Shown: piece by piece, positions 1 through 40,316 of the stretch
How the letters are laid out: every line of letters begins with the position of its first letter
Position numbering within the stretch: position 1 is the first letter of the stretch
Assembly: GCA_030666865.1 (NCBI GenBank)
Contig: DAOUWZ010000009.1
Location: forward strand, 1-40,316
Source of the DNA: a bacterium
GTDB taxonomy: Bacteria; Patescibacteriota; Patescibacteriia; S139-126
Length of the DNA: 40,316 bases
Reading direction: 5' to 3'
The notes under the pieces: model-generated
The model's input: the letters and a program-made list of their open reading frames with translations, nothing else
What the model was told of the DNA's origin: nothing
The model's database searches: none
Made by a program: the position numbers and the translations under genes

Positions 1-49
1 AATTTTTCTTTTTCATTTTGCATTTTTATTTTTGATATTTGATTTATTA

Positions 50-730
50 TTATCCCGTTCTTAATTTATTAACATTTACCAACTTTTGCTGTTCATAGGT
101 ATCAAGATTGTAAGTGTTATAATAAAGCTCTATCAAACTCTGAGTATCAAGCCTGGCTACTGATAAGCCAATACTACCCAAACTCGAAGACACAAAATCC
201 AATCTTTTTTCAAGCATTTCTTGATATTGTTCAAATTTTTCTTTTTTTAATTTTATTGTTGTCGCCGGCGCAAAAACTCCAGCCACTTTTTCAGAATATT
301 TTTTTTGTCCTGCTTGGCTGACAGGACTGTATGGCACAACAATATAAAATTTTTTACTCATAATATCACCAAGATCAACAAGTTCTTTGACATATTCCCG
401 ATAATCACTTATCTGCACCCTTAATAATTCATTAGTCAAAGCTTTTTCTCTCTCAGATAATTTTTCAATGTATGCATCCACATTCAATTTTCTTGATTGA
501 ATAACTATTTGCAAAGCAAAATCAAGGGAATTTAAAAAACTAACATAAGCAGAAATAGTCGCATTTTGTTCATCTTCAGATTTTAGAGCAAAATTTATTG
601 AAGATACCAAAAGTACAGCCCTCAATGTTCCATCTTTAAGAACTACGGCATTATTTTTAATCTCAGCAATATCAAGATATTTTTGCGTTGATACTGTAAT
701 TTTATTTCCAGCTAATTTTTTTGATTTCAT
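50..730 (-). CDS. TraC/VirB4 N-terminal-like T4SS-associated protein (ORF extends to 799; start more likely at internal Met MKSKKLAGN...)
   Basis: Protein pattern (TQKYLDIAEIKNNAVVLKDGTLRAVLLVSSINFALKSEDEQ...) resembles TraC-like domains encoded next to PrgI proteins; the upstream 23 codons are a translated AT-rich repeat (~740-780). Confidence 0.6.
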   Translation of the reverse strand: MKSKKLAGNKITVSTQKYLDIAEIKNNAVVLKDGTLRAVLLVSSINFALKSEDEQNATISAYVSFLNSLDFALQIVIQSRKLNVDAYIEKLSEREKALTNELLRVQISDYREYVKELVDLGDIMSKKFYIVVPYSPVSQAGQKKYSEKVAGVFAPATTIKLKKEKFEQYQEMLEKRLDFVSSSLGSIGLSVARLDTQSLIELYYNTYNLDTYEQQKLVNVNKLRTG

Positions 731-867
731 TATATTTATATCAAAACTAAAAATGTAAAAATAAAAATGATAATTAATTAAATAAATTCTAATATCCAAA
801 TAAACTGTTAAAAATCCAAATTAGAAAGCTCAAATATCAATTCAAATCCAAATAATTAAATACTAAG

Positions 868-1251
868 TTAATCGCCTTTCTTGTTTTTACTGCTTAAAAT
901 AATTTTTGAAAATATTAATGTTAATTCTTGAGCTTCTTGCCATAAATTCCTAGTCTTTTCTTTAAAATCTGAATTTGCCTTAATAATCATTCTTAACCAA
1001 TGTTTTGTTTCTTTGGCTTCTTTTTTACATATTGCTATTTTATGTTGAAAATCTTTTTTTGATTCTGCTCCATCTGCTTCTGCATAGTTTGCCCCAATAC
1101 TGGTAGCTGATCGTATTACTTGACTAATCAAAGGTCTATTAATTTCATTTCTTGGTAATTGTTTTACAAAATCTATTATATTTTCTCCAAACCTAGCTGT
1201 TCTTTCTTCTAGATCATATTTTACATTTGGATTTTGAGCTTGATTTGGCAT
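868..1251 (-). CDS. Four helix bundle protein (23S rRNA intervening-sequence/S23 family)
   Basis: YDLEERTARFGE..IGANYAEADGAESKKDFQHKIAICKKEAKETKHWLRM signature of the IVP/four helix bundle family. Confidence 0.85.
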   Translation of the reverse strand: MPNQAQNPNVKYDLEERTARFGENIIDFVKQLPRNEINRPLISQVIRSATSIGANYAEADGAESKKDFQHKIAICKKEAKETKHWLRMIIKANSDFKEKTRNLWQEAQELTLIFSKIILSSKNKKGD

Positions 1252-1330
1252 TTGGATTTTGTAATTTAGGTTTGGATGTTTATTATTTTATTTTTGATGT
1301 CAGCCTCGTCAGCTAGACGGGTTTGATTTA

Positions 1331-1765
1331 TTATTCCTCTCCCTTATAATACCCACCAGTATTCACAATCAAAGAAAGCTCTGACAAACGTGATGAATTT
1401 ATTAATTTTTCATCTTTCTTCACTAGACTAACTGCGCTAACTTCTTCAATCTCAGAGGCTTTATCTGCCTTCGATACTACTTGAACTTCTTTTCTCCAAA
1501 TACGAAGTGACGGTCTAACCGCAGTTTGGATTACATTTAAAATAAAAAGATGAAAGGGTGTACCATTAATTTTTAAAAAAGCGAAAGCACCGGCTATAAC
1601 CACCAACATCAAAGTTGACACCAAAAATAGCGAAAAATCAAATATCTTATTAAAAATAAAAGTAATACCCATGGTTAGAATTATTATCACAAATTGTCTA
1701 ACCGTGATTGGACCTAAAATTTTATTCTCAACATCAATAAATTGTGGTACTAGGAATTGCTGCAT
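1331..1765 (-). CDS. PrgI family protein (T4SS-associated membrane protein)
   Basis: MQQFLVPQFIDVENKILGPITVRQFVIIILT.. plus two hydrophobic segments, typical of PrgI family. Confidence 0.75.
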   Translation of the reverse strand: MQQFLVPQFIDVENKILGPITVRQFVIIILTMGITFIFNKIFDFSLFLVSTLMLVVIAGAFAFLKINGTPFHLFILNVIQTAVRPSLRIWRKEVQVVSKADKASEIEEVSAVSLVKKDEKLINSSRLSELSLIVNTGGYYKGEE

Positions 1766-1770
1766 AAATT

Positions 1771-1886
1771 TAATTCAAAACTCAAAATGTAAAAATAAAA
1801 ATGATAATTAATAATTTAAAATTATTTCTTTCCTTTTTGAATTCTTTCTTTTTCATTTTGCATTTTTATTTTTGATATTTGATTTT
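1771..1886. repeat. AT-rich intergenic repeat pair; halves resemble 743-780 and 12-45
   Basis: aaaatgtaaaaataaaaatgataattaat at ~1787-1815 matches ~751-779; tttcattttgcatttttatttttgatatttgattt at ~1852-1886 matches ~11-45. Confidence 0.75.
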
Positions 1887-1889
1887 ATT

Positions 1890-3158
1890 CTAATACTTCA
1901 TCTCTTTATTCAAATCTGTTATTTTCTCAAATTCCAACAAAGATAAGGTTTCTGTTCCAGCGCTAGTTTTAATGTCAATCACCCTACTGATTGATTTTCC
2001 GGTCTCCATACTTTCTCTGCCAATATCAACATACAATTTATAAAGCGGCGACTGGCGCCAGGCTTTTATACCCTCTACTTTCTTTATAAAAGATTCCTCA
2101 CCCAAAGCATCAACTTTTTCTTTTATCATTTTAATATTATCCAAAGAATTTGTCCCGGCTCTTCTTAGTTCTGAAATGCCCAAATATCTCAACTCGTCTA
2201 TTGGACTTCTTAAATGCGAAACTTGCCGGACATCCTCCATCTTTGGTCTTGGAGAATCTGACACTGTTTTTCGTATTACTCCGGAAGAACCAATTGTATC
2301 TTTCTTGATATCCAAATCTTCTTTCGGTTTAATAGTTGGCTGCTCAATCAATTGTGAAATTTCCGGGGCTTTGGTTAATTCTGGCTTTTCTTCTTCCAGT
2401 TGATCCGCCAGTTCTTCATGATAATCAACTTTTTTATCTAAATCTTCTGCTTCTTCTTCATCTTTTTTTGAAAAATCATAAATATCCTCTGACTGTTTAA
2501 TTAATTTATCAAGCTCTGTCTCTGGTTGTTTTGACTTATTTTCAGCTTCAATAATTTTCAATTTTTCTTCCATCAATAAAATCAATTTATCAGCATCTCC
2601 TTCGGAAAAACCTAATCCCCCTTCCGCTACCCGACGAACCAATACACTTTTGGTATCAGGTTTCTCACGCACATGTTTCAATCTAGCTAAAACAACATTT
2701 TTCAATTTGTTTTTTACCGCTTCATCATTTAATTGCAATCCGCTTTCTAATATCACTGCTTCTACATAAATTCCAAGATCAACCGCAGCTGATATGCTTT
2801 TGGCTGTAGCGATTTTTTGCACCTCTTCTTCATCTTCAGTATTGAAATAAAAAGCCGCGCCACTATCCTTGTGCCAAGGAGCAGGTGCTGGTGGAGCTAA
2901 TCTATCTTCTACCGGTTCTTTTGGTATTAAACCTTCTTCATCAAACAACTTTTCTTCCAGAACAGGTTGTTTAGTTTCAATTCGTTGTTTAGGTATTTCG
3001 GTGTCAGTAATCTTTTCACCATCAAATTTTTTCAATTGTCCGCCGATCAAAACTTTGTACGAACCATCTTTATCTTTGACAACGATTTCGTCAGACACAT
3101 CGAAATCTAATTTATCTTTCTCGGTTTGCTCATCTAAATTGTTTGGGTTGTCTGTCAT
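1890..3158 (-). CDS. Hypothetical acidic protein in the T4SS-like operon
   Basis: Long ORF, Glu/Asp/Lys-rich, co-oriented with PrgI and TrbL-like genes. Confidence 0.65.
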   Translation of the reverse strand: MTDNPNNLDEQTEKDKLDFDVSDEIVVKDKDGSYKVLIGGQLKKFDGEKITDTEIPKQRIETKQPVLEEKLFDEEGLIPKEPVEDRLAPPAPAPWHKDSGAAFYFNTEDEEEVQKIATAKSISAAVDLGIYVEAVILESGLQLNDEAVKNKLKNVVLARLKHVREKPDTKSVLVRRVAEGGLGFSEGDADKLILLMEEKLKIIEAENKSKQPETELDKLIKQSEDIYDFSKKDEEEAEDLDKKVDYHEELADQLEEEKPELTKAPEISQLIEQPTIKPKEDLDIKKDTIGSSGVIRKTVSDSPRPKMEDVRQVSHLRSPIDELRYLGISELRRAGTNSLDNIKMIKEKVDALGEESFIKKVEGIKAWRQSPLYKLYVDIGRESMETGKSISRVIDIKTSAGTETLSLLEFEKITDLNKEMKY

Positions 3159-3196
3159 ATTATTTTATATAAATTTATATAATTTCTAATTAACCT

Positions 3197-3679
3197 AATT
3201 ATTCTAATTTCTAATCAATCACCAACAATCAAACTCCAAAATACCACACCTCCCTTTCAGTTAATTCATTGCAATATAATTTATTTTAACTTATTTCTAA
3301 TAGAATTAAAAATTAAATTCAATTCTTTTGCCTCCTGCCACAATACTCTAGCTTCATCTTTTAATTCAGCAACTGCTACACTTGTCATTCTTAACCAATG
3401 CTTTGTTTCTCTAGCTTCTTTCTTACAAATCCCAATCTTATGATTAAAGTCCTTTTTAGATTCAGCGTCATCAGCTTCACAATAATTAGCTCCTACACTA
3501 GTACCTGCCTTTACAAGTTGATTGATAATTGACATAGTAACTGTATTTTTTGGTATTTTTTTAGAAAACTTAATAATTTCTTCACCAAATCTAGCTGTTC
3601 TTTCTTCTAAATCATATTTTCTACCTCCCTCCTCCTTGGTCATTGATGTTTGATTAGATCAATTAGAAATTAGGTAATT
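3197..3679. mobile_element. Four-helix-bundle cassette bounded by imperfect inverted repeats
   Basis: AATTATTCTAATTTCTAATCAATCACCAACAATCAAAC (3197-3234) is an imperfect inverse of GTTTGATTAGATCAATTAGAAATTAGGTAATT (3648-3679); the ORF 3281-3643 lies between. Confidence 0.5.
3281..3643 (-). CDS. Four helix bundle protein (second paralogue)
   Basis: Same YDLEERTARFGEEII...SVGANYCEADDAESKKDFNHKIGICKKEARETKHWLRM signature as 868-1251. Confidence 0.85.
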   Translation of the reverse strand: MTKEEGGRKYDLEERTARFGEEIIKFSKKIPKNTVTMSIINQLVKAGTSVGANYCEADDAESKKDFNHKIGICKKEARETKHWLRMTSVAVAELKDEARVLWQEAKELNLIFNSIRNKLK

Positions 3680-3725
3680 ACCTGCCTGCCGACAGGCAGG
3701 AAAATTTTATTCTTTTATTCCCAAA

Positions 3726-5135
3726 CTATTTCTCTAAATATAACTTATTTTCTTTTTCTATAATTTCTTTCCACTTAAATTCTCCGGATTCCAGATCTCC
3801 GTACGCAATAGCAATATACTGTTTATCACCCGCCTGCCCTTCGTAGCCTTGGCGAAGTGGGGCCCGTTTCAATTCATTGACCAATTTAATAGCCAATACG
3901 GCTGATTCATTTTCAGACAATCTTAAAATATCTTTCAAAATATGCTGCAAAAAATAAGAAAGATAAACTGGCTCTCGCAATCCTTTGGAAAAATGTTCAG
4001 CCAACTGGGCGGTAAATTTCTTTTGCAAATGCGCTACAAATATTTCTTTGATTTTTTGATCTCGCTCAAATATCTCATCCAAATGCCCAAAATACGCCAA
4101 AGTATAAAGCCCGGCCACAATCTTTTCTTTATCTTTGCTGTTTATCGCCTGATGAAAATATTTTTGGAACTGTGCTGGTTTGATATACAACTTTTTATCT
4201 TTCGTCATCTCAGATTTTATACTATTCCAATTCAAAGAAGACAAAATATATTTTTCCATCAATTGATTTTGTTTATTAGCAATTTCTTTAGGAATTTCTC
4301 TAGTAATAGAATTAACTCCCTTAGTCGTACTAAATAAACTAAATACGCCGTCGATAACTTCTGATATATTTGGCTTATTTATTGATTCTACTGTTCCTTT
4401 GTTGAATATTCTAACACCTTCTGTTTTATCATCTATAAACAAATACACCTCCTCAATACCAGACGGATCCAAAGAAGAAGTTTTTAACACCTTGTAGAAA
4501 CTCAACAAATGTAAAACTTTACGCCTTTCTTCTAGTCCAATCTTCTTTTTATTTTGTAATTTATCAAGATATTTATTAATATTAACTAAATCAAGTGGTT
4601 TATTGTTATTTTCTTTATAAAAATCCTGTAACAATTTCCCAACTGTCATTATGTTATGTTGCGGACTAGAATGATTCTCTTTTAATTGGTCTTCATCTAA
4701 AATTTCATATGAAAATAACTCCTGTTTATTTTCTTGCAAAGCTTCAAGAACTTTCTCTTTATATGCATCCCTGTCAGCATAAACAAAAATTCTCATCATA
4801 CAAACATCAAACAAATCAAAAAAAGTTTGATCAATAAAAGAATCAATATTGTACTGCTCTACCCAATACTTCATAAAAAAATCTGACAATTCCTCCGCTT
4901 CTATTCGATTTAAAGTCAAAAACTTAAATTTTATATAATAATCAAAATATACCCTATATTTATCAGGATAAGTATCTTTGAATTCATCATTACCTACTAA
5001 TACATCTTTCATATTTTTAATATAGGCATAAGCCTCTTTGGTTAAATTAAACATCAATATCTCATCAGCCATTTTTTTTATATGGTCAAATGTATCATTC
5101 TGGGCCAAATTGTTCATTAAATTTTTGTCAATCAT
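3726..5135 (-). CDS. Hypothetical protein of the T4SS-like locus; contains an in-frame repeat-derived segment RAPLRQGYEGQAG
   Basis: Long ORF; start overlaps the stop of the upstream TrbL-like gene by 4 bp (5132-5135), suggesting translational coupling. Confidence 0.7.
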   Translation of the reverse strand: MIDKNLMNNLAQNDTFDHIKKMADEILMFNLTKEAYAYIKNMKDVLVGNDEFKDTYPDKYRVYFDYYIKFKFLTLNRIEAEELSDFFMKYWVEQYNIDSFIDQTFFDLFDVCMMRIFVYADRDAYKEKVLEALQENKQELFSYEILDEDQLKENHSSPQHNIMTVGKLLQDFYKENNNKPLDLVNINKYLDKLQNKKKIGLEERRKVLHLLSFYKVLKTSSLDPSGIEEVYLFIDDKTEGVRIFNKGTVESINKPNISEVIDGVFSLFSTTKGVNSITREIPKEIANKQNQLMEKYILSSLNWNSIKSEMTKDKKLYIKPAQFQKYFHQAINSKDKEKIVAGLYTLAYFGHLDEIFERDQKIKEIFVAHLQKKFTAQLAEHFSKGLREPVYLSYFLQHILKDILRLSENESAVLAIKLVNELKRAPLRQGYEGQAGDKQYIAIAYGDLESGEFKWKEIIEKENKLYLEK

Positions 5136-8100
5136 AATTTAAATATTTTATCTGCAATTGCGTCAAGTGAAGGATTTTTTTCAATTTGCTTAATAGCACT
5201 CATGAGATTACGATAAAGAGTTGAATTTAACTCTCCTTGAGCAAGCATTTTATCCAAAACGCCAGTGGTTCTATTGGCATTATATAAATTCATAATAATA
5301 TTTGGATTCATTTCACCTTTAGGTATCTGTGCAGCAATATGCGGACCAATTATTTTAAGTACGGACAAACCTAGCTTACCCATTTCAAAATCCCTACCTC
5401 CTTCATTGTTAGGTCTTTCACCTCCATACGCCAATCGGTTAAAATTACGAGCCACTTCACGCGGATTACGCTTCATTATCTCAGCCAATGCCGCTTTGAC
5501 ATGATCTTTTTCTGACATCCATTTATACTCTCCATGTTCAACATTAACTGTTCTAGCTGTCTCCCAATGACCAATTTTTTCATTGAGATATGAAATATCA
5601 CTAGCCAGAGCCATAGCGTCCCCTCGATTATATCCTCCCTTGTCAATCAATTCTTTTTCTACAAATTGCTGCATACCCTTATGATCACTAGAAAAACCAG
5701 CATAATTTAAAAATTCATTGTCATTGCCGTCAGATGTCATTTTCTTCAGCACAGCTGACATCTTGGCATGATCTTTAGTTTTCTGCGCTTTCAGAAAAAA
5801 TTCCCATAACTCACTATCACTATCAATATCTGCTACTTTTTTATACTCTTCCTGTTCCAATGTTTTACGAGCCGACCGCCGATAATATTTGGATGTTGGC
5901 GGAGCTACCTTTATGGCTTTTTTCTTAAGTTTATCTCTTTCATTTACTAGCTTATCAAGATCAGCTTTTAAAGCAGATTGGTCTGCTGTTGTTAATGGCT
6001 CAACATTTACCTTAATTTCTAAATCATCAATAGAACCTTGTAAATCTTTTTTAAAATTATCTAATGAAACACCTTCTAACTTGGTTTTTACTCCGATATC
6101 ACCATAAGCACCAGCTTCTGCTTGCTGTGATATATCCTTCTTATTTTTCATATCATCAATATATTGCTGATATTGCTTATATTTTGTTGACTCTTCTTGT
6201 AATGAATCTTTTTCACTATCATAAATAGCTTGCTGCTTATCTTTTTCTTTCTTAAAATCAGTCTCTGCTTTACCATCTCCCCTAGTTTTAGCTAAACGTT
6301 CGTTATATTCAGCAGCATCTCTTTTCTGTTTACTAGTACTCATTCTTTTACCATTTTCTTGTAAATTACCAGTCGAAACATTCAATCCAGCCTCTGCTTC
6401 TCCTAATGTCATATATCCACTTTGTACAGCTAACAATTCTGTCTCAGATGTGTTTAATTTTTCTTGCAACTTAGTTCGTTGGCGTACAGCTAATTGCTCG
6501 TCACTTGATGTGGTTAATATATGCTCAGTATCTTTCTTGGTTTTTTCTTCTACTGCAATCTTTTTCTCAACATCTGTACGGTTCTTTCCCCAATTTTTAT
6601 TATTCTCATTCAACTGAGTTAACTGATTATTAAATTCTGTATCATGGCCTGTTTTTATATCCCAATTTTTATTATCCGCCAAATCATCATATGAAGCATC
6701 ACTTAATTTACCACTGCCCTGCCAATTGGCATGATCTTGTAAATTATCTACTATCCCTTTTTCAGTCTTATTATAATTTTCTCGACCTAAAGATATATTA
6801 CCTTCAAGCATAACTATTTGATCTTGGGCTTTATCTCTTTTTTCCTCCAGTTCATTCTTTTCTGTCTTACCTAAACCATCCTTATGTAATAATTGAGTAT
6901 TTATCTCGTCTATCTCTTTCTGCTTGGCAGCAATTTCGCGATATTTAGTCCCAGCACGAATTTTACGACCTCTCACCAAATCTCCTGCGGTACCAGCAAA
7001 TCCTCTTTCAGCAATATCCCGAGCAGTACCACGTGCTGTAGCCAAACGTATATTTTTTTTGTGTTCTCTGGCCTCTTTCCAAGCAGTCTTCCAGTCGTTA
7101 GGATTTAAAGAAATACCAGTTTTAGATGCCTGTAACTCATTTAAATACCCAGGGGCATTCTTAGTTTGCTTAGCTGCCCAGCCGACCGCGGCGGCGCCGG
7201 ACATCAACATACCAGCTTTGGTGCCGTATTGCTGTACTTTTTGCGCAAAACCACCCACCAAACTTCCTGATTGTTGCGCCATTTTTTGCGAAATCGCGAG
7301 TCCACCCATCAACAGCGCCATCATTACCATATATTGCAATAAATCCTCTCCTCTGACTTCAGTACCAACAATTGATTTGCCGCCAATACCTTGATCCATA
7401 TCTTTACCTCCCGCCTTTTCAACAACAAATTCTTTCCCTAAATTTCCTCGTTGCATCGTCAACAATGCCAGCCACAAAAAGAAAGCAATGACTGGTCCAG
7501 AAGTTAAATGCTGGAAAAACATCTGCCACCATTGAGTCCAATATTTTGGCATGCCAGCATAAGCCAAATATGCTAACGGGGAAATAATAATCAAAACCCA
7601 AAGCATAGCAATACGATACAACAAGACAGCAATCATTATCAAAATAATCATATCAGCCACCAATATCATGACCAATGCCATTATGGCAGCGCTAACCAAA
7701 GCGCCGTCTACTGACCAATCAGCTTCACCGGTTTCATTAACCAAAGCCAAGGTTTTATAAATACCAAAACCATCGGCAAAATTTCCAGCAGCTGCATCTT
7801 TGAATCCATTGACAAAGGTAAGCATTATTACCTGAAAAAAATCTATTAAAAATCCACAAATTAATTTAGAAAAATTAATTAAAACAGCCATTATAAGCAA
7901 TTTAGCTAATAATTTTTCATAATGATATGACTGGATTTTCAAAATTGTAGAAAAGGCAATAATCAATAAAATTACAATAAAAAACATATTCGCCACATCT
8001 CTGACCAAAGACCAGCCAGTCTGCACCATAGGCAAAGTGATGAATTGATTGAACTGAGCCACCATTACTAAAATTTCCACAAACCAAGTAAAAAGATGAC

Positions 8101-8296
8101 CAAGCAAACCAACAAAAAACATTATCACCTTTACAACAATATCTGTCAAAAAACTTGTACCTGCTAATGTTGGGTGAATAAAAACCACCAGACTGCCAAT
8201 TACAACAGCAAGCACAATAAAAATACGGAATAATACTCTATTCCTGGAAGTAAAAGCATTCATTAATAATTGGGGAATTTTTGCTAACATTTCCAA
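5132..8296 (-). CDS. TrbL/VirB6-like polytopic membrane protein with long coiled-coil C-terminal extension
   Basis: N-terminal hydrophobic helices (FLTDIVVKVIMFFVGLLGHLFTWFVEILV..., ALLYRIAMLWVLIIISPLAYLAYAGMPKYWTQWWQMF) followed by charged coiled coil. Confidence 0.65.
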   Translation of the reverse strand: MEMLAKIPQLLMNAFTSRNRVLFRIFIVLAVVIGSLVVFIHPTLAGTSFLTDIVVKVIMFFVGLLGHLFTWFVEILVMVAQFNQFITLPMVQTGWSLVRDVANMFFIVILLIIAFSTILKIQSYHYEKLLAKLLIMAVLINFSKLICGFLIDFFQVIMLTFVNGFKDAAAGNFADGFGIYKTLALVNETGEADWSVDGALVSAAIMALVMILVADMIILIMIAVLLYRIAMLWVLIIISPLAYLAYAGMPKYWTQWWQMFFQHLTSGPVIAFFLWLALLTMQRGNLGKEFVVEKAGGKDMDQGIGGKSIVGTEVRGEDLLQYMVMMALLMGGLAISQKMAQQSGSLVGGFAQKVQQYGTKAGMLMSGAAAVGWAAKQTKNAPGYLNELQASKTGISLNPNDWKTAWKEAREHKKNIRLATARGTARDIAERGFAGTAGDLVRGRKIRAGTKYREIAAKQKEIDEINTQLLHKDGLGKTEKNELEEKRDKAQDQIVMLEGNISLGRENYNKTEKGIVDNLQDHANWQGSGKLSDASYDDLADNKNWDIKTGHDTEFNNQLTQLNENNKNWGKNRTDVEKKIAVEEKTKKDTEHILTTSSDEQLAVRQRTKLQEKLNTSETELLAVQSGYMTLGEAEAGLNVSTGNLQENGKRMSTSKQKRDAAEYNERLAKTRGDGKAETDFKKEKDKQQAIYDSEKDSLQEESTKYKQYQQYIDDMKNKKDISQQAEAGAYGDIGVKTKLEGVSLDNFKKDLQGSIDDLEIKVNVEPLTTADQSALKADLDKLVNERDKLKKKAIKVAPPTSKYYRRSARKTLEQEEYKKVADIDSDSELWEFFLKAQKTKDHAKMSAVLKKMTSDGNDNEFLNYAGFSSDHKGMQQFVEKELIDKGGYNRGDAMALASDISYLNEKIGHWETARTVNVEHGEYKWMSEKDHVKAALAEIMKRNPREVARNFNRLAYGGERPNNEGGRDFEMGKLGLSVLKIIGPHIAAQIPKGEMNPNIIMNLYNANRTTGVLDKMLAQGELNSTLYRNLMSAIKQIEKNPSLDAIADKIFKL

Positions 8297-8576
8297 TAGA
8301 AATGATTAAAACTATTTTATTTTTTCAAATAAATTATACCAAATTTTTGATATTTATACAAATACAAAAAAGATTTATGATTTACGATTTAAGAATTTAT
8401 TATCCGCTCCTTAATCCTCTCTAATATGAATTATTAATAAGATTGCCTGCTATCCACTTTTCCAATCTAACAACTACAACCCCTGTCTGCCGGCAGGCAG
8501 GTAGCTTAATCACTAATACATTTGTAATAAACTCCTAATTTTCCTATAATTAATATAATAATACTAATATTCTCAA

Positions 8577-9722
8577 ATGGAAGAAAAAGTAGAGGAAAAT
8601 AAAAAAATTAAGATTGAAATACCTCAAAATACTAATCAAGATACTGGGCAAGAATCTGAATTAGATGAAGTTACCATTCAGGCAAAATTAACCTTGTCTG
8701 ATTCCAAAACAAAAGGTGCAAAACAAACATCCAGTCCTAAAAATACAAAAACAAATCAAGCCAATAATAGCTCACCAGCCAGTTCGTCCTCAACAAAAAA
8801 AGGAGGTAAATCTGGAGGTAATAAAAACAGTCAAACACCAACTCAAACAGGAGATGAGGCAAAGAAAGGTGGTGGAGGTGATGAAGGAAAAGAAGGTGAA
8901 AGTGGACAAGAAGAAGGTGGTAATAAAAAAGAAGGTAAAAATAATCAAAATACTTCACCAAAAAGTAATATCACTAAAAATGGAAATGAAATGCACGCCG
9001 ATCGTAAAAAAAATGAAGGAAGTGGTGGAGATGGTGAAGGAAAAGAAGATGAACAAACACCTTCAGCCACAACCGACAATGAAAAAAAACGCGAATTAAA
9101 TCGCGCTCGCGCCAAGGAACAAGCCGCCAGTTCAAAAAAATCCAAAATAAATAATAATGCTCTGGCTAATGCCGGAAAAAATAATTCAGGTAATAAATCA
9201 AAAAAACAATCAAAACCACAAGGGGAAAACTTATCTTCTGCTAGGGGACAAAAACGAGCAGCTGTAAAACTAGCAAAGCAAATAAAGGAATTAAAAAAAG
9301 CTAAAGGAATTAAAAATAAAGTAAAACAAGCTAAAAAATTAGCAACTGACGAAACGATGTCCATTTCAGGATCTATGGCGCTCAAGTGGGCGTTCGGAGC
9401 TATGCCAACTTTAGTAGGATTTTTACCTGGTTGGCTCTACATTCATATTCATATTGTAGGCTCTATACTAGCCCCTTGGTTTTCAGAAAAACTAGCTAAA
9501 TATTTTGTTAAATTAAGCTTACTTCAAATAGGTACAATTATTGTGGTTGATTTTATACTCATAGCATTGGTAGTTTTATTGATTGCTCTCCTAGTCTTTA
9601 TTACCTGCTTTGTAAAAATAAATGGCAGTATACTTAATATAGTCAGCGCTACTTGGGATGCTATTACAGGCGAGAGTTATTTTAGCCAATGCTTTGAAGA
9701 TAATTTCAGACTTTACGACTAA
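8577..9722 (+). CDS. Hypothetical protein: low-complexity charged N-terminus and C-terminal membrane region
   Basis: 381-aa ORF; Lys/Gly/Glu/Asn-rich N-terminus, C-terminal TM segments (IGTIIVVDFILIALVVLLIALLVFITCFV); the only + gene in the locus. Confidence 0.65.
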   Translation: MEEKVEENKKIKIEIPQNTNQDTGQESELDEVTIQAKLTLSDSKTKGAKQTSSPKNTKTNQANNSSPASSSSTKKGGKSGGNKNSQTPTQTGDEAKKGGGGDEGKEGESGQEEGGNKKEGKNNQNTSPKSNITKNGNEMHADRKKNEGSGGDGEGKEDEQTPSATTDNEKKRELNRARAKEQAASSKKSKINNNALANAGKNNSGNKSKKQSKPQGENLSSARGQKRAAVKLAKQIKELKKAKGIKNKVKQAKKLATDETMSISGSMALKWAFGAMPTLVGFLPGWLYIHIHIVGSILAPWFSEKLAKYFVKLSLLQIGTIIVVDFILIALVVLLIALLVFITCFVKINGSILNIVSATWDAITGESYFSQCFEDNFRLYD

Positions 9723-9885
9723 CCCAAATTTAACTCATCTATATCACCTAGGCGAAGCCTGCCTACAAGTCATCAATCCGAGATGAGCCTCAAATTCAGA
9801 CTCGATGAGCAGGCAAGCATTCACTTAGTAACCACTTCGATGTACTTATTTAAATAGGTATATTTATTAGTAAAACCCAAAACAA

Positions 9886-9915
9886 AAAATAACCCCGCAT
9901 CCGCAGGGTTATTTT
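9886..9915. terminator. Bidirectional intrinsic terminator between convergent genes
   Basis: AATAACCCCGC-ATCC-GCAGGGTTATT hairpin with T-run on the - side and T-rich + side, between stops at 9722 (+) and 9928 (-). Confidence 0.8.
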
Positions 9916-9927
9916 GCTTTATAAACT

Positions 9928-12900
9928 TTATTGACAAACTATAACTTCTTGAGTAGTTTCGCGGCTAAAACCAACATTAGGTTGAGTACTTTCCTCAGAC
10001 TCATGCCCCCAATTATCCCATAAATCTATAGTGATTCTATGTCTCTTGCATGCTCCTCCTTCGCATTCACTGCAAGAATTTTGAACATCTGCTTCAGACT
10101 CATAATACTCATATCTTTTTTCAATAATATGCGGATCTGTTGAATATGGTCGATGATCAAAACTACCTGAATAAACAGTAGGCATACCACCATCTCCCCA
10201 ATTAATTTCATATTTTCTAAGTGGTTTTTGATGAGGAACTACATCAGAAGTAAACTTTAAAGTGACCAAACCACCTGAATTCAATACAATTTGATTTTCG
10301 CTATCATTCAAAAGTATATTTCCAATAATAGGCAACCTGCCATTTGGAGATAAAAGGTGCGGAGTTCTATCCCAATCACCTTCTGGATTAGAAGTTTGAT
10401 TACCATAATTATCACCATCCCAAGTCCAATAATTATAAACTTTCCCATAAGGTCCTGAAGTAAGATCACTGGCACTAGCATAAGGAATTCCAGCATGAAT
10501 ACCACTAACAACAGGAACTCGTTCTTCTCCAATCCCACAAGTACCATGCTGTTCATCTATTACATGCCATGTAAATGAACCATCTCCATTTTCTATTTTA
10601 CATCCAGCAACTGGAATAACCTGCCAAGAAGTTACCGCGCCACCAGGTGTTCCGATTGAGCCAAAAGGATCGTTTGGATCTGTTTTTGTTATGCCATTTA
10701 CACTTAAAGTATAATCATCAGACTGCATACGATTGAAATAACTGACTTGATGCACATTATTACCGTCATCATAAGCTGTTTGCGCTACTTGAGTACAAAA
10801 TATAGCAGATGGGTTGGTATTATTAGCACTCCAAACTTCACCTAAAATTTCATAAGTCTCGCCAGCACAACCCCAATCAATATAACGTTTATTAGTACCA
10901 TTAGCGCCACACTGATCACAACCTGTTGAATAATCATTATATGGTGAAGCAGTACTAGCTTCTCTTTGGGAAAAACAAAGATCTACATCACTACCACCAC
11001 ACACATAAGTTCTATTAGAAATCTTTTCATAAGTTGATGAAGCGGTAACATATGAAAAATTTTCTTCATTATAAACTGTCCCCCAACCATAGGAACTATC
11101 TATAAACCATCCAGCAAAAGCACCATGATTTCGATAATAACTCTCACTATTTCCCAAACGTTGACAACCATAAGGGACATAAAACATTTGTTCACCACTA
11201 CCATCACAAGTACCATGTTCTTCACATCTCAATAAATTGTTACTATATACCGTACATTCACCTTCATCTTTATTTGCAATATCATTTTCTGCGTCACAAT
11301 CTTCCGGTCCCCAACCATCGCAATCATCTACTACTGTTGTTACCCACTCATAAATTTCTACTTTATTAAAATATTCTCCAATAGAATTCAAACATGAATC
11401 ATCAATAGTACTAATACATGCTGAAAATCCTCCGCCAATTACATATGATTCAATATCTCTATCATTGCTATATAAACAATAATCTTCACCATTAGCAAGA
11501 GCAACATCTCCAGCACCTTCAAACATTTCGGCTCTACTATAACCTACTAATCTATGGTCGCGTGGTGAACTATTCCATGCGTCCATAAACTGTGGAGTAG
11601 GTTTAGCTACTCTAGCAATTTTATCACAACCATTATCAGGAACTAAACACACATAACGAGGAAACTCTATACCAGCGTTGGATAAAGCAGGTGTGACACT
11701 TCTTAATGCTGTTACAGTTGAAACATCTTGAGTAACAGTACAATAATACACTGATGCTAAATCATCATAATAAAGCGGATTTTCAACTGTACCCAAAAGG
11801 TCAGAACTGCCTGCCGGCACATCAATTGGCCACCAATTCACGCAATACCTGCTATTATTTGGATCAGGCTCTACGCAATATCCCGGCCAACCGGTAAATT
11901 TGGTTCCGTCTTTTGTATAATTACAATCCAAGGAATCAGCGTTTGGATAAAGCCGGCATGACTGCCTGATATATTCTGGTTCAACTCCTGACTCAGATGC
12001 CACCAATACTGGCCTAATTTGAATATCATCAAAATAAGCATCACCCTCATCCACTTGCCATAAAGTCAATCTAATACTAACATCACTAACTGTGTTCTCA
12101 AAAGTCAAAGCAAACGGTTCCCAACCATCACTGGTACCAACAAAACCACCGCTTAAATTCCCTAATTCATCAGCATCATTATTTTCCCAAATTTCAACAT
12201 TTACTCTTGGCCTAGTTACACCCGAAATAGTTTCTCCGCTAACACCAGAATATTTCAAATAACCGTTTATTACATATTCACCTGGATCAAGATCAATATG
12301 CTGTGTTAGTTTAACATTACTTGAATCAACAGCGACATCTCCTTCAGGATGAACATACAGCCAAGCAGCTACATCGCCGTCAACTCCTGGAAAAGAGACA
12401 CCTTCATCAACTATTGAACCGCCAGCCTGAGCTTCATAATATTCCCAACCAGCGTCATCGTCTGGATTTTCAGGAGTATCAAGAATATCTATGTAAAACA
12501 ACCCTACTGTGCTAGTACCTGTTTTTTCAAAACTTGGATTCACTAAATCTTCAAAAACACCTCCTCTTTGTCTCATACTGCCAAAAGGATAATATCCAGG
12601 AATTACACCATCTCCAGTCGGATAACCGCCAGACCATTCCATGCCAGCTTTAGTCATACCAGTCATTATTGCCAAATCATCTACTGTATATTGATTATCA
12701 GGATAATCACTCGCTCTATACACCTGATTACCAACAATTTCAATCACATCACCACTATCACCATTTTCCAATAAAGGTCTTGGAAAAGAATTGCACCGAC
12801 CGCTAGCATCAAGCCTATTACAAGCTCCAACAGAAAAACATCTATCTTCACGATTATTTTTATCATCATAAGCCACTATACTGGCAGTGCAATAAAGCCA

Positions 12901-15900
12901 TTCATCACAGACCCGATCTTTTCTCACTTTCAAAATAACATCAGCGTCATTGGTGTTATTATCAGATACTGGTGCCGCACCATCAAAACTTGCAGCTGTT
13001 GAATATATATTAAACGCATCTACCTGATCAAAAAGCAAGCAACCAGCTTCTCTATCAACAACAGTACAACTACCTTTATCAACTTTTTGATCAAAATAAT
13101 AATATGAGCTATTTGTAAGATGAGGTTTGCATAAACCATTATTTCTTAAACTCGTATTACCACCCATTGTGCAATTTACATCTTCCTTACATTTTAAATT
13201 TTGATCATTGGTGCAATATTTCACACCTTCTGGATCAATATATTGCTGACATCCAGATTGCGCCTGCGGACACAAACCAACCCACTCCTCGTAATATTCA
13301 CTGTTATTATGAATTGGTTGAATATTCCAACTATCAATACAAATTCCATTATCACTGCATTCTGCATTAGTCAAACAGTTTAAATCAAAATCATTGCTGC
13401 AAACTTTATTATGCTGGCTCGGAATAGGCGGACACGCATCTTCTGTTCCTTTGATATACCAACCTGATTCATCCGTCACTACTTTATATTCACAAACCCT
13501 ACTCCCTGGATCAATATAACATTCAGGAAAACCTGTTTGCTTATTGGAATACCCTTCACAAAATAAACTATCTCGTTCGCAGACACTTTTCTTATAATTA
13601 TCTGGATTATCCAAAATAAACACATCGCTAAAATCTTCTACTTCATGCCTGAATCTATCAATTCCAGATTGCCTGTCTAAAATCGCACGACCTGCTAACC
13701 TGCAACCAACCATTCCGCTTTCACAACGATTCTCCTTGTTATTTACCAAATAAACCAGCTGATCGTTATTAATCATAATATTATCAGTCTCATTTGGACC
13801 ATAAGGCATCTCAGCTTCATCATAAAATTCACCGTGACCAGGATCATATATCTCTCTATACGGATTGTCTGTATTCTGCGTATCAATCAGCGCCATACAG
13901 CCTACTTTTGCATCACTGCACAAACTGCTAAAACTCAATAAATTAACATGGCTGTTGCTCATATCCATATAAGCTTCGCAACCAAGCTGTCCGCCGTACA
14001 TATCACAAACTTCCGGCGTATTCCAAGAATCTTTGATCAAATAATAACTGTCGGTCACTTCCCTGACAATAATATTATCTAAATAGCCTGAGGGGCCAGT
14101 AACTGATAATAAATCATGGCCATCATCACTTATTTCATAATCAATATAAATTGGTCCAGCACGATAATAATTCCATTCCCTATTAACAGCTTCTGAGGAA
14201 GCGCTAGCTGATCCAGGTGTATCTGTATTATCAAAAGTAAATGTCATTGCTCCGCCAGTATCACTTCTGGCCCAAAAAGAAATTACATAGCTTTTACCCT
14301 GTTCCAATAAACCATCCATATCCCGATCCATATTACCACCTGGTTTTTGTATTGAATGTCCACCAACATAAACAGATTCTGAGGAAATAGTAGCGTCAGA
14401 CCAAATACTGACAGAATCCCCCTCTATACCCATATTTTCAAAATCATCTTGACTAATAATATTCACTACATTGCCATTGTTACCACGATATTCATGACAA
14501 CCAACTGCCTGCGTCCGGCAAGAATTGCTCAATGAAGCAATCCCATAAGTAGTGGCGCCATCTAAGGATCTTCTGTAAGGATGACAATCATCAGTGGCAA
14601 AAACTACAGTAGTAATATCCATTTCAAAAGTAGCGCCATCTGAATCAATGAAAGTTCGGCAGTTAAATTCATCAGTATCAGCACTGCACCCAGATCCTGA
14701 AGGAGAACCTCCTGGCGCTTCCAGCATCCAGGTCTTCAACTGATACCCAGCAGTGTCCGAGCCTTCCCAAGTATAAAAAACTTGGGCATCGGGATCGTCT
14801 GGTAAGATACAATTTCTTAAAAAAGAATAATGTTCAATCGCTTCCCCGCCTTTATCAGCTTCATCCAAATTGGTGAATTCTTCACAACCGACTTCGCTAG
14901 CCTGGCAACTATCAGCAGTATCAGGAATCAACTGCACCACAGTATCTAAATGGTTGACATCAAAACTAAGTTCCATACCAGTTGCCAATTGCAAATACTG
15001 GTCATAGCCAGAGCATTCACTACTACACATATCATTTTCCTGAATTACTGCTGGTACTGGCGGATCGCCATTCATCGGCGTATAAAACTCACAACCCACT
15101 TCTTCAGCTGTACACTTTTGCGCAAAATATTTGCACTCAGGATCAGGAATAAGCTCAAGATCAGCCGGGCAATTCAAATAAACGGGCGGTTTCTTCAAAT
15201 ATAGTTTAGTAACTTTTGCCCATTCTCCATAAGACTGATCCGGATTATCTTGAACATAATGATAAATTGACCCAGTAGTCGCATCATACCCAGCCGGCGG
15301 ATTATTAAAAGAACTTAAAGAAAAAAAAGTGTTACACCCGTCAAATTTTGCTTTACATTCTTTTACTTCATTATCAAAAAACCTAGTATAAGAAATATTT
15401 CCCCAATCAACCCGATTGTAAACATCGCCAAAAGTAATAATTCCATCAACACCAGCCGATTCACCTGCTTGATTATAAACATCTTCCGCCCATTCAAATT
15501 CACCTTCACTATTATTAATTTTATACATAGAATACCAACTACACCCGACATCACCTGGACTGCAATTTGTTAAGGTGTTAGTTAAATAAGAATTTGATCC
15601 TTGCTTATTTTTTAATGTTTCGCAAGTAGCAAATTGTGACTTACAAGCATCACCCTTGAAATGCCAAGTACTTCGTTCTTTGGTACAATAACCCATTTGC
15701 AAACACTTGCCTTTTGCATCTTCTTGAATACAACTAACTTCATCCGCGCAATAATCATCCAATCTATTAACAATGGTATCCAATTCGAAAATAACATTTC
15801 CGTTCTCATCTCTTTCTCCGCTATCAACTTTAACAGTACGTCTGTCCAATTCTTGTTCACCTGCCCCTTCTGCTTGACAACTATGATCTGGAGCTTTTAA

Positions 15901-17364
15901 TACCCAATTTGGATCAACTAAATGATAAAATGGAGAATCCACAGCATCATAATCTTTCATAATCTCTTCCAATCTATATTGTTTGTTGCTGCTGGTATTT
16001 ATTTCCTTAATATAAAGCGCGGCTAGTTCCCAAGTAACTGGAATTACCCGATATTTACGGAGTACCACCATGCTTTTATATGAAATTCCTTCCAAAGGAG
16101 TTGGTTCAGTTCCATCACTTTTAAAACCAAAAATTTTATCCTTTAAAACAGGCGGACTTGAATCTCCACTGCCTTCAACAGCCTCCCCAATAGTCATCAT
16201 CTGATTAATAGCTTCAGCAAAAGACTGGTCAATTATACAATGATTCCAGGATCGCATTTTTGTATTTGATGGACAAGCCAACATCACACTGACTGGACTA
16301 AAACTTCCACCAGACTTGATGTTTGGCTCCATAAAATCTGCAAAATGAGCTTTAGCAGCCATTGCTCCTCCTCCTGGAACAGGCGCAGTAACACCAACGC
16401 TACTACTACCGCCAGATCCTTTTTTGGATGGAAACAATCCTTCTCTTATCAATCTTTGTAAATAATTTTGAGCAAAAGTGCTCAAAAAAAGTTTTGCTGA
16501 AGAAAGTAAAGGATCTTTATTCATTACATTCATAGCAGTTTCACCCATAGTTTTCTTTATACTTTCGTCTATTAATTCCCCTGGAGTAGAAATATTACCG
16601 CTAATTAATTCCTTAGTAGCCATAGCCGGATTAGCTTTTTCCCTTTCTTTCTTTTTAGCTTCCATTTCCTTTTGAATAGCGTCTTTGGACATTGATTTAA
16701 GCTCAACAAAAGCAGATAAATAATTACTACTGCCAAAATAATCCTGACTAAACTTAATTTTATCGCCCTTATCCAAAGCATTAAAGACATTACCCAATCT
16801 ATCAAAAGTAAAACCCGTTCCTCCCAATATTTCAGTATTTTGCAAATTCTTTATCATTTTGTCAAAAGTACAACTAGGTGCTCCTGGTTTCATGGTTTTC
16901 CCTAGATTCAATGTTAGCTTAGCGCTAAATAAAGGATCAATCGGCTTACACAATGATTGTCCTAATATTTCCGTACCAAGATTATCAATAAACATAGCTC
17001 CTGCCTGCTCAGCTGTATCTTTAATATAATCTTTCCAATTTGTCCTAAAAAATTTTTCCTTCTGCCCTTTATCTCCAGAACTTAATGCTACTGCGCTATC
17101 ATAAGCCAATTTTTTCAAAAAATAATCACCTGCCTCATAATAAGCAAATTTAAGCCCCTTATCAATTAACCAAGAAAAACCTTTTTTTACCCACTCAACA
17201 ATACGAGGAACATCAGCCACAATTCCCCATTGAGCCTGCGCTGGTTGAGGAAATGAAAACAAAGCCACTGAACCTGAACTAAAAAAAACAGTAAAACCCA
17301 AAACAATACTGATCAGTATTTTCTTAAAATAATATTTTTTTGGCGGAGTTTTAGATGATGACAT
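9928..17364 (-). CDS. Giant Cys-rich secreted/surface protein (2478 aa) with repeated C-x5-G-C motifs, CBM/jelly-roll-like segments and PKD-like C-terminus
   Basis: Hydrophobic N-terminal leader ending AQAQWG; many Cys pairs; C-terminus VTLKFTSDVVPHQKPLRKYEINWGDGG...HIIEKRYEY is PKD-like. Confidence 0.8.
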   Translation of the reverse strand: MSSSKTPPKKYYFKKILISIVLGFTVFFSSGSVALFSFPQPAQAQWGIVADVPRIVEWVKKGFSWLIDKGLKFAYYEAGDYFLKKLAYDSAVALSSGDKGQKEKFFRTNWKDYIKDTAEQAGAMFIDNLGTEILGQSLCKPIDPLFSAKLTLNLGKTMKPGAPSCTFDKMIKNLQNTEILGGTGFTFDRLGNVFNALDKGDKIKFSQDYFGSSNYLSAFVELKSMSKDAIQKEMEAKKKEREKANPAMATKELISGNISTPGELIDESIKKTMGETAMNVMNKDPLLSSAKLFLSTFAQNYLQRLIREGLFPSKKGSGGSSSVGVTAPVPGGGAMAAKAHFADFMEPNIKSGGSFSPVSVMLACPSNTKMRSWNHCIIDQSFAEAINQMMTIGEAVEGSGDSSPPVLKDKIFGFKSDGTEPTPLEGISYKSMVVLRKYRVIPVTWELAALYIKEINTSSNKQYRLEEIMKDYDAVDSPFYHLVDPNWVLKAPDHSCQAEGAGEQELDRRTVKVDSGERDENGNVIFELDTIVNRLDDYCADEVSCIQEDAKGKCLQMGYCTKERSTWHFKGDACKSQFATCETLKNKQGSNSYLTNTLTNCSPGDVGCSWYSMYKINNSEGEFEWAEDVYNQAGESAGVDGIITFGDVYNRVDWGNISYTRFFDNEVKECKAKFDGCNTFFSLSSFNNPPAGYDATTGSIYHYVQDNPDQSYGEWAKVTKLYLKKPPVYLNCPADLELIPDPECKYFAQKCTAEEVGCEFYTPMNGDPPVPAVIQENDMCSSECSGYDQYLQLATGMELSFDVNHLDTVVQLIPDTADSCQASEVGCEEFTNLDEADKGGEAIEHYSFLRNCILPDDPDAQVFYTWEGSDTAGYQLKTWMLEAPGGSPSGSGCSADTDEFNCRTFIDSDGATFEMDITTVVFATDDCHPYRRSLDGATTYGIASLSNSCRTQAVGCHEYRGNNGNVVNIISQDDFENMGIEGDSVSIWSDATISSESVYVGGHSIQKPGGNMDRDMDGLLEQGKSYVISFWARSDTGGAMTFTFDNTDTPGSASASSEAVNREWNYYRAGPIYIDYEISDDGHDLLSVTGPSGYLDNIIVREVTDSYYLIKDSWNTPEVCDMYGGQLGCEAYMDMSNSHVNLLSFSSLCSDAKVGCMALIDTQNTDNPYREIYDPGHGEFYDEAEMPYGPNETDNIMINNDQLVYLVNNKENRCESGMVGCRLAGRAILDRQSGIDRFRHEVEDFSDVFILDNPDNYKKSVCERDSLFCEGYSNKQTGFPECYIDPGSRVCEYKVVTDESGWYIKGTEDACPPIPSQHNKVCSNDFDLNCLTNAECSDNGICIDSWNIQPIHNNSEYYEEWVGLCPQAQSGCQQYIDPEGVKYCTNDQNLKCKEDVNCTMGGNTSLRNNGLCKPHLTNSSYYYFDQKVDKGSCTVVDREAGCLLFDQVDAFNIYSTAASFDGAAPVSDNNTNDADVILKVRKDRVCDEWLYCTASIVAYDDKNNREDRCFSVGACNRLDASGRCNSFPRPLLENGDSGDVIEIVGNQVYRASDYPDNQYTVDDLAIMTGMTKAGMEWSGGYPTGDGVIPGYYPFGSMRQRGGVFEDLVNPSFEKTGTSTVGLFYIDILDTPENPDDDAGWEYYEAQAGGSIVDEGVSFPGVDGDVAAWLYVHPEGDVAVDSSNVKLTQHIDLDPGEYVINGYLKYSGVSGETISGVTRPRVNVEIWENNDADELGNLSGGFVGTSDGWEPFALTFENTVSDVSIRLTLWQVDEGDAYFDDIQIRPVLVASESGVEPEYIRQSCRLYPNADSLDCNYTKDGTKFTGWPGYCVEPDPNNSRYCVNWWPIDVPAGSSDLLGTVENPLYYDDLASVYYCTVTQDVSTVTALRSVTPALSNAGIEFPRYVCLVPDNGCDKIARVAKPTPQFMDAWNSSPRDHRLVGYSRAEMFEGAGDVALANGEDYCLYSNDRDIESYVIGGGFSACISTIDDSCLNSIGEYFNKVEIYEWVTTVVDDCDGWGPEDCDAENDIANKDEGECTVYSNNLLRCEEHGTCDGSGEQMFYVPYGCQRLGNSESYYRNHGAFAGWFIDSSYGWGTVYNEENFSYVTASSTYEKISNRTYVCGGSDVDLCFSQREASTASPYNDYSTGCDQCGANGTNKRYIDWGCAGETYEILGEVWSANNTNPSAIFCTQVAQTAYDDGNNVHQVSYFNRMQSDDYTLSVNGITKTDPNDPFGSIGTPGGAVTSWQVIPVAGCKIENGDGSFTWHVIDEQHGTCGIGEERVPVVSGIHAGIPYASASDLTSGPYGKVYNYWTWDGDNYGNQTSNPEGDWDRTPHLLSPNGRLPIIGNILLNDSENQIVLNSGGLVTLKFTSDVVPHQKPLRKYEINWGDGGMPTVYSGSFDHRPYSTDPHIIEKRYEYYESEADVQNSCSECEGGACKRHRITIDLWDNWGHESEESTQPNVGFSRETTQEVIVCQ

Positions 17365-17427
17365 GGGATAATATTTTAAAATATAATATTTAGTTACTAT
17401 ATTAAGAATAAATTTTTATTAAAAATA

Positions 17428-18231
17428 TTATTCTTGTGATAAATTTTGTTCTGTCAAAGCCTGCTCGTAATACTTCATTAAATCTTCATCGCTTATTTGC
17501 TCCAAATCTTCAGCTGGAACCCCTGACTCAATCATCGCCCTCCTAAGCTCTTCCGGAGATAAATTATTTAATCTAGATTTCACTTCCTCGTTCTCATTTT
17601 GTTCATCATTTGATAATTCTGCAGCTTTAGCATTGCTCATAGCTTCTTGATAAAAGCCTAATAATGTTTGATCATCAATCTGGTCAACCATTTCCTTATC
17701 CATACCATTTTCTATCAATAAAGCTCTTAAATCACTTGGTGAAAAATCGCTTTCACCAAAACCAACGGCATTTAAATTGTCAGTCATACCGCCACTATCT
17801 TCTTGAATAATTGATAGACAATTTTCTCCAGCTGGACAAAGCGGATCATTACTGGTTTCAATCTCTTGCATATCTGAATATCCGTCACTATCAGTATCTT
17901 CCAAATATGGCGAGGTATTATATACATAAAGCTCAATATAATCTGACAAACCATCATTATCCGTATCTTTTGTTTTAAGCTCTGCTAATTCTTTAATATC
18001 TTCTTCAGCTGCATCAAGAAATAAACCTTCGTATTTTTCTACATAAAATGGACTTCTAATATTATTGAGAATATTCCAGATTCCAGAACCTATGACAAAT
18101 ACACCTAAAACAAGCAGAGCTGCACCTCTTACTTTTGGGGAATCAAAATATTTCTTTATTCGTTGCACTAGACGAGGCGAAATAGATGCTTTTTTCTCGC
18201 TCACTTTCTTATTTTTATAATGTTTATTCAT
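17428..18231 (-). CDS. Membrane-anchored protein with thrombospondin type 3/EF-hand-like Ca-binding repeats
   Basis: DTDNDGLSDYIELYVYNTSPYLEDTDSDGYSDMQE motif; N-terminal TM. ORF extends to 18327 only by translating a CCTGCCTGCC palindrome (MRFLPAGRQV). Confidence 0.75.
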   Translation of the reverse strand: MNKHYKNKKVSEKKASISPRLVQRIKKYFDSPKVRGAALLVLGVFVIGSGIWNILNNIRSPFYVEKYEGLFLDAAEEDIKELAELKTKDTDNDGLSDYIELYVYNTSPYLEDTDSDGYSDMQEIETSNDPLCPAGENCLSIIQEDSGGMTDNLNAVGFGESDFSPSDLRALLIENGMDKEMVDQIDDQTLLGFYQEAMSNAKAAELSNDEQNENEEVKSRLNNLSPEELRRAMIESGVPAEDLEQISDEDLMKYYEQALTEQNLSQE

Positions 18232-18299
18232 ATCTATTATATCATATTTTTCGGATTTAAGCAAACCAGTAAAATTTTTAATTTTATAATTTTTAAATA

Positions 18300-18319
18300 C
18301 CTGCCTGCCGGCAGGCAGG
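18300..18319. repeat. CCTGCCTGCCGGCAGGCAGG palindromic repeat
   Basis: Same core near 3681, 8487, 20211 and 35236. Confidence 0.9.
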
Positions 18320-18387
18320 AATCTCAATTTAATAAAATTTTAAAACTATAATACAAAGAATAATCTAATATTAAAACATTCCTGTAA

Positions 18388-18535
18388 ATGGATTCCCCCG
18401 CCCAGGCGGGAGAATGACAGTAGAGTTGAACAGTAACAATTAATAACAAGCATAATAATAGACACAAACCAAGTTATTAACTAAAACTAATTATTTCCCA
18501 CCGTGTCATCCCTGCGCAGGCAGGGATCTAGAAAA
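18388..18535. repeat. Pair of oppositely oriented REP-like palindromes
   Basis: gattcccccgcccaggcgggagaatgaca and tgtcatccctgcgcaggcagggatctag (inverted); third copy tctagattcccccgcccaggcgggggaatgacag at ~21461-21494. Confidence 0.8.
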
Positions 18536-18655
18536 AACTAACATTCTTTGTGGTTTAAGGAACGGTAAAACCTATACTGGGTACTGGTAGATTGCCTTAT
18601 GTTGAAAAACTAATTAAAACATTGTACCATTTAAAATTGACTTTAAATTTATAAT

Positions 18656-19495
18656 TTATAATTTTTTATAATATCCTTTTTGCACCAATTCCAATATTAA
18701 CTTCTCCCAATCATCAATACTCAATTCTTGCGCTCTGATTTTCTCGGACAAATCTATCTTTTGTAATACACCTCTAAATTCTTTTTTATCTTTTTGAAAC
18801 CCTGAAAATAAATTATGTACCAAGGTCTTTCTTTTGCCGGAAAAACCAATTTTTACTGTCTGCCAAAATCTTTTTTCTGCCTGTTTGTCTGAAGCCGGCT
18901 TAATATCACTAACTCGCAAAATAGCTGAGTCAACTTTTGGTACAGGGAAAAAACTATCAGCACTGACATCTGAAACCTTCTCCGACCTGCCATAATACTG
19001 AATGGATAATGATAATAAACTATGCTTGCCTGGCCCAGCGCATATTCTGTCTGCCACCTCTTTTTGCACTAAAACCACCAAAGATTGTGGGGGATACTCA
19101 CTACTTAAAAATTTTTTAAAAATCTTACCAGTTAGATGATAAGGTAAATTCGCTACCAATTTATAACTATCAACTAATTCAGATTCGTCAAAGCCCAATA
19201 CATTTTTATTGATAATTTTTAAATTAGCATATTGCTTTGCTAATTTATTTAATAAAAAAACCAACCTATCGTCAACCTCAACGGCAACAACCAACTCGGC
19301 TTTAGCTAATAATCTAGTTGTCAAAAAACCAAGACCTGGTCCAATTTCTAAAACAACATCGGACTTATTTATGGATGCGCTTTCAACGATAGCATCATAA
19401 ACTTTTTCATTAATCAAAAAATTCTGACTTTTGGCATTATCAGGAACAAGATGATTTTGTTTTAACAAATCTTTAGTTGTTTTTAATAAATCCAC
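18656..19495 (-). CDS. rsmA: 16S rRNA (adenine(1518)-N6/adenine(1519)-N6) dimethyltransferase
   Basis: QNFLINEKVYDAIVESA...VLEIGPGLGFLTTRLL...VANLPYHLTGKIF; KsgA/RsmA family. Confidence 0.93.
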   Translation of the reverse strand: MDLLKTTKDLLKQNHLVPDNAKSQNFLINEKVYDAIVESASINKSDVVLEIGPGLGFLTTRLLAKAELVVAVEVDDRLVFLLNKLAKQYANLKIINKNVLGFDESELVDSYKLVANLPYHLTGKIFKKFLSSEYPPQSLVVLVQKEVADRICAGPGKHSLLSLSIQYYGRSEKVSDVSADSFFPVPKVDSAILRVSDIKPASDKQAEKRFWQTVKIGFSGKRKTLVHNLFSGFQKDKKEFRGVLQKIDLSEKIRAQELSIDDWEKLILELVQKGYYKKL

Positions 19496-19577
19496 CTATT
19501 TAGTTATTAGGTGTTAGTGATTAGTTATTAGGATCTGAAAAATTATTATTTACAACCTAAAACCTAATCACTAAAAC

Positions 19578-20168
19578 CTATAACCTGATACCTCCTTGTC
19601 GAAAAATTTTTATTTTTCCATCATCTAAACCAATAATAGTAGATGGCTGTTTCTTTTTAATTTTTCCGCTATTAATAATAATATCTGGTTTAATTTTTCT
19701 TTTCTTAAAATTGTTAACCACCTCTTTGCCAGAATATAGCTCGCCTTGCCCAGATACATTAGCGCTGGTAGCTGTTAAAGGCCTACCTAACTTCCTAGCT
19801 AATAATCTCAATAATTTGTCACTACTTACCCGAACAACTAAAGTATTGTTCGTTTTTGGCACTTTTATATTATTTCTAACTTTAAACGCTATAGCTAGTG
19901 GTCCTGGCCAATATTTTTTTGCTAATTGTAATAATACGTTAGGCACAAAAAAATATTTTTTGACTTGATAAATAGAAGAGCAAATTAAAGGAAATGATTT
20001 ATCAAATTTTCTACCTTTTATTTGATAAACTTTTTCAACTGCAGATTTATTAGTACTGTCAGTAATTAATCCATAAGCTGTCTCTGTCGGCATAGCTAAA
20101 ACTCTGCCCTTTTCAAGAGTTTTAACCAAATAATCTATATCAATTTGCCTAGCGTCAATGATTTCCAT
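19578..20168 (-). CDS. tsaC: L-threonylcarbamoyladenylate synthase (Sua5/YciO/YrdC domain)
   Basis: GRVLAMPTETAYGLITD...VYQIKGRKFDKSFPLI...KYWPGPLAIAF...TATSANVSGQ. Confidence 0.88.
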   Translation of the reverse strand: MEIIDARQIDIDYLVKTLEKGRVLAMPTETAYGLITDSTNKSAVEKVYQIKGRKFDKSFPLICSSIYQVKKYFFVPNVLLQLAKKYWPGPLAIAFKVRNNIKVPKTNNTLVVRVSSDKLLRLLARKLGRPLTATSANVSGQGELYSGKEVVNNFKKRKIKPDIIINSGKIKKKQPSTIIGLDDGKIKIFRQGGIRL

Positions 20169-20200
20169 AACTTAATTGTATCAAAAAAACTAATAAAAGC

Positions 20201-20242
20201 GAGGCTGAATGCCTGCCTGCCGGCAGGCAGGCATTCAGCCTC
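20201..20242 (-). terminator. Perfect 42-bp palindrome, probable hairpin terminator of the MFS gene
   Basis: GAGGCTGAATGCCTGCCTGCC|GGCAGGCAGGCATTCAGCCTC is exactly self-complementary; T-rich tract follows on the - strand. Confidence 0.85.
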
Positions 20243-20247
20243 AGTAT

Positions 20248-21411
20248 TTATATTATCCCTAAAAACAAAGAAGCAAACGCGGCAATACCAAATAACCATT
20301 GCATACTTACTACGCTTAACAGAGCTAAACCAATTATCAAGCTAACCACCCGGCCCATGCAAAGCGACATATCTCTAAAAACTGTATATTCATCCATATA
20401 ATGACCGTTATCAGCCGCTTTTTCATACATCAAACTATCAAATGATATTCTAGTAGCTGAAGTAGTAAAACTATGATAACTGCCAGCCGCAAAAATATGA
20501 AAAGGAGTTACTACCAATCCCTTCAACACCCACCCTAAAGCATGTAAAACACTGGTATAACGAACTATCTTCTTTTTTGCTATTCGGTCAGCCCAGTCAC
20601 CTACTAAAAGACGAATTGCTATAGTTACTAAAACTACCAAAGAAGTAAGTACGCCAACTGACAAAAAATTACCTTCCAATAATAAGAATATAAACAGTGG
20701 CCAAACAATCATCCCAACCGAACTTTGCATGCCATCAGAAAAATAGGCAATAAACAATCTAAAATTTTTTCTAGAAAATAATTCTGAATAAGTTTTTCTT
20801 AAAGAATATGTAAACTGTTCATTTATTGATGGAATTTTTTTCAAATAAAGACTACTCAAAAAAATAAAAAATATTATCAGGGCAAATAACCAAATATATC
20901 CAGCATAAGAAATAATAACTGAGGAAACCACTGGAGTAAAAATTGATGTTAAAGCAATAAATCCTGTCAAAAACGCCAAATTCTTTCCTCTATTTGATTT
21001 ATCAGTCAATTTAGCAAAATCAGTATGATAAGGAACCCAATATAAATAAATAGTTAATATCCAGAATACTAAAGTTATACCAAACCACAGCCATAAATAA
21101 GATGCTGCTCCCATCAAATATATGCTCATATAATATATCACCAAAGATAATAGTGAATAATACATTGATTTTTTAAACCCAAAATAATTTACTATTTTCA
21201 TGCCCCAAGGCAGAGTTAAACTGTATATTCCATAACCGATAATATAAAAAAGAAATACCGTTTTGATATCATTAAAAATTCCATACAAATAAATCGGTCC
21301 AAAAATACCAAATAATCCTGTTCCGATTTGACGCAGGAGATGATGAATAAATAAATTCACCGCTCCAGGGTGAAAATTTTGTTTGGATAAATATTTTTTC
21401 AAAAAAACCAT
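20248..21411 (-). CDS. MFS-type transporter
   Basis: About 12 hydrophobic segments with MFS-like layout. Confidence 0.7.
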   Translation of the reverse strand: MVFLKKYLSKQNFHPGAVNLFIHHLLRQIGTGLFGIFGPIYLYGIFNDIKTVFLFYIIGYGIYSLTLPWGMKIVNYFGFKKSMYYSLLSLVIYYMSIYLMGAASYLWLWFGITLVFWILTIYLYWVPYHTDFAKLTDKSNRGKNLAFLTGFIALTSIFTPVVSSVIISYAGYIWLFALIIFFIFLSSLYLKKIPSINEQFTYSLRKTYSELFSRKNFRLFIAYFSDGMQSSVGMIVWPLFIFLLLEGNFLSVGVLTSLVVLVTIAIRLLVGDWADRIAKKKIVRYTSVLHALGWVLKGLVVTPFHIFAAGSYHSFTTSATRISFDSLMYEKAADNGHYMDEYTVFRDMSLCMGRVVSLIIGLALLSVVSMQWLFGIAAFASLFLGII

Positions 21412-21532
21412 ATCATAAATTAGTTTTTAGTTGTTAGATTGATATAATAATTTTTTTATTTCTAGATTCCCCCGCCCAGGCGGGGGAATGACAGAGTGTG
21501 TAAAACAAAAATGACTAATAGACTATAATTAC

Positions 21533-24500
21533 TTATTTAATAACTATATTAACCAATCTTTTTGATATATATATTTTTTTAATTACTTCTTTATTGTCAG
21601 TAAATTTTTTTACATTATTTTGATCAAGCGCCAAAGCAAAAACTTTTTCTTCATCCAAATCAATCGGTATTATTATTTTCGCTCTTAATCTGCCATTAAC
21701 CTGAATAGCTATTTCTACTTCTTCTTCTACAATCTTAGTTTCATCCCAAACAGGCCATTCTTGTTGACAGATTAATCCTGTTCCGCTAACTTTTTCCCAT
21801 AATTCTTCAGAAATATGAGGAGCAAAAGGATCCAGAATTTTTAACAAACCTTCTACATTAACCTGTTTAAATTTCTTGATTTTGGTCATTTGATTAACCA
21901 AAATCATCATAGCTGAAATTGCCGTATTAAACTTCATAGTTTCTATATCAAGAGTTACTTTTTTGATTGTCTGATGAAAAAGTTTCTCCATATCATTGCT
22001 AGAATCTTCTGGTTTATTATTATCTAGCCATTCACCTATAACAAGCCAAACCTTTTCCAAAAATCTTCTTACGCCAATTATCCCTGAAGTTGACCATGGT
22101 TTTGAATCTTCCAAAGGTCCCATGAACATTTCATAAACTCTGATAGTATCTGCTCCATACTCGGCAATCACTTCATCAGGATTTATCACATTACCTTTGG
22201 ACTTTGACATTTTTTGATTATCCTCTCCTAATATCATCCCTTGATTCCTCAATTTTAAAAACGGTTCATCAAATTGCAAATAACCAAAATCATTTAAAGC
22301 TTTGGTAAAAAATCTAGAAAATAATAAATGACCGTTAGCGTGTTCAGCCCCGCCAATATAAGTATCAACTGGCAGCCATTTATTAATAAGTTTTTGGCTG
22401 AATGGTTCTGAATCATTATTTGGATTTGCATACCTAAGATAATACCAAGATGAACAAACAAAAGTATCCATCGTATCTGATTCACGCCTGGCTGATTGGC
22501 CGCATTTTGGACACTTAACTCGGTGAAATTCCTTTGAACTTTTTAAGGGTGACTCGCCAGTTGGTTTAAAATCAACATCTTCTGGCAATTTTACTGGTAA
22601 ATCTTTTTCTGGCACAGCTACTTCGCCGCACTGGGCACAATAAATAATAGGAATTGGTGTTCCCCAATATCTTTGCCTGGAAATCAGCCAATCTCGCAAC
22701 CGATACTGTGTCTGCATCTTTCCACCAATCTTTTTGGTAATTTTTTTCATCGCTGTCTTATTATCAAGTCCGTCAAATTTATCTGAATTTATCATTTTAC
22801 CTTCCGCTTCATAAGCTTGCTTAGTTAACTCATCTAATAAATCCAAAAATTCAACCATATCTCTCGTAGATTTATTAAAATGTCCTTTATTCTTATAGAG
22901 ATGGTTTATCGGTTTTAGATCTTGAAATAGTTTCAAAACATTAAATGGAATATATGTGTCATCCTCGGATAAATATAAATGAATTTCTTTTACTAATTGA
23001 TTAATTTGAGATGCGTCATAACCTGCATTAGTCACTTTCTTAATACATTCGCATTGTCCTTTTTCATGAGTTTCCTCTATTTGTTGCCAATCCATTTTAC
23101 TATGAGTCGGTGCAATTAAATATAGCTTACTTACATTAATTTTATTATTCTGAATAAATTGCAAAGCCGTTGGACAACCCAAACTATGTCCAATAATAAT
23201 AAACTCCCCGCTAATTTCCTTGATAATTTTTTGTAGATGCTTTAACCACAGTCTCAATTGAGGATTTCTACTATCAGGCATATTTGGAACAATTACATTA
23301 AATCCTTGCTTTTCCAACTCGTCTTTTAGCCACGGATACCAATTTTTTTTACTATGACCTTCAGTGCCATGAAGAATCAAAACTGTTTTCTGTTTTTCTG
23401 ATTTAATAACAGGTATAATTTCAAGTCCAAAGTTTTTTGCAAATTCAAAATCCCTTTGATCATGAGCGGGCACCGCCATGATGGCCCCAGTACCATAAGT
23501 CATCATTACATAGTCTGCTATATAAATCGGAATTTCTTTTTGGTTGGCTGGATTTATTGCCTTGACACCTTTTAATTCTACTCCGGTTTTTTCTTTAGCA
23601 AGGTCGGTTCTCTGCAACTCAGTTTTTTTCTTAGTATCTGTAATATATTTTTCAACTTCAGCAATATTTTTGATTTTTGATTTTTGATTTTTGATTTTGA
23701 GGAGTGAAACGACGAAATCATGCTCCGGCGCCAATACCATATAAGTAGCGCCATAAATCGTATCCGGCCTGGTAGTAAAAACTTCTATATATACTTCTTT
23801 TTTATTCTTTAATCTTAAATCTTTAATCTTAAATCTGAGCATCGCTCCTTCACTTTTACCAATCCAGTTTTTTTGAGAAAGTTTTATTGGCTCAGGCCAG
23901 TCAAGTTGATCAAGCCCGGCTAATAACTTTTCGACATAAGCTGTTATCTTGAAAAACCATTGTTCCAAGTCTTTCTGTAAAACTTCACTGTCGCATCGTT
24001 CACATTTATTATCTATCACCTGTTCATTAGCAAGAACCGTCTTGCACGATTCGCACCAATTGACTTTGGCTTTCTTTTTATAAGCAAGTCCATGTTTATA
24101 CATTTGTAAAAACATCCACTGAGTCCATTTGTAATATTCGGGCGCAGAAGTATTAATTTCCCTAGACCAATCATAAGAAAATCCGAGCGACTTAATCTGC
24201 TTAGTAAAATTTTTGATATTCTCCTGAGTAGTCTCGCGTGGCGGCACTCCCTGTTGAATCGCATAATTTTCTGCTGGCAAGCCAAAAGCATCCCAACCAA
24301 TCGGGTTCATAATATTATATCCCTTCATCTTCATATACCTAACTATAATATCAAGAGCGGTATAACTCTCTGGATGCCCAACATGAAGACCTTGACCTGA
24401 AGGATATGGAAACATTGTCAAACCATAAAACTTTTTCTTAGCCGAATTGTCATCAGCTTCAAAAACCTTTTCCTTTTCCCAAACATTCTGCCATTTGAAC

Positions 24501-24535
24501 TCTATTTTTTTGTGATCGTAATATTTTTCTGCCAT
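21533..24535 (-). CDS. leuS: Leucyl-tRNA synthetase with an inserted alpha/beta hydrolase domain
   Basis: HVGH motif (PYPSGQGLHVGHPESYTA), editing-domain TTRPDTIYGATYMVLAPEH, RQRYWGTPIPIIYC, KMSKSKGN. Extra ~190 aa between HDQRDFEFAKNFGLEIIPVI and AYEAEGKMINSDKFDGL. Confidence 0.96.
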   Translation of the reverse strand: MAEKYYDHKKIEFKWQNVWEKEKVFEADDNSAKKKFYGLTMFPYPSGQGLHVGHPESYTALDIIVRYMKMKGYNIMNPIGWDAFGLPAENYAIQQGVPPRETTQENIKNFTKQIKSLGFSYDWSREINTSAPEYYKWTQWMFLQMYKHGLAYKKKAKVNWCESCKTVLANEQVIDNKCERCDSEVLQKDLEQWFFKITAYVEKLLAGLDQLDWPEPIKLSQKNWIGKSEGAMLRFKIKDLRLKNKKEVYIEVFTTRPDTIYGATYMVLAPEHDFVVSLLKIKNQKSKIKNIAEVEKYITDTKKKTELQRTDLAKEKTGVELKGVKAINPANQKEIPIYIADYVMMTYGTGAIMAVPAHDQRDFEFAKNFGLEIIPVIKSEKQKTVLILHGTEGHSKKNWYPWLKDELEKQGFNVIVPNMPDSRNPQLRLWLKHLQKIIKEISGEFIIIGHSLGCPTALQFIQNNKINVSKLYLIAPTHSKMDWQQIEETHEKGQCECIKKVTNAGYDASQINQLVKEIHLYLSEDDTYIPFNVLKLFQDLKPINHLYKNKGHFNKSTRDMVEFLDLLDELTKQAYEAEGKMINSDKFDGLDNKTAMKKITKKIGGKMQTQYRLRDWLISRQRYWGTPIPIIYCAQCGEVAVPEKDLPVKLPEDVDFKPTGESPLKSSKEFHRVKCPKCGQSARRESDTMDTFVCSSWYYLRYANPNNDSEPFSQKLINKWLPVDTYIGGAEHANGHLLFSRFFTKALNDFGYLQFDEPFLKLRNQGMILGEDNQKMSKSKGNVINPDEVIAEYGADTIRVYEMFMGPLEDSKPWSTSGIIGVRRFLEKVWLVIGEWLDNNKPEDSSNDMEKLFHQTIKKVTLDIETMKFNTAISAMMILVNQMTKIKKFKQVNVEGLLKILDPFAPHISEELWEKVSGTGLICQQEWPVWDETKIVEEEVEIAIQVNGRLRAKIIIPIDLDEEKVFALALDQNNVKKFTDNKEVIKKIYISKRLVNIVIK
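22825..23405 (-). other. RBBP9/YdeN-like serine alpha/beta hydrolase domain embedded in leuS
   Basis: KTVLILHGTEGHSKKNWYPWLKDELEKQGFNVIVPNMPDSRNP...IIIGHSLGCPTAL...LYLSEDDTYIPF...KNKGHFN: GHSLG nucleophile elbow, Asp and His candidates present. Confidence 0.88.
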
Positions 24536-24841
24536 ATTTTTAAACAAAGTAATTATAATCTATCATTAATAACCTTTTTTTTCAACCCAATCTCTATATT
24601 ACAACCACTCAATCTACTACTTATTTACTTAATTTTTAAATTACTTAATTACTATCATATTGACTAAAATAGCTTAATTATATATTATATAAATTGATGA
24701 AAATCAATAAAATATATTTGTAGGTATTATCTAAAAATTGGAAAATACACAAAAATTATTGATAATAAATACATATATATTAAGAGGAAAAATTTTATTC
24801 CAAAACCTATCAAAAATTTTATTCTAATAATTTCAGTTAAT

Positions 24842-26131
24842 TTGCTGAAAATTTTTTCATTTTTATTTAAAATAATAAAAAATATTTTAGTAAAAATATT
24901 TTATACCCCTTGCCTTTGGTGCGCTAAATTTATTTGGCAGGGCATAATCCTAAATATCTACCGTTTTTATTTATTTGCCAAAAAATTATTAAAAAAAATA
25001 TTTTTCAGATACAATAATAAACTGGCTATTTTCTTAAATAATAAATTAGTCATTCCTTTGATTTTAATATTTCTTGCTTCAACCGTCATAACAAACAACA
25101 TTGCTGCCAAAGAATCAACTCGGGAAGATTTTGGCAGAAATAGTTTGCTCTTTACTATGGTAAAAGACGAATTCGGCGGTCATGAAATTATTGAAGATAA
25201 TAAACCAGCTAACATCAACGATACATCTTATCGCCAAAATATTGCTGAAGTTGAAAGTATAAATGCTATTGAACCTAACTCAACTCTGGTCTTAGCTGAA
25301 GAAGAATTGACAGTCACTCAAGGCGGCAGCGCTTTAGTCAAACAAAACTTAATTTCTCCAGAACAAGTCCGCACCCGAACTGAAGTAGAAGAATATACTG
25401 TGGAACCAGGTGATACCGCATCATCTATTGCTAGAAAATTCGGATTATCTGTCAATACAATGCTGTGGTCAAACAATTTAAAAACTTATTCTATTATTAA
25501 ACCTGGTCAGACTTTAAAAATTCTGCCAGAAAACGGTCTCTTGCACAAAATCACCAAAGGAGACACTTTGGAAAAAATTGCTGACAAATATCAAGCTGAT
25601 GAAATCAATATAATTGAATCAAACGACGACTTAGATCCAACTACCCTGACAATAAATTCAATATTATTTATACCAAATGGCGTGCCACCGGCCCCAAAAA
25701 TCGTCCCTCGCGCCAAAAGCTCATTATCTATTAAAAATATATTTACTCCTCCAACCGCAAACCCAAATACTGGAACCAAATTATTATGGCCAGCCAACTC
25801 ACGTCGCATTAATCAATATTATAGCTGGCGCCATACTGGGCTGGATATTGATGGTAATACTGGCGATCCGGCTTATGCCCCTGAATCAGGAAAAGTAACC
25901 AGAGCTGGTTGGAATAGAGGTTATGGCTATAATGTTATAATTGATCATGGCAACGGTATAGTCACTCTCCAAGGACATATGTCCAGACTGCTAGTTAAAA
26001 AAGGTGATACTGTCAAACGTGGCGATGTAATTGCTTTAATAGGATCAACGGGTTGGTCAACTGGACCTCATATCCATTTGGAAGTCAGGATTAATGGTCG
26101 AAAAGTAAACCCACTTGGATATATCAAATAA
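24842..26131 (+). CDS. LysM-domain M23 family metallopeptidase (TTG start in the given ORF)
   Basis: Two LysM-like motifs (YTVEPGDTASSIARKFGLSVNTMLWSNNL; HKITKGDTLEKIADKYQADEINI) and M23 HxGxD...GPHIHLEVRINGRKVNP. Confidence 0.9.
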   Translation: MLKIFSFLFKIIKNILVKIFYTPCLWCAKFIWQGIILNIYRFYLFAKKLLKKIFFRYNNKLAIFLNNKLVIPLILIFLASTVITNNIAAKESTREDFGRNSLLFTMVKDEFGGHEIIEDNKPANINDTSYRQNIAEVESINAIEPNSTLVLAEEELTVTQGGSALVKQNLISPEQVRTRTEVEEYTVEPGDTASSIARKFGLSVNTMLWSNNLKTYSIIKPGQTLKILPENGLLHKITKGDTLEKIADKYQADEINIIESNDDLDPTTLTINSILFIPNGVPPAPKIVPRAKSSLSIKNIFTPPTANPNTGTKLLWPANSRRINQYYSWRHTGLDIDGNTGDPAYAPESGKVTRAGWNRGYGYNVIIDHGNGIVTLQGHMSRLLVKKGDTVKRGDVIALIGSTGWSTGPHIHLEVRINGRKVNPLGYIK

Positions 26132-26142
26132 AAAAAATAAAT

Positions 26143-26220
26143 AACAAAATCTAAATATCAAATCAAGCTCAAAATCCAAATGCTAAATAAATTTGACATT
26201 TAATTATTTGGATTTGAATT
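26143..26220 (+). repeat. MITE-like internally deleted copy of the four-helix-bundle cassette (compare 839-1260)
   Basis: 26159-26182 identical (24 nt) to the 5' end of ORF 868-1251; 26198-26220 identical (23 nt) to its downstream flank 839-861; same relative order and orientation. Confidence 0.85.
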
Positions 26221-26316
26221 CCTGCCTGCCGGTCATTCGACCCTGACCATTCGGCCTCGAGCTCATGGCCGAGAGGGGGATGAGCCCTCAGGCTCAGACT
26301 TGATGAGCAGGCAGGT
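26221..26316. repeat. GC-richer composite repeat bounded by CCTGCCTG/CAGGCAGG
   Basis: Related to 9758-9819: GATGAGCC..TCAGACT(C/T)GATGAGCAGGCA(A/G)G in both. Confidence 0.75.
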
Positions 26317-26327
26317 AAAAACTAGGA

Positions 26328-27854
26328 CTATATTTGCCTAAGCTTTGATCGATATTGCAAACTCTCAGCTACATGCTCCAATCTAATATTTTCAATATTG
26401 CTAAGATCAGCAATGGTTCTAGCAATTTTCAAAATACGATGATATGACCTGGCAGAAAGATTCATTTGATCAACTGCTTTTTTCATTAATTCTTGCGAGT
26501 CAATATCTAGATGGCAAAAATTACGAATATGTTCTAATCCCATTTCAGAATTTGTATAAATATTCTGATTTCTAAATCTCAACCACTGCTTGCGTCTGGA
26601 ATTTAAAACCCTATCGGCTATACTTTTTGAACTTTCGCTTTTTTGCAAACTAACCAACTTCTCATATTCAACTCTGGGTACTTCAGTATGTAAATCAATC
26701 CGATCAAGCAAGGGTCCGGATATCTTTTTTTGATAATTAATTACTTGCGACGGACTACATACACATTTTTTAACCGGATCAGACAGAAAACCGCAAGGAC
26801 ATGGATTCATTGCTGTCACTAAAATAAATTTAGCTGGAAATTGAACACTGCCTTGAGCCCTAGAAACTGTTACTATGCCATCTTCCAAAGGTTGCCTCAG
26901 GGAATCAAGCACTGATCGTGGAAATTCAGGAAATTCATCAAGAAATAAAACGCCTCGATGAGCCAAACTAATCTCTCCTGGTTTAATAAACGACCCTCCC
27001 CCAACTAAAGCCACTGAGGATGCTGTATGATGAGGAGTGCGGAATGAACGATGTAAAATAAGCGGTTGATCAACAGATAACAAACCAGCCACAGAATATA
27101 TTTTGGTTACTTCCAATATTTCCTCTCTAGTCATTTGCGGTAGAATTCCAATAAAAGCCTTGGCTAATAAAGTCTTGCCTGATCCAGGCGGCCCGCTCAT
27201 AGAAATATTATGTCCACCGGCTGCTGCAATTTCCAAAGCCCTTTTTACTCCTTCTTGACCTTTAATATCAGAAAAATCAATAGAGTATTTTATATCTGCG
27301 GGTGTTAATTCAAAATTATTTGCAATAGCAATATGCTTACTGCCATTCAAAAACTCTACTGCTTGAGCCAATGATTCTACTCCGATTATTTCCATTTCTT
27401 TAATAACACTGGCTTCGGAAATATTATCTTTGGGAACTATTACTCGTTCCATACCCTTTTCTTGAGCGCCAATAACCATAGCCAGTACCCCATTTACTGG
27501 GCGAAGCCGACCATCAAGCGACAACTCACCTAAAATCAAAGTTTTATCAATTGGAAGTTTTACTTCCAATTGTCTGGCAGCGCAAAGCAAAGCCAGGGCA
27601 ATTGGTAAATCAAAACTAGGCCCTTGTTTTTTTATATCAGCTGGGGCTAAATTTACTGCTATTCGACTAGGCGGAAATTTAAAACCGCTATTTTTTATAG
27701 CGCTTCTAATTCTTTCACGAGATTCTTGCACAGCTGCGTCTGGTAATCCAACTACTATAAAAGCTGGCAGAGATGTGGGCGTTATATCTGCCTCAATCTC
27801 AACCAATACCCCTTCCAGACCTAAAACTGTACCTGATAATATTTTTATTGACAT
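26328..27854 (-). CDS. comM: YifB/ComM family Mg-chelatase-like AAA+ ATPase
   Basis: GLPDAAVQESRERIRSAIKNSGFKFPPSRIAVNLAPADIKKQGPSFDLPIAL; Walker A GPPGSGKT; VTAMNPCPCG. Confidence 0.93.
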   Translation of the reverse strand: MSIKILSGTVLGLEGVLVEIEADITPTSLPAFIVVGLPDAAVQESRERIRSAIKNSGFKFPPSRIAVNLAPADIKKQGPSFDLPIALALLCAARQLEVKLPIDKTLILGELSLDGRLRPVNGVLAMVIGAQEKGMERVIVPKDNISEASVIKEMEIIGVESLAQAVEFLNGSKHIAIANNFELTPADIKYSIDFSDIKGQEGVKRALEIAAAGGHNISMSGPPGSGKTLLAKAFIGILPQMTREEILEVTKIYSVAGLLSVDQPLILHRSFRTPHHTASSVALVGGGSFIKPGEISLAHRGVLFLDEFPEFPRSVLDSLRQPLEDGIVTVSRAQGSVQFPAKFILVTAMNPCPCGFLSDPVKKCVCSPSQVINYQKKISGPLLDRIDLHTEVPRVEYEKLVSLQKSESSKSIADRVLNSRRKQWLRFRNQNIYTNSEMGLEHIRNFCHLDIDSQELMKKAVDQMNLSARSYHRILKIARTIADLSNIENIRLEHVAESLQYRSKLRQI

Positions 27855-27880
27855 ACTCTCTCTCCTTAAGTTGTCCAAAA

Positions 27881-28336
27881 TTAAACTTTAGATTTTTTAA
27901 AAGATAAAAACAAAAGCGTAATTACTGATAAACTTATATAAAAATCAGCTAAATTGAAAACTGGAAATATCCAAATGCTCAAATAATCAACCACACCGTC
28001 ATAAACCAATCTATCTAAAAAATTACTAATTCCACCAACTAGTAACAACATTAGCCAGAATGGCCTAGCTATTTCATTATTTGTTAATAATTTACTCAAC
28101 CAAAAAATCAAATAAACTAAAATTGCAACAGTTATAATCACGATAAAATAATAAGGCAAATAAATACTGAATGCAATCCCTTTATTAATAAACGGGTCAA
28201 TGCTTATATTTGGAGAAATAAAAAAACCTTGATATAAGGTTTTAATTAAAAAATGTTTTATTAGTCGATCAATAACAAATAAAATAAAAACAATCGACGA
28301 TAAACTCAAAATCTTCGCTATGTTATTTTTAATCAT
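27881..28336 (-). CDS. lspA: Lipoprotein signal peptidase
   Basis: FVIDRLIKHF...NKGIAFSI...GGISNFLDRLVYDGVVDYLSI...FNLADFYI. Confidence 0.9.
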   Translation of the reverse strand: MIKNNIAKILSLSSIVFILFVIDRLIKHFLIKTLYQGFFISPNISIDPFINKGIAFSIYLPYYFIVIITVAILVYLIFWLSKLLTNNEIARPFWLMLLLVGGISNFLDRLVYDGVVDYLSIWIFPVFNLADFYISLSVITLLFLSFKKSKV

Positions 28337-28341
28337 ATTTA

Positions 28342-28695
28342 TTATTTACTACACTTCATGCAATAAATAGCAGCCGGAAAAGCTTTGATTCTAGCTTCCT
28401 GAATCGGACCACCACACTTTTCGCACAATCCATAGGTTCCTTTATCAATTTTTTCTAAAACAGTATTGATATTCTTAATCATGCTTTCTAAATTTCTCTC
28501 TATTCCTAAACGTGATGAATAAGTATCAACTTCAGCAGCATTGGAATCAACATCATCTCCCCAATTTGGAAAACGACTGTTAAAATCATCAGCAATTTTT
28601 TCATTCTTTTCAGCAATAGTTAAAAGTTCATCTGCCAAACGATTTTTTTCTTTCAATAAAGCTTCCTTGGTTTCTTTTAAAGATGTATCATCCAT
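28342..28695 (-). CDS. DksA/TraR C4-type zinc finger family protein
   Basis: GTYGLCEKCGGPIQEARIKAFPAAIYCMKCSK. Confidence 0.9.
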   Translation of the reverse strand: MDDTSLKETKEALLKEKNRLADELLTIAEKNEKIADDFNSRFPNWGDDVDSNAAEVDTYSSRLGIERNLESMIKNINTVLEKIDKGTYGLCEKCGGPIQEARIKAFPAAIYCMKCSK

Positions 28696-28813
28696 ATATT
28701 TTATTTAATAATCTCTCTATATAACAGTATATCAAAAAAATACTGCAAATACTATAAAAGAATACAAATATTTAACAAATATTAAACTTTCTATTTATTT
28801 ACTGATATTAAAT

Positions 28814-28847
28814 AAAAATAAAAGACGCCGGGCAATCCCGGCCTCTT
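28814..28847 (-). terminator. Intrinsic terminator of the ncRNA/leader
   Basis: GCCGGG-ATTG-CCCGGC hairpin followed by GTCTTTTATTTTTATTT on the - strand. Confidence 0.8.
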
Positions 28848-29163
28848 AAAAATAAATTTATAGGTGGATTTTGCCCGACGCTTATAATCACTTAGATTAA
28901 TGACAGATAATTATTTAATTAATAAATAATTATCTATACTCCCTAAATGATCTTTTTAAACGCCTTCCGACTAGGTCGTAATTTCACTGCCAATCTTGGT
29001 GGGTTGATAATTTTTTTGTAAAATTATTCCCTTTTTAACTATTTTTGTTTTTGTTAATGTTTTATGGTCGGTTCATAAAAACCGATTTAGCAGTAAAAAA
29101 ATTATTCCAAACTACAATACTTAGCTGTTTTAGAATAACTTTTCTAATAAATGAACTTAATAC
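28818..29163 (-). ncRNA. Unassigned ~345-nt structured RNA (or attenuator leader) upstream of a dksA-like gene
   Basis: No ORF; consensus promoter upstream, terminator at 3' end, several perfect or near-perfect helices with G-U pairs. Confidence 0.7.
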
Positions 29164-29169
29164 ATCTTT

Positions 29170-29198
29170 ATTATATCAATGATTTCAATTTTTGTCAA
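29170..29198 (-). promoter_or_regulatory. Consensus sigma70-type promoter of the ncRNA
   Basis: TTGACA - 17 nt - TATAAT (both hexamers exact) on the - strand. Confidence 0.85.
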
Positions 29199-29215
29199 TA
29201 GTAAGATTGTCAAAT

Positions 29216-29359
29216 TTTTTAGCTAATATTAGCTAAAAATAATTATTAAATTTAATTAACAATTTAAATTTAATAATTATTGACCAAAAAATGTTTTCAA
29301 AAAATGTGGACAAATTAACATTTTATCCACACCTTTACTAAAATAGCTAATATTAGCTA
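29216..29359. promoter_or_regulatory. Palindrome/DnaA-box-like cluster
   Basis: TTTTTAGCTAATATTAGCTAAAAA (29216-29239), 18-bp IR 29238-29255/29264-29281, TGTGGACAA (29305-29313), TTATCCACA (29323-29331), TAGCTAATATTAGCTA (29344-29359). Confidence 0.6.
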
Positions 29360-29379
29360 AATTTATTCAAAAATAGTTC

Positions 29380-30756
29380 TTATTCAATACAAATTAAATA
29401 ACTATTATCAAATTTTGAATTATTTTTTCCTATAAAAATACTTTCTACACCAGCTTCAACCAAATTTTTACTAAAATTAGCATCAAGTTTAATTAACTCA
29501 CTTGAATTTTCTACACATTTATTATTTACGCCTGCTTTTGCCTGTAAAATATATCTATTAATCAACTTCATACTATTCCCTAACACAGTAAAGTCACCAT
29601 CTTTAAACCAAATAAAATAAGAATCTTTATTAAAATACACGACATTTACAATTTTTCCGCTAATATTAGCTGTTTGATACTCAAAATCAACAGGCATTAC
29701 TTTAAATTCAATTATTTCTGTACTATCAGGTAATACAACAGTTTCTTCTGTAGGCATTTGCCACCCCATTCTGGTTTTCATTATTTCATGAACATCCATA
29801 AATCCTTGTTTTGTAAACATGCCCCTGCCAATCCATAAATAATTTCGATTGTCATTTGCCCTATTTTCTGATAAATAAAGAGCTAAATCATGACTCTCTT
29901 TGGTTTTTGATAAAATGTTAAAAATATTGAAATTATACTTATCTTCTATGGGTTTAATAATCTCTAGTAAATAATCTTGGCTATTAAAAACATTTTTATT
30001 TTGCTCTAAATTATGATTCATAACCAGAATATTGGCATCACTAAAATTTTGAACAAAACTTCGTGAACTTTCATGGAAAAAAGGCAACTGAAACACCGAC
30101 TTTTTCGGTAATTTTTCTACTGCCAAATTATTTTTATCCGAATAAACCAACCATTCGCCACTTATCTTATTTTTAACTACATTCGCTAAACTACCTGACA
30201 ATTCATAATTTTTATCAATATTCCAATACAAAAAATTACCAATCCCTCTATTTACTTTGTAATTACTCAAATATTTTTTAATTGAATTGTCATGATCTAC
30301 TTTATAATTCTTAAATCTTTCAATAAATTCCCAGCTTGAAGAAATCACAACTATTTTATCTATTTTATGAGCATGCCAATTTTCTGCTAAAATACTGTAA
30401 TCAAAATTATCGTCTCGATCATACAAAAACCAACCTGAATAATCTTTTCTGTCCTGCTGATATAATAAAAAACTTAATTCTCTAAAATCAAATTTTTTTA
30501 AATCTTCGTATTCTGCTCCAAAATTTTCATTGATAACCTTAGCCAAACCTAAATATTCCGAAGATAAAGGCTCTCTAAGATGCATGTACCAAATTATATC
30601 TTGGTATGGAATATATTTACTGATACGATCTTGTTCTATCTGCCAATCTTCATAAATAATCAAGGCCGCCCCAAAAACTGCGGTTAAAATCAGCAACACT
30701 GTAAACCAGATACGATAATATAATATTTTTTTGTTTTTATATTTAAACATAACCAA
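29380..30756 (-). CDS. Hypothetical membrane-anchored protein
   Basis: 458-aa ORF with N-terminal TM (IWFTVLLILTAVFGAALII); family not recognised. Confidence 0.65.
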   Translation of the reverse strand: MVMFKYKNKKILYYRIWFTVLLILTAVFGAALIIYEDWQIEQDRISKYIPYQDIIWYMHLREPLSSEYLGLAKVINENFGAEYEDLKKFDFRELSFLLYQQDRKDYSGWFLYDRDDNFDYSILAENWHAHKIDKIVVISSSWEFIERFKNYKVDHDNSIKKYLSNYKVNRGIGNFLYWNIDKNYELSGSLANVVKNKISGEWLVYSDKNNLAVEKLPKKSVFQLPFFHESSRSFVQNFSDANILVMNHNLEQNKNVFNSQDYLLEIIKPIEDKYNFNIFNILSKTKESHDLALYLSENRANDNRNYLWIGRGMFTKQGFMDVHEIMKTRMGWQMPTEETVVLPDSTEIIEFKVMPVDFEYQTANISGKIVNVVYFNKDSYFIWFKDGDFTVLGNSMKLINRYILQAKAGVNNKCVENSSELIKLDANFSKNLVEAGVESIFIGKNNSKFDNSYLICIE

Positions 30757-30935
30757 CCATCTATTAATTTGATATATATATTATAACAGAATTAAGTATT
30801 AGGAACACTCTTCAAGCGTATAATTACAAATTCTCTCTAACTTTAATAATTTATCTATAAAAAATCCCGCACCTACGAGATAAACCCTCTACCGCAAAGG
30901 GTAACTAATCCCGCCCCCTTTTTTCAATTGACTAC

Positions 30936-30979
30936 AGGCAGGAGTTGAGATCCTTTTAAGAGGGGCTCAACTCCTGCCT
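30936..30979. repeat. Inverted repeat (14-bp perfect arms)
   Basis: AGGCAGGAGTTGAG (30936-30949) and CTCAACTCCTGCCT (30966-30979). Confidence 0.8.
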
Positions 30980-31064
30980 ACTCACCTATTAATTTCTCAT
31001 TCTACCCCCCATAAAAAAGAACTAAAGAGGATTTATTAAGGTGAATTAACAATCTAATCAAATC

Positions 31065-31100
31065 AAAACCGTAGAGTATAGTTATACTCTACGGTTTTTT
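31065..31100. terminator. Intrinsic terminator downstream of pnp
   Basis: AAAACCGTAGAGTATA-GT-TATACTCTACGGTTTT, 16-bp stem with T-run. Confidence 0.85.
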
Positions 31101-31118
31101 TATAAATAAATTTACTGA

Positions 31119-33326
31119 TTATCTTCGGTGATTATTTCTATTATTTGATCTATGATTATTCGACCTGTGATTATTATCTCTACGTGGCGGTCTTTCTTCA
31201 TAACCTTCTGGTTTTGTCATTAAAGCTTTACGAGACAAATTAATTCTACCCTGATCATCTATTTCAATAACTTTAACTCTCATGCTATCACCAACCTTTA
31301 CCACATCTTCAACTTTCTCAGTCCGTTTCCAATCAAGTTCAGAAATATGAACTAAACCTTCTTTACCTGGCAACACTTCTACAAAAGCGCCAAAATCCAT
31401 CAACCTAGTCACCTTGCCATCAAACTCTTCACCGGCCTGCACTTCTCTGATAATATTTTTTATCCATTCTACTGCTTCTTTTACTCCAGCTTCTTTTACT
31501 CCAGTTACCACAACCAAACCGTCGTCTTCAATATCAATATCAACACCTGTCTGATCAATGATTTGATTGATAACCTTTCCACCAGCGCCAATTACTTCTC
31601 TAATTTTATCTGGATGAATATTGAAAGATTCAATCCGCGGAGCATATGGAGACATTTCCTGTCTTGGTTCTGCAATAATTTCTTGCATTTTTTTCAAAAT
31701 TACAAGCCTTGCTTCTCGAGCTTTAACAATAGCTTCTTGGCAAACTTGTAAACCTATTCCGCCCAATTTAATATCCAATTGAATAGCTGTGATACCTTGT
31801 TCTGTCCCAGCAACCTTGAAATCCATATCACCAAAATGATCTTCAATCCCTTGAATATCTGTCAATATTTTATAATCATTTTTATCTTCAGAATTTGAAA
31901 ACATTCCCATGGCAATACCAGCTACAGGATTAGCAATTGGCACGCCAGCATCCATCAAAGCTAAAGTTGAACCGCAAACTGACGCTTGTGAAGATGAGCC
32001 ATTGGATGATAACACCTCTGACACAACTCTAATAGTGTACGGAAACTCTTCTTTACCTGGAATAACAGATTCTAAAGCTTTTTCCGCCAGCGCTCCATGT
32101 CCAATTTCTCTTCTACCTGGTCCACGATTTGGCTTGACTTCTCCGACACTAAACCCAGGAAAATTATAATGATGCATGTATCGTTTTTTTCCTTCTAATT
32201 CCATGGTATCAAGTATTTGTTCAGCGCCAGGCGAGCCAAGTGTTACTACTGACAATACTTGGGTCTCTCCTCTGGAAAAAAGACCTGAACCATGAGTACG
32301 AGGTAATAAACCAACATCAACCCCCAATTCTCTGACTTCATCAAGTCCTCTGCCATCAACTCGCTTACTTTCTTTCATCACATAATCTCTAGCGGCTTCA
32401 TTTACATAATCGTCAATTTGCGCCAGACCTTGAGCACGCATTTCTTTAGTAACTTCACTGTCATCTTTTAAAACTTTTTCTAATTTAGTATTTATTTCTT
32501 TCAATTTATCTTTAAAATCATCTTTACTTTGATATGGAAAAAGCTTATTAAATTCAATGTTGCTCAAAAATTCCTTAACCTTCTTATCCAACAAAGCTCT
32601 AATTTCTTTTTCCTCATCTAACAAATCAGCATCAATCTTTTTTTCTCTACCAACCGACTCTTTAACTTCTTGCAAAAATGGAAAAAGTTTCTTCATATGC
32701 TTGTGACCAAATTCAATCGCCTCAAACATTATTTTATCTTCAACCTGATTACCATCAGCTTCAATCATAACGACCTCGTCTTTTGTCCCTACTAAAAATA
32801 AATCTAATTCAGATTTTGTTTTAGCTTCATTGGAAGGATTTACAACCCATTCACCTTCAATCCTGCCCATTCTGACACATGAAATTGGTCCATTCCATGA
32901 CACAGAAGAAATATTCAAAGCGCATGATGCTCCAATCAAAGCCGGAATATCAGGATCATTTTCTCCGTCAATTGATAAAACTGTAATAACCACTTGAACA
33001 TCTTTTCTTTCAGTTTCCTTAAACAATGGACGAATAGAACGATCAATCAACCTGCCAGTCAATACTGCTTCGTCAGTCGCTCTGCCTTCACGCTTAATAA
33101 AACGTGAACCCTTGATCTTTCCAGCAGCATAAAGCTTTTCTTCATAATCAACCATCAATGGAAAATAATCCACGCCTTCGCGAGGATTTATCCCTTGTAC
33201 AACTGTAGCTAAAATCATGGTATCTCCGTATTGTACAGTACAAGAACCATGAGTCTGTCCGGCTAACTTGCCGGTTCCGATAATCAATGGACGACCAGCC
33301 CATTCTGTCTTAAATTGTTTTTGCAT
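31119..33326 (-). CDS. pnp: Polyribonucleotide nucleotidyltransferase
   Basis: Two RNase PH domains, KH (IREVIGAGGKVINQI), S1 (FDGKVTRLMDFGAFVEVLPGKEGLVHISEL). Confidence 0.96.
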   Translation of the reverse strand: MQKQFKTEWAGRPLIIGTGKLAGQTHGSCTVQYGDTMILATVVQGINPREGVDYFPLMVDYEEKLYAAGKIKGSRFIKREGRATDEAVLTGRLIDRSIRPLFKETERKDVQVVITVLSIDGENDPDIPALIGASCALNISSVSWNGPISCVRMGRIEGEWVVNPSNEAKTKSELDLFLVGTKDEVVMIEADGNQVEDKIMFEAIEFGHKHMKKLFPFLQEVKESVGREKKIDADLLDEEKEIRALLDKKVKEFLSNIEFNKLFPYQSKDDFKDKLKEINTKLEKVLKDDSEVTKEMRAQGLAQIDDYVNEAARDYVMKESKRVDGRGLDEVRELGVDVGLLPRTHGSGLFSRGETQVLSVVTLGSPGAEQILDTMELEGKKRYMHHYNFPGFSVGEVKPNRGPGRREIGHGALAEKALESVIPGKEEFPYTIRVVSEVLSSNGSSSQASVCGSTLALMDAGVPIANPVAGIAMGMFSNSEDKNDYKILTDIQGIEDHFGDMDFKVAGTEQGITAIQLDIKLGGIGLQVCQEAIVKAREARLVILKKMQEIIAEPRQEMSPYAPRIESFNIHPDKIREVIGAGGKVINQIIDQTGVDIDIEDDGLVVVTGVKEAGVKEAVEWIKNIIREVQAGEEFDGKVTRLMDFGAFVEVLPGKEGLVHISELDWKRTEKVEDVVKVGDSMRVKVIEIDDQGRINLSRKALMTKPEGYEERPPRRDNNHRSNNHRSNNRNNHRR

Positions 33327-33470
33327 ACATATTCCTTTCTATAGGATATGACAAACTTTTTCAGTTATTTGAACTTACCTTAAGCTAAAAAATTTTGCTC
33401 AAAATAACTTCAAATAACTCCTGCGTCAAATCCTGCTTTAATTAATTATTAGACTTATTGCGTAATTAGT

Positions 33471-33980
33471 CTATTTTTTATTAACCTGTCTTAATAAATA
33501 TTTTTTTGGATTGTCTGAAATATCAAAAAAAGAATCAACTCGATCAATCAATTTCTGTGAAGCGCTCTCAGAAAATGCTACAACTTCTATCTGAATTCCA
33601 TGATTTTGCAAATATTCGACCAAAGGTTCATAATCACCATCACCACTCACTAAAACTATTACATCATTATGATTAGAGAGTTTAATAGCATCAACAGTCA
33701 AGCCAACATCCCAATCACCTTTTTTCATTCCACCAGGAAAAATTTGTAAATCTTTTGACTTTATTTCAAATCCTTGTTTTTCCAAAGCTTCAAAAAAAGT
33801 ATTCTCTTCTTTAGTATGCGACTGAACTACATAAGCAATAGCTCTGATCAATTTTCTACCCGAAATAGCTGTCTTTAAAATTTCCTGATAATTTACTCGG
33901 GAATTATATAGATTTTTCGCTGAATGGTACATATTGCCAACATCCACCAAAACAACTACCCTTTGATCTTTATTTTGCAT
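33471..33980 (-). CDS. NYN domain (LabA/DUF88-like) protein
   Basis: VVVLVDVGNMYHSAKNLY...KKGDWDVGLTVDAIKL...DVIVLVSGDGDYEPLVEYLQNHG. Confidence 0.88.
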   Translation of the reverse strand: MQNKDQRVVVLVDVGNMYHSAKNLYNSRVNYQEILKTAISGRKLIRAIAYVVQSHTKEENTFFEALEKQGFEIKSKDLQIFPGGMKKGDWDVGLTVDAIKLSNHNDVIVLVSGDGDYEPLVEYLQNHGIQIEVVAFSESASQKLIDRVDSFFDISDNPKKYLLRQVNKK

Positions 33981-34066
33981 TTATCCTTTTTTATGTGTAA
34001 AAACGAACTAAAACCCACCCGTCTAGGCGGAAAAATTTATTCTTCATTTTTTATTTGTCCTTTTTC

Positions 34067-34405
34067 CTATTGCCGTGCTTCGTTCAAAGCATCTTCTCTA
34101 TCTTTAATAACTTCTTCATCTTCAACAGTAATTATTGAACTTATTTTTATTTTAAGTCTTTTGGTTATATTTAAAAAACTGTCTTTATTTTCTTTTTCCA
34201 AATACCGCAATAGTCTTTTTCTTTGAATGACTTTCTTAATAAGGCCTCTTCGTGAAGAAAAATCTTTTTTATGCTCTTTCAAATGTTCAGTCAACTCTTC
34301 AATTTCCGCTGTCAAAATGGCGATTTGAATTTCTGAAGAACCAGTGTCACTTTTATGAGTCCTAAATTTTTTAATAACTGCCTCCTTTTTCTTTTTGTCT
34401 AACAT
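34067..34405 (-). CDS. rpsO: 30S ribosomal protein S15 (ORF extends upstream to 34456)
   Basis: KFRTHKSDTGSSEIQIAILTAEIEELTEHLKEHKKDFSSRRGLIKKVIQRKRLLRYLE. Confidence 0.95.
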   Translation of the reverse strand: MLDKKKKEAVIKKFRTHKSDTGSSEIQIAILTAEIEELTEHLKEHKKDFSSRRGLIKKVIQRKRLLRYLEKENKDSFLNITKRLKIKISSIITVEDEEVIKDREDALNEARQ

Positions 34406-34568
34406 ATTTTTATCTTTTAGTGCGATAATCACAGTAATAAGAAAGGCAAATTCCAAAAAACCGAGAATATCACTTTAATTAATGTTAATTTTAATTAATG
34501 TAGAAATATCATAACATACATATATAAATCATGCAATATAAAATCATGCAATATATAATATAACATAA

Positions 34569-34633
34569 AAAAACAGGCGAGCTAATCGCCACAAAAATAA
34601 AAACGAGTAAAAAAGGCGCGTGAATGCGCCTTA
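34569..34633 (-). terminator. Two tandem hairpin terminators after ORF 34631-35047
   Basis: - strand: TAAGGCGC-ATTCAC-GCGCCTTTTTT overlapping the stop codon; then GGCGA-TTAGC-TCGCC-TGTTTTTTT. Confidence 0.8.
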
Positions 34634-35047
34634 GAAAATAGACAATTGCCCCACGGTTTTAGCAATCTTTTTCCTTTTAGTATTAATAATATCTATTAAT
34701 AACCAAGGAAAAGTATCATTCAAAACCGAATTAACCGCCTTTCTCAACTCCTCAATATCTCTATCAATTAAATCATTTTCAGTAATAAAAATATGCGGAG
34801 TAGGGTGCTGACTATAAAAACCCACTAAATAATCAATTAATGGCTTTTTGCCAATTCTTTCCTGCTTTTCACTGATTAATATATTTAATACTTTTGGACA
34901 AATATTGTGATTCACAATGGCACAATATCCTCGTGCCAACATATTGAAATTAAATTTTTTTAAATCAGCTTTAGTAATTTTAATTCCGGGGACAGGATTT
35001 TGCCAGTAGTAATCATATATTTTATCAACGAAAATACTTTTTTTCAA
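34631..35047 (-). CDS. Hypothetical protein
   Basis: 138-aa ORF with internally similar halves (IYDYYWQNPVPGIKITKADL / LVGFYSQHPTPHIFITENDL) and dedicated terminators. Confidence 0.6.
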   Translation of the reverse strand: MKKSIFVDKIYDYYWQNPVPGIKITKADLKKFNFNMLARGYCAIVNHNICPKVLNILISEKQERIGKKPLIDYLVGFYSQHPTPHIFITENDLIDRDIEELRKAVNSVLNDTFPWLLIDIINTKRKKIAKTVGQLSIF

Positions 35048-35124
35048 AATATACCTCCGATTTTTAATTTACCATCTGTTTATTAAAACATTTATTTCAT
35101 AAAAAGTCAAACAAATAAACCTAC

Positions 35125-35389
35125 ATTCTAAGTGTAAGTGCATATTCTAAAACAAATAAATTTAATAAATAATACATTTTAAACCAGATTCGCCCCTCTG
35201 CCTGCCCGCCGTATTGGAGGGACAAGGGGGAATTCCTGCCTGCCGGCAGGCAGGAAAGGGGGTTTTGGAGGTTGTTTAACATTACTTAACCCCCTAAATC
35301 CCCCTTAACAGGGGGACTTACCTAGTTCAATATTTTACTAATATTAATAAATAATTACGCATATAATTATTATGCACTTAGTGTAGAAT
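35125..35389. repeat. Inverted-repeat-bounded repeat-rich intergenic region
   Basis: ATTCTAAGTGTAAGTGCATA (35125-35144) vs TATGCACTTAGTGTAGAAT (35371-35389); contains CCTGCCTGCCGGCAGGCAGG and CCCCCTTAACAGGGGG. Confidence 0.55.
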
Positions 35390-35458
35390 TTAAAAATTTT
35401 CTACTCTTATCTATTATCTATCCTGATATTTACTTTTCTGAAAAAGTGTCGTAAAATT

Positions 35459-36451
35459 ATGACAATGGCAAAAAACAATTCTGAAAAACGAATATCCAGA
35501 TTAGGTTCTTTGGGAAAATACGCCCAAGATTTTTTAGATTACTTAGAAATTGAAAAAGGCCGATCCTTAAGAACTAAAAGGAATTATAGCTTTTATTTAT
35601 TAAGATTTTTTACCTGGCTTGATAAAAAAAATCTTAAACCATCAGACATTACTTTGCCAAAAATAAAACAATTTCGCTTATGGTTAAACAGACAAACAGA
35701 CAGTAAGGGCAATCCTTTGAAAAAAAGTACGCAAAATTATCATCTGATAGCCTTGAGGTCATTTTTGAAATATATGGCCAAAAATGATATCAAAATTTTA
35801 ACCGCGGAAAAAATTGAATTAGCTAAAACACCAGACAGGCAAATTGATTTTTTAGAAGGCGAAGACTTAGAACGGCTTTTAGAAGCGCCATGGCAAATAA
35901 AAATAAAAAAAATAATCCAGAATAGAGATAAAGCGATTTTAGAAATGCTTTTTTCAACTGGCTTGCGTGTCTCCGAACTAGCTAGTCTGAAAAAAGAAGA
36001 TATTAATTTGAAAAAAGATGAATTTACTATACAAGGCAAGGGCGGAAAAACTAGAATTATTTTTATTTCCAATCAAGCCAAATACTGGCTGAAAAAATAT
36101 TTAGATTTGAGAAAAGATATGGATCCAGCCCTGTTTATCGGGCATGATCGGGCAAAATCAGCCAGAAATAAAACCAATGAAAAAATAAATAATAACCTAA
36201 CTCCCAGAAGTATTGAAAGAACTATAAAAAAATACGCTCGCGTAGCCGGTATCACCAAAAAAGTAACTCCTCATACTATGAGACATTCATTTGCAACTGA
36301 CCTTTTGCAAAATGGCGCTGACATCAGGTCAGTTCAGGCTATGCTCGGACACGCTTCTATAACCACTACTCAAATTTATACGCATATCACCAATAAACAA
36401 CTAAAACAGATTCACCAAACCTTTCATGGCAATCAAAGAAAAGGTAAGTAA
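35459..36451 (+). CDS. Xer-like tyrosine recombinase
   Basis: FSTGLRVSELASLKKEDI...TPHTMRHSFATDLLQNGADIRSVQAMLGHASITTTQIYTHI (catalytic R, HxxR, H, Y). Confidence 0.93.
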   Translation: MTMAKNNSEKRISRLGSLGKYAQDFLDYLEIEKGRSLRTKRNYSFYLLRFFTWLDKKNLKPSDITLPKIKQFRLWLNRQTDSKGNPLKKSTQNYHLIALRSFLKYMAKNDIKILTAEKIELAKTPDRQIDFLEGEDLERLLEAPWQIKIKKIIQNRDKAILEMLFSTGLRVSELASLKKEDINLKKDEFTIQGKGGKTRIIFISNQAKYWLKKYLDLRKDMDPALFIGHDRAKSARNKTNEKINNNLTPRSIERTIKKYARVAGITKKVTPHTMRHSFATDLLQNGADIRSVQAMLGHASITTTQIYTHITNKQLKQIHQTFHGNQRKGK

Positions 36452-36594
36452 TTAATTACGTAATTAATTACTTACATCTATTGACTTAATAGTAGTTTTT
36501 TAGTATTTTAAAAAAGCTTATATTTAACATTTAACAATTTATTTATCAATAGTTGTTGATTATTAATGTTAGTTATTCGCGAAAGATGTGCCCT

Positions 36595-36620
36595 GGCACG
36601 TCGCTCGCGAGCGACGTGCC
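36595..36620. repeat. Perfect 26-bp palindrome
   Basis: GGCACGTCGCTCGCGAGCGACGTGCC. Confidence 0.9.
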
Positions 36621-36671
36621 CCTGTAGCTCTCCGCCAGCTGGCGGAGGTAGAGCAACAGCCTTCTAAGCTT
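36621..36671 (+). pseudogene. Truncated tRNA-Arg(UCU)-like fragment with palindromic D-loop insertion
   Basis: TAGCTC-TCCGCCAGCTGGCGGA-GGTAGAGCAACAGCCTTCTAAGCT: D arm and anticodon arm recognisable, no T arm. Confidence 0.55.
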
Positions 36672-36678
36672 AAGAATT

Positions 36679-36936
36679 ATGTATTATGTTTATATATTAT
36701 TACTATCCAACAAGCAACTTTATACAGAATTTTGTGATAATATGGCAAGAAGATACAAAGAACATAAAAATGGTAAAGTAAAATCTACAAAATTAAGAAG
36801 ACCATTAAAACTAATACATTACGAAGCATATATATTAAAGAGTGATGCTATGAGGAGAGAAAAATTTCTTAAAACAACAGAAGGTAAAAAATTGCTAAGA
36901 CAACAATTAAGAAATATTTTAAATAATTTAATATAG
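36679..36936 (+). CDS. GIY-YIG nuclease-family (UPF0213-like) protein, possibly degenerate
   Basis: MYYVYILLLSNKQLYTEFCDNMARRYKEHKNGKVKSTKLRRPLKLIHYEAYILKSDAMRREKFLK. Confidence 0.75.
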   Translation: MYYVYILLLSNKQLYTEFCDNMARRYKEHKNGKVKSTKLRRPLKLIHYEAYILKSDAMRREKFLKTTEGKKLLRQQLRNILNNLI

Positions 36937-36944
36937 TATATTAC

Positions 36945-37019
36945 GCTCCGGTAGTTCAACGGATAGAACACGGGCCTTCTAAGCCTGTAATGGGGGTTCG
37001 ATTCCCTCCCGGAGCACCA
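36945..37019 (+). tRNA. tRNA-Arg(UCU), CCA encoded
   Basis: GCTCCGG acceptor paired with CCGGAGC, TCT anticodon in CTTCTAA loop, GGTTCGATTCC T arm, ACCA end. Confidence 0.95.
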
Positions 37020-38544
37020 TCGTGGTGGCTATGGTGTAACGGTTAACACACCAGTTTGTGGTACTGGTAATGAGGGTTCGATTCCCTCTAGCCACCCCAC
37101 GAGAACGACTCCCTGTTTTGGGAGGCGTTTTTGTTTTATTTATAAGGTCAAATGGAGTTTGCCAGTCAAAAGTTAGCCCATCTGGGAATACTTTTATATT
37201 AATCATCATTGTTTTAATAAGATTAGCCTTATTTTCATAGTTTGCCTCTCTATAAGCTTTTAAAGGTCTGCCTAAAAGTTTAGCTAATTCTTCTATCCTG
37301 TCAAAATCTGATTCCTTAATATTTCTACATCCTTTTAATTCTTCCTCTGCGTATTTAAAATCCATCATAAAGTCCTGCCGCTTTTTATTATATACATCCT
37401 CTGGTATTTTATTTTCTAATCTCATATCCAATAAATTATCAATTTTGGTTTTTATATTTTTAATTCTTAACTCAATACCTTTAGCTCTTTCTTCCATTGC
37501 CAATTCTGATGACTGTTTTAATTTTTTAGCAGCTCTTATCATCGCTTCTACTTGAGTCCTGCTGAACTTAATCTTTTTTAATTCATCTAATATCCAACCC
37601 TCGACTTTATTCTCCAAAATAGTCCTCATTTTGCAATCCTTATTGCGACAGTAATAATAATGATATCTTTTTTTGGCTTTCATGGTTCTTAAACGTTTAC
37701 CACAATAACCACAGAATAATAAATTACTGAATATGTACTTATGAACTCTGGTTCTTGGTATGTAGCGCTGATCCAAAATATTCTGAACCTTATAAAATAA
37801 TTTAATTGGTATTATTGGTTTATGATTACCATTAAATGTTTTACCCTTTACCACCATCAGACCAATATAAAATTTATTTCTCAGTATTCGATCTATCTTG
37901 GTGCCCTGTACCTTATTACCATTGACTGATCGTAGTCCTTTTTTATACATCACCTCTGCTAAATCCTTGAGTGAATATTTTTCTGTAGCATACAATTCAT
38001 AACACTGTTTTACCAAATCTGCTTTCTTAGAGTCAGGCTCTTTTATGCCTGCCCCTTTTGATACATAACCAATGATTGAGTGACCTGTCACACAGAATCC
38101 TTGTTCTAACCTTTTGTATAAACCTTTCTTTGTTTCTTGTGATAAATTGCGAATAAAATCTTGGGCAATAACTATCTTAATGTCGCTCATTAACCTAGAA
38201 CTTCTGTCATTCATTAATATTCCCTCTCTACTAAAATGAATCTCGTAATTCTCTTCATCTAAATTTAGTACTTTTACCCAATCTGACATTGAACGAGAAC
38301 TACGATCTACATCGTGAAATATAATACCTCTAACATCTTTATGTTGTCTTATCTCCTTGAGCATCAAATTAAACTGCTTGCGTCCAGTTTTAGCTGCACT
38401 TTGCACCTCACGAAACTCCTTAACTATTTCCAAACCCTCTTCTTGAGCATACCTTTCGTTAGCTTCCTTTTGTGCTTCTAAGGAAACCCCTGTTTCTTCC
38501 TGATTTTTTGAACTAACCCTGTAATAGCTGAAATATTTATCCAT
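36979..38544 (-). CDS. Large serine recombinase (resolvase, recombinase and zinc ribbon domains)
   Basis: YYRVSSKNQEETGVSLEAQKEANERYA (catalytic Ser), HDVDRSSRSMSDW, CGYCGKRLRTM..YYCRNKDC. C-terminal ~55 codons are antisense to tRNA/terminator sequence. Confidence 0.92.
   Translation of the reverse strand: MDKYFSYYRVSSKNQEETGVSLEAQKEANERYAQEEGLEIVKEFREVQSAAKTGRKQFNLMLKEIRQHKDVRGIIFHDVDRSSRSMSDWVKVLNLDEENYEIHFSREGILMNDRSSRLMSDIKIVIAQDFIRNLSQETKKGLYKRLEQGFCVTGHSIIGYVSKGAGIKEPDSKKADLVKQCYELYATEKYSLKDLAEVMYKKGLRSVNGNKVQGTKIDRILRNKFYIGLMVVKGKTFNGNHKPIIPIKLFYKVQNILDQRYIPRTRVHKYIFSNLLFCGYCGKRLRTMKAKKRYHYYYCRNKDCKMRTILENKVEGWILDELKKIKFSRTQVEAMIRAAKKLKQSSELAMEERAKGIELRIKNIKTKIDNLLDMRLENKIPEDVYNKKRQDFMMDFKYAEEELKGCRNIKESDFDRIEELAKLLGRPLKAYREANYENKANLIKTMMINIKVFPDGLTFDWQTPFDLINKTKTPPKTGSRSRGVARGNRTLITSTTNWCVNRYTIATTMVLREGIEPPLQA
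37024..37099 (+). tRNA. tRNA-His(GUG), G-1 and CCA encoded
   Basis: G-GTGGCTA / TAGCCAC-C-CCA, anticodon loop TTGTGGT, T arm GGTTCGATTCC. Confidence 0.95.
37105..37133 (+). terminator. tRNA operon intrinsic terminator
   Basis: ACGACTCCC-TGTTTT-GGGAGGCGT followed by TTTTTGTTTT. Confidence 0.75.
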
Positions 38545-38597
38545 TGCTTTTGATTACTAATGATTATGTGTGATTTTATAGTATGAGACTTGGTTAT

Positions 38598-38669
38598 GGG
38601 GTGTAAATGGCACACTGAGCAATTATTCTACTCAACCCATTTACACCCCTAAAAATTAGTTAACAAAGT
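38598..38669. repeat. Inverted repeat upstream of recombinase
   Basis: GGGGTGTAAATGG (38598-38610) / CCATTTACACCCC (38657-38669), exact 13-bp arms with inner CTGAG/CTCAA complement. Confidence 0.8.
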
Positions 38670-38703
38670 TAATGTTGTTAATCGCTTAAAACGCCTCCCC
38701 CTG

Positions 38704-40106
38704 TTACTCATCATCTTTTTCATACTCTTCTAATAATTTATCCTCGATACCAAAACGAGTTTGTAAAGCCTTAAAATATTCAGCAAAACGCAATGGCACA
38801 ATAAAACCCCTATTGGATCTTATTGGATGTATATTTAAGTCCTTGCGGAGTATTGCCCCTACCCTGTGAGCTGATAAACCATATAGCCTTTTGATTTCCT
38901 CCTCCGACATATCGTCATTAAAATACGCCATTGACTTATTACTTCCTATATAGTTATTTTGAAATAAATCATCAAATTTTTTTGCAATATGGCCAACCTT
39001 AATTCCATATTTAGAATTTTCTAAATATCTCTTGTCACGCCATAGTAACAATAAACTGATTAACACTTCGGAGGCGAGACTTGATGATTGAAACTGTTTA
39101 AATGTAGTCTCATACTGAACTAAATAGTCCTTAATTTTTTTGATACTTTTTTATCAATCAATTCAGCAATCATTGCGAGAGACGAGCCTGTCTGCTTTAA
39201 CCTTGGTATATCCAAATCAGCTAAAAGAGTTGACGCTTTCATATCAACCTGATAATGGTCAAAGCGAAACTTCAGTAACCTGTTTCTAATTTTCAACACC
39301 TCTTCATTAAAATTTTTTGGTAATGTCTCAGGTTTTGATAGCTTGTTCAAAGGCATCATATTTTGAGATAGGCACCTACTCTCAAGCGCCTGGTCAGTAA
39401 ATCTTTCGCGTGAAGCCAAAATTTTAGGACCAAACACATCGTAACTCTTAACAATAAATTCACCATCCTTAGATTGCTCAGTTCTAGTAACAGGATACCC
39501 TCTAGTATGCCCAGAGTTTAATATTTTAGTAACATCACTGCGTGCATCAGTAAAACGAAAATCTGCTTCATCAAAAACAAGCGTGCCTTTAAAACAGTCA
39601 ACTAATCTAAATACTGACGCTAGTGAAGTTGACCCTCCAACAAATATCGGCTTATAACAGATATTACCTACAATATCTAAGAATCTAGTTTTTCCAGATC
39701 CAAAATTACCTATTACCCTTAAATAAGGTACAACTTGGAATTGATCAAATAGCCATGTTGTCATTACAAAACAAGCTACTACATCAACAAAGCTACTGTG
39801 TAATTCTACATATGAATTAATGTAAGATTTTATCTCAGAAAAGAGTTGCTTTACCTCACCATACTCACCTATACCAGATGGTAATCTGAGTAGATTGGTT
39901 TTTATTATGTCACTAGACGCTTTTAGTGGCATTATTTTATTTTCGCCATCAATTAAGCTATCGTGATATTTAACAACACCACCCCTAGCGGACGCGAACT
40001 TACTCTCCTTATTTACGGGGTTATAAATATTTTCAACCAATCCATATTTATCAGACTGATAAGTGGTGTAATATTTTTTGTTGTCTTTTTTTTCTTTCTT
40101 AATCAT
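38704..40106 (-). CDS. P-loop ATPase of mobile element, split into ORFs 39120-40106 and 38704-39066 by a -1 shift at A_AAA_AAA (39141-39135)
   Basis: Walker A GNFGSGKTR, Walker B GTLVFDEADF; -1 reading at the A7 run continues ...SKKIKDYLVQYETTFKQFQSSSLASEVLISLLLLWRDKRYL..., joining both ORFs (about 467 aa). Confidence 0.65.
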
Positions 40107-40198
40107 ATAATTTAAGTTAAATGGTTAAATGAATTTACTCAGATTGGTATTTATCATCAAAAATATCTAAAATGAGGCTTAATGGACATTTCGGGGGT

Positions 40199-40315
40199 TT
40201 ATTCTCTCCCTTTCAACAACTCAACTATTACTTTTCTAGCTCTTTTTTCATTAAGCCCTCTATGAACATTAAGTTTACTTTTTAATATATTAAAATATCC
40301 ATCAAGTGAATTAGT
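40199..40315 (-). CDS. C-terminal fragment of a protein truncated by window edge (possibly transposase-like)
   Basis: Open frame TNSLDGYFNILKSKLNVHRGLNEKRARKVIVELLKGRE*. Confidence 0.35.
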   Translation of the reverse strand, partial: TNSLDGYFNILKSKLNVHRGLNEKRARKVIVELLKGRE

Positions 40316-40316
40316 A

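Follow-up and report, generated by a model that had tools for sequence, protein, structure and literature searches.

Inverted heptamer arms around S23 genes and a probable ORF-less derivative in a Patescibacteria genome

The question raised by this locus is whether a short intergenic sequence at positions 26143–26220 is a trace of a mobile unit built around a four-helix-bundle gene. The window, meaning the whole 40,316-nt stretch of DNA that was analysed, is contig C12 of a 1.09-Mb, 55-contig genome (the host); the two nearest relatives compared belong to the same family. Its close S23 relatives in a scan of public genomes are CPR/Patescibacteria MAGs, and the host is read as a member of this group. 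The four-helix-bundle genes concerned encode S23 ('four helix bundle protein'), which is among the commonest uncharacterized bacterial proteins.

The window element and the S23 genes of the host

The features of the window are as follows.

26143–26220, plus strand: ORF-less derivative of the S23a unit (left arm 26143–26182, 15-nt spacer 26183–26197, truncated right arm 26198–26220)
868–1251, minus strand: S23a ORF (TIGR02436/PF05635, four helix bundle, 127 aa), the full-length relative
1224–1290, minus strand: left arm of the S23a unit (CAAATCC/CAAATGC heptamers), overlapping the ORF start
781–861, minus strand: right arm of the S23a unit, inverted
3281–3643, minus strand: S23b ORF (TIGR02436), second unit of the same operon
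3644–3681, minus strand: left arm of the S23b unit (CTAATTT/CTAATTG type)
3188–3226, minus strand: right arm of the S23b unit, inverted
1767–1889, unstranded: ORF-less heptamer hairpin of the TCAAAAT type, between ORF 1890–3158 and the PrgI gene (1331–1765)
19497–19586, unstranded: ORF-less heptamer hairpin of the TAGGTNN type, between ORFs 18656–19495 and 19578–20168

Both window ORFs belong to the S23 family, scoring 86.6 and 76.9 bits against TIGR02436, for which the curated cut-off is 24. Profile matches of S23 were obtained to PDB entries 2gsc (XCC0516) and 2rld, XCC0516 being a solved S23 protein from Xanthomonas campestris. The host genome has four S23 genes, and at each of them the short A/T-rich repeats on one side return in inverted form on the other. 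The RNA fold of the hairpin at 19497–19586 has a z value of −4.8.

The window element had been described in the original prediction as two blocks from the ends of ORF 868–1251, and in this the prediction was borne out. Block 1, CAAATCAAGCTCAAAATCCAAATG, said to be the 24-nt start of that ORF, was located by a pattern search of the host genome at 26159–26182(+) and, as an exact match, at 1224–1247(−), where its first base is base 5 of the ORF. The genome-wide search for block 1 that had been proposed gave three copies in all, dispersed and each part of S23a ends, the third (C32:13876–13899, minus strand) with one mismatch; the reversed-pattern control gave 0 matches in the host genome. The three transitions noted ahead of block 1 are present, with a T/A difference slightly further out, and one of them changes ATG to ATA, so that the window copy has lost the start codon. 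Block 2, ATTTAATTATTTGGATTTGAATT, at 26198–26220, taken to be the downstream flank of the same ORF, is identical to that region at 23 of 23 positions. Order and orientation are likewise retained, with the spacer of 15 nt in place of the gene. The right arm of the window copy ends at the palindromic repeat CCTGCCTGCCGG, and the RNA fold of this copy is only modestly more stable than shuffled sequences give (z −1.7).

Another contig carries a further ORF-less element, about 130 nt long (C32:13838–13911 with its flanks), in which both S23a-unit arms are complete, including the whole right arm (alignment scores 86 and 81). A remnant at C32:35497–35544 consists of the left arm and approximately the first dozen codons of an S23 unit located 1.2 kb away (51-nt alignment, score 72), with the right arm absent. 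The window element is probably a copy of an S23 unit that lacks the ORF and is non-autonomous. The string AAATCCAAATG, which had been put forward as the footprint of the unit, proved to be a poor marker: it is one of many clade-specific heptamers, and the true footprint is the heptamer array. As a word marker AAATCCAAAT was rejected: the genome has it 39 times and its reversed control 12 times, and most hits are due to chance or lie in coding sequence.

Several further repeats were observed in the window. Inverted CAAAATG-type heptamer arrays at 8–51 and 738–775 surround a VirB4-like ORF (50–799) at the contig end. The palindrome CTGCCTGCCGGCAGGCAG is dispersed (3682, 8483, 11807, 18301, 20213, 26222 and 35198–35253), with 13 matches of its half-sites against 0.13 expected; it is found at the margins of heptamer hairpins or within their loops, and some ORFs translate it in frame as 'LPAGRQ'. 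The leucyl-tRNA synthetase ORF (21533–24547) contains a serine hydrolase domain (PF06821, residues 389–558) beside or inside the editing domain, and at 23657–23842 two near-perfect in-frame heptamer arrays (KIKNQKSKIKN and KIKDLRLKNKK) bracket the conserved TTRPDT region. A GIY-YIG ORF (36679–36936) lies just upstream of tRNA-Arg(TCT) (window 36625–37019), and the anticodon-region string 'ccttctaagc' is repeated ahead of it, as if the ORF had entered a tRNA gene. This ORF was considered as a second cargo and rejected, its flanks being read as no heptamer array.

Heptamer arms track the S23 protein clade

The main set comprised 93 S23 loci from the host and its relatives, about 40 candidate-phyla (CPR) genomes. 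Alignment of the four-helix-bundle loci with their flanks, as had been suggested, brought out inverted heptamer arms. The 5′ flank aligned with the reverse-complemented 3′ flank scored 36 in the median, compared with 18 for cross-locus pairs, and the inverted arms exceeded the 95% null level in 81 of the 93 loci. Period 7 was the best lag in 125/186 flanks and in 19/180 control stretches about 600 nt away. An independent set of 80 loci from public MAGs was collected by a GTDB genome scan with one S23 subclade; most of these MAGs are titled CPR/Patescibacteria and one is titled as an archaeal bin. Here period 7 was best in 153 of 158 arms, and within this subclade the own partner of an arm ranked first of 79 in 19 cases and among the top three in 39, so paired arms are alike beyond the common motif. 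Arms were alike in inverted orientation in 142 of 147 loci. The full unit is palindrome-like, with a degenerate 7-nt array on the left, the S23 gene, and the same array inverted. In co-directional gene pairs S23 is oriented in sense in 67 of 70 cases, a bias that may mean that the unit depends on being transcribed by the host or spreads at the RNA level.

The heptamer tracks the S23 protein clade and not the host genome. Across the 147 loci, the higher the S23 protein identity between loci of different genomes, the more similar their heptamers are, and this holds in one orientation only (Mantel r 0.53, with a maximum of 0.20 in 999 permutations); the 57-genome set alone gave r 0.26 against a permutation maximum of 0.10. 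Clade consensuses include NG[AT]ATT[AT], T[TA][TC][TAC]AAT, a TAGGTNN-like heptamer, ACATRTA and T[TC]AAAA[TG]. The window S23b falls in the T[TA][TC][TAC]AAT clade, and S23a, with its CAAATCC-type arms, is placed in the same protein group by locus L124. Distantly related S23 genes in one genome have no heptamer in common. Part of the coupling between protein and heptamer must be common descent. The original prediction spoke of the four-helix-bundle ORFs as cargo, a term that probably misleads: since S23 co-varies with the arms, it seems to be a functional part of the unit. Purifying selection on S23 (dN 0.11–0.25, dS at least 1.6 or saturated) fits such a part.

Heptamer arrays also depend on the presence of S23 in the genome. 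In stretches chosen without S23, and with N stretches left out of the counts, S23-free relatives had 0 arrays in 359 kb (11 genomes) and S23-rich genomes had 33 in 380 kb, from 10 of 14 genomes (Fisher p 0.0005); a repeated coding stretch in one genome (G034) accounts for three of the 33. In 432 kb sampled from the host genome 48 strict arrays were counted, compared with 3–6 in shuffles, these counts being lower bounds as the array thresholds were fixed and degenerate arms were missed. By a conservative test, 27 of these 48 are without a clear inverted partner within 600 nt. Because the arms are degenerate, hardly any of the heptamer hairpins were picked up by a strict hairpin scan (score at least 34).

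The same anatomy was seen in more distant bacteria. Among S23 genes of cyanobacterial and Azospirillum plasmids, 10 of 12 loci have inverted arms, including one octamer pair (some S23 units are built on 8-nt repeats); the arm heptamers include TAGGGAG, CAGGAGT, GGGTGTA and GAGGACGGATGACA. One Pseudanabaena S23 locus has direct, not inverted, arrays. Two Nostoc plasmids (400 kb) hold 47 heptamer arrays, and 15 of the 39 that are not beside S23 consist of an exact S23-arm heptamer (null mean 1.5, maximum 6, 500 draws). No match to S23 was found in phage records. On the Nostoc edaphicum plasmid pNe_5, an S23 unit was observed antisense between the genes for the ribonucleotide reductase β and α subunits.

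Empty, hairpin and filled junctions

Almost every relative with a match has the operon ORF1890–PrgI–VirB4 in a single copy, and the empty and filled sites that had been called for were found in it. Its gaps usually measure 6–95 nt, several being empty (e.g. in G002, G003, G017 and G041), and the junction that holds the hairpin at 1767–1889 in the window is only 6–95 nt in most relatives with a measurable gap. An S23 unit lies between PrgI and VirB4 in the host and between ORF1890 and PrgI in G001 and G040. ORF-less hairpins, most of them clearly heptameric, occur at these junctions in the host, G011, G014, G027 and G032. A clean comparison is between two members of one genus: G011 has a 90-nt heptamer hairpin that directly abuts the PrgI stop on one side and the VirB4 start on the other, and in G053 this junction is empty, the flanks being 76% and 82% identical. 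Target-site duplications had also been proposed as a check; none is visible at this one clean empty/filled junction, and the ends elsewhere are not sharply defined.

In rpsL–rpsG–fusA, one ORF-less family occupies the junction ahead of rpsL and both junctions that separate the genes, three in succession, as near-identical elements of 110–130 nt (84–87% identity to the middle copy); two further nearly full-length copies elsewhere are 69–74% identical. Between near-identical strains, no transposition event was seen.

Nature of the unit and comparison with known systems

S23 units are likely to constitute a widespread mobile unit with IVS-like anatomy and MITE-like derivatives, the window element included. 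The claim of a mobile unit with non-autonomous derivatives holds for the most part, and in wider form, as regards conserved inverted ends, ORF-less copies and site states; it is not supported by a target-site duplication at the one clean junction or by a mobilising enzyme. As for the label MITE, the window element resembles MITEs in being short and ORF-less with inverted ends from a longer unit, and inverted ends in common with a longer parent were found at two ORF-less sites. In the strict sense the label does not fit, as the parent encodes only S23/PF05635 and no transposase, and the ends vary between copies.

The 23S rRNA IVS of Coxiella burnetii (PMC4990558) resembles the units described here: its terminal inverted repeat encloses an S23 ORF in the loop. 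IVSs differ in being located in rRNA genes, whereas the present units lie between protein genes, many per genome, and have two arms that are both heptamer arrays, the heptamer being specific to the S23 clade. ORF-less short IVSs also exist. REP/REPIN elements with their RAYT (Y1) likewise combine a protein-coding unit with scattered ORF-less inverted-pair derivatives between genes, but S23, unlike RAYT, is a four-helix bundle without an HUH motif, and its arms are heptamer arrays, not one REP palindrome. Nor is Y1 (PF01797) tied to the repeats as in REPIN/RAYT systems, its ORFs being without heptamer arms (8 loci). The Avd protein of diversity-generating retroelements has a homologous four-helix-bundle fold (PMC10053308); unlike Avd, S23 had no linked reverse transcriptase at the loci examined.

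In the mechanism that we propose, the S23 protein, a pentamer in a solved relative, would recognise its own heptamer in DNA or RNA and hold the two arms together, and the unit and ORF-less arm pairs might thereby be copied or moved into intergenic gaps. Cutting and joining would probably be supplied by another enzyme, because S23 has, to our knowledge, no nuclease fold. Comparison of copy numbers with reverse transcriptases or Y1 transposases revealed no catalytic partner: as movers, reverse transcriptases were rejected since their numbers are uncorrelated with those of S23 (rho −0.13), and Y1 transposases showed a weak correlation (rho 0.33, p 0.013) and were also rejected. Five S23-rich genomes are without both enzymes, so neither is required in the same genome.

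Other explanations were weighed against a unit in which S23 takes part. It is possible, though unlikely, that the units are RNA-level parasites of the 23S rRNA IVS type, whose transcript stem is cut out by RNase III and which spread via RNA. The sense bias of S23 favours this, as do the Coxiella IVS, with its 28-bp terminal stem around the S23 ORF and heptamers before the start codon (PMC4990558), and the 23S_rRNA_IVP ORFs known in CPR rRNA insertions (PMC11270868). However, selection for an RNA stem was not evident as a G-U bias in the arm mismatches (135 compatible, 141 not), and the modest fold of the window copy, the independence of S23 numbers from reverse transcriptases and the antisense unit in Nostoc edaphicum also argue against it. 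It is very doubtful that Y1 (IS200/REP-type) transposases mobilise the units in trans, S23 riding along as a passenger: the hairpin arms and the weak correlation in numbers would suit it, but the Y1 ORFs are bare of heptamers, six genomes with at least three S23 genes have no Y1 match, and a passenger is not expected to co-vary with the arms.

The remaining readings involve no movement. Arrays might be regulatory or structural repeats that polymerase slippage lengthens and to which S23 binds as a host protein, with nothing mobile. Empty, hairpin and filled states at orthologous junctions make this improbable, as do the three sites that carry complete ends of one and the same S23 unit, the near-identical elements at successive operon junctions and the paired inverted arms around S23, even though it agrees with purifying selection on S23 and with the changes in repeat number, suggestive of slippage, that are reported for the Coxiella IVS. 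Rehm et al. found the positions of the Xanthomonas repeats to be mostly conserved between two species, with no link to mobile elements (PMC4692102), which also favours slippage. That the similarities arose by chance in A/T-rich intergenic DNA is practically negligible: the host sequence is indeed of low complexity and A/T-rich, but this reading is refuted by the reversed-pattern control, by the excess of arrays over shuffles and by the recurrence of this anatomy in cyanobacterial and Azospirillum DNA, which is richer in G/C.

Heptamer tandem repeats have long been used for strain typing and have been discussed as regulatory or G-quadruplex elements; we know of no origin given for them over decades. 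The STRR heptanucleotide repeats of cyanobacteria are, like the arrays described here, degenerate tandem heptanucleotides between genes. The GGGNATC repeats of Xanthomonas and GGGGA(C/T)T repeats of Nostoc are also intergenic, many of those in Xanthomonas forming close inverted pairs, and STRR, Xanthomonas and Nostoc repeats have been described as repeats of unknown origin (PMC4692102), those of Xanthomonas and Nostoc with no tie to mobile elements. No link between heptamer repeats and S23 was found in the open-access papers that were searched; a prior description elsewhere is possible. The broader reading has about an even chance of being right: S23 would be the repeat-reading component of a widespread, previously undescribed class of mobile elements with heptamer arms of their own, this class would be the source of the cyanobacterial (STRR), Xanthomonas and CPR repeats, and rRNA IVSs would be members that landed in rRNA genes. 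The match between arm heptamer and S23 type suggests an origin for the puzzling seven-letter repeats of cyanobacteria and other bacteria; once they are linked to a conserved protein, both where they come from and what they do can be put to a direct test. This link likewise offers a role for S23 and a pointer to what rRNA intervening sequences may be.

S23 was listed in 2013 as a cas-associated function (PMC3936711); this reported association with CRISPR may reflect insertion between cas genes. On plasmids of Pseudanabaena, Picosynechococcus and Anabaena (L289, L293 and L296), S23 genes with flanking repeats of 7 or 8 nt were observed among cas genes, between cas6 and cas4 in two different genera and between cas10 and cmr3.

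Follow-up and report, generated by a model that had tools for sequence, protein, structure and literature searches.

A predicted orphan RNA with a covarying kissing-loop core recurs across Patescibacteria

Among the structured bacterial RNAs described to date, raiA/ModT comes closest to the locus reported here: it is transcribed from a SigA consensus promoter, reaches an abundance like that of rRNA and is found in conserved synteny (PMC11706538). A search of the open literature, with subscription papers and bioRxiv beyond its scope, did not turn up any account of an RNA of this kind from Patescibacteria. These bacteria, most of them uncultured, have tiny genomes and represent a very large share of bacterial diversity. 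Here we analyze a window of 40,316 nucleotides (GenBank assembly GCA_030666865.1, contig DAOUWZ010000009.1, the whole stretch of DNA under study), in which a first-pass annotation made from the letters alone had pointed to an orphan structured RNA. Comparative analysis makes it probable that this locus carries an independent non-coding RNA gene, transcribed constitutively and at a high level, that belongs to a phylum-wide Patescibacteria family and whose product would form the core of a trans-acting RNP.

The predicted gene occupies positions 28815..29163 of the minus strand, with a length of about 345-349 nt, and is supported by the stability of its fold and by homologues in the family, the class and the phylum. 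Upstream lies a TTGACA-N17-TATAAT promoter (29198-29170, minus strand; -35 box at 29198-29193, -10 box at 29175-29170) that agrees with the consensus at 12 of 12 positions, just as the first-pass annotation had stated, and that places the predicted transcription start, downstream of it, near 29161-29165. At the other end, after a GC-rich hairpin, the sequence and a terminator scan delimit a T-rich tract (28811..28824, minus strand), with the 3' end of the RNA near 28814-28818. The scan found one terminator-like site in the stretch (stem 28842-28827, then a T run) against 0.2 expected, and the open reading frames of at least 20 aa that overlap the RNA are limited to those of 24, 27 and 45 aa. 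Together with the PF01258 match of the downstream gene, these scans bear out the earlier description of some 345 nt free of ORFs, followed by a terminator and then a dksA/traR-like gene. The promoter is retained in the homologues in the form TTGA(C/T)N-N17-TATA(A/C)T, with the 17-nt spacer in nearly all of them; its score is at least 10.5 in 29 of 33 homologues compared with 5% of shuffles, and at least 11.5 in 55% compared with 0.15%. Because the promoter is near-perfect, the RNA is presumed to be strongly expressed.

The minimum free energy (MFE) of the window RNA, -96.4 kcal/mol, lies far below the -58.0 +/- 4.4 of its dinucleotide shuffles (z = -8.7), and one homologue (L003) folds with z = -13.0. 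The helices seen by eye in the first-pass annotation are all in the sequence, and nearly all of them appear in the MFE fold. The core of the RNA consists of the helix P2, the hairpin P3 inside P2, a AAACAAAAACAAAAA strand and the hairpin P5a outside P2; all elements are given here on the minus strand. The 5' hairpin P1 (AAAAGUUAUUC.../...GAAUAAUUUUU, 29097..29143), taken from the MFE fold, a three-genome alignment and the homologue sequences, is found in the near family and is missing from some distant homologues. P2 is a long helix, UCUACUGUUC/GAACGGUAGA, with nearly invariant C-G and U.G, and both its 5' strand (UUUUACUGCUAA, 29087..29098) and its 3' strand (UUGGCAGUGAAA, 28982..28993) are assigned by covariation. 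In the class alignment 12 of its pairs vary on both sides, with 44 such cells compared with 16.8 in shuffles and a covariation score of 0.308 compared with 0.162, and slid controls collapse; in the phylum alignment there are 66 two-sided changed cells against 23.5 and the score is 0.443 against 0.256 in shuffles. P3, UUUUAUG-[AACCGAC]-CAUAAAA (29060..29080), has a loop of 5-14 nt across homologues. The AAACAAAAACAAAAA strand, present in the window as the conserved single strand AACAAAAACAAAAAU (29041..29055), is the most constant block of the RNA in alignments A4 and A5. The MFE fold further contains the hairpin P4 (GGGAAUAAUUUU/AAAAUUAUCAACCC, 29001..29031), which is followed by an ACCA motif and is seen by eye in homologues as GGU.../...ACCAC, while it scores weakly in the covariation count because it is poorly aligned. 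P5a, CGACCU-[AGUCGGA]-AGGCG (28961..28978), sits just outside P2, and a long AU-rich hairpin domain of the MFE fold, P6/P7 (GAUCAUUUAG/CUAAGUGAUU; AGAUAAUUAUUUA/UAAAUAAUUAUCU; 28886..28952), shows compensatory differences in the homologue L003.

Homologues were sought by BLASTN, which returned two relatives within the family, both immediately upstream of traR-lspA, and by covariance models. R1, a model of the RNA core made from three sequences, gave many weak hits in the class, a dozen of them just upstream of traR, and reading of the upstream regions of 104 genomes revealed the same architecture in many. The larger models R2 (23 sequences) and R3 (33 sequences) cover about 112-136 positions each. 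R2 located the RNA in 159 of 381 genomes of the class Paceibacteria at E<=0.05, with many hits at 1e-7 to 1e-13 and mostly one copy per genome; in 38 class genomes for which more candidates were scored, 22 contained it. R3 located it in 41 of 380 genomes of a phylum sample at E<=1e-3, a count that takes in training genomes and two class members. As an independent check on the hits, 30 of 46 in class genomes outside the models share the strand of traR and fall 188-455 nt upstream of it, a position on which the models carry no information. These figures describe a sample, searched with models built partly from sequences chosen for these helices, and the E-values are rough, with out-of-class hits above about 0.01 mixed with noise; since the models are partial and the filters strict, the figures are probably a minimum. 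Shuffled and permuted sequences served as controls. In a pattern scan of named genomes three Patescibacteria records proved to be real homologues, one from Candidatus Paceibacter sp. (DYGA01000001) and two that carry the title Patescibacteria group bacterium, and four unrelated records were taken as chance. The R1 hits L072, L073, L076, L077, L080, L081, L083 and L085, at least one of which falls inside a gene, miss the other features and were likewise taken as chance matches in A-rich DNA, and the weak out-of-class hits L255, L257 and L260 look doubtful. BLASTN and the covariance models thus place the RNA in the family, the class and other Patescibacteria classes, and by sequence comparison it recurs across many Patescibacteria families. 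The genomes of this phylum in which no hit was obtained count against the phylum-wide reading and would be explained by lineage loss or by the partial models missing the RNA.

The loops of P3 (CCGAC, 29071-29067) and P5a (GUCGG, 28971-28967) are complementary and are predicted to kiss. The pair CGAC/GTCG (29070-29067 with 28971-28968), given in the first-pass annotation as a helix, turned out to be part of this contact. The loop sequences differ between families and their pairing covaries: CCGAC/GUCGG in the window is matched by CCUAC/GUAGG, CUUGACU/AGUCAAG and GCGAUC/GAUCGC in homologues and, in the R2/R3 hits, by UCUAACC/GGUUAGA, UCUAGUC/GACUAGA, UCCAACC/GGUUGGA, CCGAUA/UAUCGG and CCGAUCAC/GUGAUCGG. 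With the A motif as anchor, a kissing score of at least 40 was obtained in 37% of 82 upstream regions compared with 2.4% of shuffles, and a score of at least 45 in 19.5% compared with 0.2%. Among 42 R2/R3 hits, many of them from other classes and most absent from the training sets, 69% scored at least 40, against 11% of permuted pairs; R3 contains neither the P3 pairs nor P5a, and the pairing covaries in genomes located with this model too. We interpret the changes in the two loops as covariation of a loop-loop contact. P2 and the kissing loops thus both covary above their shuffled or permuted controls, and comparative analysis establishes them, together with the sigma-70-type promoter and the intrinsic terminator, as features of the locus.

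The terminator is a hairpin in which GCGUCGGGCAA (28881-28871) pairs with UUGCCCGGCGU (28835-28825) across a 35-nt loop (28825..28881, minus strand); the window would also allow a shorter stem, GCCGGG/CCCGGC (28842-28827), nested within it. The same kind of long hairpin, with a loop of 22-49 nt, occurs in about 31 of 34 homologues, and across homologues it has 6-12 bp, a loop of mostly 25-45 nt and a following T stretch; we take this single long terminator hairpin to be the conserved 3' element. An alternative pairing, P5 (GGCGUUU 28964-28958 with AAGCGUC 28883-28877; 28877..28964, minus strand), is present in the window and in near relatives and excludes both P5a and the long terminator hairpin, the strand 28883-28871 being able to pair with either 28964-28958 or the terminator strand 28835-28825. 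Since P5 and P5a share bases, two mutually exclusive states can be drawn. The switchable 3' end proposed in the first-pass annotation therefore exists in the window as a drawable exchange, but it is weakly conserved, with a P5 score of at least 14 in 32% of 34 homologues compared with 16% of permuted controls. An exchange between P5, the element labeled X and the terminator was considered as a conserved riboswitch platform and was rejected over the same 34 homologues, in which X and the 3' terminator strand form one long hairpin and P5 is weakly kept. As P5 stands modestly above permuted pairs and the long terminator hairpin is general, the switch is not taken as established.

These strands are central to the alternative that survives best, a long cis-acting leader (a riboswitch or attenuator) of the traR-lspA operon, in which P5a/P5 and the terminator strands would set read-through; the first-pass annotation had also raised a long leader. 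The operon begins outside the RNA with the neighboring traR/dksA-like C4 zinc-finger gene (28342..28695, minus strand; PF01258). Among the class genomes with both features the RNA precedes traR in 50 of 66, and several genomes of other classes have it upstream of traR as well. This frequent position would fit a cis role too, and the three strands can indeed swap partners in the window. Against a leader, the alternative pairing is barely conserved, the RNA is large for such an element, and traR has a promoter of its own behind the RNA terminator, with the extended -10 box TGATATACT (28726..28734, minus strand); a promoter-like score of at least 9 is found at this place in 45% of homologues, often with an extended -10, compared with 6.7% of shuffles. 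Moreover, the RNA lies elsewhere in 16 of the 66 genomes, one of which (G050) carries a second, diverged traR-like gene downstream of it. The genome G148 has kept the RNA beside a convergent comM, with an upstream gene of the window's kind and no traR downstream, and in G122, G096 and G028 the RNA is found less than 1 kb after pnp, far from traR. The window neighbors are pnp, a membrane protein gene, traR, lspA and comM; the surroundings of homologues were checked against this gene set, and some of them were inspected by eye. Going by names that we read from the sequence, the RNA of G122 presumably follows a kinase-like gene and precedes an RNase HII-like gene, that of G075 lies upstream of what we take to be a CCA-adding-type enzyme gene, and in other classes the RNA appears between a presumed recA-like gene and traR or before a presumed lgt-like gene and traR-lspA-comM. 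The traR-leader idea was abandoned once homologues away from traR had been found. The separate promoter of traR, and a position other than before traR in about a quarter of the homologues, make the long leader unlikely; the varied neighborhoods point instead to a stand-alone gene in a favored neighborhood.

Several other features of the surroundings were recorded. The polynucleotide phosphorylase gene pnp (31119-33326, minus strand), which encodes RNase_PH, KH and S1 domains, lies upstream of the RNA and stays close to it in many homologues. A 458-aa protein with no Pfam match is encoded immediately upstream of the RNA at 29380-30756 (minus strand), and several homologues have a gene of similar size and appearance, apparently for a membrane-anchored protein, in the same place. 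The palindrome GCTAATATTAGC occurs in three exact copies (29222-29233, 29346-29357 and 29659-29670; 0.21 expected in the window), the first of which shortly precedes the RNA promoter; comparable palindromes lie 5' of the RNA -35 box in about ten homologues, and many class genomes carry copies. It is possibly the operator of a class-wide regulator. Two traR matches contain an internal TAG or TAA stop (G119:C102:6272-6613 and G039:C41:1888-2238). A long palindrome at L067 1873-1996, a few hundred bases upstream of the G279 RNA, gives a match to a plant miRNA model in both orientations, each under the cut-off. The window also contains an ORF of 2478 aa (9928-17364, minus strand), which is very large given the genome size of about 1.1 Mb.

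A much less probable alternative is that the RNA is a very divergent version of a known housekeeping RNA, or stands in for one functionally, with 6S RNA (RF00013) as the most plausible candidate. The housekeeping-type promoter and distribution agree with this, and no 6S match was obtained in 19 relatives, an absence that says little because the model detects 6S RNA in just 5 of 14 control genomes. Proteins of the TraR/DksA type bind RNA polymerase, and a role in regulating this enzyme would fit the traR/dksA neighbor, a member of that polymerase-acting family. However, the RNA has no match to the 6S model and, in place of a long rod with a central bubble, shows a kissing-loop fold that spans about 345 nt; the genome also has a separate tmRNA (C52) and a separate RNase P RNA (C20). 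Just as improbable is a trans-acting base-pairing sRNA that targets mRNAs through its loops or its A-rich strand. The exposed A-rich strand and the RNA's own promoter and terminator would suit it, whereas such a size and so ornate a fold would be unusual among sRNAs, and the variable loops covary with one another within the molecule, the pattern that an internal contact rather than targeting would produce. Chance structure or a DNA-level element, which the AT-rich intergenic setting (where AT hairpins are common) and a local count of promoter-like sites that, the perfect one aside, equals the mean of shuffles might suggest, is in practice refuted by the covariation, and the phylum-wide homologues, fixed promoter spacing and favored position also oppose it.

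By sequence comparison, P2 encloses P3, the A-rich strand and P4, and the P3-P5a contact locks the fold. In the preferred reading, a stand-alone gene for a trans-acting RNA, the A-rich strand might dock into a compact tertiary core or bind protein, and the RNA would work in trans, forming the core of a stable and abundant RNP, with a housekeeping or growth-phase role by analogy with that proposed for raiA/ModT. The neighboring traR/dksA and pnp genes hint at a part in transcription control or RNA turnover. More speculatively, and with less than even confidence on our part, the RNA could be an ancestral, near-universal housekeeping RNA of Patescibacteria that stands beside rRNA, tRNA, tmRNA, RNase P RNA and SRP RNA, in an RNP whose role would have no counterpart in studied bacteria. 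Kept across many families behind a near-perfect promoter and matching none of the 4227 families in Rfam, the RNA is probably important to Patescibacteria and has been overlooked by annotation. Enrichment cultures with metatranscriptomes exist for the class Paceibacteria (PMC10936435), so expression of the RNA can be checked at once, and genetics exists for Saccharibacteria (PMC10633639); should the RNA also occur there, its function would be open to deletion tests.

With respect to known RNAs, Rfam gave no family at cut-off in the RNA stretch and nothing credible up to E 10, and permissive thresholds over the window and 38 homologous loci gave nothing consistent at the RNA; over the window, two tRNAs were the only Rfam features. 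The orphan status claimed at the outset therefore stands, and the family appears to be new in that it matches no known one, while orphan ornate RNAs as a kind are already known. Leader riboswitches and attenuators share with it a position 5' of a gene, a rho-independent terminator and, in the window, alternative pairings, but here the downstream gene varies and has a separate promoter, and the switch pairing is not clearly conserved. tmRNA (RF00023) is similar in length, loop contacts and possession of a single-stranded stretch; neither ARAGORN nor Rfam found a tmRNA at the locus, where no tag reading frame was seen, and the RNase P RNA model (RF00010) had no match there. OLE, ROOL and GOLLD are much larger than the RNA described here. 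They are also ornate orphan bacterial RNAs (PMC12286853), and Rfam showed no match to them at the locus. For raiA (RF03072) there was no hit at E<=10 in the window, at E<=5 in 18 homologous loci or at E<=2 in 20 further loci; because no homologue scanned matched this model, the first-pass suggestion of a raiA-like RNA fails as family membership and holds as an analogy alone. raiA/ModT is found in Bacillota and Actinomycetota, where its neighbors are comFC and raiA, in contrast to pnp, traR, lspA and comM here, and the core of our RNA, a P3-P5a kissing contact with an A-rich strand, has no match to its covariance model. Both RNAs nevertheless are stand-alone, a few hundred nucleotides long, provided with pseudoknot-type contacts, set in a partly conserved neighborhood and wide in whole phyla (PMC11706538), and both have a consensus sigma-A promoter and their own terminator, a combination of strong housekeeping promoter and terminator that is not specific to the raiA/ModT family. 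By this analogy, we favor a trans-acting housekeeping RNP that would be comparable to raiA/ModT in kind and unrelated to it in sequence.
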